DNA of 64,000 nt from Desulfomonile tiedjei DSM 6799 (GTDB lineage Bacteria; Desulfobacterota; Desulfomonilia; Desulfomonilales; Desulfomonilaceae), in assembly GCF_000266945.1 (NCBI RefSeq), contig NC_018025.1, positions 372,001-436,000 on the forward strand, in the 5' to 3' direction. Below are positions 1 to 64,000 of the stretch, piece after piece. Made by a program: the position numbers and the translations under genes. Below the pieces are notes generated by a model. It had not been told where the DNA came from. It did not search any database and saw only the letters and a program-made list of their open reading frames with translations. Position 1 is the first letter of the stretch. Each line of letters starts with the position of its first letter.

Positions 1-105
1 TCGCCGGACATTGGAACGTTTCTCGCAATTGGACCCGATTGCGTCATTGCGATGGAAAAAGAAGTGCTCCGGATAAGATCCTCAGGCGGTCCAAATACTC
101 CATAA
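1..105 (+). CDS. C-terminal end of an unidentified gene, cut by the window edge
   Basis: An open frame of 34 codons runs in from the left edge and stops at TAA (103-105). The peptide ends in SSGGPNTP and contains GPDCVIAMEKEVLRIRS, a composition that reads like real protein, but it is too short to identify. An interspersed element starts at the very next base, and the stop codon itself is the 3-bp sequence duplicated on both sides of that element (103-105 and 245-247). Whether the original gene ended here before the insertion cannot be seen; the duplication would leave the stop intact. It could also be a chance open frame. Confidence 0.35.
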   Translation, partial: SPDIGTFLAIGPDCVIAMEKEVLRIRSSGGPNTP

Positions 106-244
106 TACCGATTCGCTTTTCTTCTCATAATCCGCGAGAGGCTTGGAGGTATCCTTCGCTCCGGACGACGCAAAGCCGTCTAATCACTCCGCTCCGGACA
201 CGCTCCAGCCTTCGCTATGTTATGTGCACAACAGCGAAATGGTA
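106..244. mobile_element. MITE-like element, family R1, copy 1 (139 bp)
   Basis: Ends TACCGATTCGC (106-116) and GCGAAATGGTA (234-244) form imperfect inverted repeats. It is flanked by a direct TAA at 103-105 and 245-247. The body, with the landmark TCCTTCGCTCCGGACGACGC, recurs at 43569-43787 and 49734-49866. There is no credible coding sequence inside, so any movement would need a transposase in trans. The 3-bp TNA duplication resembles that of the IS1031 group of the IS5 family; this assignment is inference. Confidence 0.8.
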
Positions 245-339
245 TAACATGAACAGACCTCACCCCAGCCTCCGCGCCAATGAATCAACCGATGTTCCAG
301 GCAGAAAGACTAATTCATTTCCAGCATTGCCAAATTAGT

Positions 340-480
340 GTCTGATTAAAGAAGAAATTGGTAGCAGCCGGCCTCCGTGCCGGCGCCTCTTTAAAAGAAT
401 CAGTTGCGTCTAATAGAATAGGGCGGCATCGAACGTGGGATAAGGGTCAGAATTTGAGCAGTTATGACGTTGCTCAAAGG
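340..480. repeat. Diverged copy of interspersed family R4
   Basis: GCCGGCCTCCGTGCCGGC near 368 and a stretch near 439-470 (GTGGGATAAGGGTCAGAATTT) resemble the two ends of the 146-bp element found intact at 4782-4927 and 17423-17568. The middle is strongly diverged or replaced. The rest of 245-739 holds no gene I can support. Confidence 0.5.
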
Positions 481-739
481 TTTGAAAGTCATCATATACT
501 GTCCACAGAAAAGGATTCTCAAAATTACTCCCTTCGATGTACATAACTACTCATTTTCCCTCATGGAAATGAGTAGTTACTTTGAAACACACGCGAGTAT
601 TTATTTGTGATGTTTGGCGAACTGCAAGCATACCGCTTTGCATTCGGGGCAAAGGGTATGAAAGAGTCCTTCTTTTATGAAAAGAGTGCCTTTTCCATTC
701 CGCTTCCTTCCAGCATGATTCGGCACCGAAAGAAAGGCG

Positions 740-946
740 CTACTCTTCGAGAGCAGCCAAAATGGGGCAATTCGCGCACGGCAGCGTCCTGATTCTCGCC
801 TCGCTCATGGATTTTTGAGTTCCGGAGCTCTTTTGCATTTTTCTTGAGATCTCAATGCACGTATCGCGAGTCCAGCGACCTTTCAGCGGTTTACATTCTA
901 TAAGCTCGTGAGCTTCCAACCAAGCTTGGGGGTCGGTAAACGACAT
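740..946 (-). CDS. Small conserved-looking hypothetical protein (68 aa)
   Basis: The start at 946 is chosen because GGGAGAG lies just upstream, while the longer frame back to 1009 has no such site. The protein begins MSFTDPQAWLEAHELIECKP, is hydrophilic with Arg/Lys-rich middle, and ends in a short cysteine pair, LPCANCPILAALEE, which could bind a metal or an Fe-S cluster together with Cys19. There is no signal peptide or membrane segment. It stands alone between repeat-rich stretches on both sides. I do not recognise the family; its reality rests on the ribosome-binding site and composition. Confidence 0.5.
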   Translation of the reverse strand: MSFTDPQAWLEAHELIECKPLKGRWTRDTCIEISRKMQKSSGTQKSMSEARIRTLPCANCPILAALEE

Positions 947-1127
947 CTGTCTCTCCCGTCTTAGCAACCCCGTACCACACCCGAACAACTCGTAGCCTAC
1001 AAAAAACACATCCCAATAAATGGAAAAAATGGTTCAGTTTTCAGTATAGAGGTTCTGTGTGAGAAGTCAAGAAATTGTGGGTCAAGCGAATAATGTGAGG
1101 TGAATTCAGGTTGAAATGAACAGCATT

Positions 1128-1705
1128 GCGGCTTTCTATAGTCAGTGCCAAAAATTCTGTCGTTTATCCCGCGTGTGAATTACAGGATATTGGTAGGGAC
1201 CGGCGTCTTAGCGTCTTGAAACAGTCTCAAAAGTCGAAATTTATCCCAGACCGTGGCACGAAGTTCTGGTCGTCCTGCTGGGCTGATTGTAGGGGCGGGC
1301 CTCGTGAAACAGTCTCAAAAGTCGAAATTTATCTCAAATCGTGGCACGAAATTCTCATCATCTTCGCGGCCTGATTGTAGGGGCGCCCCTCGTGGGTGCC
1401 CGGTAGTGACCGGCCTCCGTGCCGGTCATTGCAGGAGGGCAGGCACGAGACCTGCCCCTACAGGGATGATGAATCGTGGCACGATTTGTTCTGCATTCAA
1501 GACTTTTGAGACAGCCTCCTCGTGTCCGCCCAAACAAGGGTAGGCACTAGGCCTACCCCTACGAAGATGGCGAATCGTGGCACGATTTGTTGTGCATTCG
1601 AGAATTTTGAGACAGTTTCTCTCTGCCGGTCCATCGTAGCGATATCATTTATTAATATTGAAGATGTGCCGGCACGGAGGCCGCACCTACCAATACACTT
1701 TTTCT
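1128..1705. repeat. Composite repeat island
   Basis: Several repeat types are packed together. An approximately 88-bp unit starting GAAACAGTCTCAAAAGTCG occurs twice in direct orientation (from 1218 and 1306). Inverted relatives ending TTTTGAGACAG(T/C)(T/C)TC lie at 1469-1516 and 1570-1618, each containing the palindrome ATCGTGGCACGAT. A GC-rich unit with CCGGCCTCCGTGCCGGTC and GGCAGGCACGAGACCTGCCC (1376-1470) is the reverse complement of 2727-2822. Fragments of the R4 family lie at 1133-1205 and 1622-1703. No coding sequence is supported between 947 and 1800. Confidence 0.75.
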
Positions 1706-1800
1706 GAATCAGACATTAGTTTTGGCGGTCAAGCCATTCCATTGGAATCGTGGGGGGACATTCTTTATAACGAAATGTCCCCGAGCTTGTACCAACTCTG

Positions 1801-2571
1801 TTAGTTCAATAAGCCGATTTTCTGAAGAATCTCTCGGACGGCCTTGTAGGATGGAGCTTCCGCATCAATTTCGATAAGCGGTTTTCCCTGCAAATCGAGA
1901 TCTACCAAAACATCATCGTACGGAATCATTCCTTCGGGAGAATACGGGAGCTTATTTATCTCCTTCTTTGTTCCTTCGGGAAGATCCTCGACCGATCCCT
2001 GAACCCGGCTTAGAATGAGATGTTTGTTGCGGACGCGGCCACCCAATTCATCGATGAGCTCAATGATACGGCCGATGGTTCGCAGGCTCCGAGGGGCAGG
2101 GTCCGAAATTATGAAGAGATGATCCACTTCTTCTTCGGTCCGCCGGGACAGATGTTCCATACCCGCTTCATTATCGATGACCACAAACGTATAATTTGAC
2201 GTGAGTTTGGCGATTATATCCCGCAGTATGTTATTGGCCATACAATAACACCCAGGACCTTCAGGTCTTCCCATGGACAGAAAATCAAGGTTTTTCGTCT
2301 CTTCCAGGGATGCCTGGATCTGATACTCCATGAAACGATCCTTGGTCATGCCTCCCGGAATGTTGTCTCCGATTTTTCTTGTATCTTCACGCACACAACC
2401 AACGCTCCGAGGCTGCCTTATTCCCAGCACCTCATGGAGATTCGAGTTTGAATCCGCATCTATCGCCAAAAGCGGCTTCTTGCCGCCGTCCACGAGAGCC
2501 TTAATCATAAGCGCAGTAATGGATGTCTTTCCCACTCCGCCTTTACCTGCAACCGCCAATGTTGTTCCCAT
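1801..2571 (-). CDS. cooC: CooC-family nickel-insertion ATPase for CO dehydrogenase
   Basis: A 256-residue P-loop ATPase of the MinD/CooC type. It carries the deviant Walker A GKGGVGKT (residues 9-16) with the signature lysine at 10, an Asp-rich DADSN at 38-42, and the CxC pair in GPGCYC (Cys108, Cys110), which in CooC proteins sits at the dimer interface and binds metal. DNEAGMEHLSRRT (133-145) is also typical of CooC. The family uses ATP to help load nickel into the C-cluster of carbon monoxide dehydrogenase in the cytoplasm. The start at 2571 follows AAGGA; an upstream in-frame ATG would add 25 unlikely residues. No CO dehydrogenase gene is visible in the window. It lies next to a MetE-like gene on the same strand, 360 bp away across a repeat, so cotranscription is uncertain. 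Confidence 0.85.
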   Translation of the reverse strand: MGTTLAVAGKGGVGKTSITALMIKALVDGGKKPLLAIDADSNSNLHEVLGIRQPRSVGCVREDTRKIGDNIPGGMTKDRFMEYQIQASLEETKNLDFLSMGRPEGPGCYCMANNILRDIIAKLTSNYTFVVIDNEAGMEHLSRRTEEEVDHLFIISDPAPRSLRTIGRIIELIDELGGRVRNKHLILSRVQGSVEDLPEGTKKEINKLPYSPEGMIPYDDVLVDLDLQGKPLIEIDAEAPSYKAVREILQKIGLLN

Positions 2572-2726
2572 GTGAAATCCTTCTTTTCCCAACGTTAGGT
2601 ATACCAGTGCTATGGAGGCAGTAAATCTGGCGAATCTTTTCTGCAAAACGGATTATGCTGTCAGCTAGGTTCCGGATTGAAAGCATCGGTTTTATCAACT
2701 GTAATTACACGGTCTTGGCTTTGCGG

Positions 2727-2822
2727 GCGCTACTGTAGGGGCAGGTCTCGTGCCTGCCCTTCTCGGAATGACCGGCACGGAGGCCGGTCGCTACCGGGCA
2801 CCCACAAGGGATGCCCCTACCT
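2727..2822. repeat. GC-rich interspersed repeat with internal palindromes
   Basis: Contains GTAGGGGCAGGTCTCGTGCC, then ACCGGCACGGAGGCCGGT, then GGGCACCCACAAGGGATGCC. It is the reverse complement of 1376-1466 and shares its first part with 34881-34930. The gap 2572-2930 holds this repeat and no gene I can support. Confidence 0.6.
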
Positions 2823-2930
2823 GATCCGTCCCCTGATCGGCCGGACCAGGAACAGCCACGTCCAGAATTTCTGATTGACTCTCAGCTAAACTAACGGCAC
2901 AACCCATTCTGCAAAAAGGCTTTCCTGTTC

Positions 2931-4025
2931 TTACTCCTTTGCTTGCTTACGAAAGCGATCTTCTCCGAAATATCGGTCCAGTCCGCCAAGCAGCTCATAG
3001 GCTTTTTGTGCTTGAGGCACGCTCAAGCCTGCGCAGCCGCACGCAGGGGTGACGATCATGTGCTCAGTGAGTGCTTCGCGATCGATCCCGCATGATTCCA
3101 GCGTGTTCAGTCCTTGATCCATTCTCCGGACAATGTCTCCCACTGATTCGCGCTCTACCTGTTCGGTATTCGGTACAGCTCCCCAGGCAAGAACTCCACC
3201 GCGTTCGAGAAAATCGCGAAGCTCTGCAGCATAGATGGTCAGGGATTCCAGGTAATCGACAGCGTCAAAATTGATGATGCGAGCCGTGGATTCCATCAGC
3301 ATTCCCCAATCCGTGTTGCCGCAGCAGTGAATGCCGGGAATACCGCCCTGAGCCAGAATCATGGCAATAACTTCATCCAGCGATTCTATAACAGCTTCCT
3401 TTGAAAGGCCCAGAAACGCGGAAGAACCGTACGCACTCAAACTTGGTTCATCCAAGAAGATAATCACGCGATCCGCAAAATGGCTGAACGTTTGAATCAG
3501 CCAGGCGGCTTTCAATCCCATGCCTTTGACCGCAACGTCTCGAAAGGTGTCATCGTAAAAAATGGGTTTTCCTCCCTGGTCCGTAACAGTCAATCCAAAG
3601 CTCAAAGGACCGGTAACCTGCACTTTTACAAAGGGGTATCGTTTTCCACGAGCGTTCAACCGGTCCAGAAAAGCATGAATTCCCCTGCCGAAGTCATGAG
3701 AGACCGCAAAGTCCCGAGCAGAACCTCCATCGCTCACCTGGAGATAACCCGCATAAAACTGCTCCAACTCCTGGAGATAATCCCCGGACGTATCAAAATG
3801 ATACGTAAGGTTTTCCAGATCGACACGAAATCTGGGCAGTCCTTCGCTGAATTGAATCCACATCTGTTCTCTTGGATCTGCCACTGACAACTGGGGGCAA
3901 TGGGGTGCCCTGGGCAGAGCATCCATGATCAACTCAACCGCAGCATCAGGGTCTGTATGAGGGAGACTTCCCACACCTGTTACCAGGATATTCGGCAGAT
4001 TCTGAGTGTCCTCGTATCGTGTCAT
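2931..4025 (-). CDS. MetE-like (cobalamin-independent methionine synthase C-terminal family) protein
   Basis: A 364-residue protein of the UROD/MetE TIM-barrel superfamily. VTGVGSLPHTDPDAAVE near the N terminus is typical of stand-alone MetE-C-like proteins. Zinc ligands are visible as HxC in GIHCCGNTDW (His233, Cys235) and the late cysteine in TPACGCAG (Cys329/331). FLDEPSLS (190-197) matches the MetE substrate-side motif. It is about half the length of true MetE and lacks the N-terminal barrel, so it probably transfers a methyl group from a donor other than folylpolyglutamate, perhaps a corrinoid protein; the substrate is unknown. It sits beside cooC, which would fit C1 metabolism, but the link is only positional. 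Confidence 0.75.
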   Translation of the reverse strand: MTRYEDTQNLPNILVTGVGSLPHTDPDAAVELIMDALPRAPHCPQLSVADPREQMWIQFSEGLPRFRVDLENLTYHFDTSGDYLQELEQFYAGYLQVSDGGSARDFAVSHDFGRGIHAFLDRLNARGKRYPFVKVQVTGPLSFGLTVTDQGGKPIFYDDTFRDVAVKGMGLKAAWLIQTFSHFADRVIIFLDEPSLSAYGSSAFLGLSKEAVIESLDEVIAMILAQGGIPGIHCCGNTDWGMLMESTARIINFDAVDYLESLTIYAAELRDFLERGGVLAWGAVPNTEQVERESVGDIVRRMDQGLNTLESCGIDREALTEHMIVTPACGCAGLSVPQAQKAYELLGGLDRYFGEDRFRKQAKE

Positions 4026-4187
4026 TTAAAACCTCTCTGCGAAGCGATCAGCGGGTCTTTCCAGAAAACGATCCCGTGCCAGTACTTATTCATGGAGAAG
4101 AGTGAGATGTCAAGCACACGAGAATCCACCTTGACCCCTAACCCGGTGGAAGATATCATGAATCGATAATTTATCGAGGATTGCATT

Positions 4188-4709
4188 ATGCCCCGAAACC
4201 GAACCGTATGGGTACATCCGGCAAGCTATACGTACAGCTTCAATCGACCGGAGAAGACAATCGAGACCATCTGGAGCGCCCGAAGAGGGTGGGGCTACCT
4301 CAAAAGAAGAGACATGTGGATTGCTCGAGACGTGTCTACCGAGGAACTCGAGGCCGGCGGGTACGAAGCTCTGAAATCTCCCGACGATTCTGCAGTGAAA
4401 ATATGTGCTCATTGCGGACTCTATATGAGCGATATTCCAGGCTCTCTCATGAGCAAACACATGGCGGAATGCGGGGGTCTCGGAGAGGATTGGCTTTCTC
4501 TCGAGGACGCGGTCATCCATGATATCCGCGTCAAGAAATATCACGCGAAAATTCTTGCGCAAAAAATGCAGGAGCAACAAGAACTCGAGGAACAAGAAAA
4601 ACGCGAACGATTTGATCGCATCCGAGAGGATAACGCGGCACGACAGACTGCGAAGGATAGGAAAAAACGATTGAAACAAGAAACCCGGGAAGAATTGCGC
4701 AATCGCTGA
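4188..4709 (+). CDS. Hypothetical protein with C2HC zinc-finger-like motif and C-terminal coiled coil (173 aa)
   Basis: GAGG eight bases upstream supports the ATG at 4188. Residues 1-60 are rich in aromatic residues (WVHPASYTYSF, RRGWGYLKRRDMWIARD). Then comes CAHCGLYM...SKHMAEC, that is Cys73-x2-Cys76 and His91-x3-Cys95, a plausible single zinc site. From about residue 115 to the end the protein is a charged Gln/Glu/Lys/Arg-rich helix likely to form a coiled coil. No signal peptide or membrane segment is present. It is divergent from the MetE-like gene. I do not recognise the family; a structural or nucleic-acid-binding role would be a guess. Confidence 0.7.
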   Translation: MPRNRTVWVHPASYTYSFNRPEKTIETIWSARRGWGYLKRRDMWIARDVSTEELEAGGYEALKSPDDSAVKICAHCGLYMSDIPGSLMSKHMAECGGLGEDWLSLEDAVIHDIRVKKYHAKILAQKMQEQQELEEQEKRERFDRIREDNAARQTAKDRKKRLKQETREELRNR

Positions 4710-4781
4710 TGTTTCGCTTCGAATCGGGATCTCAATAACTCCCTATAGCAGTTGCCAGATTAATGACCGGTTGAAGATTTA

Positions 4782-4927
4782 GGAATATTGGTGGGTGCCG
4801 TGCCTCCGTGCCGGCACATATTGAATATGATCAATGATATCGATAGAATGGACCGGCAGGGACGCCGGTCCCCACCTGCAGCTTCTATTGGAGCATGGGA
4901 TAAACGTCAGAATTTTCGGCAATCGCT
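4782..4927. repeat. R4 interspersed repeat, intact copy (146 bp)
   Basis: This stretch matches the reverse complement of 17423-17568 at most positions by eye, including the shared cores GTGCCGGCACAT, ATATGATCAATGATATCGAT and GGGACGCCGGTCCCCA. It contains two GC-rich palindromes (about 4801-4818 and 4854-4876). The insertion sequence at 4936 landed just beyond its right end. No coding sequence is present. Confidence 0.7.
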
Positions 4928-4935
4928 ATAACGTG

Positions 4936-6415
4936 CTATAGTTTCGCCCTTTTTGTATTCTGGACGGTTAGATGGTGAGATAATCCTTGAAAAAATAAGG
5001 CGTTCCGCACATACCCGGTTTTGTGAAAGATTCTGGGAAGGAGGAACGCCAGTTGAAGAGATCTATACCAGATCCGTTCGGGATTGACGAGATTCATTTC
5101 AGAGCGTGTTTCAGCGCACCGAGTTTCCGTATCTTCGTTGCGCTGGTGGTCGGTTGGGTGCTCACTATGGGCAAGCACACTATCAGCCAGGTGATTCTGA
5201 CCATGAGACTCCATGAATCCAAGCACTTCGCCAGCATCTACCGATTCCTCGGCAAGGGACGATGGGAGACTGACTTTGTCTCCTATTTCGTCTTCAGAAT
5301 GTTGGTAGAAACGCTGATTGCAGAAGGGATCGAGATCCTTGTGGTGATTGACGACACCTTGAACAAGCACACTGGCAAGAAGATCTGTGGCGCGGGCTGG
5401 CAGCATGATGGTTCACTCCCAAAGCATACTAAGCAAAAGGGGTATGGAGTGTGCTTTGTCATCATAGGACTGGCGATTCGCCTTCCCGGCATCAGCGATC
5501 GCATGTTTTGTCTGCCATACGCTGCCCGCCTTTGGTGGCCGCCAAAGGCCAAGTTTAATCCCAAGAGCCTGCCCTACAAGACAAAACCCGAACTTGGATT
5601 GGATCTTATAAATCTGACTCATTCATGGCTCCAAGAGGGAGAAAGACTGAGAATTGTGTTCGACCTGGGATACTGCTGCGATACCATCCTCAAAAGCACG
5701 ACCCAAGAATGTGCACATTACAGGGAGGCTGAGAAAGGATGCAGCTTTGTTCGCTGTGCTGGAACCTGCTCCATTTACAGTGATGGGCAGACCTCGCAAG
5801 AGAGGCGCTCGACTGCCCTCCCTGGAAACGATGTTCCAGGACCCCAATCTGGGGTGGAATGAGATTAGGGTCTTCTGCTATGGAAAACAAACTAAGCTCC
5901 TGATACATCAGTTCACGGCGCTATGGTATCATAGCGCAGGGCAACAGCCTCTTTCGATCGTGTTGTGCCATGACCCGGCCGGCCACCATGCCAATATGGT
6001 GTTTTTCGATACGGACCCTCAGGCTGCACCACAGCAGATTATCGAGCGCTACGCTGCACGCTTTAGCATTGAGATGACCAATCGAGAGACCAAGAACCTC
6101 CTGGGTGCGGCTGAACCTCAGTGTCGGAAAGAGACCTCGGTAACCCGTGCCCCTATGTTTGCTTACTGGGCCTACTGCTTTGTAGTGCTTTGGTTCGTTG
6201 GGCAATTCGTCACTGCAAAGAACCTCGTTGCCGACCCGGCTCCCTGGTACTGCCGGAAAAAGTCGTTCACCTTTTCAGACATGCTGGCAGCAGCTCGAAG
6301 GAGTCATTTCTCGCTGAGAATTTATTCGAAAGCCAGCCGAATCAATAAGTTCGAAAAACTCAACGGCCCGCGCTCCACGCGCGGACTCGACCATGCAAGA
6401 ATCGCGAAACTATAG
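4936..6415 (+). mobile_element. IS4-superfamily insertion sequence, 1480 bp, with 8-bp target duplication
   Basis: Perfect 12-bp inverted ends CTATAGTTTCGC (4936-4947) and GCGAAACTATAG (6404-6415) bound the element. The direct repeat ATAACGTG at 4928-4935 and 6416-6423 is its target duplication, and its exact match suggests a fairly recent insertion. One transposase gene fills the element, its TAG stop being the last three bases of the right end. The D-D-E and YREK signature put it in the IS4 superfamily; the precise family is not settled by what I can see. Confidence 0.92.
5023..6415 (+). pseudogene. Frameshifted DDE transposase of the IS element
   Basis: The first part (5023 onward) reads in one frame through VIDDTLNKHTGK and RIVFDLGYC, which hold the first two catalytic aspartates, up to DTILK near 5694. 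The family continuation, ARPKNVHITGRLRKDAALF, is in the +1 frame from about 5696 to 6415. The simplest explanation is one extra A in the AAAA run at 5692-5695. The second part carries the signature Y-x2-R-x3-E-x6-K in YAARFSIEMTNRETK, with the catalytic glutamate. The first frame, left uncorrected, runs to 5862 as nonsense. Programmed frameshifting in IS elements is usually -1 at A6G-type sites, which this is not, so inactivation is more likely. No second copy of the IS lies in the window. Confidence 0.85.
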
Positions 6416-6497
6416 ATAACGTGAAACGAACCGAAAATATCGCCAGTGTAAGTTGATATAACTACGTGATGAGAGAATTGCAGACAGAGGCTCAATG

Positions 6498-6525
6498 AAA
6501 AAAAAGGGGGACGCTGAACGTCCCC
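6498..6525 (-). terminator. Rho-independent terminator for the Cys/Pro-rich protein gene
   Basis: Read on the minus strand, GGGGACG-TTCAG-CGTCCCC forms a 7-bp stem followed by CTTTTTTTT. It lies about 140 bases beyond the stop of the minus-strand gene ending at 6664. Confidence 0.75.
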
Positions 6526-6663
6526 GAAAATTAGGAGGAATTGGGGTTTGTGTTATAGAGAGGATCCCACTTCATCCTCTCCGCGCTGTGATCAGAGGTG
6601 TGTGATTGTCCATACCCTTGGAACGCACCCTGATCCAGATGTATTACGGTTGGAAAGCTGTCG

Positions 6664-7122
6664 TTAGAAAGTGCATGCCCCACTTGACGGTTTGCATTTG
6701 GTTATTACAGGCGGAGCACAATTGTAGGGTCCACATGCCTGTGGAACACAAGAAACTGGAGGAGCACACGACATCTGAGGCGGCATACATGAATTGACGG
6801 GTGGTGGTCCGCATGGTCCGGACATTGCTCGAGGAGCATACGTTGCGGGAGGAGCGAGAAAGCCGCCCATCACCGCCGCGGGAATGCCAATCACAAACCC
6901 GCATACGCTGGTGCAGGCTCCGAGAATGCTACCGCACAGACCCAAGGGATTTCCGAAGCCGGGACCGCCGCATGACGAAGGAGGCGGACCGCAAGGATTC
7001 GGAGCACACTGAGCCGGCCCTGGAGCACACACAGGAGGACCTCCAGCGCTGGCTATCGATACCATGATGAGCGATGCGAGCAACAGTACGGACGTGTACC
7101 GAGAAGCGACTGAAATCACCAT
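6664..7122 (-). CDS. Secreted Cys/Pro/Gly-rich protein (152 aa), function unknown
   Basis: The ATG at 7122 follows AAGGAGG at good spacing, so the longer open frame to 7233 is not used. Residues 1-26 form a signal peptide ending SIASA. The mature part is roughly 126 residues with 15 cysteines, many in PxxC or CGPPP settings (CAPNPCGPPPSSCGG, SCAPPVSC, CGPYNCAPP). In its middle is a hydrophobic Gly/Ala segment (LGLCGSILGACTSVCGFVIG). The even Cys spacing suggests disulfide cross-linking or metal binding in the periplasm or on the surface. No enzyme motif is seen. It has its own terminator and stands apart from other genes; similar low-complexity proteins align poorly, so homology searches may mislead. 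Confidence 0.75.
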   Translation of the reverse strand: MVISVASRYTSVLLLASLIMVSIASAGGPPVCAPGPAQCAPNPCGPPPSSCGGPGFGNPLGLCGSILGACTSVCGFVIGIPAAVMGGFLAPPATYAPRAMSGPCGPPPVNSCMPPQMSCAPPVSCVPQACGPYNCAPPVITKCKPSSGACTF

Positions 7123-7407
7123 ACCTGATCCTCCTTGTACAGATCCTTCATGCAAGACTTGAGGGCATAGACTCAAGCGAAGGTATCTGAATTTAGCCCT
7201 TTGGTGGGCTTCGTTGAATGGGGGCTTTAACATGGCCTAAAATGTACTGTCAAGTAAAAATATTTGATTGAGCATATTTATGACAAAAGAATGGATAATC
7301 GCTGACGCGCATACAGTAACATAGCGACTTAACAAGGGATATTGGCTTATTTAAGAAACATTTGTTTGTTATTGAAATAACAATAAATAGACAAAGGAAG
7401 TAAGTTT

Positions 7408-8727
7408 ATGTTACAATATAAGTATCTAAGACTAGAAAAGAGAAAGGCTTGGTTTATAACAATGAGCAAGTTTCTGTTATTGTTGATATTGGCTGTCATT
7501 ATCCCTATGCAGGCGCTCGCTCAAGAAGATGCAGTCGATCTGTACAATCGGGGGGTTGAAGAATTGAAACAGGATCGCCTGGACGCGGCAATCGACTCTT
7601 TCACTCGTGCCGTCCAACTGGACCCGCTGGATCATCTTTCGTACAACAATAGAGGAGTTGCATATAAGCGCAAAGGATTATTCGATAAAGCTATAGCTGA
7701 CTACTCAAAAGCCTTGGAAGTAAAACCCGATTATTACTTCGCTCTTGCGAACCGCGGTACCGCGCGATTCAAGAAGGGCGACCTCGACGGGGCATTAAAG
7801 GATTTGTCCGACGCAGCAAAGCAGGGAAAGAAAGAGAGCGCCATTATCACGACGCTCGGAATTGTGCGGAAAGAAACGGGAGATCTGGATCAGGCTCTCA
7901 AGGATCTCAAACAGGCAGTTTCCCTGGCGAAGAAGAATACGCGAGCCTATATTGCTCTCGGGGAACTCTACGAGCTTCAAAAGGACTATTCCAAAGCTTT
8001 GGACTCATATACCAAGGCTGTAGAACTGGGAGATCTGAAGGAAGCCGGCCCCCAACTCAAGGAAAAGATCGGTTCCTTGCGAAAAACCTATGCGATGGAA
8101 TTGCACCAGGAAGGGCTGAAGAATTATCGAGAAGGCAATGAGAAACACGCGATTACCATATGGAGCGCAGCCCTGAAAATCGAGCCGGACTTTTCCCCGG
8201 TTTTGCGAGATCGAGGTCTCACATATCACAAAATAGGAAAATATAAGCAAGCAATTGACGATTTTGATACAGCCATCAGTAAAGAGCCTTCCAATGCCGA
8301 GCTCTACCGGGTGAGAGCCGATGCGTTTTACCGCTTAAAGCAGCCGGATCGTGCGCTTGCGGATTATACTCAAGCTTTGCAGCTCAATTCCCGGGACTCG
8401 ATTGCATATAACAACAGAGGTCTTGTGTATCATGAGCAGAACGATCTGAATAAAGCACTCGAGGATTACAGCAAGGCTATTTCAACCGATCCTGATAATC
8501 CCGTCTTTTTTGAGAACAGGGCTCTGGTGTATCTCTTGAAAAAACAGAATCAAAAAGCGCTTGAGGATTACCGGGAAGCCCTGAGACTCACGAATGAAGA
8601 AAGTCGGCGAACCGCTCTGCAACAGAAGATCGATAGCACGGCGCAAGAGCTGGAGACAGAAAAATCTCCAACTGTACCTTCACCTCAGGAAAACTCTGAA
8701 AATCGTGTTGTGCCGTCTCAACTTTGA
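7408..8727 (+). CDS. Exported TPR-repeat protein (439 aa)
   Basis: About ten tetratricopeptide repeats fill the protein from residue 40 to 400, each with the NRG.....G....A...Y..A....P pattern (for example YNNRGVAYKRKGLFDKAIA). An N-terminal hydrophobic segment (KFLLLLILAVIIPMQALAQ, residues 21-39) is a signal peptide or anchor. The start at 7408 has AAGGAAG at suitable spacing; an inner ATG at 7462 would give a more ordinary signal peptide but lacks a clear ribosome-binding site. TPR arrays are protein-protein scaffolds, here probably periplasmic. A gap between the fifth and sixth repeats (about residues 206-225) divides the array. The gene converges on rph and overlaps its end by 10 bp. Confidence 0.85.
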   Translation: MLQYKYLRLEKRKAWFITMSKFLLLLILAVIIPMQALAQEDAVDLYNRGVEELKQDRLDAAIDSFTRAVQLDPLDHLSYNNRGVAYKRKGLFDKAIADYSKALEVKPDYYFALANRGTARFKKGDLDGALKDLSDAAKQGKKESAIITTLGIVRKETGDLDQALKDLKQAVSLAKKNTRAYIALGELYELQKDYSKALDSYTKAVELGDLKEAGPQLKEKIGSLRKTYAMELHQEGLKNYREGNEKHAITIWSAALKIEPDFSPVLRDRGLTYHKIGKYKQAIDDFDTAISKEPSNAELYRVRADAFYRLKQPDRALADYTQALQLNSRDSIAYNNRGLVYHEQNDLNKALEDYSKAISTDPDNPVFFENRALVYLLKKQNQKALEDYREALRLTNEESRRTALQQKIDSTAQELETEKSPTVPSPQENSENRVVPSQL

Positions 8728-9440
8728 ACCGCTTTTTTCTGGAGATCACGAACAGCGTTAATTCCTCTTTGTCCCAGGCGGATCAGCCGGTTCATTGCAG
8801 TAAGGGAAAACGGGTCTCCTTCCGCTGTGGCCTGTACTTCCACGAGCTTGCCGCGGCCTGTCATAACAATATTCATATCGACTTCGGCACTGGAGTCTTC
8901 GTCATAGTTGAGATCCAGCAGTTCCGTACCTTGCACGATGCCTACGCTTATCGCTGCAACCGAGTCAAGCATGGGGTCTCCGTCCAATCTGCCTTCTTGA
9001 GCCAGACGCTTCAACGCCTCATGAAGAGCAACCCAAGCACCGGTTATGGAAGCCACGCGAGTACCACCGTCAGCCTGGATGACGTCGCAATCTACGGTGA
9101 TGGTGCATTCTCCCAGAGCATCCAGATCCGTTACGCAACGGAGGGATCTGCCGATCAGACGTTGAATCTCCATGGTACGGCCCCCGATCTTCCCTCCTCT
9201 CTCCCTTGGAGATCGGGTGAGAGTCGATCTTGGCAGCATGGAATATTCCGCGGTGACCCAACCTCTGTTCTGATCCTTCAAGAAAGAAGGCACCCTGTCT
9301 TCTATGGTGGCTGCACAGATCACTTTGGTCTTTCCGCTTTCGACCAGGGCGGACCCTTCGGCATAATCCAGGACGCCGACTTGTATGTTCCACGGTCTCA
9401 ACTCGTCAAATTGGCGGTTATCCGGTCGCACGTAGTTCAT
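8718..9440 (-). CDS. rph: Ribonuclease PH
   Basis: A 240-residue 3'-5' phosphorolytic exoribonuclease that trims tRNA 3' ends using phosphate. It begins MNYVRPDNRQFDELRP and contains the family hallmarks SGKTKVICAATIE, TAEYSMLPRST, RSPRERGGKIGGRT and CDVIQADGGTRVASITGA, so it covers the full usual length. The start at 9440 is chosen for AAAGGAAAGG just upstream; 18 further in-frame residues upstream are unlike the family. Rph normally forms a ring-shaped hexamer in the cytoplasm. It is convergent with the TPR gene. No Ham1-type pyrophosphatase gene, a common neighbour of rph, is next to it. Confidence 0.95.
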   Translation of the reverse strand: MNYVRPDNRQFDELRPWNIQVGVLDYAEGSALVESGKTKVICAATIEDRVPSFLKDQNRGWVTAEYSMLPRSTLTRSPRERGGKIGGRTMEIQRLIGRSLRCVTDLDALGECTITVDCDVIQADGGTRVASITGAWVALHEALKRLAQEGRLDGDPMLDSVAAISVGIVQGTELLDLNYDEDSSAEVDMNIVMTGRGKLVEVQATAEGDPFSLTAMNRLIRLGQRGINAVRDLQKKAVQS

Positions 9441-9868
9441 AACCTTTCCTTTCAGAAGAATGTCGGTTTTTTCGTATACGCACTTCCGCCACACGATGCA
9501 ACTATTTTACCGTATATCGAAGTCGTTCAGTCAGGCGTTCAACTTTTGGGAATGTTCGCGGGATTGAGTGACTGCTGACACGAATTTTGTTGCGATTCTC
9601 CTTCAAAAAATTCAGTATAATGAATAAAACCACATGAAAGAGTCTCCTTTAGGTTACTCACCGAGGCATTATTTAAGCATTATTTTATTGTATCGACTTT
9701 GAGACTTTGTGGGAAATTATTGAGTACTCCGAAGGAAAGCGGTTGACACCAAGCGGCAATTTAATTACCCTTAGAATACATATCGTCGCTATGGCCAAAG
9801 TTCAATCTCGTGAAAAAACCGATGCACGCATCGGCTTCTCCACTCAATCTTAGCAGAGAGATTAGGCC
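9441..9868. other. Non-coding spacer between rph and the receiver gene
   Basis: No gene is supported here. TTGACA at 9743-9748 and TAGAAT at 9772-9777 look like promoter pieces but are 23 bp apart, too far for a standard sigma-70 promoter. Confidence 0.5.
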
Positions 9869-10354
9869 GTGCCCCATCGAGAAATCCTTAAAGGTAAGCG
9901 TATCCTTGCCGTTGACGATGAGCCCGATGTACTTGAGTTGGTTCGGGAAGCACTCATTGAAAGCGAAGTGACTACGGCCAGGAGCTTTGAGACCGCTAAG
10001 CAGCTCATCAACTCCAAACAATTCGACCTCGTCATACTTGACATCATGGGTGTTGACGGTTTCGCTTTACTCCAGGAATGCACCGACCACAATTTGCCGG
10101 CAGCTATGCTCACGGCCCATGCCGTAACCGTTCAGAGTATCAATAAGGCGATGAAATTGGGTGCTGTCTCTTTTATCCCCAAAGATGAACTTGTAAGATT
10201 ACCTGAACTTGTGGCAGAAATACTGGAGGATGTGGCAGCCGGGAGAAGTCATTGGCAACGTCTATTTCACAGGTTGGGCCCTTTTTTCAAGGAACGGCTG
10301 GGACTCACATGGGAGGACCTGGAAAAGCCGTCCTCTCCCCCGTATAAATATTGA
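9869..10354 (+). CDS. Stand-alone response-regulator receiver protein (161 aa)
   Basis: A CheY-like receiver domain covers residues 11-125, with the acidic pair in AVDDEPD (Asp16, Asp17), the phosphoacceptor Asp58 in VILDIMGVDG, Thr82 and Lys105. The C-terminal 35 residues (HWQRLFHRLGPFFKERLGLTWEDLEKP) form no known output domain. It lies 118 bp upstream of dctP on the same strand and might be cotranscribed with the TRAP genes, though such transporters are more often controlled by a sensor kinase plus DNA-binding regulator. No partner kinase is adjacent. Confidence 0.85.
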   Translation: MPHREILKGKRILAVDDEPDVLELVREALIESEVTTARSFETAKQLINSKQFDLVILDIMGVDGFALLQECTDHNLPAAMLTAHAVTVQSINKAMKLGAVSFIPKDELVRLPELVAEILEDVAAGRSHWQRLFHRLGPFFKERLGLTWEDLEKPSSPPYKY

Positions 10355-10472
10355 TGCTGAAGTTGGCACGGTTTCCCGCGTGTAATGGCGCGAGGATCTT
10401 GTCTGTACCGCGAATAGGAAGCAGGTTTTTTTACGAATCAGCCCTTCAGGGCAATGCCAAAGGAGATTAAGC

Positions 10473-11480
10473 ATGCGTAAAAGGTTCTTGACCGTAATCC
10501 TGGGACTCGCGATGCTCATGGTCATTTCGACTGTGGGCTATGCCAAAACTGTGGAACTTACGTACTCTATTTTCTTCCCGGCTACTCACGGTCATACGCT
10601 TCTTGCCACTGAGTGGGCAAAAGAAATTGAGAAGAGGACTAATGGTGCAGTTAAGATCAACATGTTCCCCGGTGCAACCTTGACCCCCCCGGATCAATGT
10701 TACGATGGTGTTGTGAAAGGTATTTCCGATATCGGAATGTCCGTTCTCAGCTATACCAAAGGAAGATTCCCGCTCAGCGAAGTTATAGATCTTCCTCTCG
10801 GGTACACCAAAGGGATCCAGGTCACCAGGCTGTGCAACGCGTATTACGACAAGTTTAAGCCGAAAGAATTCGATGACGTGAAGATCATGTACCTTCACGG
10901 CCACGGTCCTGGCATTTTTCACACGAAGAAGCCCGTTGAGAAAATGGAAGATCTCAAGGGAATGAAGATCAGGTGCTCGGGAACCAGCGCCAAGGTGGTC
11001 GCCGCTCTTGGAGCCACGCCGGTGGCGATGCCTCAGAATGAGTGCTATGACGCTCTGCAGAAAGGTGTTGCAGACGGCGTGGTTTCACCCATTGAGACGC
11101 TCAAGGGATGGAAGTTCGCGGAAGTGATCAAGTCTACCACACAGAATTTCGGTTCCGCGTACACTCTCGGATTCTTTGTAGCCATGAACAAGAAGAAATG
11201 GGATTCTCTGCCCAAAGACGTTCAGCAGACAATCGAACAGGTAAATAAGGAATGGATCGATAAGACCGGAAACGGGTGGGACGAGTTCGACAAAATTGGC
11301 ACGGAATTCACCTTGTCCAAAGGGAATAAAGTAATTCCTCTCTCAAAAGAGGAAGACGCAAAATGGGCCAAGACGGTTAGCCCCGTATTGGATGAATATG
11401 TTGCAGCCATGAAAGCCAAGGGTCTCCCCGGGGATGAAGCGCTGAGTTTCTGCCGAGAATGGCTCAAAAACAATCCATGA
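10473..11480 (+). CDS. dctP: TRAP transporter solute-binding protein, DctP family
   Basis: A 335-residue periplasmic binding protein with a signal peptide (residues 1-24, ending VGYA). It has the DctP core and the conserved arginine (Arg167, in GMKIRCSGTSAK) that pairs with the ligand carboxylate, followed by GATPVAMPQNECYDALQKG. It delivers an organic acid to the DctQM membrane pair, driven by a sodium or proton gradient. The exact substrate cannot be read from the sequence. It is the first gene of a tight dctP-dctQ-dctM cluster. Confidence 0.93.
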   Translation: MRKRFLTVILGLAMLMVISTVGYAKTVELTYSIFFPATHGHTLLATEWAKEIEKRTNGAVKINMFPGATLTPPDQCYDGVVKGISDIGMSVLSYTKGRFPLSEVIDLPLGYTKGIQVTRLCNAYYDKFKPKEFDDVKIMYLHGHGPGIFHTKKPVEKMEDLKGMKIRCSGTSAKVVAALGATPVAMPQNECYDALQKGVADGVVSPIETLKGWKFAEVIKSTTQNFGSAYTLGFFVAMNKKKWDSLPKDVQQTIEQVNKEWIDKTGNGWDEFDKIGTEFTLSKGNKVIPLSKEEDAKWAKTVSPVLDEYVAAMKAKGLPGDEALSFCREWLKNNP

Positions 11481-12025
11481 TTGAAATGAAGTCTGCCGGA
11501 CTCCCAACAATGGAGTCCGGCCTTACGGTAAATACTGTGAAGAAACCAAGTTATCTGGCTGGATTGGCTCGAACTCTTTCCCGATTTCTCTTCGTAATAG
11601 CTGGTTTCGCGTTGACCGGAACCATGCTGTTAACGGTTGCAGATGTGATCCTTCGCGCGTTTAAGCGACCGATTCTCGGCACGTACGAATTGGTTGGGTT
11701 ATTAGGAGCAGTGGTAATCGCGTTCGCTCTACCCCAAACATCTCGCCTGAAAGGCCACGTGATGATGGATTTCCTCACCGGGAAATTGCCTGAGACGATA
11801 CAATTCGTTCTGCATGCAATTACCCGATTGCTTGCTCTGGCCCTGTTCGCAATCTTGGGCTGGAACCTGTGGTTAATGGCGAATGATTTTCATCGTGTGG
11901 GGGAAGTTACTCCTACTCTGCAACTTCCCCTCTACCCCATTGCCTACCTGGTGGCCCTGTGTTGTTTTGTTGAGTGTCTGGTGCTGTTTGTAGACATGCT
12001 GGAAAAGAGAGACATGGAACCATGA
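11477..12025 (+). CDS. dctQ: TRAP transporter small permease, DctQ family
   Basis: A 182-residue four-helix membrane protein. The hydrophobic segments are near residues 30-50, 70-86, 107-130 and 140-170, and the helix-2 region includes PILGTYELVGLLGAVVIAFALP, typical of DctQ. The start is placed at 11477 because it overlaps the dctP stop as ATGA, giving translational coupling; an in-frame ATG at 11459 would overlap by 22 bp. It pairs with the large subunit next door. Confidence 0.9.
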   Translation: MIEMKSAGLPTMESGLTVNTVKKPSYLAGLARTLSRFLFVIAGFALTGTMLLTVADVILRAFKRPILGTYELVGLLGAVVIAFALPQTSRLKGHVMMDFLTGKLPETIQFVLHAITRLLALALFAILGWNLWLMANDFHRVGEVTPTLQLPLYPIAYLVALCCFVECLVLFVDMLEKRDMEP

Positions 12026-13323
12026 GCTTTGCCACAATCGGCCTTCTGGTCATTCTGTTGCTCTTTGTTTTTTTCCTCATGGGGCTTGAGATCGGCTTTT
12101 CAATGGCCCTGGCGGGATTTATCGGTTTTGCTGCCATTGTCAATGTAGATGCCGCGTTCAATCTCGTGGCGAAAGACGTGTATTCCGTGTTGTCTTCGTA
12201 CGGTTTTACGGTCATACCAATGTTTGTGCTCATGGGGCAAATCGGTGCGAGCGGCGGCGTAGCCCGCAATTTGTACGATTCCGCTTACAAGTTCATCGGA
12301 CACGTGCCGGGCGGTCTCGCAATCGGGACCGTTGCCGCTGCGACAGTTTTCAAAGCGATTTGCGGCTCTTCCCCCGCAACCGCTGCAACGTTTGCAACCA
12401 TAGCTGTTCCGGAGATGGATCGGTACAATTATGACAGAAGGCTCTCCTGCGGAACCGTCGCAACCGTGGGAACGCTGGGAATACTGATTCCGCCGAGTGT
12501 AGTGCTCATCGTGTACGGAATACTCACTGAGACTTCTATCGGCAAGCTGTTTCTGGCAGGGATCCTTCCGGGACTCATCGTTGCTTTTTCCTTTGTGATG
12601 ACACTCTTCGGGTGGAGTGCCATGAATCCCCATCTCGGCCCCAAAGGTGAAAAATCTTCCTGGAAGGAGCGATTCTCATCCTTACCGCCTGTCCTGGTGG
12701 TGCTCTCGATTTTTCTCATCGTTGTTGGCGGTCTCATGATGGGTTTTTTTACTCCGACCGAGGCCGGAAGCGTTGGAACCTTTGCAGTTTTGATCCTCAC
12801 GTTGTTCAAGAAAGACATGGACCTGAAGCGCTTTGTGCAAGCGGTGTCCGAGACTCTACGGATTGCCTGCATGGTTATTATGCTCATTGCCGGAGCTACG
12901 ATTCTGGGTCATTTCTTTGCAGTAACCCGGACGCCATATATTGTTGCCGGCTGGCTTGAAGGTCTTCAAGTAGATCGCACGGTCATCATGTTGATTATCA
13001 TTGCAGTGTATCTCATAGGTGGGTCTTTTATTGAAGACTTGGCCTTTCTCATTTTGGCGACTCCTATTTTTCTCCCCGTAGTCCTCAAAATGGGTTACGA
13101 CCCTATCTGGTTCGGAGTCATCATCAGTGTGGTAACCATGATAGGAGTGATTCTTCCCCCCATGGCGATTAACGCCTTTGTTGTCTCGGGGGTATGCAAG
13201 GAACCGGTGGGTACTGTGTACAAAGGCATTTATCCGTTTATCGTAGGGATGAGTCTGTGCCTTCTGCTACTCCTGTTCTTTCCTCAAATTTCATTGTGGC
13301 TTCCCAATGTGCTCATGCCTTAA
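12022..13323 (+). CDS. dctM: TRAP transporter large permease, DctM family
   Basis: A 433-residue integral membrane protein with about 12 hydrophobic helices. The family signature ICGSSPATAATFATIAVPEM and the repeat-like LGILIPPSVVLIVYGILTE and IGVILPPMAINAFVV are clear. It forms the ion-coupled transport path, with DctQ as partner and DctP as substrate donor. The start at 12022 overlaps the dctQ stop as ATGA; the longer frame from 11974 lies inside dctQ. Complete, with no frameshift. Confidence 0.93.
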   Translation: MSFATIGLLVILLLFVFFLMGLEIGFSMALAGFIGFAAIVNVDAAFNLVAKDVYSVLSSYGFTVIPMFVLMGQIGASGGVARNLYDSAYKFIGHVPGGLAIGTVAAATVFKAICGSSPATAATFATIAVPEMDRYNYDRRLSCGTVATVGTLGILIPPSVVLIVYGILTETSIGKLFLAGILPGLIVAFSFVMTLFGWSAMNPHLGPKGEKSSWKERFSSLPPVLVVLSIFLIVVGGLMMGFFTPTEAGSVGTFAVLILTLFKKDMDLKRFVQAVSETLRIACMVIMLIAGATILGHFFAVTRTPYIVAGWLEGLQVDRTVIMLIIIAVYLIGGSFIEDLAFLILATPIFLPVVLKMGYDPIWFGVIISVVTMIGVILPPMAINAFVVSGVCKEPVGTVYKGIYPFIVGMSLCLLLLLFFPQISLWLPNVLMP

Positions 13324-13682
13324 TCAGGGCTGACGCTGCTTTATGCTAATGTGCGTTCAAAGAAGTAATCCCGCCACTGGCGGGAGCAAATCCGGTCCCG
13401 GCATGTCTCCGAACGAAGTCAGACCGTGCCGTTCGCAGCGAAGGAGATTTGGCGGGACCGGCAAAAAACAGATCTCTCAATATTCCCTCTATGAAAGCAC
13501 ATTGGCATTATAGCGCGAATGCCCGTCGAGCAGAATTTCGATTTCCGACGAATTGACACGGGTTCTCTAAATTGATAACGTGGTTTTCCGAGAGAAACCA
13601 AGGCTGCCGATGTGCTCCGCATACGAAATGCAGCGGAATCGCTTGGGAACTGTGGATTTATATTTTTCGGGCAGGATGAACA
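13324..13682. other. Spacer with inverted repeats between dctM and yggT
   Basis: No gene is supported. TCCCGCCACTGGCGGGA (about 13367-13383) is a palindrome, and GGTCCCG (13395) pairs with CGGGACC (13454) across an imperfect arm, so the stretch could fold into a larger structure or end dctPQM transcription. TTGACA at 13553-13558 may be part of a promoter for the next genes. Confidence 0.4.
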
Positions 13683-13988
13683 ATGTTTGTAGTTGCAAAT
13701 TTTCTCAGTGCATTTGCCGGTGTTCTGGACATAGTTCTCGAAATCTACATGTACATAGTCATTGTCTCGGCACTCATTTCATGGGTAAATCCAGACCCGT
13801 ACAATCCCATTGTGCGATTCCTTTACAGTGTCACAGAACCTGTTTTTTCCTGGGTTCGCCGGATCTTGCCGTTTCCTGCCATGGGCATCGATTTCTCCCC
13901 CATAATTGTGCTCCTGGTTATCTTCTTTCTGCGCCAGTTTCTCGTGAGGACTCTCCTACAAATAGCCGGCAGTGTTGCAGCACAGTGA
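13683..13988 (+). CDS. YggT family membrane protein
   Basis: A 101-residue protein with two hydrophobic hairpins, the YggT layout. Residues 5-38 hold the first membrane segment, ending in ALISWVNPDPYNPIVRFLYS, the most conserved family stretch, followed by EPVFSWVRRILP and a second membrane segment (FSPIIVLLVIFFLRQFLV). AGGATG precedes the ATG. The family is found in many bacteria beside DUF167 and cell-division genes; its role in envelope or osmotic physiology is not settled. It is followed 36 bp downstream by the DUF167 gene, its usual neighbour. Confidence 0.9.
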   Translation: MFVVANFLSAFAGVLDIVLEIYMYIVIVSALISWVNPDPYNPIVRFLYSVTEPVFSWVRRILPFPAMGIDFSPIIVLLVIFFLRQFLVRTLLQIAGSVAAQ

Positions 13989-14024
13989 TGGAATACCTGC
14001 CGTTTTCTGTCGGGAACTGTAAGC

Positions 14025-14318
14025 ATGGAATTCATACGTGAACACCGGAGCGGCGTTACGCTGGCTGTAAAGGTGGTTCCGAATGCTTCCAGGAGTGAGT
14101 TGCGTTTCGATGAGAGGCGTCTGATTGTTCGTTTGGCCGCACCTCCTCTGGAAGGAAAAGCCAATCGTGAACTCATAAAAATCATTGCCAAAACACTGCG
14201 AATTCCCCAGGGCTCTGTCGAAATACTTCAGGGAAAAACAGGGCGGGAAAAAGTTGTCCTCATTGTCGGGGCTGAGAAGCAATCTGTTTCAGACTTGCTT
14301 CTGAGGATTTTGGGATAG
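14025..14318 (+). CDS. DUF167 (YggU) family protein
   Basis: A 97-residue soluble protein with the family motifs VKVVPNASRSE (about 16-26) and RLAAPPLEGKANRELIK (about 36-52), then GKTGREK. The fold is a small alpha/beta unit of unknown function. It is adjacent to yggT on the same strand, a pairing conserved in many genomes, so the two are probably cotranscribed. No anomalies are seen. Confidence 0.9.
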   Translation: MEFIREHRSGVTLAVKVVPNASRSELRFDERRLIVRLAAPPLEGKANRELIKIIAKTLRIPQGSVEILQGKTGREKVVLIVGAEKQSVSDLLLRILG

Positions 14319-14368
14319 ACGGATCAATCGATCTGGGGGGAACTTCTTTTGTAACTGACCATAGCCTA

Positions 14369-14392
14369 TACCATTACGCAGTTGTGCACTGT
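14369..14392. repeat. Solo end of R1 element
   Basis: TACCATTACGCAGTTGTGCAC matches the reverse complement of the right end of the R1 element, with no body attached. It appears to be a relic of a decayed copy. Confidence 0.4.
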
Positions 14393-14533
14393 TTTATACA
14401 CACTTGCTATACACTTTCCAATTCAGCTTCTCTTCGTAATTCTTTCATGCATAATCATTTTGACTTGATCCGCTGAGGCTAATTTTCTAAAATGACCGGC
14501 CGGTCATCAAAGAACTTTCCGGAAGGAAATTCA

Positions 14534-15997
14534 ATGGTATTCCAGGATCTCAGAGAATTTATAAGCTATCTCGAACAGACGAATCAGTTAGTTCGGATAT
14601 CGACTGCTGTAGACCGTGATTTGGAAATAACCGAAATTGCGGATCGAATTATGAAAGGGCCTGCAGACAGAAACAAAGCGATTCTGTTTGAGAATGTAGA
14701 AGGTTTTCCAATTCCTGTGGCCATCAATCTTTTCGGGTCCGAATCCAGAATGGCTGCGGGTTTGAATGTGAATACTTTGGATGACCTTAACCATAAGCTA
14801 ACTCACCTCATTGATTTGAAAGTTCCTAAAGGTCTGCGATCGGTCTTGGCTCGAGGTGCCGACATCCTGACAGCATTGAAATCCGTGGGCTTGAAACCAA
14901 AGATGGTTCGATCTGCTCCATGTCAGGAGGTTGTTATCACGAAGAATCCTAGCCTCGACATTTTGCCTGTACTTAAATGCTGGCCTAAAGACGCTGGTCG
15001 CTTCATTACACTGATGCAGGTGATCACTCGCGATCCTGTCACAAAGATACGCAATGTGGGAATGTACAGATTACAGGTTCTCGGACCGGATCGGCTTGCG
15101 ATGCATTGGCAGGAGCATAAAGGCGGAGCAGAGCACGAGCGAAAAGCCCAGGAAGAAGGAATAACGCAGATTCCTGCGGCAGTGGTTTTGGGCGGTGATC
15201 CTGCCAGCATGTGGGCGGCGTCGGCACCTATGCCGCCGGATTTGGACGAATACCTCCTGGCCGGATGGCTGAGAGGCAAGCCTGTAGAGTTTGTCAATTG
15301 CGTGAGCCAGCCACTTGAAGTGCCCGCCAATGCAGAGATTGTCATCGAAGGCTACGTCGACCTAACAGAATATGCGGACGAAGGACCTTTCGGAGATCAT
15401 ACGGGATATTATACGCCCAAAGGATCGTTTCCAGTATTTCGAGTCACAGCGATAACCCATCGGGAAAATTCCATCTATCCCGCTACTGTCGTGGGGATAC
15501 CTCCTATGGAAGATGTCTACATGGGCAAAGCCACTGAGAGGCTATTCTTGCCCTTGATAAAACTGTTCCTGCCTGAAGTTGTCGATTACCACATGCCTCC
15601 TGCGGGTGTATTTCACAATCTGGTTTTGGTCAAAATAAAGAAAAAGTACCCGGGACATGCCCGAAAAGTGATGTTTGCGATATGGGGCATGGGTCTGTTG
15701 ATGTTGTCAAAAGCCATAGTTGTTCTGGACGATTGGGTGGATGTTCACAATTTGTATGAAGTCGCCTGGCAGACTCTTGGAAACGTGGACTGGGAACGGG
15801 ATATTCTCGTGGTACATGGTGCCGTGGACCAACTGGATCATGCCTCATCGAAGCAGTCGTATGGAGCTAAGATCGGAATAGACGCCACTGCCAAAACCAA
15901 TGAAGACGGTTATTCGGCGAGCTGGCCGGAAGTCGTTCAAATGAGTCCTGAAATCAAGTCTCTGGTTGACAAAAAATGGAAAGACCTAGGTTTGTAA
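14534..15997 (+). CDS. UbiD-family prenylated-FMN decarboxylase, probably in menaquinone synthesis
   Basis: A full-length 487-residue UbiD-type enzyme. It begins with FQDLREFISYLEQTNQLVRI and has VLKCWPKDAGRFITL and the highly conserved YADEGPFGDHTGYYTP segment with catalytic acidic residues. UbiD enzymes use prenylated FMN, made by a UbiX protein, to decarboxylate aromatic or unsaturated acids. Because the next gene is a UbiA prenyltransferase overlapping its end, the pair most likely acts in quinone synthesis, either the futalosine-type menaquinone route or the classical ubiquinone-like one; an anaerobe favours menaquinone. The start at 14534 is set by AAGGAAA; no ubiX is seen nearby. Confidence 0.88.
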   Translation: MVFQDLREFISYLEQTNQLVRISTAVDRDLEITEIADRIMKGPADRNKAILFENVEGFPIPVAINLFGSESRMAAGLNVNTLDDLNHKLTHLIDLKVPKGLRSVLARGADILTALKSVGLKPKMVRSAPCQEVVITKNPSLDILPVLKCWPKDAGRFITLMQVITRDPVTKIRNVGMYRLQVLGPDRLAMHWQEHKGGAEHERKAQEEGITQIPAAVVLGGDPASMWAASAPMPPDLDEYLLAGWLRGKPVEFVNCVSQPLEVPANAEIVIEGYVDLTEYADEGPFGDHTGYYTPKGSFPVFRVTAITHRENSIYPATVVGIPPMEDVYMGKATERLFLPLIKLFLPEVVDYHMPPAGVFHNLVLVKIKKKYPGHARKVMFAIWGMGLLMLSKAIVVLDDWVDVHNLYEVAWQTLGNVDWERDILVVHGAVDQLDHASSKQSYGAKIGIDATAKTNEDGYSASWPEVVQMSPEIKSLVDKKWKDLGL

Positions 15998-16851
15998 TTC
16001 GGCTATCCAGCGTCCGTGTCTTCCTGGAGATGATCAAATTCGAACATACTGTATTTGCGTTACCATTTGCATATACAGGGATGTTCCTCGCGGCCAGAGG
16101 TCTGCCTGACTGGAAGGTTGTCCTCTGGATTACCGTAGCTCTGGCTGCGGCACGCACGCTTGCAATGACTGTGAACCGAATAGCCGACAAAGAATACGAT
16201 GCAAGAAATCCGCGGACTTCAGGCCGAGCGCTTCCTTTGGGTTTAGTGGACCTCAAAACCACTATCATCGCTGCCTTCATTTCTTTCATGGTATTTGAAT
16301 TTGCTGCATGGAAGCTGAATTATTTCGTCCTTATTCTTTCCCTTCCTGCACTCGTATTTTTGTTGGGCTATCATTATACAAAGCGTTTCACCTGGGCTTG
16401 TCACTGGGTTTTGGGATTCACTGACGGAATAGCTGTGGCAGGTGGATGGGCTGCTATAAAAGGAACCATCGACTGGCCTGCCTATGTGTTATGGTTTGCT
16501 GTAACCTGCTGGATTGCAGGAGTTGATATAATCTACGCATGCCAGGACATTGATGTGGATCGGAAGGAAGGACTCCATTCGATTCCATCAAGATTCGGAG
16601 CCTCGATTGCTCTGCAGATTGCACGAATAAACCATATTCTGGCGGTTGCTGCACTTTCGTTTGCGGGCTTAATTATGGATCTGGCGTGGCCGTATTGGTT
16701 TGGTGTTATCTTGACTTCAATACTTTTGATTTATGAGAATGTTCTCGTCAGTGCTGACGATCTTTCAAGGCTGGATTATGCATTTTTTAATATTAATGGC
16801 TACATCAGCATGTGTTTGCTTGCAGGCACGATATGGGCAATCTTTATTTGA
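15976..16851 (+). CDS. UbiA-family polyprenyltransferase
   Basis: A 291-residue membrane prenyltransferase with about eight hydrophobic helices. Both Asp-rich motifs are present: NRIADKEYDARNPRT (around residues 74-88) and ACQDIDVDRKEGLHSIPSRFG (around 187-207), which bind the Mg-polyprenyl diphosphate. It attaches a polyprenyl tail to an aromatic acid, consistent with a menaquinone route together with the UbiD gene it overlaps by 22 bp. The stop codon (16849-16851) sits at the left edge of an R3 hairpin element. Confidence 0.92.
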   Translation: MERPRFVIRLSSVRVFLEMIKFEHTVFALPFAYTGMFLAARGLPDWKVVLWITVALAAARTLAMTVNRIADKEYDARNPRTSGRALPLGLVDLKTTIIAAFISFMVFEFAAWKLNYFVLILSLPALVFLLGYHYTKRFTWACHWVLGFTDGIAVAGGWAAIKGTIDWPAYVLWFAVTCWIAGVDIIYACQDIDVDRKEGLHSIPSRFGASIALQIARINHILAVAALSFAGLIMDLAWPYWFGVILTSILLIYENVLVSADDLSRLDYAFFNINGYISMCLLAGTIWAIFI

Positions 16852-17027
16852 TAAAAGAGGTAAGATTTGGGGAACCTTTTTTGTAAAAAAGGTTCCCCAA
16901 ACCCTTCCAAAAAACTTTTAACACTTGTCTGAGTTGTTGTTTTTTCTATAGAAAAAACAACAACTCAGAATGCTAGAAGTTCTTGGGATGGGGGTCGGGG
17001 AAACACTTCTTACAAGAAGGGTTTCCC
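16852..17027. repeat. R3 structured repeat, copy A (three hairpins)
   Basis: Hairpin 1 is a perfect palindrome of GGGGAACCTTTTTT with its complement (16869-16898). The central palindrome, 16929-16968, has arm CTGAGTTGTTGTTTTTTC with TATA at its centre. Hairpin 3 is GGGAAACACTTCTT...GGGTTTCCC (16998-17027). Between them ACCCTTCCAAAAAACTTTT can pair with AGAAGTTCTTGGGATGGGGGT through mismatches. The same plan is at 61285-61441 with a different central palindrome. It lies between convergent genes and could act as a two-way terminator. Confidence 0.85.
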
Positions 17028-17402
17028 TCCGATCAACTCCTGCACTATTTCCAACAATTTTCTAATTTCCACGGGTTTTGTGAGTATTTTGTCAACACCG
17101 TGAGCGAGTGCTTTCTCAGCAATCAAGGGTTCGGAACCCCAGCCGGTCAAGAGAATGAATACCGGTTTCGGTATCCTTCGTCGAGCGGAGGATTCAGTAA
17201 TCCGTCTCGCCACTTCCCACCCATCCATTCCAGTCATTTCTATGTCGGAAATGATGACATCTATATGCGTGTTTTCAAATATTTCCAGTCCCTGCAAGCC
17301 GGATTCCGCGGTGAACAGATTTTGCCCCAGTTTTTTGAGACCTCTTTCCATCAGAGTCAGCAACGGTTTCAAATCATCGATAAGCAATATATTCAGCTTC
17401 AT
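17010..17402 (-). CDS. Single-domain response regulator (130 aa)
   Basis: A CheY-like receiver starting MKLNILLIDDLKPLLTL, with the acidic pair in LIDDLK, the phosphoacceptor in VIISDIEMTGMDG, the conserved Thr in ILLTGWGSEP and Lys in ILTKPVE. There is no output domain, so it probably signals through protein contact. The start at 17402 (MKLN) is preferred; 11 more codons upstream are possible. Unusually, the last codons (KPFL and stop) lie inside hairpin 3 of the R3 repeat, so the C terminus was either donated or trimmed by that element. No kinase is adjacent. Confidence 0.85.
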   Translation of the reverse strand: MKLNILLIDDLKPLLTLMERGLKKLGQNLFTAESGLQGLEIFENTHIDVIISDIEMTGMDGWEVARRITESSARRRIPKPVFILLTGWGSEPLIAEKALAHGVDKILTKPVEIRKLLEIVQELIGGKPFL

Positions 17403-17422
17403 AATTACACACGTGTTGACTA

Positions 17423-17568
17423 GAGCGGTTGCCAAAAATTCTGAGGTTTATCCCACGCTTCAATACAAGACATTAGTGGGGACCGGCGTCCCTGCCGGTC
17501 CATTCTATCGATATCATTGATCATATTGAAGATGTGCCGGCACGGAGGCCGACACCCACCAATACTCC
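17423..17568. repeat. R4 interspersed repeat, intact copy in reverse orientation
   Basis: The reverse complement matches 4782-4927 over its 146-bp length. Shared pieces include CCAAAAATTCTGAGGTTTATCC-like and GTGCCGGCACGGAGGCC. It is non-coding, and the rest of 17403-17796 holds no supported gene. Confidence 0.7.
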
Positions 17569-17796
17569 TAAGAGAGAAAATCAAAAAGAAATTTCCCGTA
17601 CGAAGTGTTTCCCGAACTCCATCTCAAGAACTCTTCCCCATTCGCCGGGAACCTGGCCCGGGTCGAATTCCCGTCTCCAAAATCAATTTACTCATTTAAA
17701 GAGCGGGATGTACTCGCAGAGGAATCTAATGACCGCAAGGGATCCGGTCAAATATCATTATCCGGCTACTAAGTTCTACTTTCAGTAAAAGATCGA

Positions 17797-18198
17797 CTAT
17801 CGGGTAAGGGTGTACTGAGAACACATGTCCAGGAGCAAACCTCGTGTCTTTATTCGCTTTTCCGTAAAATCTTCGAATTTAGGATCAGAGCTGTTCCGAG
17901 TCACGGTTTCTTCCGTGTAGTCGGCATACTTGAGCGCTTCAGGTAGGACAGCCGCTTTACCGTACTGTTTCAGGATTGTTTCCAATTTCGCCCGAGCTTG
18001 ATCGTATTGCTGCGTTCGTTTTGTTTTGGCAGATTCGGCTTTCGCTGTCTCAATATCAGCTACATAAACGGTTATGGCACGACACACTTCCAGTGGTAAT
18101 TGCCCGAATTTCGAACTCGCTGCATCCTGAGCCGCAAGTGGCGTAATGTGCACCAATGCAATAATGACTGCAATGAAAAAAGGACGTAACGTTCTCAT
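17797..18198 (-). CDS. Secreted hypothetical protein (133 aa)
   Basis: An N-terminal signal peptide (MRTLRPFFIAVIIALVHITPLAAQ) is followed by a small, mostly helical domain with two cysteines (Cys39 in LEVCRAI and Cys127 in DMCSQY) that may form a disulfide. Lys/Ala/Gln-rich helices lie between. I do not recognise the family. It follows the RND pump gene on the same strand with a 151-bp gap containing a repeat, so it may be a periplasmic companion of the pump, but that is positional inference. Confidence 0.7.
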   Translation of the reverse strand: MRTLRPFFIAVIIALVHITPLAAQDAASSKFGQLPLEVCRAITVYVADIETAKAESAKTKRTQQYDQARAKLETILKQYGKAAVLPEALKYADYTEETVTRNSSDPKFEDFTEKRIKTRGLLLDMCSQYTLTR

Positions 18199-18250
18199 AT
18201 CCTGAACCTCTCCTCGGTCTACTCTGCTACAGTGTTTGCCAAAAGTTTTG

Positions 18251-18312
18251 TCCGATTTAAATCCCCCCAGCCCCCCTTATTAAAGGGGGGGAGAGGGGAT
18301 TTTTCGACTAAC
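18251..18312. repeat. Degenerate copy of R2 element
   Basis: The core AATCCCCCCAGCCCCCCTTA...TAAAGGGGGG...GGGGATTTTTCGACTAAC matches, in reverse complement, the interior of the R2 element at 43659-43750 (GTTAGACGAAAAATCCCC). The outer inverted ends are not recognisable, so this is a decayed copy; its G/C palindrome could still end transcription of the pump operon. Confidence 0.6.
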
Positions 18313-18349
18313 ATCTGCGCTGAGTTTCGGTCATTTATTTTGGCAATGA

Positions 18350-21300
18350 CTATATTCTCCCGGCAGTGCCCGTGTCGTATGTATCGATGCCTGTATCGGC
18401 AGAGCCGCTTTTCCCTTTCTTCTTGAATCGCTGCACTGCCACGTAGAGAACCGGAGTAAAGAATATGCCCAACATGGTCACTCCCAGCATGCCGAAGCAT
18501 ACAGCGGTTCCTACAGCCTGTCTGCTGGCGGCTCCGGCTCCTGTTGCCGTGACCAGGGGCAATACGCCGACAATGAAAGCGAATGACGTCATGAGTATTG
18601 CGCGAAAACGCAGCTTTGCTCCTTGCACCGCCGCCTCGAGGGTCGACAGACCTTTTGCTTCCTGGTCGCGTGCGAATTCCACAACAAGAATGGCATTCTT
18701 GGCAGATAAGCCTACAAGGAGCACGAGTCCGACCTGAGTATACAGACTGTTGTCCAATCCCCGAAGCGTAAGCCCAACAACTGCCCCCAAAACCGCCAAT
18801 GGAACCACTGCCGCCACCGCAACGGGATCGATCCAGTTCTCGTACTGTGCCGCCAGGATCATGATGACAACCACAATAGCCATAGCAAATACCAGGAACA
18901 CCTGACTCCCGATCTTCTGCTGCTGGAACGCTACTCCGGTCCATTCTGCACCCGCCCCCGGAGGCAATGTCTGTTCAGCCAGATTCTCCATCACCTTCAT
19001 GACTTGGCCTGAGCTGACACCCGGTTCGCCTTCACCAATGACGCGGATGGCAGGATACATATTGTATCTGTCGATACGAACGGGGCCCGATGAATAATCC
19101 AGGCTGACCAGAGTCCCCAATGGCACCATCTTCCCTTCAGTGTTCTTCACCTGAAGATTCTTTATGTCGTCCATCTGAGACCGGAACCTGGGCTCTGCCT
19201 GAACGGTTACATGCCAGGTCCGTCCGAATTCATTGAAATCATTAACGTACGTTGAGCCGAGATATGATTGCAGCGTATCGAAAACGGACTGCAAAGGTAC
19301 TTTCAGGCTCAGTGCCTTCACTCGGTCAACATCCGCAAAGACTGAGGGTGCTCCCGCTCTAAACGTCGAGTTTACAGCCGATAGCTCTCCTTCCGCTTTC
19401 CCTTCTCTCACGAATTCTGCGGCAGCATCCGCCAGTCTTGTGAGTCCGACTCCGGATTTGTCTTCAAGCCAAAGTTCTGACCCGGCACTCTGTCCCAGTC
19501 CCACGATGGGCGGCAAAGAAAACGGGAACACGATGCCGCTCTGGATATGGGAAAACTTCTCCGCCAGCTCGGCCACGATAACGTCCTTGGATCTTCCCTT
19601 TTTAAGTCGTTCATCCCATGGTGCCAATGCAGCGAATCCGCTGCCCAGACTCGGGCTGTTTCCGTCCAGAATAGAGTTGCCGGGGGTTACGGAAAAGTAC
19701 GTAATTCCTTCCGTTGATTTCAGGATTTCCATAACCTGCTTCAAGGTGGTGTCGGTCCGCTGGAGGGAAGCTCCATCGGGCAATTGAGCGTTCAAAAGAA
19801 TGAGCCCATCATCTTCATTGGGAAGAAATCCCGAGGGCACCCGTGAAAAGGCGAGGTACGTCAATCCCAGAGCACACGCCCAGACGACAATCATGAGAGG
19901 TACATGCCGGACCAGATAGGAGACAATAGAAGTATAGCGATGTGTTACCTTTTCGAAAACCTCATCGAATTTTCTGAAGAAAATGTTTTTTTCACCCGTG
20001 TGAGGTCGAAGCCATAACGAACACTGCACAGGCTTCAAAGTCATGGCGTTGATGGCGCTCAGCAAGGTGGTCATAGCTATGGTAAGAGAAAACTGGCGAT
20101 AAAGCTGACCTGAGATTCCTCCCAGGAGAGCTGCGGGAACAAATACGGCCATGAGTACCAGTGTGATACCGATAATTGCGCCGGTAATCTCATCCATCGC
20201 TCGTATGGAGGCTTCTTTTGCTCCAAGCCCATGCTCCCGCATATTTCGATCGACGTTTTCCACCACTACAATAGCGTCGTCCACAACAATGCCGATTGCC
20301 AGGACCAACCCGAAAAGGGTGAGCATATTTATGGAAAACCCGAATGCATACAGAACGGCAAAGGTGCCAACGATAGATACGGGAACGGTTGTTGCGGGAA
20401 CCAGAGTGGCACGCCAATCCTGGAGAAAGATGAACACCACGATGAACACCAGGACAAACGCTTCAAGGAGTGTAATCACCACTTCTCTAATAGATGCCCG
20501 CACGAATGCGGAACTTTCGTACACGATCTGGTAATCAACGCCTTTGGGAAAATCCTTTTTCAGAGAATCCATAAGGCTGTGGACTTCGTCCGCCACTTCG
20601 AGAGCATTCGAGCCCGGAGTCTGGTACACGATCAGGGTTACCGCGGGCTTTCCGTTATAATAGGAACGAGTATCATAACTTTTGGCTCCAAGGTCGACTG
20701 TGCCCAGATCTCTTATGCGGACGACACTGCCATCTTGCCCTGTTTTTACGACTATGTCCGAGAATTGTCCCACATCGGTCAAGCGTCCGAGAGTGTTTAC
20801 GGGAAGATCGAGATCCTGATCTTTGGGAGCCGGCTCCTGACCGAGACGTCCGGCAGCGACCTGGACGTTTTGACTCTTTAGCGCATTCACCGCCTCATTT
20901 GTGGTGAGACTGTTGTATTGGAGCCGATTCGGATCGAGCCAGACGCGCATGCTGTAGTCTTTCGTAGGAAACATTTGCACGTCGCCTACGCCTTTAAGCC
21001 TGCTGATCTGATCCTTAATCGTGGTCGTTACGTAGTTGGTGAGAAACAGATCGTCGTACGAACCATCCGGTGAATACAGACAAAGAACGGTGACGAATGA
21101 AGTCGATGCCTTCTTCGTCACGACACCCTGGCGCTGAACGTCCTGAGGCAAAGACGACATTGCCCAGTTCACGCGGTTCTGAACCAGCACCGTTGCCATG
21201 TCTACATCGGTGCCCAGGTCGAAGGTGACACGCAGCGTATAGGACCCGTCCCGGGCACTTGTGCTTTGCATGTAGATCATGTTCTCCACGCCGTTCACCT

Positions 21301-21505
21301 GCTGCTCTATGGGAGCAGCTACGGTGTCGGCCACGACCTGCGGGTCTGCACCGGGATAGGAAGCGGTCACCTGGACCATGGGTGGAGCAATGGGCGGGAA
21401 CTGGGAAATCGGCAAAGTGAAAATTGCCACGCCCCCGGCAGCCATAATGAGCAGAGAGATTACTGATGCCAGAACCGGTCTGTTGATGAAAAAACGACTT
21501 ACCAT
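18350..21505 (-). CDS. RND multidrug efflux transporter, HAE1 (AcrB) family
   Basis: A full-length 1051-residue proton-driven inner-membrane pump. It starts MVSRFFINRPVLASVISLLIM, the usual N-terminal helix, and has two large periplasmic loops. Helix 4 carries the proton-relay Asp pair in GIVVDDAIVVVENVDR, and later KNAILVVEFARDQ is typical of helix 10. HAE1 pumps form trimers and export hydrophobic drugs or metabolites through an outer-membrane channel. The adaptor gene lies 15 bp upstream on the same strand; no outer-membrane TolC-type gene is in the window, so a channel encoded elsewhere is implied. No frameshift is seen. Confidence 0.95.
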   Translation of the reverse strand: MVSRFFINRPVLASVISLLIMAAGGVAIFTLPISQFPPIAPPMVQVTASYPGADPQVVADTVAAPIEQQVNGVENMIYMQSTSARDGSYTLRVTFDLGTDVDMATVLVQNRVNWAMSSLPQDVQRQGVVTKKASTSFVTVLCLYSPDGSYDDLFLTNYVTTTIKDQISRLKGVGDVQMFPTKDYSMRVWLDPNRLQYNSLTTNEAVNALKSQNVQVAAGRLGQEPAPKDQDLDLPVNTLGRLTDVGQFSDIVVKTGQDGSVVRIRDLGTVDLGAKSYDTRSYYNGKPAVTLIVYQTPGSNALEVADEVHSLMDSLKKDFPKGVDYQIVYESSAFVRASIREVVITLLEAFVLVFIVVFIFLQDWRATLVPATTVPVSIVGTFAVLYAFGFSINMLTLFGLVLAIGIVVDDAIVVVENVDRNMREHGLGAKEASIRAMDEITGAIIGITLVLMAVFVPAALLGGISGQLYRQFSLTIAMTTLLSAINAMTLKPVQCSLWLRPHTGEKNIFFRKFDEVFEKVTHRYTSIVSYLVRHVPLMIVVWACALGLTYLAFSRVPSGFLPNEDDGLILLNAQLPDGASLQRTDTTLKQVMEILKSTEGITYFSVTPGNSILDGNSPSLGSGFAALAPWDERLKKGRSKDVIVAELAEKFSHIQSGIVFPFSLPPIVGLGQSAGSELWLEDKSGVGLTRLADAAAEFVREGKAEGELSAVNSTFRAGAPSVFADVDRVKALSLKVPLQSVFDTLQSYLGSTYVNDFNEFGRTWHVTVQAEPRFRSQMDDIKNLQVKNTEGKMVPLGTLVSLDYSSGPVRIDRYNMYPAIRVIGEGEPGVSSGQVMKVMENLAEQTLPPGAGAEWTGVAFQQQKIGSQVFLVFAMAIVVVIMILAAQYENWIDPVAVAAVVPLAVLGAVVGLTLRGLDNSLYTQVGLVLLVGLSAKNAILVVEFARDQEAKGLSTLEAAVQGAKLRFRAILMTSFAFIVGVLPLVTATGAGAASRQAVGTAVCFGMLGVTMLGIFFTPVLYVAVQRFKKKGKSGSADTGIDTYDTGTAGRI

Positions 21506-21520
21506 GATCTCTCAGCCCTC

Positions 21521-22750
21521 TTAGTCTTTCTTGGATGCCGGCTGAGTTTCAGGTTGCGGGTTCCGGGCGACAGTTGGTTTTACGGGATTGACCTTCGATC
21601 CCGGTCGTGCCCTTTGAATGCCGTCAACAATCACGTTATCCGTATTTTTGAGACCTTCTTCGATTACACGCATACGATCGACCCGTTCACCGATCTTAAC
21701 CCGTTTCTGGTGCACGACCTGCTGTTCGTCTACAGTAAATACATATTTGCCGCCCTGATCGAATTGGAGAGCAACATCCGGAACCAGCAAAGCCTCGCGT
21801 TTTTCCAGAGGAACACGGACCCGTACGAACATTCCGCCCATCAGCAGCCCGTCAGGGTTCGGAAAGATGCCCCGGACTTGAATCGTCCCGGTAGACTGAT
21901 CGACTGTGGTATCCGCGAAGTCGATTCTTCCCGTGTGAGGATAATCCGATTCGTCGGCCAGACTGATGTAAACCGGAATGTCCGGTGGCAACTGTGTGAC
22001 CGGATCTGGTTTCTTCTTTGCCTTGCGGCGCACCAGCAAGAGGTCCCGTTCACTGATATTGAAATAAACGTACACTGAGTCGTCATCTACAACGGTAGTC
22101 AGAAGCGTTTTTTCCGTGGCTCCCACCAGATTTCCGACGTCGACCAGATTGCGACTCACCCTTCCATTGATGGGAGAAGTTACCTGTGTCCACTCCAGGT
22201 CGAGTTTCGCCTTGTCCAGTGCAGCATCCGCCAAATCCACGTCAGCTCGGGTGACGTCTCGTTCCGCGGTTTTTTTCTCCAGTTTCAGTGCACTAATAGC
22301 CTCTTTGCTTTCCAATTGCTGAGAGATCTGCAGCTCGGTTTGACTCAGCTTTGATGAGGCCTTTTGCGCCTCCAATTTGGCCTTACTTTCCTTGACGGAA
22401 GCTTCATACTGTCTGGGGTCTATGACGAACAGCAAATCCCCGGTCTTCACCTTTGCTCTTGGTTCAAAACAAATTTTCGTGAGAAAGCCGGGAACTCGAG
22501 CCCTGATGTCCACCGATTCAAGCGCCGCAATATTGCCGGTATATTCCAGATACTTGGTCACTTCTTTTCGAACCGGTTCAGCGATAGTTACCTCGGGGGG
22601 CCTAATTTTCTTCTTGGTGGATTCGTTTTGACAGCCGGAAGAAAAGAGAACCAAAAAGATGAGAAGAACGATCGGAATCTTGATTATCTGAGGTACAGCT
22701 CCCTCACGAGATGTTTCCCAATTGAACAACGCAGATTTCACCGGATTCAT
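21521..22750 (-). CDS. RND efflux periplasmic adaptor (AcrA/MFP family), lipoprotein
   Basis: A 409-residue membrane-fusion protein. The N terminus has a hydrophobic signal ending in LFSSGCQNES, a good lipobox with the lipidated Cys. Then come EYTGNIAALESVDIRARVPGFL and the lipoyl-like half motif, a coiled-coil hairpin (roughly 110-180), and VTSPINGRVSRNLVDVGNLVG, the second lipoyl half. The tail is Pro/Lys/Gln-rich. It links the RND pump to an outer-membrane channel. The start at 22750 is preferred over 22792 because it gives a normal lipoprotein signal; the ribosome-binding site is weak in both. It forms an operon with the pump, 15 bp downstream. Confidence 0.92.
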   Translation of the reverse strand: MNPVKSALFNWETSREGAVPQIIKIPIVLLIFLVLFSSGCQNESTKKKIRPPEVTIAEPVRKEVTKYLEYTGNIAALESVDIRARVPGFLTKICFEPRAKVKTGDLLFVIDPRQYEASVKESKAKLEAQKASSKLSQTELQISQQLESKEAISALKLEKKTAERDVTRADVDLADAALDKAKLDLEWTQVTSPINGRVSRNLVDVGNLVGATEKTLLTTVVDDDSVYVYFNISERDLLLVRRKAKKKPDPVTQLPPDIPVYISLADESDYPHTGRIDFADTTVDQSTGTIQVRGIFPNPDGLLMGGMFVRVRVPLEKREALLVPDVALQFDQGGKYVFTVDEQQVVHQKRVKIGERVDRMRVIEEGLKNTDNVIVDGIQRARPGSKVNPVKPTVARNPQPETQPASKKD

Positions 22751-23360
22751 GAAGCTCTCACACACGCGTTTTTCCGCTCTAAAAAACATCAAATCTTGAT
22801 GATTTGCTGTGGAACAAAACGTTCCGAAAGAAGTCTTCGCAATGTTACTGAAGACTCAGAATCAACAGAAGTGATGATTGCTAACCGCTAAAGTGCGATT
22901 CTTCATCACTCAAAACCACTCGTCCGCACCATAGCACAGATGCTTGCCTGCACAGGAGAAAAATGCTTCAGATTGAGCTTATTATACGGATTCGCAATCA
23001 GAAGAGTAAAACCGCAAATCTTGCCGTTCCAAAAAGACATGATGCTACGCTTGCCGATAGACAAATAGCCAGTTGAGTGCTGGTAGTCTTCGATTGTCTA
23101 CTGCGACCGGTAGGATGTTTGAACTGGTTGTGGCGGGTTTTAATTGACAAACCAGAAAGAAAAGCTCCAGGAACTGGGATTGTCCGTCTGAAATTACATT
23201 TAGATTCCCACAGGTTTAGTCTTTTGTTCTCGACTGTGAGTGAGCGTCGGATTCGGATTTTTCAATGGCGGGGGTCCGTAAATTCGGAGAGAGGACTTCT
23301 TCAATCTGGTAACGGATGAACGCGGGATTATGGGAAGACACCAGAATACGGGCAAAAAGA
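22751..23360. other. 610-bp spacer upstream of the efflux operon
   Basis: I find no gene, clear repeat or RNA here. It should hold the efflux promoter on the minus strand and could hold the binding site of the MarR protein encoded just beyond, but I cannot point to a convincing palindrome. Confidence 0.4.
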
Positions 23361-23795
23361 TTATCGAATGTCTCTCAAGAGCCTCTTTAAGAGTAATCGT
23401 TCCTCAAGACTCAAATCTCTGAGGATTTCCCGGTTCGCCTCTTCCCTTTCTCTGAACAGATCCTCACTTAAGCTCTTGGCTTTCTCCGTTAGATAGATGC
23501 GGAGCACTCGTTTGTCATCCGGATCGGTTTTCTTGGAAATCCAGTCTTTTTCGGCCATTCGGTCGAGCACGCCTGAAAGGGTCGCACTGTCGAGAACCAG
23601 TTTACCGGCAAGATCCCCGGCCGACAGCCCCTCTTCCGATACAACGGCTTCCAATACGAGGGTTTGGACAGGCGTGAGCCCGTACGCGTTGAGGCGCTTC
23701 TTTATATTTGCATGGGCTTTTTGATAGGCCTTTGCAAGAAGGAACACGATGCAGTCTTGATACACATCCACAACTCTATTCGCAGACCTTCTCAT
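23361..23795 (-). CDS. MarR-family transcriptional regulator
   Basis: A 144-residue winged-helix protein. The HTH lies around residues 55-80 (LSAGDLAGKLVLDSATLSGVLDRM) followed by the wing DPDDKRVLRIYLTEKAKSL, the classic MarR DDKR turn. Such proteins bind as dimers to palindromes and release DNA on binding a phenolic or hydrophobic ligand. It is encoded upstream of the RND adaptor on the same strand, which makes the pump its likely target. The spacing of 610 bp argues for a separate promoter for the pump. Confidence 0.9.
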   Translation of the reverse strand: MRRSANRVVDVYQDCIVFLLAKAYQKAHANIKKRLNAYGLTPVQTLVLEAVVSEEGLSAGDLAGKLVLDSATLSGVLDRMAEKDWISKKTDPDDKRVLRIYLTEKAKSLSEDLFREREEANREILRDLSLEERLLLKRLLRDIR

Positions 23796-23853
23796 TCGTG
23801 AGGTCAGAGGAAAACAGTCTGTCTACAATCGTTCGGTTCAGATGGTTACGAGC

Positions 23854-24321
23854 TCAGAATGGAATTTCATCTTCCGGTGGAGGAGGATAGTAGTCATCGG
23901 AACGCCTCCCCGTAGAAGCCGGCCGGGATCCTCCGGTATTTTGTCTCCTCGGCTGCTCTTGTGCAGGACGGCTCTGGTTTTGTCCGCCTCCGCCCAGCAT
24001 GATGAGATCGTTCGCAATGATCTCTACACTGGTCCTTTTGTTTCCGTCCTGATCTTCCCATTCCCGGGTTTGAATACGGCCTTCGATGAATACTTGTTTA
24101 CCCTTGCTCAGGTATTCGCCGCAAATTTCCCCCAAGCGCCCCCATGCAACAATTCTGTGCCATTCAGTTTTGTCCTGCTCGTTACCGTCCTGGTCTCTCC
24201 ATTGGAAAGACGTGGCCAAGGTAAACGTTGCGACAGCTTTCCCGGACGCGGTGTACCTGAGTTCCGGATCTCGGCCCAGATGACCGAGTAATATTACCTT
24301 ATTGAGAGATTTTTGGGCCAT
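23854..24321 (-). CDS. ssb: Single-stranded DNA-binding protein
   Basis: A 155-residue SSB. The OB-fold fills residues 5-108 ([56 protein letters not shown]). A Gly/Gln/Arg-rich linker leads to the acidic tip DEIPF that recruits repair and replication proteins. It coats ssDNA in replication and recombination. The start at 24321 is the usual MAQKSLNKV; an upstream frame adds 18 residues that do not fit. The marR gene follows 58 bp downstream. Confidence 0.95.
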
Positions 24322-24456
24322 GACAATCTCCTGAAAAAGTGCACGCCATGCGCGCCTTGAAGCCGAACACGACATCCTGTTCGAAACATGGACCGATTGT
24401 CAAGCATGAAGCCGAACCCGCGTGGCATTCATCGCTAAAAACGCGATCTTCCGATG

Positions 24457-24465
24457 TGTTATAAT
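24457..24465 (+). promoter_or_regulatory. Extended -10 promoter TGTTATAAT
   Basis: TGTTATAAT is a perfect extended -10 (TGnTATAAT). No good -35 is visible. It would start transcription near 24472, about 23 bases before the ATG of the next gene. Confidence 0.5.
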
Positions 24466-24494
24466 ATGTCGAAAGACGTTTCCGTTGAGACCCG

Positions 24495-24863
24495 ATGTCT
24501 CAACGAGCAGACGCGAGTCCGGAATTTTCCCAAGTTGCCCCGGAGGATATCCTGACTATCCGAAAAAGAATAGCACAACTCCTGAAAGCGGGTGAGTTTA
24601 CTGCGCGTGACATTTCACGCATTCTCCATATATCCGAAAAAGAGGTATACGAACATTTGCCTCATGTGGAGAAGTCCTTGGGAAACGAACACAATCTGAT
24701 CGCCAAACCTGCTGCTTGTTTGGACTGTGGATTTGTGTTCAAGAAAAGAACACGTTTTACCACTCCCGGCAAGTGCCCTGTCTGTAAATCCGAAGGAATT
24801 ACTCCTCCAATTTTCGGAACTGAAAGGCAAGATGACAGCATCTGGGAAGAAGACGAGAGTTAA
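24495..24863 (+). CDS. Small HTH/zinc-ribbon predicted transcriptional regulator (122 aa)
   Basis: Residues 19-60 form an HTH (LTIRKRIAQLLKAGEFTARDISRILHISEKEVYEHL), and residues 74-101 a zinc ribbon (CLDCGFVFKK...PGKCPVCKSEGI, two CxxC pairs). This matches the COG3357-type family of predicted regulators with an HTH fused to a Zn-ribbon, common in archaea and sulfate-reducing bacteria. The targets are unknown. It has its own promoter and is divergent from ssb. The tail is acidic (ERQDDSIWEEDES). Confidence 0.8.
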   Translation: MSQRADASPEFSQVAPEDILTIRKRIAQLLKAGEFTARDISRILHISEKEVYEHLPHVEKSLGNEHNLIAKPAACLDCGFVFKKRTRFTTPGKCPVCKSEGITPPIFGTERQDDSIWEEDES

Positions 24864-25070
24864 GAAAATTGTACAATATATCAGGCTGAACAGAAAAGTG
24901 CGCGGTTGACATTTGTGAGAAAACAAGACCGTATCTATGTCGTGGCTTCCACAGGTCCCGGAAGAACGCATAAAAAACAAGTCAAGCTCTGTTGCCATGA
25001 GCAAGAATGACTTAAGATGATTATCTATATGGCACGAGCATTGACTCAATAAAGTGACTGCAGGTGGGCA

Positions 25071-26057
<987 letters not shown>

Positions 26058-26159
26058 GACTCCGGGAGGAGCCTTCATGGCATGAATTTCAAAAAAAACA
26101 GTTTCAACTTCTGTAATGCTTGAATGCATTAATCCTTTTTGATAAAATCGCACGCCAAA

Positions 26160-27209
26160 ATGATTAGTGCGCCTATTTATTCAAGTTTTGGAGAAAAAGA
26201 GTTGGCCAAGATATTCTATGACCGGGACGTTAACCCAGCGGCCCTGGAACGTAAGACTGTTGCTATTATCGGTTATGGCAGCCAGGGGCATGCACATGCT
26301 CTGAATCTGAACGATTCTGGAATAAAGGTTGTCGTAGGATTACATAAAAACAGCAAGCGGTGGGACAAAGTCACCTCGGACGGACTTCAGGTCCTGGAAG
26401 TGGATCAGGCAGCCCAGGCCGCCGATGTCATCATGATTCTTGTCCCTGATGAACTTCAAGCCGCCCTTTACAAGGAAAAGATCCACTCAGCCATGGGAGC
26501 GGGAAAGTCCTTGGCTTTTGCTCACGGATTTAATATCCATTTCGGGCAAATTGAACCGCCTGAAGACACCGATATTTTTATGGTAGCCCCAAAAGGCCCC
26601 GGGCACCTCGTTCGCCGCATCTACAAAGGCGGATTCGGAGTTCCTTCGCTGGTGGCCATACATAGAGACGCATCGGGAACCTGCAGGGACACAGCTTTGG
26701 CATATGCTCGAGCGCTCGGCTCTACTCGTGCCGGGGTGATCGAAACGACCTTTGCAGAGGAAACTGAGACCGATCTTTTTGGAGAGCAGGCAGTTCTGTG
26801 TGGAGGCGTTACCGCTTTGGTCCAAGCGGGTTTCGAGACATTGGTGAACGCCGGATATCAACCCGAGATCGCTTATTTCGAGTGCCTTCATGAACTCAAA
26901 CTCATCGTGGATTTGATCTACGAGGGCGGAATAGAGCGTATGCGCTATTCTATCAGTAACACGGCCGAATACGGAGACCTTACCCGGGGTCCTCGTGTTG
27001 TGGACGAGCGGACTCGCGCGGAAATGGAAAAAATCCTTCAAGAAATTCGATCGGGAGAATTTGCTCGCGAATGGATTCTTGAGAATTTGGCAGGTAGACC
27101 TAAATTCAAGGCGCTGGAAAAACTAGGAACACAGCATCCCGTAGAAATAATAGGGAGTCGCTTAAGGTCCATGATGAGCTGGATTTCAGCGCCATTAGAG
27201 GAAAAATAG
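26160..27209 (+). CDS. ilvC: Ketol-acid reductoisomerase
   Basis: A 349-residue class I enzyme that converts acetolactate to dihydroxyisovalerate in branched-chain amino acid synthesis, using NADPH and Mg. The Rossmann motif is [13 protein letters not shown] (near 38-50). The catalytic region has [14 protein letters not shown] and [17 protein letters not shown] with the metal-binding acidic residues, then [12 protein letters not shown]. The start at 26160 gives the usual MISAPIYSS; an ATG 21 bases upstream is possible. It is separated from ilvBN, which is not in the window. A hairpin follows the stop. Confidence 0.95.
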
Positions 27210-27222
27210 ACAGCGGAAATAT

Positions 27223-27243
27223 CGCGGCATTTTAAGCCGCGAC
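27223..27243 (+). terminator. Hairpin downstream of ilvC
   Basis: CGCGGC-ATTTTAA-GCCGCG style stem directly after the ilvC stop, with an added T/A pair. There is no strong U-run after it, so termination efficiency is uncertain. Confidence 0.45.
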
Positions 27244-27462
27244 ACCGCTGGTCCCGGACGTCATTCTTTGACAGGGCTTTCGAAAAATATAGGCCGGTCG
27301 TGCCGTCGAACCTCGCCAGTTGAAGGAGTCAATTTCAAGCCGTGACTTCGAAAGGGAGTATTTTTGCTCTATCGGATTCGCGGCTTGCATGCGTACTTTG
27401 GAGGGGGAGCGGTTACTGTCGTTGGGCGCGGGAATCAGAAGTAAGAAAGGAAATCCCACCGC

Positions 27463-28686
27463 ATGATCAAGAATATTCGGATTAAAAATTTTAAAAATTT
27501 CCGAGAAGCAGAATTTGATGTCAGGCCGCTAAACATTTTCATAGGCGCAAACGGGTGCGGCAAATCAAATCTCGGGAATTTTCTCCTCATGCTGAGTTTC
27601 CTTTCGTCGGGTCCCTTCAGCAGCGCCTTCGGACCGGGTCCTTTCACGTTTCGTCAGACGCTCAGCCGTAGGGAGAAGAATGAAACCGCGGCGCAGGACC
27701 TTGATCTTCATTTTGAAATCACTCTCGAAGTCGAGGGCGTAAATTACGTTTACACGTTGATTTTCACGGAAATTCGCAGAAACGAATACCTCATTAAGGA
27801 AGAGACTCTTCAGGAAGTCCAAGGAGAAATTCTGTTCACCATCGGGGACGTTAAAGCAAGAGAATCCAAAATGGCCCAAATGAGGAAAGGTCATGCCTGG
27901 AATGATGCAGAAAAGAGGATTCGGTCCGTGGCCCAGTACCTTTCCAAAATAAAACGCTACAGATTTATCCCGGATCTCATCAAGAAACCAACTCCTGTAC
28001 AGGACTCATATCTTCTCGACCACACAGGAGAAAACCTGGCGGCAGTCATCCATTTCCTGGAGCGAAATCATCCCGAGAATTTTTACAGGACAGTCCAAGA
28101 AGTGAAACGTGGTGTTCCGGGAATCAGGAGAATCTTCACTCCGCATCTGGGAGATCCTCATCAGGTTGGGATCGGAGTGGAAGAGACAAGCAAGTCGGGT
28201 TATTTTGTCGGTCCGCAGCTTTCCGATGGATTTCTCGTGTTTCTCGGACTCTGTACACTCTTCAATTTGCCGGATCAGCCCCGCATCTTCTTCATCGAAG
28301 AACCGGAAACATATTTGAACCCTAATCGGCTGCGTATTCTGTACGGGCTCATGCATCGGTTCCACGCGGTGAATCCTGGAAAACAGGTTTTGCTAAGCTC
28401 CCATTCACCGTATTTCATTGATTGGTCCGACGAGATCCCGGAAGAATTGACGTTGATGAACGAGAAGAGCGGCTGGATAGAATTCAGGAACCTCAAAGGT
28501 GTTAAGGATCTTCGCTATTTCCTCGAGGAAGACCCCTGGGGTCAGGACTGGGTTGCAAATTTCTTCAGAGCCGATTTTGCTGACGAGCCATTGCCGGAGA
28601 TGAAAGAAGAAATGGGAGAAGAGGACGATTCCTACTACGCTTCATGGGATCGAGAAAATGATGAACAACAGGCGGGGGAATTTTAA
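27463..28686 (+). CDS. AAA ATPase of the RecF/OLD-like group (407 aa)
   Basis: A SMC-like ATPase with Walker A GANGCGKSN (28-36), preceded by IKNIRIKNFKNFREAEFDV. The Walker B region FFIEEPETYLNP (about 281-292) is of the ABC/RecF type, followed by VLLSSHSPYFIDW, the H-loop. It matches the AAA_21 family of predicted ATPases. No TOPRIM or nuclease domain is present, unlike OLD proteins; the C-terminal 40 residues are acidic. Such ATPases often partner with a toxin or nuclease, but neighbours here (ilvC, a cytochrome b) do not suggest one. Function unknown. Confidence 0.85.
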   Translation: MIKNIRIKNFKNFREAEFDVRPLNIFIGANGCGKSNLGNFLLMLSFLSSGPFSSAFGPGPFTFRQTLSRREKNETAAQDLDLHFEITLEVEGVNYVYTLIFTEIRRNEYLIKEETLQEVQGEILFTIGDVKARESKMAQMRKGHAWNDAEKRIRSVAQYLSKIKRYRFIPDLIKKPTPVQDSYLLDHTGENLAAVIHFLERNHPENFYRTVQEVKRGVPGIRRIFTPHLGDPHQVGIGVEETSKSGYFVGPQLSDGFLVFLGLCTLFNLPDQPRIFFIEEPETYLNPNRLRILYGLMHRFHAVNPGKQVLLSSHSPYFIDWSDEIPEELTLMNEKSGWIEFRNLKGVKDLRYFLEEDPWGQDWVANFFRADFADEPLPEMKEEMGEEDDSYYASWDRENDEQQAGEF

Positions 28687-29184
28687 CTACCGACGGTCGA
28701 ATATCCCAAGAAAAAATTGCAATAATCAAACCTTTATGACAAAATAAAAGACTCTGATTTGAACCCGGATGACGAAGTCGCTGCGGGTGTTTTCCTCTGA
28801 AAAGACCCGCGCCCCTGATCGAAATAATGAATTGGAGACCTGACGGTCCGAACAAAGCCCTCTCGACTGGAGCCACAGGCTCTGGTGTGCCTGAAGATTT
28901 GTACGCTGACTCTGTCGAGATCCCGTCTTTTCGGAAGCGAAAATTCGCGCCTGAATTTGATTGACAGACGAGATGCGAGCATCGAGTGCCCCCAATCCTG
29001 GTGTTCGTTTCTGGAAACTCCCGGTAAGTAAATAGGAATCCTGATAGTTCGGTCAAAGCATGGTGAAAGTGTCAAGTCAAACTACTGGAAAAAAATACGA
29101 GAACATGGTAGAAAAAGTTCTTCGGTTTTTCCCATCGCAAGACGAGTTCGTCGTCATATAAACCCCGGAAGGAGCAGCAAGAAA
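28687..29184. other. 498-bp spacer before the Tmc-like operon
   Basis: I see no gene or repeat. The promoter for the downstream electron-transfer pair should lie here. GGAAGGAGCAGC (29169-29180) is the ribosome-binding site of the next gene. Confidence 0.4.
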
Positions 29185-30108
29185 ATGGAGGTCCTGAAGC
29201 TTTTGACCTACTTGAGCGGTGCAGTATTTGTGGTGGCATTCGCTGTCAAGCTTATCAAATACTTCACTATGCCCATGCATGTTAGGTGGGAGCTCTATCC
29301 AGTGCCGCACGAGGGAAAACCCTATGGCGGATCATTCTACGAAGATGTCGATTTCTGGAAAAAAACAAGACACAAAGACCATATGGCGCAATACAAGTTT
29401 ATGGTACCGGAAATCCTCTTCATCAAAGCACTCTATGAGGACAACAGGCCACTGTGGTATTGGTCTTTCCCCTTTCATTTCGGACTTTACCTGTCCATAG
29501 GCGGTCTCGTTTTCCTCGCTATCGGCGGTGTCCTGGAAGCACTCGGTCTGCCCCCCTCGACGTCGGCGCTGGCATCTCTGGTTCAGGCATTGACTCAGGT
29601 GCTCGCCGTTATCGGATTTATCCTCGGAGCCATCGGAGCAGTGGGCCTCATTATCAAGAGAATGACAGATCCCATGCTGAACGAGTTCTCTGCTGGAATC
29701 GATTACATGAACTTGGCTTGGCTGGCAGCCATTTTTGTAACCGGCTTTCTGGTATGGCTCAAAGACCCAGGTTTCGATGCATCAAGACAGTTTTTCGTGA
29801 GCCTGATCAGCTCCAAACCAGCTCCGACGCTCAGCGGGATGCACGTCATTAATCTGCTGCTGTTTATCGGATTCTGGGCTTACTTTCCGTTCACCCACAT
29901 GACCCACATGGTTTCAAAGTACTTCATGTGGGATAAAGTGAAATGGGACGACAGTCCCAATGTGGGCGACCCGGGAATGGATGCCAAGATCAAGGAATAT
30001 CTCGGTTATCCGGTTACCTGGTCTGCTCCTCATATTCAGGCGGAAGGCGGGAAGAAGACGTGGGCCGATGTGGCCACATCGAATCCTTTCGCTGGCGAAC
30101 AGAAATAA
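29185..30108 (+). CDS. Cytochrome b-type membrane subunit of a Tmc/DsrMK-like complex
   Basis: A 307-residue integral membrane protein of the NarI-like cytochrome b group, with about six helices. Histidines suited to heme b include those in SFPFHFGLYLSIGG (about 94-107) and HVINLLLFIGFWAYFPFTHMTHMVSKY (about 220-246). It opens with an Arg/Lys/Glu-rich loop after helix 1. Such proteins oxidise or reduce quinone at the inner membrane and pass electrons to a CCG-domain Fe-S protein, encoded 16 bp downstream. TmcC, DsrM and HmeC are the closest named families; which one cannot be decided here. No periplasmic cytochrome c partner gene is present. Confidence 0.8.
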   Translation: MEVLKLLTYLSGAVFVVAFAVKLIKYFTMPMHVRWELYPVPHEGKPYGGSFYEDVDFWKKTRHKDHMAQYKFMVPEILFIKALYEDNRPLWYWSFPFHFGLYLSIGGLVFLAIGGVLEALGLPPSTSALASLVQALTQVLAVIGFILGAIGAVGLIIKRMTDPMLNEFSAGIDYMNLAWLAAIFVTGFLVWLKDPGFDASRQFFVSLISSKPAPTLSGMHVINLLLFIGFWAYFPFTHMTHMVSKYFMWDKVKWDDSPNVGDPGMDAKIKEYLGYPVTWSAPHIQAEGGKKTWADVATSNPFAGEQK

Positions 30109-30124
30109 GCGGAGGAATACGCGA

Positions 30125-31738
30125 ATGAAACCCGAAGATATATCCAAAAAAGCCGAGCAGATGGTCGAGCTTAAAGTTGAAGATCTTACTCCTCTTCCTC
30201 CTCCATACGATAAATATGACGAAGAAACCTTCACACAGTTGACTCCCGACCAGAAAACAAGATGGGAGCACTCGCTTGACGGCGTGAGCGCGCTCAACTT
30301 GCCCAAACCCCAATCCCCTGAAGAAGAAGAGAAGCTGGTCCGGTCCTTCCTGGAAGGTTTCAAGAAATTGCTCTCAAAAGAGAACAACTGGACTTTTCTC
30401 CAGCCTCTTACTCTTTCACTGGAGTACTGTGCAAAATGCCAGACGTGTGCCGATGCATGCCCGGTGTACGAAGCGAGCGGTCGCAAGGATATCTATAGAC
30501 CGACATTTCGAGCCGACGTGCTGAGAAAGATCGCCAAGAAGTATATTTCTCCCGGCGGAAAGTTACTTGCCGGATTCCGAGGCCACGATATCGAGTTGAA
30601 TTGGGATTTGGTGGCAAGACTGGCAGAGTTGGCGTATCGATGTACCCTGTGCAGGCGCTGTACTCAGGTATGTCCAATCGGCGTGGACAATGGACTGATT
30701 ACCCATGAACTGCGTAAAATCTTCAGCATGGAAATGGGAATTGCTCCTGAAGAGATACATGCCAAAGGCTCGGTCAAACACCTGAGATTCGGTTCCAGCA
30801 CCGGTATGATCAAGGCTGCCGTGGAAGATATAATCGAGTATCTTGAAGACGATATCGAAGAAAAAACCGGTAAACAGATCAAGATTCCCATCAACAAGAA
30901 AGGCGCTGACATCCTGCTCGTTCACAATGCCGGCGAATTCATGGCATGGCCTGAGAACCCCATGTCATTCGCTATCCTCTTTGACGCGGCAGGTATCAAC
31001 TACACACTATCCACGGAACTCGTGGGGTATGATGCTGTCAATTACGGGCTCTGGTATGACGATGTCCAGTTTGCCCGCGTTGCGCTTAAGCATCTGGAAG
31101 TTGCTCGGGACCTCGGCGTGAAGAAGATCGTCATCGGCGAGTGCGGCCATGCTCACAAAGCATTGTCAGTCATCGCTGACCGGTTGCTTCCGGGTGAGCA
31201 GATGATCCCCAGGGAAAGCTCCTATACACTGCTCTGGGACATCGTGAAGAGTGGAAAGATAAAGTTTGACCCGTCAAAGAACGACTTTCCCGTGACCCTT
31301 CACGATCCGTGTAACGTGGTGCGCCTCATGGGAATCGTCCAACCCCAGAGAAATGTCCTGAATGCAATCTTTCCTCCAGGGCGATTCCGGGAAATGACTC
31401 CGCATGGCGTCCAAAACTACTGCTGTGGCGGCGGATCGGGATTCGCCATCATGCAGAGCGGCAATTTTCCCGATTGGCGACGGCTGGTTTCCGGAAGAAA
31501 GAAACTGCAGCAATATCTGAACGCATTCCAGGGTGAAATGGATCCCTCAATTCGGAAAATGATTTGTGCCCCGTGCTCTAACTGCAAAGGGCAGACTCGT
31601 GATCTTCTTGAAGGATATGAGGTCTTCGAGAAGACAGGTATCTGGTACACAGGTCTTGTCGAACTGATGGTCAACGCCATGGTGGATCAGGAAAAGCCGT
31701 TCCTCGAATGGCCTGATGATGAAGATGACGACATGTGA
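30125..31738 (+). CDS. HdrD-like Fe-S subunit with CCG domains (TmcB/DsrK-like)
   Basis: A 537-residue cytoplasmic Fe-S protein. It has two 4Fe-4S motifs, CAKCQTCADACP (about 101-112) and CTLCRRCTQVCP (about 176-187), and C-terminal CCG domains: the first half has GECGHAHKA and HDPCN, the second CCGGGSGF and CAPCSNCKG, expected to hold a noncubane cluster as in heterodisulfide reductase. The tail is very acidic (EDDDM). The start at 30125 is preceded by GGAGG and gives a normal length. It would take electrons from the cytochrome b partner and pass them to a cytoplasmic disulfide or ferredoxin. TmcB and DsrK are both candidates. Confidence 0.82.
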   Translation: MKPEDISKKAEQMVELKVEDLTPLPPPYDKYDEETFTQLTPDQKTRWEHSLDGVSALNLPKPQSPEEEEKLVRSFLEGFKKLLSKENNWTFLQPLTLSLEYCAKCQTCADACPVYEASGRKDIYRPTFRADVLRKIAKKYISPGGKLLAGFRGHDIELNWDLVARLAELAYRCTLCRRCTQVCPIGVDNGLITHELRKIFSMEMGIAPEEIHAKGSVKHLRFGSSTGMIKAAVEDIIEYLEDDIEEKTGKQIKIPINKKGADILLVHNAGEFMAWPENPMSFAILFDAAGINYTLSTELVGYDAVNYGLWYDDVQFARVALKHLEVARDLGVKKIVIGECGHAHKALSVIADRLLPGEQMIPRESSYTLLWDIVKSGKIKFDPSKNDFPVTLHDPCNVVRLMGIVQPQRNVLNAIFPPGRFREMTPHGVQNYCCGGGSGFAIMQSGNFPDWRRLVSGRKKLQQYLNAFQGEMDPSIRKMICAPCSNCKGQTRDLLEGYEVFEKTGIWYTGLVELMVNAMVDQEKPFLEWPDDEDDDM

Positions 31739-31925
31739 CGTGCTTCTCTCGTGCAGGTTCAGGGAATGTCTTTAAGATTTCCCCGGACCTGTTTTGAGCT
31801 GAGTAATTCTTCTCATCTCTCCAATTACAATAGTCGTTTCCGAATAGGGTGTTTTCGACACCCTATTTTCCGTTCTGTCCTTTCTCCATCTCTCCACGGG
31901 AAAAATACAACTAGTCGATTTGATG

Positions 31926-31990
31926 AAAATGTGCCGGCACGGAGACACGGCACCCACCAATTTTTCAAGAAGCGCTTTCCGCAATCGGAT
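31926..31990. repeat. Partial R4-type repeat
   Basis: ATGTGCCGGCACGGAGACAC and CACCCACCAATTTTTCAAGA match the stretch at 34697-34760, then AAGCGCTTTCCGCAATCGG. It is the GC-rich end of R4 joined to a different tail. Confidence 0.55.
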
Positions 31991-32133
31991 AAAGATTCTG
32001 ACATTCCTGCCCGAGATTGACTGATACCAACTCCCATGGCGCAAAACGCCACAACAAACAATAAAAGACCTGATGCAGCATATGGTCTTTCATAGGATTT
32101 CGCTTTCAGGCGTGTAACATTGAAATGAAGGAG

Positions 32134-32223
32134 CACTGACCTGCGTTTCGCAGGTCAGTGGCACCCAGGACACAGAAACGTCAAAATCAAACGGGTGCCA
32201 TTGACCTGGGAACCAGGTCAATG
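32134..32223. repeat. Paired perfect hairpins with complementary linkers
   Basis: CACTGACCTGCG-TTT-CGCAGGTCAGTG (32134-32160, 12-bp stem) and CATTGACCTGG-GAA-CCAGGTCAATG (32199-32223, 11-bp stem) are joined by arms GGCACCC (32160-32166) and GGGTGCC (32193-32199) that can pair with each other. The whole would form a stem bearing two related hairpins. The gap 31739-32462 holds this and a repeat fragment, no gene. Confidence 0.75.
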
Positions 32224-32462
32224 CGGAAAAGAAATTTCAATCCGGTATTTTATTTTGTGGGAAGCGAATTCGTAGGAGGCTGATTCTTCGAGCAGTTTTC
32301 TGGCCAGCTAACTACATATAATCAAGTATTAGATTAATGTTTAGAATGAACATCTGGAATTCATTTTACATTTTTTGCTTGCAATTGTACGATTCTGTGA
32401 TATGACTCCCTTTCAATATGAGAGGCCCTCAGGTCTCGAACACTTGGAAAGGGAGTGAAACT

Positions 32463-32909
32463 ATGAAGAAAATCTCAATGTTGATGATGCTTTCGATCTT
32501 TATCGCTGCACTTTGCGCGACTGCTTTTGCCCAGGATTTGTCGTCTCAGGTTACGGCGTTGGAGCAGAAAGCCGAGCGCATTCAGGCTCAGATCAACCTT
32601 GCGAAGCAGCAGGCGGAAGCTCAAGTCGATCAGCAGGTAAAGGCGATCACCGCTTCAGTGGATAGCTTGATGAAGCAGAGAGTGCAACTCGATGCTCACA
32701 TCGCCAAATTCGAATCGCAGATGCAGGACATCAAAAAGAGCGCGCAATCCAATCTTTCTCGCCAGATCAACCAATATGACGAAGAGCTGAGCACAGTTAA
32801 GCAGCAGATCAGCAGTCTGGTGGCAAAACAGTCTGCCGCGCAGAAACAGGCTGAAACTCCTCAGCCCGCGGCTGTCGCCCCCGCCCCTGCTGCTCCTGCC
32901 GCGCAGTAA
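32463..32909 (+). CDS. Secreted coiled-coil protein (148 aa)
   Basis: GGGAG upstream fixes the ATG at 32463. A signal peptide (MKKISMLMMLSIFIAALCATAFA) is followed by a long amphipathic helix rich in Gln, Ala, Lys and Glu (residues 26-125, for example SLMKQRVQLDAHIAKFESQM), very likely a coiled coil. The C terminus is a short Pro/Ala tail (QPAAVAPAPAAPAAQ). It resembles small periplasmic coiled-coil or Lpp-like proteins by composition only. It stands before a LysM-peptidase lipoprotein gene 263 bp on; no function is assigned. Confidence 0.75.
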   Translation: MKKISMLMMLSIFIAALCATAFAQDLSSQVTALEQKAERIQAQINLAKQQAEAQVDQQVKAITASVDSLMKQRVQLDAHIAKFESQMQDIKKSAQSNLSRQINQYDEELSTVKQQISSLVAKQSAAQKQAETPQPAAVAPAPAAPAAQ

Positions 32910-33172
32910 TGTAAATATCTCCTGAAGAAGTGGGTCCTTGCATGAAGATGCTGAAAGCTCACTTCACAGGAGTAAAAATGCCGGAGTCACAGAGGCTCAG
33001 AATAGAATGTAATTTCACCTTGTTTGCCTCTGTGGCTCAGGCATCGACCAAAATACCATATTTAATAAAGTTTCGAGAAATTCAAGATAGTAATTGAAAA
33101 TAATTGATTTTTAGATAGAACTTTGATATATTCACGCTGTGCAATCCGTAGCTGTTATGACCTGGAGTTGGT

Positions 33173-34102
33173 ATGGATCTCAGATTCACATGGATCTCTT
33201 TCCTTCTACTGCCGCTCATTGTGTCCTGTTCGGCTCCGATCGGGATGACAAAAAAATGTGCGAATGTAGAATCGAAACTTGAGCCCCAAACTGAATCCAG
33301 GCTGGTCATTGCGGAACACAATTTTCCCGTAATTCCGCCTGAGCAAGACGGCGCGTTTCATATAGTCGGACCGAAAGAGAGCCTTCAGCACATCTGTAGT
33401 GTTTACGGGTTGAACCTGGAGAAAGTTGCTCGAATCAACCGGCTACTCCCCCCTTACAAGCTTGAGGAAGGGGAGACGCTTTTTCTGCCTGCCCAAGCTC
33501 TCCTTGCCGAGGAAAAGAACAGCACCTCTAACAATGGCAAAGCCATCATCTCACTCACCGAACATTCTGCGAAATCCACTGTGGCACGAGCTATGATTGG
33601 GAAGAAAGATCCGCTTGTTCCTGACCTCGGGTTTCCGGTGCCTGGAGGTGTTCTCACTTCGCCATTCGGATATCGATGGGGAAGATTGCACAAAGGATTG
33701 GATATCGCGGCTCCGATAGGCAAACCCGTGCTTGCCTGTGCGGACGGACGAGTCATTTTTGTGGGAACCAGGAAGAAGTTTCGCCGATACGGGAATACGG
33801 TGCTCGTCGATCATGGAAAAGGCGCATACACGTACTATGCTCATCTGAGTCAGATTTTCGTGAAAAAGAACCAGGCAGTGAAGAAAGGCCAAAAAATCGC
33901 TTCTGTCGGAAACACGGGCAGATCGACAGGGCCTCATCTCCATTTGGAAGTTCGTGTTGCCAATAGAATGTACAACCCCCTCGCATACTTTTCTCCCAAA
34001 GAGTTGTCCGGAACCCTCATGGCCAAACGGTTCATGGAAGCCCCCATGGGTCCGGTTCGAGCAGGATGGGAGATTCCCGATCTGTTGACCGCCAGTCGAT
34101 AA
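33173..34102 (+). CDS. LysM-M23 peptidase family lipoprotein (NlpD/EnvC-like)
   Basis: A 309-residue lipoprotein: signal with lipobox in LLPLIVSCSAP, then LysM (about 60-105, FHIVGPKESLQHICSVYGLNLEKVARIN) and a C-terminal M23 domain (about 165-285). The metal-site motifs HKGLDIAAP and HLHLEV, with the catalytic histidine in TYYAHLSQ, are present, so the domain could be active rather than a degenerate NlpD-type activator. It would act on peptidoglycan in the periplasm. It begins 263 bp after the coiled-coil gene. Possible odd point: the LysM lies between a short linker and a Ser-rich stretch. Confidence 0.88.
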   Translation: MDLRFTWISFLLLPLIVSCSAPIGMTKKCANVESKLEPQTESRLVIAEHNFPVIPPEQDGAFHIVGPKESLQHICSVYGLNLEKVARINRLLPPYKLEEGETLFLPAQALLAEEKNSTSNNGKAIISLTEHSAKSTVARAMIGKKDPLVPDLGFPVPGGVLTSPFGYRWGRLHKGLDIAAPIGKPVLACADGRVIFVGTRKKFRRYGNTVLVDHGKGAYTYYAHLSQIFVKKNQAVKKGQKIASVGNTGRSTGPHLHLEVRVANRMYNPLAYFSPKELSGTLMAKRFMEAPMGPVRAGWEIPDLLTASR

Positions 34103-34439
34103 ACCTGCCATTCACAAAACAGTGGATCTGTTGCCCTAATTTTTGACTCTACCAAAGCCTGTTTACCAGTTTTCCGTAGAATGAACAGGTGTCGATTTTC
34201 TTTACATGTTGTAAAAATCTTCGACAGGGGGATAGGGCTTACGACCCAAATTCACCCTCATCCGCGTTATTCTCAAAACCCGGTTTTCTGTCTGGACGCG
34301 CTTCTGAAGAACTGGCACATCAATTGCCAGTATAGAATGGCAAAGGTTTTCCGCAGCAGAGAGGCGGGAAGATGTCCAGTAGCGTTCTCTTAAGCAAAAC
34401 CCTTGAAAAGCCCAAATCCAGCCTCACTGCACACATGAA

Positions 34440-34577
34440 GAATAGATGTTAAACCATACGATATTGAAACCGCCCGGGGATTTCTTCCCCGGGAAAAAAA
34501 AGGAGGTCTAATAGGAAGTTACAAGGAAGAAACGGTGCGATTTCCCAAAGCCTGCGCAACGCGCGGCTTTTTTTTTT
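34440..34577 (+). ncRNA. Candidate small RNA with internal hairpin and terminator
   Basis: No gene lies upstream on the plus strand after the peptidase, yet two RNA-like structures follow each other: CCCGGGGA-TTTCT-TCCCCGGG (34473-34493) followed by A8 and GGAGG, and a terminator at 34547-34577. The stretch between (TCTAATAGGAAGTTACAAGG) has no ATG start, despite the GGAGG. It could be a small regulatory RNA, a riboswitch remnant or a leader of a lost gene. I could not match it to a known class. Confidence 0.3.
34547..34577 (+). terminator. Strong rho-independent terminator
   Basis: AAAGCC-T-GCGC-AAC-GCGC-GGCTTT stem with a single bulged T, followed by T10. It is 445 bases beyond the peptidase stop, so it either ends a separate small transcript or a long 3' trailer. 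Confidence 0.8.
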
Positions 34578-34612
34578 GCCGCTGCCCTGTTCTCTTGAAA
34601 TGACCCCTCCGA

Positions 34613-34760
34613 TACCATTTCGCAGTCATGCACATACGATGGAAACGGTAGGGCGGCGTCTCTGCCCGGTCAAACTGGCCGATTTGTCATAAAGAATGTG
34701 CCGGCACGGAGGCACGGCACCCACCGATTTTCGAGAAGCGCTTTTCGCAATCGGACATTT
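34613..34760. repeat. R1 end fragment plus R4-type repeat
   Basis: TACCATTTCGCAGTCATGCAC (34613-34633) is the reverse complement of an R1 right end. At 34697 begins TGTGCCGGCACGGAGGCACG, matching 31931 and the R4 family, with the same AAGCGCTTTTCGCAATCGG tail. A further GC-rich fragment lies near 34881-34930. No gene is supported in 34103-35120. Confidence 0.55.
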
Positions 34761-34994
34761 GCCATAAAAGTCTTTGGAGGGTTGGGAAACCTTTCTTACA
34801 GATCGATTGTGTCGTTAGTTCAGTTCCGTCATTGAAAGCATTGGCTTGTCGACTAGATGTGTGACTATCGCATTTGCAGCCGCTGTAGAGGTAGGTCTCG
34901 TGCTTGCCCTTCCTGTAAATGACGGGCACGCGTCGGAATATTCTATCCAAAGAATTCGGCCTGACCAAAAGGGCCGCAAGAGAGCCAAGATGCG

Positions 34995-35030
34995 GAAAAC
35001 CGAGTCCCGGAAATAAACCGGAGACTCGGT
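34995..35030 (-). terminator. Terminator of the hox operon
   Basis: On the minus strand ACCGAGTC...GACTCGGT (8 bp, extended by CCGG/CCGG) forms a hairpin followed by TTTTCC, 90 bases after the hoxH stop. The short U-run makes it moderate. Confidence 0.55.
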
Positions 35031-35120
35031 ACCTTTACATCGTGTTACCCGTGTGTGGAGATTACCTCTGGAAGCCGCTCAGTACTCCACCGAGCCGAGC
35101 GGGTTGTCTGCACTTCGTCT

Positions 35121-36539
35121 TCACTGCACTTCGTCCAGTACAGCTCCCTCATGGTTTAGTAATCGAATTTTCAAGGGCATGCGCCCGATTGCATGTGTCG
35201 AGCAGCTCAAGCATGGATCGAAAGCTCGAATGACGGCTTCCACACGATTGAGCGCACCATCGGAAATTTTCTCGCCGTTTACAAATCGTTTGGCGACCTG
35301 CAACACGCCTCGGTTCATTGCCAGGTTATTGTGGCCGGTTGCCACAATAAGATTCACCCAGGTTATGAGTCCTTGCTCATCCACTTTATAGTGGTGAATC
35401 AGCGTTCCTCGCGGTGCTTCAACAACTCCCACGCCGAAGAAATGGTTCGGCTGAGCGAAGGCTCGTATGTGGTGACTCAGGATATCGGGATCCTTGAGTA
35501 TTTTCTCGGCGGTCTCTATGGAATAGAGGATTTCTACCAGCCGAGCCAAATGATTGTGAAACGCACTCATCACAGGTCCGCGGTCGAGTCTTATAAACTC
35601 GGCCCATTCCTGGTCGGCACGAGGTGTTCCGCATCCGGTACACACATTCAATCGGGCAGCGGGTCCCACTTTGTAGATTCCATCGGGATACCCGAGCGCC
35701 TTGTAGTAGGGTGATTTGAGGTAAGAATTGGGTTCTACGGCCTCGCCGATGTAATCCATATAGAGCGAGGGATCCACAGAATCCACGAGGAATTTTCCTT
35801 TAGAATCGATAAACCGAAGCCTACCGTCTACATGTTCAAGGTTTCCCTGGTCATTGACGAGCCCCAGGAAGCTACTGGGAAAATTGGCGAAAGTTCTGAT
35901 CTCTTCCTGACATTTTTCCAGCAGGTTTTTGAACCAGACCAAGGTCCGATCCAGGATTTCATACGCTTCCGGCAGCATGGCAAGCATGCTATCACGATTT
36001 TCTTCCGATAAGGCTTCGTTCACCCCTCCGGGGACTACCCACGCCGGGTGAATCCGTTTTCCTGAAATTAACTGAATAATCTGCTGGCCGATTTGCCTGA
36101 GTCGAATGCCATCCAGAGCCACCTGTGGATACTTCTCCGCTATCCCGAGAATATTCCTCTGAGTCGACGGGGCATCCATTCCCAGCAAGAAGTCAGGCGA
36201 CGAAAGATGAAAGAAACTCAATGCATGCGACTGGATGTATTCGCCACAGTTCAAGAGACGTCTGAGCATGTCGGCAGTCCGGGAAATGCGAACCCCCAGG
36301 ATTGCATCGCATGCTTTTGCCGAAGCCAGGGAATGACTGATAGGACAGATCCCGCAGATTCTTTCCACCAGAGACGGCATTTCGTAAAATGGCCGGCCTT
36401 CGCAGAATTTTTCAAATCCGCGGAACTGAGTTACCTGAAAAGAGGCATCTGCAACATTCCCCTTATCGTCCAAGAAAATCGATATACTGCCATGGCCTTC
36501 GATTCTGGTTATCGGCTCGATTACGACTTTATGCTCCAT
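35121..36539 (-). CDS. hoxH: NiFe hydrogenase large subunit HoxH
   Basis: A 472-residue catalytic subunit of a group 3d, NAD-linked NiFe hydrogenase. The N-terminal nickel-ligand motif is RICGIC (in SLVERICGICPISHS), the C-terminal one DPCLSC, followed by STH and a 23-residue extension that a maturation protease (HoxW type) must remove; no such gene is in the window. The RIEGHGSISIFLD start region is standard. The ATG at 36539 is chosen as GGGAGG lies seven bases upstream, whereas the ATG at 36545 would sit one base from it. Last gene of hoxEFUYH, 20 bp after hoxY. Confidence 0.95.
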   Translation of the reverse strand: MEHKVVIEPITRIEGHGSISIFLDDKGNVADASFQVTQFRGFEKFCEGRPFYEMPSLVERICGICPISHSLASAKACDAILGVRISRTADMLRRLLNCGEYIQSHALSFFHLSSPDFLLGMDAPSTQRNILGIAEKYPQVALDGIRLRQIGQQIIQLISGKRIHPAWVVPGGVNEALSEENRDSMLAMLPEAYEILDRTLVWFKNLLEKCQEEIRTFANFPSSFLGLVNDQGNLEHVDGRLRFIDSKGKFLVDSVDPSLYMDYIGEAVEPNSYLKSPYYKALGYPDGIYKVGPAARLNVCTGCGTPRADQEWAEFIRLDRGPVMSAFHNHLARLVEILYSIETAEKILKDPDILSHHIRAFAQPNHFFGVGVVEAPRGTLIHHYKVDEQGLITWVNLIVATGHNNLAMNRGVLQVAKRFVNGEKISDGALNRVEAVIRAFDPCLSCSTHAIGRMPLKIRLLNHEGAVLDEVQ

Positions 36540-36559
36540 CGGCATGCCTCCCGTTCAGG

Positions 36560-37171
36560 TTATGCTCCGAACCGGGTTTTTCCTTTTAAATTAGGGACCC
36601 GTCCTTCCAGGAGTTCACCTAACACGAAATGGATTGCATCAGTCGGAGGTGGACATCCGGGTAAGAACAAATCAACGTTCACGATTTCGTGTACCGGCCG
36701 TGCTTTTTTCAAGAGTCGCGGCAGCCCGACATGTGGAATCTGCGGATTCAATGTGGCATTTTCCAAGTAAGCACGTTTGAACACTTCTTCAACCTTGTAC
36801 TGATTGCGCATCGCAGGGACATTGGCGGTCACTGCACAATCTCCGAAGGAAACGAGCAGCTTTGTGGCGAGTCTGATTGCATGGACTTTTTCCTCATCCT
36901 CATCACTACTCACTGCTCCTTCAATCAGAGTGAGGTCTACCGCTCCAGGAAACTTCTTGGCGTCAACGATGGGGCTGTAGACGATATCCACCAGTTCCGC
37001 AATCGCTACAATCTGTTGATCGATGTCCAGAAAAGACATGTGACATCCGGAGCATCCGTCCAGCCACACGGTGGCTACCCTTACTTTGCCCGATTCATTG
37101 GTCGCGGCTGTTTCCTGAGGCCTACCATTGTGGCCGTTTGTGAAATGACCGTTGGGCTTGATTTCTGTCAT
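36560..37171 (-). CDS. hoxY: NiFe hydrogenase small subunit HoxY
   Basis: A 203-residue short-type small subunit carrying one proximal 4Fe-4S cluster. Ligands come from [22 protein letters not shown] and [11 protein letters not shown]. There is no signal peptide or distal cluster domain, as expected for cytoplasmic Hox. The N-terminal 25 residues are hydrophilic and variable. The start overlaps the hoxU stop as ATGA, suggesting coupling. It forms the hydrogenase dimer with HoxH. Confidence 0.95.
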
Positions 37172-37932
37172 TTCTGTCCCTCCTTCCGCATGAGTTGCAG
37201 ATAGGGCAGGAACTGTCTTCGTTTAATCATTTCCGCAACGGACTTGCCCTTTTCCGACAAAGCCCCCGTGGGGCACACCTGTATGCATTTTCCGCAACCA
37301 GTGCACGTTTCCGATTCACCCCAGGGCTGGTTGAGATCGGTGATTACTCGTGCGGTGATTCCGCGTCCCGTCAAATCCCAGGCATGAGCGCCTTCGACCT
37401 CATCGCAGACGCGAATGCAGCGTGCACACAGTACACATCGATTATGGTCGACGGAGAAACGTTCGTGAGTAGCGTCAATGTTGTGTCGAGGATAAAGATA
37501 GTTAAAGTGGACGTGAGTCATCCCTAATTCCACTGAAAGGTTTTGAAGCTCGCAATGGCCGTTGGAAACACATACGGAACACACATGGTTTCGCTCGGTG
37601 AACAGAAGTTCAAGAATTTTTCTGCGATACGAAACCACTCGATCGGAGTTTGTTACGATTTCCATATCCTGTCTCACGAGAGTGACACAGGACGGCATCA
37701 ACCTGGGAGAGCCCTTTACTTCCACTATACAGAGTCTGCATGCGCCGCGTTCGGTAAGGCCGTCCAGGTGACACAATGTTGGAATATTGATTCCATTCTG
37801 CCGGGCGACGGACAATATGGTTTCATCCTCACGAGCCGTTACGTCTTTGTCATCGATCTTGAGCATCAACAAGCGCGTGGGGTTCACGTCCGTGCGCGAG
37901 GTCTTACCAGGCAAAAAAGGTTTCTCCGTCAT
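37168..37932 (-). CDS. hoxU: NAD-linked hydrogenase diaphorase subunit HoxU
   Basis: A 254-residue electron-transfer subunit related to the N-terminal part of NuoG. It carries a plant-type 2Fe-2S site ([18 protein letters not shown] with a later Cys), an N3-like site with ligands around [15 protein letters not shown], and two 4Fe-4S motifs, [12 protein letters not shown] and [12 protein letters not shown]. It links HoxF and HoxY electronically. The start at 37932 overlaps the hoxF stop as ATGA; 16 more residues upstream are possible but lie in hoxF. The length is normal. Confidence 0.95.
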
Positions 37933-39584
37933 CTTGCCGCCTCCTTGATATCCGCGATATGGCAAGCTCCAGCCGGGCATATCTTGTCGTGAATATGCGC
38001 CGTATACTCATCCCGGAAGTAACGCAGCGTGCTCATGACCGGGTTGGGGGCGGTTTGGCCCAGTCCGCACAAACTGGTACTCTTAACAAGATCGGCAAGT
38101 TCTTCTAATGCCGGGATATCGGCTGCGCAGCCTGCACCGCTTGAGATTTTGGTCAGAAGGTTATGGATTTGAGTGGTGCCGACCCTGCAAGGGATACACT
38201 TGCCACATGATTCACTCATACAGAATTCCATGAAGAATTTGGCGACGTCTACCATGCAGGAGGTCTCGTCCATAATGATGAGGCCGCCGGAACCCATGAT
38301 TGAACCTGCTTGAGCTAAGGACTCATAATCGACTGGCATGTCGAGGAATTGTTCCGGAATACAGCCTCCGGATGGTCCACCTGTCTGAACTGCTTTGAAT
38401 CGCCGGTTTTCAGGGATGCCACCGCCGATTTCAAATACAATGTCTCGCAGAGGAGTTCCCATAGGTATTTCGATCAGACCGGTATTATTGACCCTCCCGG
38501 CCAAAGCGAAAACCTTTGTTCCTTTGCTCTTTTCCGTACCGATATCGGAAAACCACTGTCCTCCGTTTCGAACGATTGGAGGAATGTTTGCAAATGTTTC
38601 GACGTTGTTAATGAGTGTAGGATAACCCCATAAACCCATTTCCGCGGGGAAGGGAGGTCGCGGACGAGGTGTCCCTCGCCGGCCTTCGATGGAGCTTATG
38701 AGTGCAGTTTCTTCTCCACACACGAATGCTCCTGCCCCCAGCCTGATTTTGATGTCAAATTCGAAAGTCGTGTTAAAGATGTTCTTTCCGATGACACCGA
38801 GTCTTTCCGCCTGGGCTATGGCTGTGCGCAATCTCTTGACTGCAAGCGGGTACTCGGCTCGTACATAGATAAAGCCATGACTCGCTCCGACAGCGCTGGC
38901 GGCAATTGCCATGCCTTCAATCACACGGTGAGGATCGCTTTCAAGAACGCTTCGATCCATGAACGCTCCCGGATCGCCTTCATCAGCGTTGCACACGATG
39001 AATTTCGTCCGGTTCATTGCTTTTGAAACGGCTGTCCACTTCAGTCCTGTGGGGAAGCCTGCACCACCACGACCGCGCAATCCGCTGGTGGTTATCTCCT
39101 GAATAACTTCCGAAGGGGTCATTGCTCTCAAAGCGGTATAAAGCGCTTCATATCCCCCTTCAGCAATGTAGTCTTCGATGCTTTCAGGGTCTACTTTTCC
39201 GCAGTTTTCCAGGACAATCTTCCGCTGTCGCTTGAAAAAGGGAAGTTGATCGGATAGGGCAAGACGACTGACCGGTGAACCTCCCAGTGAATCCAGAATG
39301 TCCGATACGTCAGATACGGAAACTGCCTGGTAATAGACCCCATCAGGCTCCAGATAGATGAGCGGACCTGCTGCGCATAATCCGAGGCATCCCACTCCCT
39401 TTACCTTGATCCAGTTTTCCAGACCCCTCCTGTTCACTTCTTTTTCGAGACTATCCTTGACCAGACCGGATTGGCAGGAGAGACATCCGGCAGCGACGCA
39501 CACGTTTATCTTGTGCCTTATCCCCTCCTGCATATCCCTTTCAATTTTTGCGATTTGTTGGAGGTCTTCAAACGTCAGTGTCAT
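37929..39584 (-). CDS. hoxF: NAD-linked hydrogenase diaphorase subunit HoxF
   Basis: A 551-residue NAD(H)-binding flavoprotein of the NuoF type with an extra N-terminal thioredoxin-like 2Fe-2S domain (CVAAGCLSC and [12 protein letters not shown]). The FMN-site motif [16 protein letters not shown], the [17 protein letters not shown] motif, and the 4Fe-4S ligands [10 protein letters not shown] and [11 protein letters not shown] are all present. It is where electrons pass between the hydrogenase and NAD. It overlaps hoxE by 17 bp. The ATG at 39584 is preferred because 12 upstream residues are unlike the family. Confidence 0.95.
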
Positions 39585-40080
39585 GGTTCGTCCACCTCCG
39601 AATCCTGTCCAGTACTTCATGAGAGGCCATACGGCCTTTCACTTCACCATCGAACACCACCGCAGGCGCGAGACCGCACGATCCGAGACATCTTGCGGTG
39701 ACGAGCGATATTTTTCCGTCAGGGGTAGTCTCTCCAGGTGCTATACCGTACTCATCTCCGATGCTGTTGAGTATGGCAGCAGCGCCGCCGATATAACATG
39801 CCGTCCCCTTACAAACCACGCAGGTATGTTCGCCGGGCGGTTTCATAGTAAAATAATGGTAGAACGTTGCGACTCCATACACTTGACTGAGGGGTACATG
39901 GAGCGCACCTGCCACGTACTTCAGAGCTTCGAGATCGAGGAATCCGAAATGCTCCTGAACTGCGTGGAGCGTCTCAATAAGCGCATGAGGAGCGTGTCCG
40001 TGAACACGCATTGTCCTGTTTACGAATCGCCATCTGCTGTCCTGAGCCTCTTTTGTTTTTGCTCCCTGTTTGGCCTCCAT
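39568..40080 (-). CDS. hoxE: NAD-linked hydrogenase subunit HoxE
   Basis: A 170-residue NuoE-like thioredoxin-fold protein with a 2Fe-2S cluster bound by CVVCKGTAC and CLGSC. AGGAGG lies five bases before the ATG at 40080, so the long upstream frame is not used. FGFLDLEALKYVAGALHVP and VYGVATFYHYF match the NuoE family. First gene of the operon; a sigma-54 promoter candidate is about 130 bases upstream of it. Confidence 0.93.
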   Translation of the reverse strand: MEAKQGAKTKEAQDSRWRFVNRTMRVHGHAPHALIETLHAVQEHFGFLDLEALKYVAGALHVPLSQVYGVATFYHYFTMKPPGEHTCVVCKGTACYIGGAAAILNSIGDEYGIAPGETTPDGKISLVTARCLGSCGLAPAVVFDGEVKGRMASHEVLDRIRRWTNHDTDV

Positions 40081-40581
40081 TGCGGCCTCCTGTTTCTGAG
40101 GTTGACACGGACGATTTTGGGCTTTCTTTCGTCTTCTTCGAAGAAACGTTACGACAAAAAAAGATGGAACCTGAGGGTCGCAGGTCCGCACTTGTGCGCA
40201 TGCATCCCGCCAAAAAATAGAGCAATTCCTATGCCACCCGGCGGATTCCAAACCCCATTGTAAATATTTGATTATTAACTAGTTTCGGTTAGCGGTCTGC
40301 GAATTCCCGATTCAGGACCGACAGGAGGTGTTCGATCTGCTGACATGCCGTATTTATCGGCATCAGATGCGTCATTTTCCAAGAATGGCGGAACATATGG
40401 GGGCGATGAGGGAAGAAGCATCGCAGGTGAAACATTACGAGATCGCGGGAGAATCAAACCAGGACTTAGAGACGTCACTGCAACAATCACAACCAGCAGA
40501 CTATGAACGCTGCCCTCCTTGGAATCAGACGCTCCAATCTAAATATTGCCTGCGTGATTTCACAAAGACTCGTTGCTTCAT
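40081..40581. other. Upstream region of the hox operon
   Basis: This 501-bp stretch separates hoxE from the candidate selenoprotein, both on the minus strand. It holds the sigma-54 site below. A minus-strand frame around 40275-40490, with a hydrophobic start region (LLVVIVAVTSLSPGL), lacks a well-placed start and is not called. Confidence 0.4.
40221..40236 (-). promoter_or_regulatory. Sigma-54 (-24/-12) promoter for hoxE
   Basis: On the minus strand TGGCATAGGAATTGCT fits the sigma-54 consensus TGGCAC-N5-TTGCW with one difference (T for C) and the exact ten-base distance between GG and GC. Transcription would begin near 40210, about 130 bases before hoxE. It implies activation by a bacterial enhancer-binding protein; a PilR-type one is encoded at 44779-46170, but no link is shown. 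Confidence 0.6.
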
Positions 40582-40923
40582 TCACCGCGAGGCCGAGAGC
40601 AATGCTGTTCGTATCATGTTCTCGGGAGGCACCCCCGACGCCTCATACCTGCGTCAAGTGAATCCAAATGCAGTGCTTTCACGGGCTGAAGGCTCAATGT
40701 CTAATCCATTGATTTGAACTGTGGGACTTCCTAAGAAACGCAGTTTCTCCGCTTGTTCCAGCGTAGTGACCAGAATCGTTTCGATCTTAATCGAAAGATT
40801 AAGAATTCTAGCAATATCTGTAACTAACTGGACCGTTGGACGGGTGTTCACACATCCTTCTGAACCGAGTATCCTGACATGAATGGATTCAGGACTGACT
40901 TCAGATCGCAGTAAGTCAGCCAT
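40582..40923 (-). CDS. Thioredoxin-fold protein with in-frame UGA: candidate selenoprotein (113 aa)
   Basis: The frame starts at 40923 (AAAGG upstream) and runs 89 codons to TGA at 40654-40656. It then continues for 23 codons, RRYEASGVPPENMIRTALL, to a TGA at 40582. The protein has Cys24 in GSEGCVNTRPTVQ and the cis-Pro loop in RFLGSPTVQINGLDIEP. As I recall the family (small thioredoxin-like proteins sometimes labelled alkylmercury-lyase-like), the UGA position is a conserved Cys followed by RxY and GVPP, which is what is read here. Fifteen bases after the UGA, 40638-40622 on the minus strand can form UCGGG...CCCGA with loop GGUGCCU, SECIS-like in position. A recent nonsense mutation of Cys is the alternative. 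Divergent from a sensor kinase; upstream of hoxE. Confidence 0.6.
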
Positions 40924-41229
40924 TTTTGTTACCTTTCTGCTTTTCTGTCTGATTCCATGCAGGTTGGATGAATTCTGGCTCCTACCAGCATATCGGCGAT
41001 ATCCTTCATACATCTTGCCAAGAACCAGAGCGGATTATATCATAATTCAACCGTGTCCGTTCTCTCTTATCCATCCCCCTGAAGAAAAACGTCTATCAAA
41101 GATTATACTATCTTAATGACATGAGTCATATGACAGGCACACGGAGAGGAGTTATGAAATTGAACTCTCGCAATTTCCAAAGATTATGTAATTTGGTATA
41201 ATTAACGAAAAACCGCCGGAACGGCCATT
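40924..41229. other. Divergent promoter region
   Basis: This 306-bp space lies between the minus-strand candidate selenoprotein gene and the plus-strand sensor kinase, so it must carry promoters for both. I see no repeat or clear regulatory palindrome. Confidence 0.4.
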
Positions 41230-42894
41230 ATGCTCCCGAGATTCAATACCCTGGGTTATACGAGGATATCGTTCAAATTCCTGGTGATCACTTCCGTAAT
41301 TACTGCGATCACGTTCGGACTTCTCCTCTTCTGGTTTTCCTGTCGGCAGGAAGAGCACATTATGGAGCAGGTTCGGAAGCAAGCAGCGATACTCCATAAA
41401 CAAATAGTGCTTACGAGACAGTGGGTTGCGGAGCACGGGTCCCTTTTGCTTCCCAAATCGGCGGAAATAAGGCCGAATCCGTTTCTTCCGGACCCTGAAG
41501 TGCTCGGTTCCGACGGGGTGACGTACGTCCGGATTAGTCCTTCAATTCTTACCAAAAGCCTATCCGAAAAAGCCATGAAGAACGACCTCTATTCTTTCAA
41601 GATCACAAACACGGACCAGATGAATCCTTCAAACAAGCCGGATGATTTTGAGACGGAAGCGCTCAACATCTTTCGGACCTCTGCAAATGAGGGCATCTTC
41701 AGAATAGAAGAAAACAAAGGGAAGACTGTCTTCCGCTATGTGGCCCCACTTAAAACAAACGAGCAATGTCTTCAGTGTCATATGGCCCAAGGATACAAAG
41801 CAGGCGATGTTGGTGGATGTCTGAGCATTTACATTCCCATGGACGAAGCCCGGGCTGTAATAGATCGGAACCGGTTGATTCTCTTGACAGGCGGCATGGG
41901 ATTTGCCGGTTTTCTCGTAGTTCTTCTGTTTGTTCCCGCGAGAGCACTCTTCTTCAAGCCCATAGGACAAATCAGAACAGCCATGAGCAGACTTACCTCG
42001 GAGAAGGAATCCCTTGAAAACACGCTCAATCGGGGAGACGAGTTAAAAGAGATTACCGAATTCTGTTATCTGCTCGACAAGAAATTGAAAGATCATCATG
42101 AAGAATTGGAGCGGAACATAGCAGAAGCTACCCGGGATCTGTCGGAAACCAACCAAAACCTTGCAGACGCAAACAGAGAGCTGGAAAGACTGAACAGGGC
42201 TAAATCCGACTTCTTTTCCGATATTTCGCATGAGTTGCGAACACCGCTTACCAGCATAAAGGGAGCCACTGATATTCTCCTGAGAAAGTCCTCATGTGAA
42301 AGCCCCGAGTATCTGGATATCATCAAGAGAAACACCGATCATCTGATCAAAATTGTCGCTGATTTTCTGGAATATTCCAGAATAGAAGCAGGGGAACTGG
42401 AGCTCGAAATATCTGAAGCTTCGTTGAAAGAGGTTGCTGAAGATGCCATCATTTCACAGAAAGCTTCGGCTCAGAAACGTTCGGTAAATCTGGTGTTGAT
42501 TTCTCCTGAAGATAGAATCTTTACATTCGATACAAAATCTCTATACCAGGTGATGAGCAATCTCCTTTCCAATGCAATCAAGTTCTCCCCACCGAACGGA
42601 ACGGTCACCGTGGAAATCGTTTTTTCCTCTACGGGCACCGAAGTGTCGGTAAAGGATGAAGGACCTGGTATAGAACGCGCGTATCACGAGACTATTTTTA
42701 GGAAGTTCTATCAAATAAAAGATCAAAACCGAGTTCGTTTGAACCAGGGCTCTTCCGGCATAGGACTTGCTATCTGCAAAGGACTGGTGGAGGCTCATGA
42801 TGGCAGGATTTGGGTACATAGCCGTCCCGGCCGTGGAAGTTGCTTTTCCTTTTTCATTCCCTATCGTGTGAAGGGTCGCGAGGAGCGGAAATGA
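41230..42894 (+). CDS. Membrane sensor histidine kinase with c-type-heme (DUF3365/Tll0287-like) sensor domain
   Basis: A 554-residue kinase. Two membrane helices (about 17-37 and 216-236) flank a periplasmic domain with a covalent-heme motif, CLQCH (Cys180, Cys183, His184), typical of the DUF3365 heme sensor family. A HAMP-like linker and coiled coil (300-325) lead to a HisKA dimerisation domain with His334 in DISHELRTPL and an ATPase domain with VMSNLLSNAIKF and SSGIGLAICKGLVEAHDG. Its likely signal is redox state, oxygen or NO. The partner regulator overlaps its stop (ATGA). No anomalies are seen. Confidence 0.93.
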   Translation: MLPRFNTLGYTRISFKFLVITSVITAITFGLLLFWFSCRQEEHIMEQVRKQAAILHKQIVLTRQWVAEHGSLLLPKSAEIRPNPFLPDPEVLGSDGVTYVRISPSILTKSLSEKAMKNDLYSFKITNTDQMNPSNKPDDFETEALNIFRTSANEGIFRIEENKGKTVFRYVAPLKTNEQCLQCHMAQGYKAGDVGGCLSIYIPMDEARAVIDRNRLILLTGGMGFAGFLVVLLFVPARALFFKPIGQIRTAMSRLTSEKESLENTLNRGDELKEITEFCYLLDKKLKDHHEELERNIAEATRDLSETNQNLADANRELERLNRAKSDFFSDISHELRTPLTSIKGATDILLRKSSCESPEYLDIIKRNTDHLIKIVADFLEYSRIEAGELELEISEASLKEVAEDAIISQKASAQKRSVNLVLISPEDRIFTFDTKSLYQVMSNLLSNAIKFSPPNGTVTVEIVFSSTGTEVSVKDEGPGIERAYHETIFRKFYQIKDQNRVRLNQGSSGIGLAICKGLVEAHDGRIWVHSRPGRGSCFSFFIPYRVKGREERK

Positions 42895-43568
42895 GCACCA
42901 TACTTCTCGTAGATGACGACCCGGACATTCTCAGGATATTAAAAGACAATCTGGAATTCGACAATTACAGAGTATTGCTGGCAACCAACGGCAAGGAAGC
43001 ATTGGATTTATTCGATACAAGTCGAGTGAATCTGGTAATCCTGGATTTGTCACTGCCGGATATCGATGGTATTCAGGTCTGCAGGCGCATGCGAGACATG
43101 TCCTCGATTCCGATTATTATGCTTACAGCTCGGGACAGGGTCCCTGATAAGGTGCTCGGCCTGGACAGCGGTGCTGACGACTATGTTTCCAAACCTTTCG
43201 ATTATCTGGAGCTTGCCGCCCGTATTAAAGCATGCTTGAGAAGATCGGGATTGATCGAAGACCCTCTCGTGATCGAAATTGCCGATTTAAAAATTGACAC
43301 CGGGCAGAATGCGGTCTGGAAAAACGGCGCACGGGTTCCGCTCACGCAACGTGAATACGCACTGCTTGTGCTTCTCGTCAAGAATTCCGGCAGAGCCTTG
43401 AGCCGTTCGGTCATAAAAGAGAGTATCTGGGCAGATCGGGAGCTTTATCGAGACAGCCGAACCATTGACGTGCACGTCCAGCATCTCAGAGCCAAAATAG
43501 AAGACGATCCCACTGATCCAAAACATATCGTCACTATTCCCGGGACAGGGTATATTTTTTACGAGTGA
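42891..43568 (+). CDS. OmpR-family response regulator
   Basis: A 225-residue two-domain regulator. The receiver has Asp residues in LLVDDDPD, phosphoacceptor Asp in LVILDLSLPDIDG and the switch residues in MLTARDR and SKPFDYLEL. The C-terminal winged helix (about 130-225) has LTQREYALLVLLVKNSGRALSR and RTIDVHVQHLRAKIEDDP. It should bind DNA when phosphorylated by the heme-sensor kinase. The start at 42891 overlaps the kinase stop. Its own stop TGA (43566-43568) is directly followed by an R1 element, and so coincides with the element's TNA flank. Confidence 0.95.
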   Translation: MSTILLVDDDPDILRILKDNLEFDNYRVLLATNGKEALDLFDTSRVNLVILDLSLPDIDGIQVCRRMRDMSSIPIIMLTARDRVPDKVLGLDSGADDYVSKPFDYLELAARIKACLRRSGLIEDPLVIEIADLKIDTGQNAVWKNGARVPLTQREYALLVLLVKNSGRALSRSVIKESIWADRELYRDSRTIDVHVQHLRAKIEDDPTDPKHIVTIPGTGYIFYE

Positions 43569-43787
43569 TACCGATTGGCTTTTCTTCTCATCATAATCCG
43601 GGAGGCTGAAGGTATCCTTCGCTCCGGACGACGCAAAGCCGTCTGGTCACTCCGCTCATACCGATTTGCTTTCAAAGTTAGACGAAAAATCCCCTCTTAC
43701 CCCCCTTTATTAAAGGGGGGAATGGGGGGGATTTTGAACGCAAATTGGTATCAGGACGCCCCAGCCTTCGCTATGTTATGTGCATCC
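43569..43787. mobile_element. R1 element copy 2, truncated on the right and interrupted by an R2 element
   Basis: It begins with TACCGATTGGC at 43569, immediately after the regulator's stop. It matches copies 1 and 3 through CACTCCGCTCA, is then split by the R2 element at 43659-43750, and resumes at CAGGACGCC...TATGTTATGTGCAT, after which its right inverted end is lost. The space 43788-43853 is too short to say more. Confidence 0.75.
43659..43750. mobile_element. R2 MITE-like element nested in R1 (92 bp)
   Basis: Inverted ends TACCGATTTGC (43659-43669) and GCAAATTGGTA (43740-43750) match at 10 of 11 positions. The core is a G/C hairpin, CCCCCCTTTATTAAAGGGGGG. It is flanked by TCA at 43656-43658 and 43751-43753; the uninterrupted R1 copy 3 has a single CTCAGGAC at that point, so the insertion and duplication can be read directly. 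Confidence 0.85.
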
Positions 43788-43853
43788 TCTTGAGGAGGAG
43801 CCGAGGAATCCCGCTGGAAGACGGGATTAGAGGAAGTTGTTCCCCGATCTTCC

Positions 43854-44645
43854 TTATCCTACGACATGGTCTCGTATCTCTATAATTTCGGATGCTGCGC
43901 GGACCTTGTCGGGTGCTCCAAAAATAGCAGAGCCCACGATTGCCGCAGATCTGGGCCCCACTATTTGAGCCCAGTTCCTGAATTGCTCTTCAAGGTTTCG
44001 CCCTTGCCGATCTTGACGTCCGAAACCGGGACACCATATAGGTTTGCGGGTTATTGTCCGATATCGCTGGAGATCGAGCGGCCTGGTAGCCGGCCCTATG
44101 TACCCGTCTGCCTGCAAAGCCTCCCCGAGAAGCAGGATTCCTTCCGTAACGTCAGTGCACTCCGATTCCTGCGGTATATACGTTTCTACGTCGACTTTTA
44201 CTGCTGCATAGACAAGGTCCGACTTCTGAAGAGGTCTCGAGAAGAAAAGTGCAGCTCCCGCATGACTCATGAGAGGCAGAAGCAAGACGCGGATTCCCGC
44301 GTGGTGAGCAACATCAACCGCTTCAGCTATTGAAACCGGCCCGGGGAAACCGTGCACGGTTACGTGAGTGGCTCCCGTATCGCGGATGGACTCGATGATT
44401 TTGGCGTTTGTTCCTTGCCAGGAATCATTCCCCTTGAACCCGATATCGGCGATTTTGATATCGACAAGCAGAGGTCGGTCCTCGATAAGATCTTTCACTT
44501 TTTTCAGAATGTCGGTACCAGCTTGAAACAAAGTTGCTACGCCTATCTTCACCCCATCCACAATCCGCCCCACTTGTGCGGTGACAGAGAGCACCTCTTC
44601 CGGGGTGGGAAGATCTGCGGCAAGAATTACTGCATAATCCTTCAT
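43854..44645 (-). CDS. pyrF: Orotidine 5'-phosphate decarboxylase family protein
   Basis: A 263-residue TIM-barrel of the OMPDC suprafamily, which makes UMP in pyrimidine synthesis. The catalytic D-x-K-x-x-D motif is VDIKIADIGFKGND (Asp62, Lys64, Asp67). THVTVHGFPGP and the phosphate-loop stretch WCPGFGRQDRQG fit the family. It is longer than typical bacterial PyrF (about 230) and its C-terminal region is closer to the archaeal-type branch, so a related OMPDC-like role cannot be excluded. No other pyr gene is adjacent. An R3-type hairpin lies between its start and the upstream pilR gene. Confidence 0.8.
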   Translation of the reverse strand: MKDYAVILAADLPTPEEVLSVTAQVGRIVDGVKIGVATLFQAGTDILKKVKDLIEDRPLLVDIKIADIGFKGNDSWQGTNAKIIESIRDTGATHVTVHGFPGPVSIAEAVDVAHHAGIRVLLLPLMSHAGAALFFSRPLQKSDLVYAAVKVDVETYIPQESECTDVTEGILLLGEALQADGYIGPATRPLDLQRYRTITRKPIWCPGFGRQDRQGRNLEEQFRNWAQIVGPRSAAIVGSAIFGAPDKVRAASEIIEIRDHVVG

Positions 44646-44695
44646 GGTGTTTCATTCCTTGCGAAAAGAAGATCGGGCAGCCAGCGTGGACTTAT

Positions 44696-44769
44696 GCAAT
44701 CAAAGAAGGAAAATTCGGGGAAACCCTTCTTGTAAGAAGTGTTTCCCCGAATCTTACTTCTTTGATTGC
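44696..44769. repeat. R3-related palindrome (copy C)
   Basis: Perfect outer arms GCAATCAAAGAAG (44696-44708) and CTTCTTTGATTGC (44757-44769) enclose ATTCGGGGAAAC...GTTTCCCCGAAT (44713-44752). The inner hairpin is the reverse complement of hairpin 3 of the larger R3 copies. It lies between pilR and pyrF on the same strand and could terminate pilSR transcription. Confidence 0.75.
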
Positions 44770-44778
44770 GAATCGGTC

Positions 44779-46170
44779 TTATTGAACCATTTCTTCCGAT
44801 TCCATGCCGAGCTTGACCAATCTGTAACGAAGCGATCGGAAAGAAATCCCCAACAGTCTCGCCGCTCGGGATCGATTTCCGCCGGTTATTTCCAAAGCCC
44901 TGTTAATGAGCTTTCGTTCGAGATTCTCAAGGGTTCGGTCCAATTCGATACCATCAGACGGAATATCCAATTCTGCGATTTCGCATGGCACTCCTTCGCT
45001 TTGCGTCAATTTGGGAGGAAGATGTTGAGCAGTCAACTGATCGGATTGTTCCAGCGTGACGCATCGCTCGATAATATTCTCCAATTCCCTGACATTTCCG
45101 GGATATTGATAATTGCAGAGCACCCTGAGCGCGAGTGAGGATACCTTTGTGATATCCTTGCCTTGTTCGGTGCAGAATTTCCTGAGGAAATGGTTGATCA
45201 GTAACGGAATATCCTTTTCCCTTTCGCGAAGCGGCGGGACACGTATACGTATCACATTGAGCCGGTAATACAGGTCTTCACGAAAATTTCCTTTTTCCAT
45301 TTCATATTCGAGCTTCTTATTGGTGGCTGCAATTATTCTCACGTCTATTTTCTTTTCATCCGTGCCACCCACCCGTCGGAATTCGTGCTCTTGAAGAAAG
45401 CGCAATAATTTCGCTTGTATCGAGATAGGAATTTCTCCCACTTCATCGAGGAAGAGAGTCCCTGTATGAGCGAGTTCGACGAGGCCGGGCTTGTTTGTGA
45501 GCGCACCGGTGAAAGATCCGCGCTGATGTCCGAACATTTCGGATTCGAGGAGATTTTCCGGAATTGCCGTGCAGTTGATTGCAACGAAAGGTTTGTCGCA
45601 TCTCGGAGAATTTTTATGGATTGCTTTGGCAATGAGCTCTTTACCGGTACCGGATTCGCCGATAATGAGAACACTCGCCTTGGAGGGCGCCACTTTTTCT
45701 ATGAATTGGAAAATCTCCTGCATTTGAGGGGATATACCAACCATATGGCTGAAATTGTCAAAACCCTGTATAGACTTTTTTAATTCCTGGTTTTCGATCC
45801 TGAGACGACGAGCTTCAAGCGCATTTCTGATGATTATTCTGAGATCTTCAATTTGGAACGGTTTGGAAAGATAGTCGTATGCACCTTCACGAACCGCTCT
45901 CAATGCGTCATCTGCGCTTGCATATGCAGTCACTGCGATGACAGGCATGGCAGGATCCTGTGAATGGATGTGCTTTATAAGATCCAGGCCGCTCATGCCG
46001 GGCATCTTGACATCGGTGAGGATGAGATCGGGTTCTTCCGACTTGTACAACTTCAGGCCTTCTTCTCCAGATGCTGCTGTTCGAACTTCGTACCCGTCCT
46101 GAGACAACATTATTTCGAGAAATTCCCGCATGCTCGGTTCGTCGTCTACGACGATAAGGCGTTCAGGCAT
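44779..46170 (-). CDS. Sigma-54-dependent response regulator, PilR/NtrC type
   Basis: A 463-residue regulator: receiver (1-120, phosphoacceptor Asp53 in LILTDVKMPGMSG), AAA+ sigma-54 domain with Walker A GESGTGKE, the sigma-54-contacting loop GSFTGA and Walker B TLFLDEVGE, and a C-terminal Fis-type HTH (AARLLGISFRSLRYRLVKLG). All catalytic motifs are intact. The upstream kinase is PilS-like, so the pair probably controls type IV pilus genes, although no pil gene is in the window. Overlaps the kinase by 8 bp. Confidence 0.93.
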   Translation of the reverse strand: MPERLIVVDDEPSMREFLEIMLSQDGYEVRTAASGEEGLKLYKSEEPDLILTDVKMPGMSGLDLIKHIHSQDPAMPVIAVTAYASADDALRAVREGAYDYLSKPFQIEDLRIIIRNALEARRLRIENQELKKSIQGFDNFSHMVGISPQMQEIFQFIEKVAPSKASVLIIGESGTGKELIAKAIHKNSPRCDKPFVAINCTAIPENLLESEMFGHQRGSFTGALTNKPGLVELAHTGTLFLDEVGEIPISIQAKLLRFLQEHEFRRVGGTDEKKIDVRIIAATNKKLEYEMEKGNFREDLYYRLNVIRIRVPPLREREKDIPLLINHFLRKFCTEQGKDITKVSSLALRVLCNYQYPGNVRELENIIERCVTLEQSDQLTAQHLPPKLTQSEGVPCEIAELDIPSDGIELDRTLENLERKLINRALEITGGNRSRAARLLGISFRSLRYRLVKLGMESEEMVQ

Positions 46171-47995
46171 TCTCCTCTTCTCCTTCTCGAACAGGCATAT
46201 CTAAAGCGAGAGGCAACCTGATCGAGAATTTTGTCCCTCCTGATGGAGTGCTTTCACAATCGATCAGTCCGTCATGCGATTCAACCACACTCAATGCCAG
46301 AGAGAGCCCCAGGCCTGAACCCCTTTCTTTCGTCGTCGTAAAAGGCTCGAAAACCTGATCCCGGATTTCCAGGGGAATTCCACAGCCATCATCCTTCACG
46401 ATCAATGTCGCACAGCCGGTTTCAGGGGAAGATTCAAGCACCACTTGAATAGTCCCGAATTCGTGAACCGCATCCAACGCATTGCCCAGGACATTCCAAA
46501 TGGCCTGCTTCAGTCGCACCGGGTCACCTTCCACTTCAACGCCCTTATTTATGAGAGTTTCCAGAGAAACGCCACCTTGAATTTTCGGTTCACGGGAAAA
46601 CAGGTCCAGAATTTCTTCCATGACAGTCGAAAGCATAACTCGTGTTTTTCCCAACTGCTGCGCCCTGACGGTCAGGAGAAAATCCCCCAGCAGCCGGTTC
46701 AATCGGTCCGATTCTCTCAGAACGATTTCCAGGAGCTTTCTTTCATTAGCCGCAACCGAACGGTTGTTCGACAGCAATTCCGTTGCTCCCCGGAGTGCGG
46801 CTAACGGATTCCTGATTTCGTGGGCCATCCCGGCGGCTATGCGCACAAATGCAGCTTGCTTTTCACTGAGACGTACGCGCTCCTCCATTCTTCTGAATTC
46901 CGTCACATCCTGAAATAACACCAATCGTCCCCTCGGCAGAGAGTCAACCCCCTTCAGATCGGAAACGGTTACTTCAAAATGCTTCTTGACGGCATTTACT
47001 TCCTTCACGGTAAAGAAGGTTTCTCGTCTGACGGACGAACTATCGACAAAATCGCGAATCATTGGAAATACATTCCGCAGACTCATACCCACAAGTTCCG
47101 AGGAAGGCGTCTCGACCAAAGCGGCACCCGCACTATTCACAAAGGTGATTTTGTCGAGATCGTCGGTGGTGATCATTCCGCTCGATATTGAGCGTACGAT
47201 ATTCGTATGGAGTTCAGAAAGCTTTTGGTAATCGATTTCTTTGAGGTCCAGAGATGCTATCGTCCGCTGCAACTGCTCGGCCAGAGCACTCGATAGAAAT
47301 GCAACCAGAAAGAAAAACGTCAGGTGGACGACAAAAATCCACAAGAGATATCCCGGAGTGTTCTTACTCCATGTGCTTATCCACGGCCAGTTACTCGGCG
47401 GAATGATGTGATAGAATTGCAGTGTTATCAGAAGACCGAATAAGATACATGCCGTAGCGGCAGTCACAAATGCTCCCCGCCTCAGATGCAAAATGCCCGA
47501 AGTGATAATCGGAAAGATGTACAGGAGCGTAAAAACGCTTGATGCTCCACCTGTGAAATGAATCAGCACGGTTGCATAGAGCACGTCCACCATCACCTGA
47601 AAAAATGAAAACAGCCACAAATCGGGAATAAGCGGTAACGCAAATGCATAAATGAGGCTGAGCAGAAAAGTGGTGCCGATCAGAATGTACAGTGGGATGG
47701 CTGGATCGATGAAAAGAGTTCCGGCACCTCTGAACTGGAAAAAGATCGTCGCGGCCAGAAGGAGCGTCATCACCAAAAGCCTGAGCAGCATAAGCCACAC
47801 GACTCTTCGTGTGAACTCCGGCCGATCGATGTACTCCTCCTGCCGGATCAGTTTGGTTATGTTCCTGAAAGGAAACACAATGCACTCTGATGTGTAATTT
47901 CTCTCGGCACTCGCGAAAGAGTGGCGGAAAACCCATCCAATGCGAAAAGGATTGAAAATCTGCGGCAGAGACCGACTTGTACCAGCATGCCGCAT
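46163..47995 (-). CDS. PilS-type membrane sensor histidine kinase
   Basis: A 610-residue kinase with about six hydrophobic helices in the first 230 residues, as in PilS, a PAS domain (about 265-385, with MITTDDLDKITFVNSAGAALVE) and HisKA with His in GMAHEIRNPLAALRGATELL. The ATPase domain has NVLGNALDAVHEFG and ERGSGLGLSLALSVVESHDG. It should phosphorylate the sigma-54 regulator it overlaps. The N-terminal 60 residues before helix 1 are longer than usual; the true start may be downstream. Confidence 0.9.
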   Translation of the reverse strand: MRHAGTSRSLPQIFNPFRIGWVFRHSFASAERNYTSECIVFPFRNITKLIRQEEYIDRPEFTRRVVWLMLLRLLVMTLLLAATIFFQFRGAGTLFIDPAIPLYILIGTTFLLSLIYAFALPLIPDLWLFSFFQVMVDVLYATVLIHFTGGASSVFTLLYIFPIITSGILHLRRGAFVTAATACILFGLLITLQFYHIIPPSNWPWISTWSKNTPGYLLWIFVVHLTFFFLVAFLSSALAEQLQRTIASLDLKEIDYQKLSELHTNIVRSISSGMITTDDLDKITFVNSAGAALVETPSSELVGMSLRNVFPMIRDFVDSSSVRRETFFTVKEVNAVKKHFEVTVSDLKGVDSLPRGRLVLFQDVTEFRRMEERVRLSEKQAAFVRIAAGMAHEIRNPLAALRGATELLSNNRSVAANERKLLEIVLRESDRLNRLLGDFLLTVRAQQLGKTRVMLSTVMEEILDLFSREPKIQGGVSLETLINKGVEVEGDPVRLKQAIWNVLGNALDAVHEFGTIQVVLESSPETGCATLIVKDDGCGIPLEIRDQVFEPFTTTKERGSGLGLSLALSVVESHDGLIDCESTPSGGTKFSIRLPLALDMPVREGEEENA

Positions 47996-48115
47996 GGTTA
48001 TTGCCGATTTGTATTCAAAAAAGAGAAATGGGGGCCGTTTCTGTAATCCTGCTTTGGCATTGCTTTGGCAGGACTCCCCAATCTTATCTTTGGTTACAAC
48101 TCACCAAATGTCGGA

Positions 48116-49615
48116 TCAACTCCATTCCGAGGGCTTGCCATGTACATCCCTGCGGATTTCTTTCACGATTATAACTTTGCGAGGGCACTTGTATCTGGAT
48201 AAATATTCTTTGCAGAAACGTATTATGTCGCGCTCGTCAGGTTTTACTCCGGGTTCCGGAACTACAAGCGCTTCAATGACCTGACCTCTCATGAGGTCAT
48301 CCACCCCAACCAGAGCAACGTCCGCAACATGGGGGTGACGAATGAGGATTTCTTCCACTTCCTGGCAGTACACATTGAATCCGGAAGTAATGATCAGGTC
48401 TTTCTTCAATCCCACAAGAGTCAAATAGCCGTCGCTATCGAGGCTTCCCAGATCGCCCGTGTACAACCAGCCGTTGCGTATGACGGTCTCAGTCTCTTTT
48501 GGTTTGCCGATATATCCAAGCATTACGTTGGGCCCATTAACCACAACCTCCCCGACAGTACCCACAGGAAGCGGGTTACCATTGTCATCGTGGATTTGTA
48601 CAGTCACATCCGGAATAGGTGTTCCCACGGTGGAAGGCTTATTGGGAATATTCACGTTATTCCATGAGACAACAGGAGATGATTCGGTCAACCCGTATCC
48701 CTGATATATGTCAATCTTGTAACGCTCACAAAATCGCTCATAAATTTCCATGGAAAGCGGTGCACCGCCACTGATGCCAATTTGAAAGCTGGAGAGATCC
48801 AGGTCCTTGCAAGAGGGGTGGTACAAAAGACCGTAATAAACCATTGGAACTAAACCGGAATACGTAATCCGAGCCTTCTTCAACCAGGGTACCAGTCTCG
48901 GAAAATCAACCCGCTCGACCAAATACACGGTGCCTCCGACCTTTACTGTTCCAAGCAGGTTGACCGCTGCACCGAATGCATGAAACAAGGGGATCAAGGC
49001 GAGCCCGTGGTGTTCGGGACCTCCCCCGCACGTATCCCGAAGCATATTGGAATTGCTGTCCAGGTTCCTGTGGCTGAGGGTCGCACCCAGGGCTTTGCCC
49101 AGGAGACCTGCAGTAAAGATGATGACCCCCGGATGGTTCGGATCGACGTCTACAGCCTGAAAACGATCCGAATAGCTATCTTGTATCTGTTGAAACGAAA
49201 TGGCTCCATCCGTTGGTTCGACGGTAATGATGAATTTCAAGTACTCGTCACGATTGGGAATGTTCTCTATTTTAGGAATCTGCTCGCTTTTGCAGAACAA
49301 TCCCACAGGGCGGCTGTCGGCAAAATAATGGCTCAGTTCATATGCGGTAGAGAGAGGATTGAGCGTTACAGCAACGGCTCCTATTCTAAGGCAGGCGAAA
49401 TATCCTATCACGAATTCCGGCCTGTTTCCCATAAGTATGACTATTCTATCACCTTTTTGCACACCGGCTTTGGTCAGCGCATGACAGAGTTTGTTAATGG
49501 AACTCATAAGTTCCGCGTATGAGATCGTGAGGTCCTCGAAGACCACTGCCGGATGATCGGGCATGTCCTGGGCAAAACGATCCACCATCTCGCTGAGATT
49601 CATATATGTCTCCAT
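48116..49615 (-). CDS. Acyl-CoA ligase (AMP-forming), apparently frameshifted at its 3' end
   Basis: A 499-residue member of the ANL superfamily. It has YQGYGLTESSPVV (A5), LYTGDLGSLDSDGYLTLVGLKKD (A7/A8) and HGK near the end, where the catalytic Lys would lie. The P-loop-like A3 motif is unusual: FTAGLLGKALGATLSH in place of the common TSGTTGxPKG. The reading frame ends GKPSEWS, but shifting +1 in the CCC run near 48137 restores LGMELIRHLVSC, a plausible ending. So about 13 C-terminal residues may be lost through one missing base. The substrate is likely a fatty or aromatic acid; it is encoded alone. Confidence 0.8.
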   Translation of the reverse strand: METYMNLSEMVDRFAQDMPDHPAVVFEDLTISYAELMSSINKLCHALTKAGVQKGDRIVILMGNRPEFVIGYFACLRIGAVAVTLNPLSTAYELSHYFADSRPVGLFCKSEQIPKIENIPNRDEYLKFIITVEPTDGAISFQQIQDSYSDRFQAVDVDPNHPGVIIFTAGLLGKALGATLSHRNLDSNSNMLRDTCGGGPEHHGLALIPLFHAFGAAVNLLGTVKVGGTVYLVERVDFPRLVPWLKKARITYSGLVPMVYYGLLYHPSCKDLDLSSFQIGISGGAPLSMEIYERFCERYKIDIYQGYGLTESSPVVSWNNVNIPNKPSTVGTPIPDVTVQIHDDNGNPLPVGTVGEVVVNGPNVMLGYIGKPKETETVIRNGWLYTGDLGSLDSDGYLTLVGLKKDLIITSGFNVYCQEVEEILIRHPHVADVALVGVDDLMRGQVIEALVVPEPGVKPDERDIIRFCKEYLSRYKCPRKVIIVKEIRRDVHGKPSEWS

Positions 49616-49733
49616 GATCAGTTGGTTGGATTTGATGCAACACTATCATGCACGGGTGCAGAATTCAAATCATTACTTTATAATGCCCCTCGGGGTTCAA
49701 TTTCTCTCTATCTGCTTGACTGTCCAATCGTTA

Positions 49734-49866
49734 TACCGATTCGCTTTTCTTATCATGATCCGGAAAGCTGGAGGTATCCTTCGCTCTGGACGACGCAAAG
49801 CCGTCTCATCACTCCGCTCAGGACACTCCAGCTTCGCTATCTTATGTGCATAACTGCGAAATGGTA
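49734..49866. mobile_element. R1 MITE-like element, copy 3 (133 bp)
   Basis: Ends TACCGATTCGC (49734-49744) and GCGAAATGGTA (49856-49866), flanked by TTA at 49731-49733 and 49867-49869. It is the cleanest intact copy and provides the reference for the interrupted one at 43.6 kb. No gene is supported in 49616-50031 apart from this and the terminator. Confidence 0.8.
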
Positions 49867-49983
49867 TTAGACTCATTGAACCGCAGATGAGTCCGGGCTT
49901 GATGAATGCTTCCGTTGCAATAACAGGTCATGCTGAAGACAAGACCTGGTGAGAACAATTCTTGCCAGGTGACGAAGAACAAT

Positions 49984-50010
49984 AAAAAAGGCGGACATTT
50001 CTGCACCGCC
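49984..50010 (-). terminator. Terminator after the Lys-rich protein gene
   Basis: Minus strand GGCGGTGCAGAAATGTCCGCC followed by TTTTTT, 22 bases past the stop at 50032. Confidence 0.85.
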
Positions 50011-50031
50011 TCTTTTCATGAAAAGCTTAAA

Positions 50032-50274
50032 TTACTGCGATTTCTTTTCTGATTTTGCCTTTGCTTTGGCTTTTTTTGCTTTGGCCTTGTCTACTTGCTT
50101 CTTCTCTACTGCTGCAACAACCTCTTTCTCTTTTGCTGCTGCTGTTTTTTGCGCCGCTACCCGCTCTTTCCACATCTGTGCAAGAGTATCGCGACTTCCA
50201 TCACGTGCGAAAGCACCCAACGGAAGTGTCAACAAGAAGGCTGCTGCCACTACCGAAAGAAGTATTTTTTTCAT
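50032..50274 (-). CDS. Small secreted Lys/Ala-rich protein (80 aa)
   Basis: The ATG at 50274 follows AGAGGAGT. A signal peptide (MKKILLSVVAAAFLLTLPLGAFA) precedes a basic helical stretch of Lys, Ala and Glu (KAKAKKAKAKAKSEKKSQ at the C terminus). The mature part is about 57 residues and strongly positive, which may suit binding to nucleic acid, peptidoglycan or anionic surface polymers. No known family is recognised. It has its own terminator. Confidence 0.7.
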   Translation of the reverse strand: MKKILLSVVAAAFLLTLPLGAFARDGSRDTLAQMWKERVAAQKTAAAKEKEVVAAVEKKQVDKAKAKKAKAKAKSEKKSQ

Positions 50275-50485
50275 CCTGACTCCTCTTAGATTTGAAATGT
50301 TCGGTCTGGATACGGTGGGACAAGCACACCAATCCCCTACGCTTTCTTTTTGCTCTGGAAAAAGAAGACTACCCTGCCGCCCACAAAAGGTAATGATAAT
50401 GTTAGGTTGCGATTCCCTCAAGAATGTTAATTGTGGCTCTACCAAATGTCAAGTGTTTTTTAGCGTTACTTATGCCAAGAAGTGT

Positions 50486-50760
50486 CTATTGTGCAGACTT
50501 GACCGAACAGGGATGCACCTGAAGCCGCAGGTCCGTATCAGTGGCCGTTTCACATTTTCTTCTCTGCAATCGAATCGCAATCGCACACAGAGCAATGTAA
50601 CTCGAATACGACACGAGTTGAGCCACGCCGTAGCTCAGAGCCACAGAAAATGGAGAAAGCTCCAAGTAATAGGCACTTGCGAATGCGAATATGACAAGAG
50701 CCGGCAGTCCTGCATCCCAGGCAAGCTGCCAACTCTGGCGTTCGAGAGAAAGAAGCTTAA
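50486..50760 (-). pseudogene. C-terminal remnant of a polysaccharide-flippase-like membrane protein
   Basis: An open frame without any start codon reads KLLSLERQSWQLAWDAGLP then two hydrophobic segments (about ALVIFAFASAYYLE and SYSSYIALCAIAIRLQ). The ERQxWQLxWDA pattern followed by paired helices resembles the C-terminal end of Wzx/MATE-like oligosaccharide flippases. It ends at TAG (50486) and begins at, or just inside, the last codons of the 878-residue gene, in another frame. It looks like a fragment left by a deletion or rearrangement at this junction. The family call is from memory. Confidence 0.45.
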
Positions 50761-53393
50761 TTACCGTAAAAATAGAAGCGAATAGATTTCAGAACACATA
50801 TCGTTAGCACCACGGCCGACCCCATGTGGGGCATCACACCGTACATGGCAGTAGAAAATCTCTCGTGGCTCCCGCGACCGAGTTTATACATGATCATCAG
50901 ACTCCATAGGAGCCCGAGCCATACGAGGAGTTGCTGGAAGAAATGCGTCAACCACGGAGGAACCGTTATGATGAGCGTTCGAAAAATCTCGAAATCAAAG
51001 TTCTTGCTCACCAGGATAGGCAATTGTACGCCGAGATTGATCAAATAATAAAGATGAAAAGCCATGAAACCGGTCAAGGCTATGGGAAGCAATGCAAGTC
51101 CATACCTGGAATAGTTTTCCTGAAAGTCTTCATCGAATACTCGATGAGAAAAGACCGTGGCAATCGCAAGCATCAAATTTGCCGTCAAGACTACAACGAA
51201 GAAAATTATCGTGAATTTCAACATGTCAGGAAGTGGAAGGTACGAGGTCAATTCTTTGTACAATGGCATTTTTATTGCCATTTCGCTCAGAAGACCGCCG
51301 ATCATACCGATGATAAGGAAGGCGGTACCCGTATTGGTATGTCTCATTTCCCAGATTTCGTTCCCGGGTAAACGAAGGTTCAGGTTCACGGCTCCATGAG
51401 GACAATTCTTGACGCATATACCACACAATTTGCAGAATCGATTGCTGTGGAGCTTCGGAGCTACCTGTCCGAAGGGACAGCCTTCCCGTTGCGGAGTCCC
51501 CAGGTAACACTCGTTGGAGGAACACTGGGAAATGCACACGTTACGATCCGCGCGAAGTTCCAGGAACGATCCTTTGGAGAGAACGCTGATCATGCCGCCC
51601 AGACCACACAAGTAACGGCACCACGACTGCCGTTCGTAAATCACTGCAACAATGACTGCCGAGAACAACATGGTGAGTAAAAGTAATCCCACATTGAATG
51701 GTGAATTACGTATTCCCGTTGCCGTTTCAAACCAGATGATGCAAAGCACCGCGCCGGCAATCAGGAGATCGCTCCTGTTTTTCAAAGCAGTAGGAAAGGG
51801 CCTCTCCAGGGCAATGATTTTCTTGGCAAGTTTGCTCAACGTTCCAATAGGACACAGAGAACACCAGAATCGCGACCAGATGAACGCTCCCACAATCAGT
51901 ACCGGCCAGCCTACTGCCCAACTGAACAGTGCAGCCGGGTTATTGAGCGGATCCTGAGGACCGAGAAAAAGGAGTACGAGTAAAATGAAGAAGAAGGGCG
52001 TGACCGCGCTTTGGAAAATTGCAGGGAAGAGAGGACTGAGCATAGCCTGCCGCACGGCCTGAAACCGCAGTAGATTGAATTTTCCTGTTCCCTCAACCCT
52101 TTTGAGGTCGAAATAGATGTCCTGGGGACGCAGCACCTCGCCCTCGGATACAAGGACGGCCCTTTTCAGCGTGGTGGAAAGCTCGATATCGTTTCCGGGC
52201 CAGGAATAGTTCACGAGCGTCTTCAACGTCTCTTTCGGCGTCTCGACGATCTGCTTTCTCAATTCCTGGCAATACTGGCTTATATAATGTGATACCAGGC
52301 CGGGTATTTCTCGGCGACGTCTTCTCAGTGGAGGTATTACGATAGACCGCTGGAGCAGTGAATGGAGCAGAGGATGATCCGCTCGGGTGATCTCGTCCGG
52401 ATGCAATTCCGTCGTAGCCAGCAGTCGTAACCTTGCGGGATGAGGTTCCTCGCCATTCACTCTCATGTACGTGCCGCTGCCGCAGACTACTTCCAGAAGC
52501 TCTTCTTGAACGTCGGGTTCGAGTTGCTCCACTCCTCGAACGAGGAGCGTCCCGTCTTCCGTTAATTCTACATATCCCGGTTGTACCTTAGGGCGACCGT
52601 TGAGACCAGGCTCTTCTATCCCGAAGAAGAGTTGCATTTGCTCCTGGACGACGTCTCGTTCCTTACCAAGCTCTTCATTTCGCATAACCTGGAAAGTCTG
52701 CTCGTAGCGAGTCCTCAGTAGATCCAAAAGCAAAAACACTGACTTATAATGATGCCCTAACCTGAATATCGCGTGTGCGAGGACTTCTTTACCTACTCCT
52801 GTTTCTCCGATAATCAGCACCGGACCATCCGAGTGTGCCAATTCTTCAATTCTCGTCGCAAGTTGGCTCCTGACATAATCCCCGATGACGTAGTCCGGGA
52901 ATATGTGCTCTTCACGGCTAATCAGCGATTGCAGAGCGCGTTTCTTTTGTCTGCTCCTCAGGACCATGCGATCGAGCCGCATAATTTTGCGGGCAAGATT
53001 CTTCACGAGAGAAATGGTAAATTCCGGATTCTGTTGTAGAATGATCTCGAATTCGGCGGCCGGGACTTCCAGAACACTGCAGGGTTCGTCCGCTACCAGT
53101 TCCGCATTCTCCGGAGAAGGACGACCGGTAAGAAAACTGATCTCTCCAAAAATATCACCGGATTTCATAATATCGACGGACAATGCCGGCTCATCGCCGT
53201 CCTTCAGCATGACACTGGCTTCTCCGGACATAATGAACCGGATGTACGCACCATCGTCACCTGAAGCCATGAGAACATCTCCCGGGCTGTACTCTTTCAG
53301 TCTTCCTTTCTCTCGGACCGTATGACGTACTGCTTCTGGTAGCCTTTCCAGGGGATCGAATCGGTACTCGCTGGGATGAGGAATTTTTAACAT
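50757..53393 (-). CDS. Fusion of cNMP-binding domain, degenerate sigma-54-activator AAA domain and membrane polyferredoxin
   Basis: An 878-residue protein with three parts. Residues 20-140: Crp-like cyclic-nucleotide-binding fold (SPGDVLMASGDD, SGDIFGEISFLTGRP). Residues 165-430: AAA domain like sigma-54 activators, with Walker A GETGVGKE (196-203) and YSWPGNDIELSTTLKRAVL, but with no GAFTGA loop (EEPGLNGRPKV lies there), and the DE of Walker B replaced (GTLLVRGVEQL). There is no DNA-binding HTH. Residues 455-878: about eight hydrophobic helices with a NapH/NosR-like CSLCP (511-515), WCRYLC, cysteines at 620-639 and a 4Fe-4S site CKLCGICVKNCP (654-665). It may sense cNMP or nucleotide and gate membrane electron flow. 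Function unknown. Confidence 0.85.
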   Translation of the reverse strand: MLKIPHPSEYRFDPLERLPEAVRHTVREKGRLKEYSPGDVLMASGDDGAYIRFIMSGEASVMLKDGDEPALSVDIMKSGDIFGEISFLTGRPSPENAELVADEPCSVLEVPAAEFEIILQQNPEFTISLVKNLARKIMRLDRMVLRSRQKKRALQSLISREEHIFPDYVIGDYVRSQLATRIEELAHSDGPVLIIGETGVGKEVLAHAIFRLGHHYKSVFLLLDLLRTRYEQTFQVMRNEELGKERDVVQEQMQLFFGIEEPGLNGRPKVQPGYVELTEDGTLLVRGVEQLEPDVQEELLEVVCGSGTYMRVNGEEPHPARLRLLATTELHPDEITRADHPLLHSLLQRSIVIPPLRRRRREIPGLVSHYISQYCQELRKQIVETPKETLKTLVNYSWPGNDIELSTTLKRAVLVSEGEVLRPQDIYFDLKRVEGTGKFNLLRFQAVRQAMLSPLFPAIFQSAVTPFFFILLVLLFLGPQDPLNNPAALFSWAVGWPVLIVGAFIWSRFWCSLCPIGTLSKLAKKIIALERPFPTALKNRSDLLIAGAVLCIIWFETATGIRNSPFNVGLLLLTMLFSAVIVAVIYERQSWCRYLCGLGGMISVLSKGSFLELRADRNVCISQCSSNECYLGTPQREGCPFGQVAPKLHSNRFCKLCGICVKNCPHGAVNLNLRLPGNEIWEMRHTNTGTAFLIIGMIGGLLSEMAIKMPLYKELTSYLPLPDMLKFTIIFFVVVLTANLMLAIATVFSHRVFDEDFQENYSRYGLALLPIALTGFMAFHLYYLINLGVQLPILVSKNFDFEIFRTLIITVPPWLTHFFQQLLVWLGLLWSLMIMYKLGRGSHERFSTAMYGVMPHMGSAVVLTICVLKSIRFYFYGN

Positions 53394-53624
53394 GAGGGAA
53401 TTACACCGTTGCGTTACAGCTCGGGACGACCTTTGCGAAAACCGATCGATTTACGCAGCAACAGTGTTGAGCCGCTTCACAGACATGTCCATCCGATTGC
53501 AGCTCTATCCAGTCCCGCTTTACAGGGATGCTGTCATGAAACACACAAAAATATAAGGTCAAGGCAACGCCGTTCGCAAACTGATTGATTTTATTTTCTT
53601 ATGATTGCAGGTCGCTTGTGCTGA

Positions 53625-53719
53625 TACCAATTGCATTCAAAATCCTCCCATTCCCCCCTTTATAAAGAGGGGTTAGAGGGGTTAGGGGATTCTTGTCCAC
53701 CTTTGAAAGCAAATTGGTA
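53625..53719. mobile_element. R2 MITE-like element (95 bp)
   Basis: Ends TACCAATTGC and GCAAATTGGTA are inverted repeats with one missing T on the left. Flanked by TGA at 53622-53624 and 53720-53722. The core has CCCCCCTTTATAAAGAGGGG. The gap 53394-53905 holds only this element. Confidence 0.8.
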
Positions 53720-53905
53720 TGACATGTTGAGCACAAAAGAAGCTTCCGAATCGAGGGACGACAAAAAGCTGGATAATGCTCAAAAGTGGGCTCTTTTTGT
53801 CGTCCTCGGTGGATAATTCGTGCCAACGCGTCCCACAATTCCCCAAGATAATAGCTCAATGGGATTGCTTTCGCAACGTAGGCGAGGGGTTCAGCTTGTC
53901 ACGAA

Positions 53906-55723
53906 CTAATCGTTATTGGAAATCTTACGCCTTTCTTGGTTGAGGATGTGCTTCAGACGATGGAGTTCGTCCCACAGCCCCTGAGGCATCCGAGTCCCAA
54001 ATGTTTCGAAATGCTGCTTGATAAGAGGCACTTCGCTCACCCAATCCAAAATGTCAACTTTGAGTAATTCCTCCAGAGCAGCGGGATCGAGGTCTAGACC
54101 GGAAGTGTCCAGAGCCCCCGGGGCGGGAATCCTTCCGATGGGCGTGTCGATTGCTTCTGAGGAACCATTGCTTCTCTCGAAAATCCATTTCAACACGCGG
54201 CTGTTTTCACCATACCCCGGCCAAAGGAATTTTCCGGACGCATCTCTCCTGAACCAGTTTACGTAGTAGATTTTCGGTAGCTTTTCCGGATCGGCGTTTG
54301 CACCGGTTCTGAGCCAATGAGCAAAATAATCACCCATATGGTACCCGCAGAAGGGGAGCATTGCCATAGGATCTCTGCGGAGCTGTCCAACCCTGCCTGC
54401 TGCAGCGAAGGTCGTTTCACTGCTGGTAATGGATCCGAGAAAAGTTCCGTGCTGCCAGTTATAAGCTTCTGTTACCAGAGGAATTACCGTCCCGCGACGC
54501 CCGCCGAAGAGAATTGCATCAATGGGTACTCCGTTGGGGTCTTCCCATTCAGGCGCAATAACCGGGCATTGCTTTGCTGGGGTGGTAAATCGAGCATTAG
54601 GGTGAGCTGCAAGGCGTCCTGATTGTGGATTCCAGGGTCTGCGCAACCAGTCCATGAGTTCAGGCGGAGCCTCTTCCGTCATTCCTTCCCACCAGACGTC
54701 TCCATCAGGGGTTATCGCGCAATTGGTGAAGATGGAATTCGCTCGGGCTGTCAGCATTGCGTTTGCATTGGATTGCATGCTCGTTCCCGGCGCCACTCCA
54801 AAGAAACCCGCTTCGGGGTTAATTGCGTACAGTCGGCCGTCAGGTCCGAATTTCATCCATGCAATGTCATCGCCTATGGTCTCCACTTTCCAGCCGGGAA
54901 TTGTCGGAATCAGCATAGCTAGATTCGTCTTTCCACATGCCGAGGGAAAAGCTCCTGTGAAGTATTTGGATTGACCTTCCGGGTTGGTCATCTTCAGGAT
55001 GAGCATGTGTTCAGCGAGCCAGCCTTCATCGCGTGCCTGAACCGAGGCAATCCGCAAGGCGTGACATTTCTTGCCGAGTAGAGCATTGCCGCCATATCCT
55101 GAACCGAATGACCATATTTCGCGTGTTTCAGGGAAATGGCAAATATATTTGTGGTCGCGATTGCAGGGCCATGGAGAATCCGGATCTGCAGGGTCCACGA
55201 GTGGATCGCCCACAGAATGAAGTCCCACCACAAAATCATCATCAGACCCCAATGCTTCAAGGACCGCGGAACCGACTCTTGTCATGATATGCATGTTTGC
55301 AACAACGTACGGAGAGTCGGTTAATTCTATTCCAATCTTAGCAATACGTGAACCTGTCGGCCCCATGCTGTAGGGAATCACGTACATTGTTCTTCCGATC
55401 ATGGAACCGGTAAACAATTTCGTAAGAGTAGCTTTTATCTCTCGAGGGTCTGCCCAGTTGTTTGTTGGACCGGCATCTTCTTGCTTATCCGAGCAAATAA
55501 AAGTACGATCCTCGACACGGGCTACGTCCGCAGGGCTGGATCTGACGAATATACTATTCGGGCGCTTGGCTTCGTTCATCTGAATAGCCGTTCCCGCATG
55601 GATCATCATACGGACCATGAGGTCGTATTCCTCCCGGGAGCCGTTGCACCAGTAAATGTCGTCAGGCCGACACATTTCGGCCATTTTTTCAACGATACTC
55701 AGTAGCTTTGCATTCCGTGTCAT
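53906..55723 (-). CDS. pckG: Phosphoenolpyruvate carboxykinase (GTP)
   Basis: A full-length 605-residue GTP-dependent PEPCK that interconverts oxaloacetate and phosphoenolpyruvate. The P-loop is [15 protein letters not shown], the metal-binding stretch [10 protein letters not shown], with [22 protein letters not shown] and [12 protein letters not shown] also typical. The start at 55723 has AAGGAG upstream and gives [14 protein letters not shown]; 20 upstream residues are not family-like. It would serve gluconeogenesis in an organism growing on organic acids. Stand-alone gene. Confidence 0.96.
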
Positions 55724-55777
55724 TCCAACTCCTTGATCTCCTATATTGTCGCGTCGTGAGATGAAGGCAGCGAGCCA

Positions 55778-55866
55778 TACCAATTTGCATTCAAAATCCC
55801 CCCATGCCCCCCTTTATAAAGGGGGGCTAGAGGAGATTTCCGTCCAACTTTGAAAGCAAATTTGTA
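55778..55866. mobile_element. R2 MITE-like element (89 bp)
   Basis: Ends TACCAATTTGC (55778-55788) and GCAAATTTGTA (55856-55866) with a GCCCCCCTTTATAAAGGGGGGC core. The flanks are CCA and TCA, so any duplication has diverged by a base. It lies 54 bp upstream of pckG and may affect its expression. Confidence 0.75.
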
Positions 55867-56220
55867 TCACGCAGGGCTCTCGGTTCTTTGCTTTACCCCG
55901 TTGCTCTTGCTTCAAATCGGTGCTCATCTCTTCGGTCATCGAGCGAGCCGTAAAATTTTCATTGTAGCTGCAATCGTACTTCTTTGCAAAGATCTTTCGA
56001 GAATTTTTCGCGTACACCCTGTTTTTCAAAGACGTTTACCGTTCAATCTCCCGAATGCGGAACGCACGGAAGCAGCCCCGAAAATCTCTTATTTTGTACA
56101 GGAACTTCACAATAATGTTTTCTAGTACAACCCGAACGAAAAACAAACGATCAAGTTAAATGATTCTACCTCTAAAGCCACTCTTCCATATACATTTTTG
56201 TTGAACTGTGGTAAATAGAA
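55867..56220. other. Spacer between the R2 element and the next gene
   Basis: No gene, repeat or RNA is supported in this 354-bp stretch. Confidence 0.4.
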
Positions 56221-56670
56221 GTGTCACAGAGAAAATGGTCCCGGATCGTCGTGCGCCGGTCTAATGCCGGTGGAGACTTCACGGGGGGGTTGGTTCAAAA
56301 TCCGGGTGTCAATCCTCCATGTGGAGTGAACTTTATCATGCATTCCAAAACGGCAAATGTATGTTCACGTACTAATGAAAGCTGCGAAAAACACGAAATT
56401 GTCACTGTCGTGATGAGAGTCGGGGAGTATCGTAAACTCAAGCAACTCGGGGGGCCGCGGCCCGACCAGATACATATGGCATTGCATCACTATCTGGGAA
56501 TTGTGAGAGAACTCGGCTGGCAATCCAACATCAAATCTATGGCCAGAATGTACGAAAATGTAACGTCATATCAGTGCAGGTTAAGAAAATCGATATGTGA
56601 TGAAATCCGACATTTAAAAGGAAGATTTGACGATCACACTATCGAAGCACTCAGGTTATATCTCAGATAG
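56221..56670 (+). CDS. Hypothetical protein (149 aa, or 110 aa from an inner start)
   Basis: The frame opens with GTG at 56221; an ATG at 56338 with GTGGAG upstream is at least as good and would leave 110 residues, beginning MHSKTANVCSRTNESC. The C-terminal half has a mixed helical pattern (PDQIHMALHHYLGIVRELGW; YQCRLRKSICDEIRHLKGRF). Four cysteines are present, in VCSRTNESCEKH and YQCRLRKSIC, which might bind metal. There is no signal peptide or membrane segment. No family is recognised; the neighbours do not explain it. Confidence 0.5.
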   Translation: MSQRKWSRIVVRRSNAGGDFTGGLVQNPGVNPPCGVNFIMHSKTANVCSRTNESCEKHEIVTVVMRVGEYRKLKQLGGPRPDQIHMALHHYLGIVRELGWQSNIKSMARMYENVTSYQCRLRKSICDEIRHLKGRFDDHTIEALRLYLR

Positions 56671-56706
56671 CTTTCATGCTCCACTGACAGTCTGGTCTGA
56701 ATACGG

Positions 56707-57552
56707 TTATTCGCCTGATCCCCCACGCGAGTTTATGGGATAATTTCCGGGTTTACCTCCGAACGGCAACCACAATATCCCGAGAAGAGTGAGACGGGAC
56801 GGGTCTCGGAACTGATTGAGACCGATGGTCATGTCAATATGGCCGAGTCTCGGCTGGGGCTTGTACGTTCCCATGAGCCTATCCCACCAGGGAAGGTTGA
56901 ATCCATAATTGCTATTGGTTTCCGTGGGGAAAACAGAATGATGTACTCGATGCATATCCGGGGTAACTACGAATAGCCGCAAAATTTTGTCCAATCCAAG
57001 GGGGACGGAGATATTGCTGTGATTGAACATTGCCGTTCCGTTCAAAAGCACTTCGAAAATGATAACTGCTAAAGCCGGCGCGCCTATGAGAGTCACCATG
57101 GAAATCTTGATTACCATGGACAGGACGATTTCGATCGGATGGAAACGCGTACCGGTGGTAACATCAAAATCCAGGTCTGCATGATGCATCATATGCAATC
57201 GCCAGAAAACAGGAACCGCGTGAAACATCACATGTTGCAGATAAATGACAAAATCGAGGAAAACTACCGAACTCGCCACTGCAATCCAGTAGGGAACATT
57301 TGCATTATTGAAAAAACCCCAACCCCGTTCGGATGCCAGAAGAGCCGATCCCACAGCGGCCGCCGGGAACAATAACCGCAAAACCAGGGCATCGATAATG
57401 ACGATCCCCACGTTTGCAAACCACCGGTGTTTCTTGGATTGAGTGAGCTGACGTCGCGGTAAGATAATCTCTCCGATGGCAACTGCCCCAAAGATTCCCA
57501 AAAAAAAGGCGAGTCGTATAATGGGCTCGTGCTGTAAAATAAACGCTTCCAT
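56707..57552 (-). CDS. Sterol desaturase / fatty acid hydroxylase family membrane protein
   Basis: A 281-residue di-iron membrane oxygenase. The His clusters HVMFH, HMMHH and HRVHH, with a further His in FNHSNIS, form the usual eight-His metal site between four hydrophobic helices. The family hydroxylates or desaturates lipids and needs oxygen, which is unexpected in a strict anaerobe; it may act in stress or under microoxic conditions. The C terminus (NYPINSRGGSGE) is short. It is 112 bp downstream of a ring-cleaving dioxygenase gene on the same strand; both use oxygen chemistry. Confidence 0.88.
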   Translation of the reverse strand: MEAFILQHEPIIRLAFFLGIFGAVAIGEIILPRRQLTQSKKHRWFANVGIVIIDALVLRLLFPAAAVGSALLASERGWGFFNNANVPYWIAVASSVVFLDFVIYLQHVMFHAVPVFWRLHMMHHADLDFDVTTGTRFHPIEIVLSMVIKISMVTLIGAPALAVIIFEVLLNGTAMFNHSNISVPLGLDKILRLFVVTPDMHRVHHSVFPTETNSNYGFNLPWWDRLMGTYKPQPRLGHIDMTIGLNQFRDPSRLTLLGILWLPFGGKPGNYPINSRGGSGE

Positions 57553-57664
57553 TTCCTTCCTGGCAAAACACAGGTTACCGACGAGATAATACGTACACGA
57601 TATTGCACACCGAAATAGGCGTCAAGTTTTGAGTCCGCATGGGGACGATTCGGAATCTATCACT

Positions 57665-58582
57665 TCATGCTGCTCGTACTATTCGCGGCAAAGTTATGGA
57701 AGGCAGGTTCTGTTCGATCGATGATCGATGAGCTTCGAGATCTTCGGGAAGCATCAATCGCGTCCCCAGAGTTTTGCGGGATTCGTCAACTGCAAATCCA
57801 GGAGGATCGGTGGCCACTTCCATCAGGATTCCCCCTGGTTCTCGGAAATAAATCGATTTGAAATATTTCCTATCTATGATCGGGGTAATGGAAACGGAAC
57901 CGGCAAGGTACTTGTGCCACGCTCGTTGTGACGCGTTGTCCGGAACCCTCACTGCGACGTGATGAACCGTCCCGACTGCTACCAGTCCTCTTTCTTGCGA
58001 ATGATGGGCGACTACGTGAATTCGTTGTCCAAGGCCCACATCGAAACTCAAGTCGCTTCCCTGTGATTCGATTTCCGGAAACCCGAGGAGATCCGAGATA
58101 AAACATCCTGTCCTGTCGGGGTCCTTCTCGACAAACGTGACACTATGCAGTCCAAGAATTGCATTGTCATCGCGTTCCGAGTGATCGCTGCTTACAAGGT
58201 TTAAGATCAACCCGTCCGGATCGTGAAATCGCAATGTTTCGCGCCCGAAATGGTCAAACGGTCCTTCTACCGGAACATTCTTCTTTCTGAGGCGATCTAT
58301 CCAGTACTCTGTTGCTGTGTAGTCGATCGAAAACGCAATCTCACCGATCTGTCCCGGTCCGATTCTTCCCCGGGTGCCCAATGGCCAGGGAAAGAACGTA
58401 AGAAGCGTCCCGGGTCGGCCCTCATCATCTCCAAAATAAAAGTGATACGTTCCGGGGTCGTCGAAGTTCACGGTGAGCTTTACAAGGCGCAATCCGAGGA
58501 CTGTAGCATAAAAGTCCAAATTTCTTTGAGGATCCCCCGCTATTGCGGTGACATGATGCAGTCCCTTCAACGGAGTTTCCAT
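57665..58582 (-). CDS. VOC-superfamily ring-cleaving dioxygenase-like protein
   Basis: A 305-residue protein with two tandem glyoxalase/bleomycin-resistance (VOC) modules. Each has a metal-binding His/Glu: LKGLHHVTAIAGDP and DPDGLILNLV in the first, LGLHSVTFVEKDP and REPGGILMEVATDPPGF in the second. This layout is typical of MhqO/LinE-like hydroquinone dioxygenases (PF00903 pairs), which open aromatic rings with oxygen, or have related lyase activity. Precedes the desaturase gene, a possible operon. Substrate unknown. Confidence 0.85.
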   Translation of the reverse strand: METPLKGLHHVTAIAGDPQRNLDFYATVLGLRLVKLTVNFDDPGTYHFYFGDDEGRPGTLLTFFPWPLGTRGRIGPGQIGEIAFSIDYTATEYWIDRLRKKNVPVEGPFDHFGRETLRFHDPDGLILNLVSSDHSERDDNAILGLHSVTFVEKDPDRTGCFISDLLGFPEIESQGSDLSFDVGLGQRIHVVAHHSQERGLVAVGTVHHVAVRVPDNASQRAWHKYLAGSVSITPIIDRKYFKSIYFREPGGILMEVATDPPGFAVDESRKTLGTRLMLPEDLEAHRSSIEQNLPSITLPRIVRAA

Positions 58583-58874
58583 GATTGTTCCTCCACACGC
58601 GGATCAAATTACGATCCGAGATTTTAAAACGACGGCTCGTATCGTCTTTCAAGTCGGAGGAGAAATCACTCTCAGGATCTCAGTGCTGCAAGAGCAGCGG
58701 TCTCCTCTTAAGCTACGATGCGAACCGTCGAAGGGGATACCGGATCTAATGTTATCCCTTTATGTTAGATGCGGAAGAGCACCGTTGGGTTCAGAAGAGA
58801 GTCGAAGAAATGCGACACGATCCAAAATGATTACCGATAGGTTACCATGATGTTAAATTTAGCTTGACAGAACC

Positions 58875-58905
58875 TTGACTCCCCGCTATCAGAATTGCTT
58901 ATACT
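58875..58905 (+). promoter_or_regulatory. Likely sigma-70 promoter of the HU gene
   Basis: TTGACT (58875-58880) and TATACT (58900-58905), 19 bp apart. The -10 is good, the spacing wide. The leader to the ATG at 58941 would be about 29 bases. No other feature is seen in 58583-58940. Confidence 0.4.
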
Positions 58906-58940
58906 GCATATCAATTTACTACCGGAAAGGGGGGTATGAG

Positions 58941-59225
58941 ATGACAAAGACAGAACTGGTTACACGCGTGGCAGGAGAAGCAGGGCTTCCCAAGAAGACG
59001 GCGGATTCTGTTCTCAAGGCGTTTGTGGCCGCGATTCACCAGTCACTCAAGGGCAAAGACGGACAGATCAGAATTCCGGATCTCGGTACATTCCTGGTCG
59101 CCCAAAGAAAGGCTCGAAAAGGCGTTAATCCTCAAACAAAAAAGAAGATAAAGATTCCCGCTTCTAAAGTCCCCCGGTTTAGAGCCGCGAAGGCCCTAAG
59201 AGAAGCGGCAAAACAGGCCGTATAG
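58941..59225 (+). CDS. hup: HU-family DNA-binding protein
   Basis: A 94-residue histone-like protein. It begins MTKTELVTRVAGEAGLPKK, has the DNA-arm sequence GTFLVAQRKARKGVNPQT and the conserved Pro that intercalates DNA (in GVNPQTKKKIKIPASKVPRFRAAKALREA). AAGGGGGG precedes the ATG. HU bends and compacts DNA. An upstream in-frame ATG at 58875 is rejected for lack of a ribosome-binding site. Stand-alone. Confidence 0.95.
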   Translation: MTKTELVTRVAGEAGLPKKTADSVLKAFVAAIHQSLKGKDGQIRIPDLGTFLVAQRKARKGVNPQTKKKIKIPASKVPRFRAAKALREAAKQAV

Positions 59226-59436
59226 GGATACGTTTTCGATTCCTATCGAGTCTTTTCTTCTTTTTGCAGTGTTTCGGCATCAGGTGTAGGATTTTGTACG
59301 CTCGCCGCTCAGGAGAATTGCAGCCTCTGTCGGCGCAGACCAAAACCGGCCACGCCTTGATCTCCACGTCCACTTGCATTATTGATGTATGAGTAGGTTC
59401 ACTCATATCGTCATAAGAATGCAATCGGACACAACT

Positions 59437-60057
59437 ATGGCCGTACACGACAACAATACTCACCTCGTATTAGCTTCCGGTTCACCGAGAAGAAAAGATC
59501 TCCTCGCAGGTTTGAAGCTCCGTTTCAAAGTTGTTCCCTCGAAGATCGACGAGTCACTTATGAATGGAGAACAGCCTGTGGATCACGTTCGGAGGCTTGC
59601 TCTGGAGAAGGCGTCAGAAGTCTCCGCGCTTTTCCCTGACACGTGGACGCTTGGAGCGGACACGATTGTGGTGATCGATGGAGAAATCCTGGGAAAACCG
59701 GCGGATGAGGATGAAGCGCGGTGCATGCTGTCAAAATTGGCAGGACGAACGCACGAGGTTTATACCGGTTACGCACTGGTGCACAGCGGCCATCCTGAGT
59801 TGCGGAGGATCCGGAGTGTTGTCTCCCAGGTATATATTCGTGAACTTTCACCGACTGAGATAGCGGATTACGTAAAAACAGGCGAACCCATGGACAAGGC
59901 CGGAGCCTATGCGATACAGGGAATCGGCTCGGGCATTGTGCAACGCATACAGGGTTCCTATACAAATGTGGTGGGATTACCTCTCTGCGAAGTCGCCAAA
60001 GATCTGCAGGAGCTTGGCATATACGACTTCCTCCAGAACGGCTCGAAGAACGCATGA
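59437..60057 (+). CDS. maf: Maf/HAM1-like nucleotide pyrophosphatase
   Basis: A Maf-family protein of about 206 residues. It has HLVLASGSPRRKDLLAG (N-terminal phosphate loop), TLGADTIVVIDGEILGKP (catalytic Asp region) and the C-terminal GAYAIQGIGSGIVQRIQGSYTNVVGLPL, so it is complete. Maf proteins hydrolyse dTTP, UTP or modified pyrimidine nucleotides. The start at 59437 gives the usual length; ATGs at 59419 and 59389 are also in frame without clear ribosome-binding sites. It overlaps yggS by 4 bp (ATGA), so the two are translationally coupled. Confidence 0.93.
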   Translation: MAVHDNNTHLVLASGSPRRKDLLAGLKLRFKVVPSKIDESLMNGEQPVDHVRRLALEKASEVSALFPDTWTLGADTIVVIDGEILGKPADEDEARCMLSKLAGRTHEVYTGYALVHSGHPELRRIRSVVSQVYIRELSPTEIADYVKTGEPMDKAGAYAIQGIGSGIVQRIQGSYTNVVGLPLCEVAKDLQELGIYDFLQNGSKNA

Positions 60058-60740
60058 TAGCGGATAACCTCAGATCGATCAACGAAAGAATAGTAAGAGC
60101 AGCGTGCCGCGTCGGTCGCGATCCGAACGAAATTCGTATTGTAGCCGCAGCCAAAGGTCAGAATCCGCAAGCAATACGAGAAGCTGTTCAGGCAGGGATT
60201 ACGATTATCGGGCACAACTATTTACAGGAAGCTTTGCAGGTAAAAGACGCATTGGCAAACGAGACTGTGGAGCACCACATGATCGGGCACCTGCAACGGA
60301 ACAAGGCGGGAAAAGCGGCGGATATCTTTGAAACGGTACAAACGGTGGATAATGAAAGGGTCGCTGCTGCTCTTAACACGAGATGTCAGGATAACGGCCG
60401 GCGCATGGGGGTTCTCATCCAGGTCAATTTAGCCCGGGAACCACAAAAATCAGGATTACCTGAAGAACAAGTTGCCCCACTTGCAGACTACATTCTTAAG
60501 CTCCCGCGTTTGGAGCTGAAGGGCCTCATGACCATGCCCCCTTTTTTCGACGACCCTGAACGTGCACGACCCTATTTCGCGGGATTGAGAGAATTGAGAG
60601 AACGATTGGAGCGGGACGGCGTGTTGTCTCCGGACATGAAAGAGCTTTCCATGGGGATGACTGGAGACTTCGAGACTGCAGTTGAAGAAGGCGCTACCCT
60701 GGTGCGAATCGGCACAGCCATCTTCGGCGAGAGGCAATAG
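60054..60740 (+). CDS. YggS-family PLP homeostasis protein
   Basis: A 228-residue alanine-racemase-fold protein with no racemase partner domain. The PLP lysine is Lys34 in RIVAAAKGQNPQA (the family usually has AVSKTxP), and MTMPPF, LSMGMTGDFETAVEEGATLVRIGTAIFG close the barrel. It holds pyridoxal phosphate and helps vitamin B6 balance. It overlaps maf and is followed 31 bp on by the dUTPase-like gene. Confidence 0.93.
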   Translation: MIADNLRSINERIVRAACRVGRDPNEIRIVAAAKGQNPQAIREAVQAGITIIGHNYLQEALQVKDALANETVEHHMIGHLQRNKAGKAADIFETVQTVDNERVAAALNTRCQDNGRRMGVLIQVNLAREPQKSGLPEEQVAPLADYILKLPRLELKGLMTMPPFFDDPERARPYFAGLRELRERLERDGVLSPDMKELSMGMTGDFETAVEEGATLVRIGTAIFGERQ

Positions 60741-60771
60741 GGTTTTTTTCACTCCTGTGCAGGAGGTAATT

Positions 60772-61236
60772 ATGATCTGCGTTCTGACTGGTGAAAAGAT
60801 AGCATCCCTGACGCAAGGCCTTATTTCAGCGAAAAAACAGAAGGGGGAATGCTCCCTTGATTTGACAGTACGCAGCATCAGCCAGATCGAAACTGCCGGT
60901 ACCCTCGATTTTGGCGGAAGCGAATATACTGAAGCAAGCGTTCAGGAACTTATTCCCGAAAAACGCGATCCCCAGGAACCGTACGGTTGGTGGAAACTGA
61001 AACCGGGAAAATACTTGATCGCCTACAATGAATCGATAATACCGCCCTCAAACACCGTAATAATGATATTCCCCCATCAACGGCTTGTGGCCGCTGGTAT
61101 CTCCCATGAGAGTACGGCCGTCGATAAGCTCGATACCAGCATACGCATATTGATGAACATAGGACCGGAAGGTGGAGCAATTAAGGAAAATGCCAGGATT
61201 TCCAGAGCACTGGTTGTGGTCTCAGAGCCCGAATAA
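60772..61236 (+). CDS. dCTP deaminase/dUTPase-superfamily protein (154 aa)
   Basis: AGGAGG lies seven bases before the ATG at 60772, which overrides the longer frame from 60682. The fold pattern is the trimeric dUTPase-like jelly roll: SLDLTVRSISQIET, LKPGKYLIAYNESIIPPSN and MNIGPEGGAIKENARISRALVVVSEPE. Classical dUTPase motifs (PRSSG, DSDYRG) and the dCTP deaminase glutamate motif are not obvious, so activity on dUTP or dCTP is uncertain. It is third in maf-yggS-this gene, a nucleotide-clean-up-like setting. Followed by an R3 repeat. Confidence 0.7.
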   Translation: MICVLTGEKIASLTQGLISAKKQKGECSLDLTVRSISQIETAGTLDFGGSEYTEASVQELIPEKRDPQEPYGWWKLKPGKYLIAYNESIIPPSNTVIMIFPHQRLVAAGISHESTAVDKLDTSIRILMNIGPEGGAIKENARISRALVVVSEPE

Positions 61237-61265
61237 ACAAGCTCGTTAGCTGATTGCGATTCACG

Positions 61266-61460
61266 ATCAAAGACATCAAGATCAGGGAACCTTTTTTGTA
61301 AAAAAGGTTCCCAAACCCTCCAAAAACTTTTAACACTCGTCTATCTTGCTGGTTTTTTGCCAAAAAACCAGCAAGATAGACGAATATTAGAAGTTCTTGG
61401 GAAGGGGTTCGGGGAAACACTTCTTACAAGAAGGGTTTCCCTGGTCTTGCTTGCTTTGAT
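61266..61460. repeat. R3 structured repeat, copy B
   Basis: Hairpin 1: GGGAACCTTTTTT and complement (61285-61312). Central palindrome at 61338-61382, 22-bp arms around one base, arm CGTCTATCTTGCTGGTTTTTTG. Hairpin 3: GGGAAACACTTCTT...GGTTTCCC (61412-61441). Short outer arms ATCAAAG (61266-61272) and CTTTGAT (61454-61460) extend it. Compared with 16852-17027 the flanking sequence is conserved but the central palindrome is not. It lies between convergent genes. Confidence 0.85.
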
Positions 61461-61477
61461 TGAGAAACTGCAATTAG

Positions 61478-62671
61478 CTAACAAGCTTGAGGTATAAGGC
61501 TGTACACGTGCACGCTAGACGTAATGTTTTTGAAGTTCATGATTCCCCGATCGAAGATCGTTGTTCTTCCTGATATTCGTTGTGCTGTTTCAGGTCCGAT
61601 AAGGATGTCTCCTTCGGTTGCGGCTGCAGCTATGCGTGCGGCAAGGTTTGTGGCCGATCCTGATGCGGTATAGGTGGTTCTTGTCCAGGATCCTCCGGTA
61701 AATTTGCTCATTCCGAGTGAGACCACTCCCGAGTTTATCCCCATGTTGACAATGACCGGATAGAAGTGCCCCTCCAGCTCGGTGTTTATTTTTCGGGTCC
61801 GGCTGCGAATTTCCAGTGCTGCTTGTGACGCATTCCATGCGTTTTCTTCGGCGGTCCCCTGGAAAATCGCCATCAAGCCGTCGCCTGCAGTTTCGTTCAC
61901 ATCTCCCTGATAGGAGATGATTACATCCAGGAAGCTTGAAAAGTATTTCTCTATGATGAAGTTGACTTTGTCCTGAGTGAATGTCTCGCTAATCCTGGTG
62001 TAATCGGCAACATCCAGGAAGAGGACGGAAACATCCACGTCTCTTTTTTCAAGCAGCGGAGCGTCAGGGTTTTTTTCCACAATTCTCTGCACGGTTTCCG
62101 GGACAAAGGTTCTGATGTGCCCCAGGATGCGTTCGACTGTGAGCTTCTCTCTTGCTATTTTGGAGTATTTCTTTGCATTTACGAGAATGTTTCCTGCCAA
62201 TTCTATCAGGTCGGAAAGAAGCAGTTTGTCCCGATCCGTGAGAAAGGCGCCGGGTCTGGTGACAATGGTCAGGACAGCCACCGGCTCCTGCTCGTCATAG
62301 ATCGGTATTGCAGCTTCACAGCAGGCCGGCAAATCGCATGAAAATGCGAACTGTCCCGGAACCGGATTACGTGAACTGAGTGCTTTGCTCACCATTTCTT
62401 TGCCGCGTTGGCATGGTTGGCAATTCACCTGTTCCTTCCTCATCGTGCAGTGGAGCGGTCTGGTGTAGTCGATGGCATCTGTGTCGATCAATATAAGGCA
62501 GGCCTCCTGGGCATGTGGGATAGTAACTTTTACTTCATCCCGAATTATCTCCAGAATATCCGCGATATTCAGGCAGGAGGTAACCTTCTTTGCTACGCGG
62601 AAAAGATTTTCAAAACGGGCTTGATAAAGATCTGAAGGAATTGGTTCTATCGTGAGGCTGTTCTCTCTCAT
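61478..62671 (-). CDS. GAF-domain adenylate/guanylate cyclase
   Basis: A 397-residue class III nucleotide cyclase. A GAF-like domain covers about residues 25-190 and includes a Cys-rich stretch (MRKEQVNCQPCQRG, FSCDLPACCEA) that might bind metal or sense redox. The catalytic domain (about 215-385) has the first metal Asp in VLFLDVADYTRISE, the second in NETAGDGLMAIF, and GINSGVVSLGMS. It makes cAMP or cGMP; specificity cannot be read with confidence. The ATG at 62671 follows AAGGATA. The product might act on the cNMP-binding fusion protein at 50.7 kb. Confidence 0.88.
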   Translation of the reverse strand: MRENSLTIEPIPSDLYQARFENLFRVAKKVTSCLNIADILEIIRDEVKVTIPHAQEACLILIDTDAIDYTRPLHCTMRKEQVNCQPCQRGKEMVSKALSSRNPVPGQFAFSCDLPACCEAAIPIYDEQEPVAVLTIVTRPGAFLTDRDKLLLSDLIELAGNILVNAKKYSKIAREKLTVERILGHIRTFVPETVQRIVEKNPDAPLLEKRDVDVSVLFLDVADYTRISETFTQDKVNFIIEKYFSSFLDVIISYQGDVNETAGDGLMAIFQGTAEENAWNASQAALEIRSRTRKINTELEGHFYPVIVNMGINSGVVSLGMSKFTGGSWTRTTYTASGSATNLAARIAAAATEGDILIGPETAQRISGRTTIFDRGIMNFKNITSSVHVYSLIPQAC

Positions 62672-62893
62672 GGAATATCCTTTAGATGGTGGCCATCTCA
62701 TCATCAATTGTGGTCAATAAGGAGTTTATAATTATGCGCCGCTTTTTCCGCAAGACCAGAATAGAACGTCTGCGAACAAAGTCTTTGACGTAAGTCAAAA
62801 TCGAGTTGATTTCGTGGCCGGCAAATCCGTGGGAATCTTGTAGAGCGCTCGCCTTTACGAAAAGCAAACGAGCGCCCGATCAGGAGAAGAATA

Positions 62894-63703
62894 CTATAAT
62901 CTCTTAAAATACTTGGTAATTGAAGCTGCGGAACGTTTTGGCGCCGCAATGAGAGGTTCATCGATTCTCTTGCCGTCGAGAAACTCGCCCACATGGAACG
63001 GACGGCCGTCAAAATAGGTTATTTCCCCACCGGCTGCTTCAAGGATGATACTGCCTGCGGCAAGATCTCGGACATTCACGTTTTTTAGCAGGCAGGCATC
63101 GGCAGCACCCCTGGCAACATAAGCGAGATGGCCGGCAGAGGACCCGAAATTGCGAATCTTCCCCGGAAACGTGCTGGAAAAATCATTGTGAAACCTGGAA
63201 TAGACGAGAACGAGACTTTCATTATCGATACTGTCATTTTCGCGCACTCTGATGGGGCGGTCGTTGAGCAATGCTTCTCGCGCTGCATACGCGGAATACA
63301 GCTCGCCAGTCACCGGCAAATAGAGAAATCCCAGTACAGGCCAGAATTTCTCGAATAATGCCGCACTAATCCCCCATACGGGCATGCCAGCCTGAAACGA
63401 TGCTGCTCCATCAAGGCAATCGGCAATCCAGATGAATCGCGGACATTCCGGTTCCGCGATCTCTTCCTGAGAAAGTTCTCTCAGAAAAGCGTGGTCTTCA
63501 AAGCTTCCTTTAATTTTTGTAGATATCAGGTCCCAAGCAGTGTTTTCAGCTTCTGTCACCAGATCGTCATCGAACTTGAGCTGGTTGTTGCCCTTGCCGT
63601 ACATTTCCATGAGGAGAGAGCCGCTTTTTCGCAAAGTATTTTCCACGAACTCCTTGAGAGTCCAGAGTTCCCGTTCTGATAAAGATCTGTCTTCTTTTTC
63701 CAT
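62894..63703 (-). CDS. Inositol-monophosphatase-family protein with altered metal motif
   Basis: A 269-residue IMPase/CysQ-superfamily protein. The metal motif usually WxxDPLDGTxNF reads WIADCLDGAASF here (about residues 92-103), with Cys for Pro and, more important, Ala for the Thr that activates water. The second motif is RDLAAGSIILEAAGG, and the upstream GEE reads RELSQEE. The Asp ligands are kept, so metal binding may persist with weaker or different catalysis. It precedes a spacer with no other gene and follows the cyclase by 222 bp on the same strand. Confidence 0.8.
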   Translation of the reverse strand: MEKEDRSLSERELWTLKEFVENTLRKSGSLLMEMYGKGNNQLKFDDDLVTEAENTAWDLISTKIKGSFEDHAFLRELSQEEIAEPECPRFIWIADCLDGAASFQAGMPVWGISAALFEKFWPVLGFLYLPVTGELYSAYAAREALLNDRPIRVRENDSIDNESLVLVYSRFHNDFSSTFPGKIRNFGSSAGHLAYVARGAADACLLKNVNVRDLAAGSIILEAAGGEITYFDGRPFHVGEFLDGKRIDEPLIAAPKRSAASITKYFKRL

Positions 63704-64000
63704 GATGACTCCATTCCAGTTATACTTACCCTCCAGGCCATTGACAGGAACATGTTGCCGAGAGGGAGTGTGACCCCTGAATCAGTCACAAGAGGGCAGT
63801 CAGTTACGGCTGAATGCCGCTGTCGATCGGATTTCGCTGCGTATGGCGCAGCTCATATGCATGCTACCATGAATCTTGTTGATTGCAATGAAATACACCG
63901 GTCTCTGAGCAACACTTTGCCGCATATCTCGTGTCGTTCAAAATCAAAGGCAATATTACATTTTCGCGGACTTGTACAGACTCGAATCGTGTTTTCGCGG
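63704..64000. other. Right edge of window
   Basis: No gene, repeat or RNA is supported in these 297 bases. Confidence 0.4.

Follow-up and report, generated by a model that had tools for sequence, protein, structure and literature searches.

The question raised by the window, a stretch of 64,000 nucleotides from Desulfomonile tiedjei DSM 6799, is whether a TGA inside one of its genes ends the protein or is read as selenocysteine (Sec). The frame from 40923 to 40582 on the minus strand is interrupted only once, by TGA at 40656-40654 (codon 90), as the original prediction had stated and the translation bore out. Read through this codon, the gene encodes 113 residues, from an ATG at 40923-40921 to a stop codon at 40584-40582 that is itself UGA, and a possible ribosome-binding site, AAAGG (40932-40936, minus strand), was read from the sequence 8 nt before the ATG. 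By the evidence given below, UGA has two roles within this one gene, Sec at codon 90 and stop at its end.

The read-through protein matched the NCBIfam model NF049942, "DF family (seleno)protein", with 108 bits (cut-off 70) over the complete profile (1-96 of 96), and its UGA was aligned to the conserved C-terminal Cys/Sec site, which is Cys or UGA in the 35 other loci compared. It was the only DF member found in the genome of D. tiedjei DSM 6799. Pfam matches to Thioredoxin_3 and DUF2703 were both below threshold. The family first appeared in 2025 under the name "hypothetical protein DF", as a predicted selenoprotein of Desulfosediminicola flagellatus, with no UGA homologues in other organisms and no function given (PMC12013277), and it is entered in Table 1 of a 2026 review (PMC13188914). 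The window gene adds a member to this known, recently described selenoprotein family.

Homologues were surveyed in 395 genomes of the phylum Thermodesulfobacteriota (that of locus L022) and in 18 genomes of the order, and three more homologues came from a further class. Most strong matches in the phylum and order genomes carried one internal UGA. Over 36 homologous loci the aligned site (40654-40656 in the window, minus strand) was UGA in 27 and Cys in 9, and nothing else; the proposal that UGA stands in place of the Cys of homologues was thus borne out at exactly this codon. All 13 members of the subfamily of the window gene have UGA, and three of these come from its own genus and family. In the tree, the 13 short-loop members, the window gene among them, formed an all-Sec group (support 98/93), and two changes suffice for the distribution of Sec and Cys forms. 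Cys24, Gly65-Ser66-Pro67, Cys/Sec90 and Arg91 were invariant among 28 aligned members, with Sec written as C; in two of them the residue at position 24 is Sec as well. Two loci of one genus, L040 and L042 (both at 1492-1812, plus strand), have UGA also at the first conserved Cys (GUPAK and GUTAK), so that both conserved residues would be Sec in these proteins; only a weak hairpin follows their first UGA.

These data also bear on the possibility that the UGA really ends the protein, with a nonsense mutation or a sequencing error having cut the gene to 89 residues. UGA and a Cys codon are only one base apart, which would suit such an event, but 26 other loci, the three of the same genus and family among them, have UGA at this codon; the codons after it are constrained, and the hairpin described below is conserved. 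The residues 3' of the UGA (RRYEASGVPPENMIRTALLSASR) matched the conserved end of the DF family in the alignment, as had been expected of them. Close relatives were checked for a true stop with decay of the downstream codons; they kept the UGA, and pN/pS between the window gene and L053-L055 was 0.36-0.46 over the 20 codons after the UGA and 0.25-0.34 before it. The codons after the UGA appear constrained by purifying selection, as measured on few codons. A nonsense mutation or sequencing error, contradicted by the UGA of the relatives, was rejected as highly improbable.

The SECIS hairpin was assessed by conservation, because, in the 60 nt that follow the UGA, folding energy taken by itself did not stand out (z = 0.36). 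Within the subfamily these downstream codons align without gaps, and 20,000 codon-synonymous shuffles (Python), which left every protein unchanged, served as the control. The best-supported hairpin, GAGGCGUC-GGG-GGUGCCUC at 40626-40644 (minus strand), was paired in 93 of 104 cells over 13 genes, while the shuffles averaged 57.6 and did not exceed 74; for the window gene alone, its 8 pairs were reached in 0.2% of shuffles. A C-G pair of this hairpin is exchanged for G-C in locus L039. The hairpin drawn originally, UCGGG-loop-CCCGA at 40622-40638 (minus strand), does exist, and its pairing excludes that of the other; it was paired in 41 of 65 cells over the subfamily (p = 0.027) and is preserved mostly within the taxonomic family of the window. 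In the window sequence it is slightly more stable, with -9.1 kcal/mol including two further pairs against -7.4 kcal/mol for the hairpin at 40644-40626, and the choice of the latter therefore rests on conservation.

Bacterial SECIS elements have been modelled with a loop of 3-9 nt, a stem of 4-16 bp, G in the first two loop bases and a distance of 16-37 nt from the UGA (PMC13188914). The hairpin at 40644-40626 agrees with this geometry (8 bp, loop GGG, loop 17 nt after the UGA); against the energy limit of the same model (-7.5 kcal/mol or below), it is borderline, with -7.4 kcal/mol as drawn and -8.1 kcal/mol in a variant pairing, and the hairpin at 40638-40622 has -9.1 kcal/mol. Over the whole family, hairpins beat their own synonymous shuffles in UGA genes and not in Cys genes (p = 1.4e-4, a value that is indicative only because the sequences are related). 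The prediction of a conserved SECIS-like hairpin after the UGA stands, with a different element in the leading place: the hairpin at 40644-40626 appears to be the better-supported SECIS, overlapping the one drawn earlier without being identical to it.

The machinery for Sec was looked for and found in the genome (6.53 Mb, 2 contigs): a tRNA-Sec with anticodon UCA is present, and profiles matched selA (599 bits), selB (404 bits) and selD (368 bits). The selD gene, at G000:C1:3873142-3874065 (L018), is interrupted by a single TGA, which is what a SelD that is itself a selenoprotein should show. Among genomes with UGA forms, selA was present in 24 of 26, the two exceptions being incomplete assemblies; it was also present in all eight checked genomes with Cys forms, so its presence does not separate UGA from Cys forms.

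Elsewhere in the genome, at G000:C1:3562734-3564838 (L064 7735-9839), a tRNA-Sec-like tRNA-Cys with anticodon GCA lies directly before a second selB, which corresponds to the known selC*/selB* arrangement (PMC7609411). This pair raises the possibility that the UGA is read as cysteine, by a tRNA-Cys of the unusual selC* type that has a SelB-like factor of its own, and some such tRNAs in other organisms do have a UCA anticodon (PMC7609411). The anticodon here, GCA, pairs with UGU and UGC and not with UGA, so this tRNA should not read the UGA of the DF gene, and a standard tRNA-Sec(UCA) is available; reading as cysteine was rejected and is considered barely credible.

The match to the family, the column of UGA and Cys, the Sec machinery and the conserved hairpin lead to the reading of codon 90 as selenocysteine, which, on this comparative evidence, is almost certainly correct; the original interpretation is supported by the homologues, the relatives, the machinery and the hairpin alike. 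Very probably, too, the product is a selenoprotein with a thiol/selenol function of some kind. Decoding would follow the usual bacterial pathway: SelD would activate the selenium from which SelA makes Sec-tRNA-Sec(UCA), and SelB would bind the hairpin directly downstream of the UGA and deliver Sec-tRNA-Sec to it.

In the protein, codons 65-67 (40723-40731, minus strand), encoding the invariant Gly-Ser-Pro, presumably form the cis-proline loop of a thioredoxin fold. The structural model, predicted from three sequences (mean pLDDT 70), is thioredoxin-like, and weak Foldseek matches are likewise consistent with this fold; residues 79-88 of the model, just before Sec90, are unreliable, and no Cys24-Sec90 distance was therefore taken from it. 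The invariant Cys24 (codon at 40852-40854, minus strand), the presumed partner of Sec90, would act with it as a pair beside the Gly-Ser-Pro loop.

Downstream of the DF gene on the same strand, the window contains at 35121-40251 (minus strand) a set of NAD-linked [NiFe] hydrogenase-like genes, recognised by eye (NuoE-, NuoF-, diaphorase-, small- and large-subunit-like). A functional link between the DF gene and these neighbours was considered and rejected; the neighbourhoods of relatives differ, and no hydrogenase was seen there.

Among the relatives, 10 loci have a MerR-family gene upstream of the DF gene and on its strand. The distance is within about 10-130 bases in L053-L055 (Sec forms) and L052 (Cys form) and several hundred bases in the Cys forms L024, L025 and L028-L030; L048 also has an upstream MerR gene. 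Seven of the MerR proteins were scored, and for each the best NCBIfam model was the mercury MerR (131-145 bits, under the cut-off of 150.85). The three metal-binding Cys positions of MerR are kept in these proteins. A TTGACTCCGTAGTATGGTACGGGGTG-like sequence was found upstream in 11 loci with 23-29 of 32 matches (background maximum 20), the pattern having been drawn from these loci themselves; it resembles the mer operator. In the window locus there was neither an adjacent mercury-type MerR gene nor a mer-like operator, both of which are present in L053-L055, and no ortholog of the relatives' MerR was found in the D. tiedjei genome at E 1e-15.

Fusions of the domain were also observed. A Cys-form DF domain is fused to a MerC mercury-transport domain (over the Pfam cut-off) in L048 (1054-1788, minus strand) and L052 (994-1788, minus strand), and in each case a mercury-type MerR gene precedes the fusion. 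In Streptomyces plasmid proteins (L074 6001-6960 and L075 6001-6969), a DF-like N-terminal domain is fused to the alkylmercury lyase MerB, and their genes are divergent from a heavy-metal regulator gene; the DF-like domain scored 61-68 bits, just under the cut-off, and MerB 135 bits. Literature searches turned up nothing specific on a thioredoxin-MerB or mercury link of the DF family.

Because relatives are placed behind mercury-type MerR genes or fused to MerC and MerB, metal handling is taken as the most likely role of the Cys24/Sec90 pair, which may bind, pass on or detoxify Hg(II), organomercury or a similar thiophilic metal. Affinity for selenium is a hallmark of mercury chemistry. For the DF protein of D. 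tiedjei itself, the chances of such a metal role seem evenly balanced; the role is extrapolated from relatives and may no longer be the same, since D. tiedjei lacks the MerR ortholog and the operator. That the family as a whole is a thioredoxin-fold family handling mercury or similar thiophilic metals, with Sec as a metal ligand, Hg(II) or organomercury bound by Cys24/Sec90, MerR control in relatives and MerB- or MerC-type partners, is a tentative proposal, held with slightly less than even confidence. It is also conceivable, with a confidence somewhat lower again, that the UGA encodes Sec in a general thiol-disulfide or peroxide-reducing enzyme and that the mercury link was a later recruitment in some branches. 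A redox function is presumed for most thioredoxin-fold selenoproteins that are still uncharacterised (PMC13188914), and it would suit the thioredoxin-like fold and the missing MerR gene and operator in D. tiedjei and most UGA clades. The DF proteins have, however, no CxxC or CxxU, Cys24 and Cys/Sec90 being 66 residues apart, and the links to MerR, MerC and MerB are seen in separate parts of the tree, the three nearest relatives included.

With metal handling as the preferred reading, the analysis gives a family of no known function a concrete, testable role, selenol-based mercury handling. It also confirms a selenoprotein gene which ordinary gene calling would truncate, and shows that, within one phylum, most DF members are Sec forms, against the one species for which Sec had been reported.

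The DF protein shares with Thioredoxin_3 and the redox-active disulfide proteins (PF13192, TIGR00411, TIGR00412) the thioredoxin fold, an N-terminal Cys and the Gly-Ser-Pro loop, but it scores below their curated cut-offs, has no CxxC and carries its second active residue at position 90. The mercury-related selenoproteins SaoL (a MerB-like lyase), SaoT (thioredoxin-like) and a putative mercuric transport protein (PMC13188914) are likewise selenoproteins with kinship to mercury families, but none of their models matched the window protein, and the Sec motifs differ. With the DF family as published, the gene agrees in its full-length NF049942 match, Cys/Sec at the same site and a SECIS-like hairpin downstream. 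There, Sec was reported in one species only and no function was given; here, UGA forms, present in 27 loci, are far more widespread than published, and the association with mercury-type MerR, mer-like operators, MerC and MerB suggests a link of the family to mercury.
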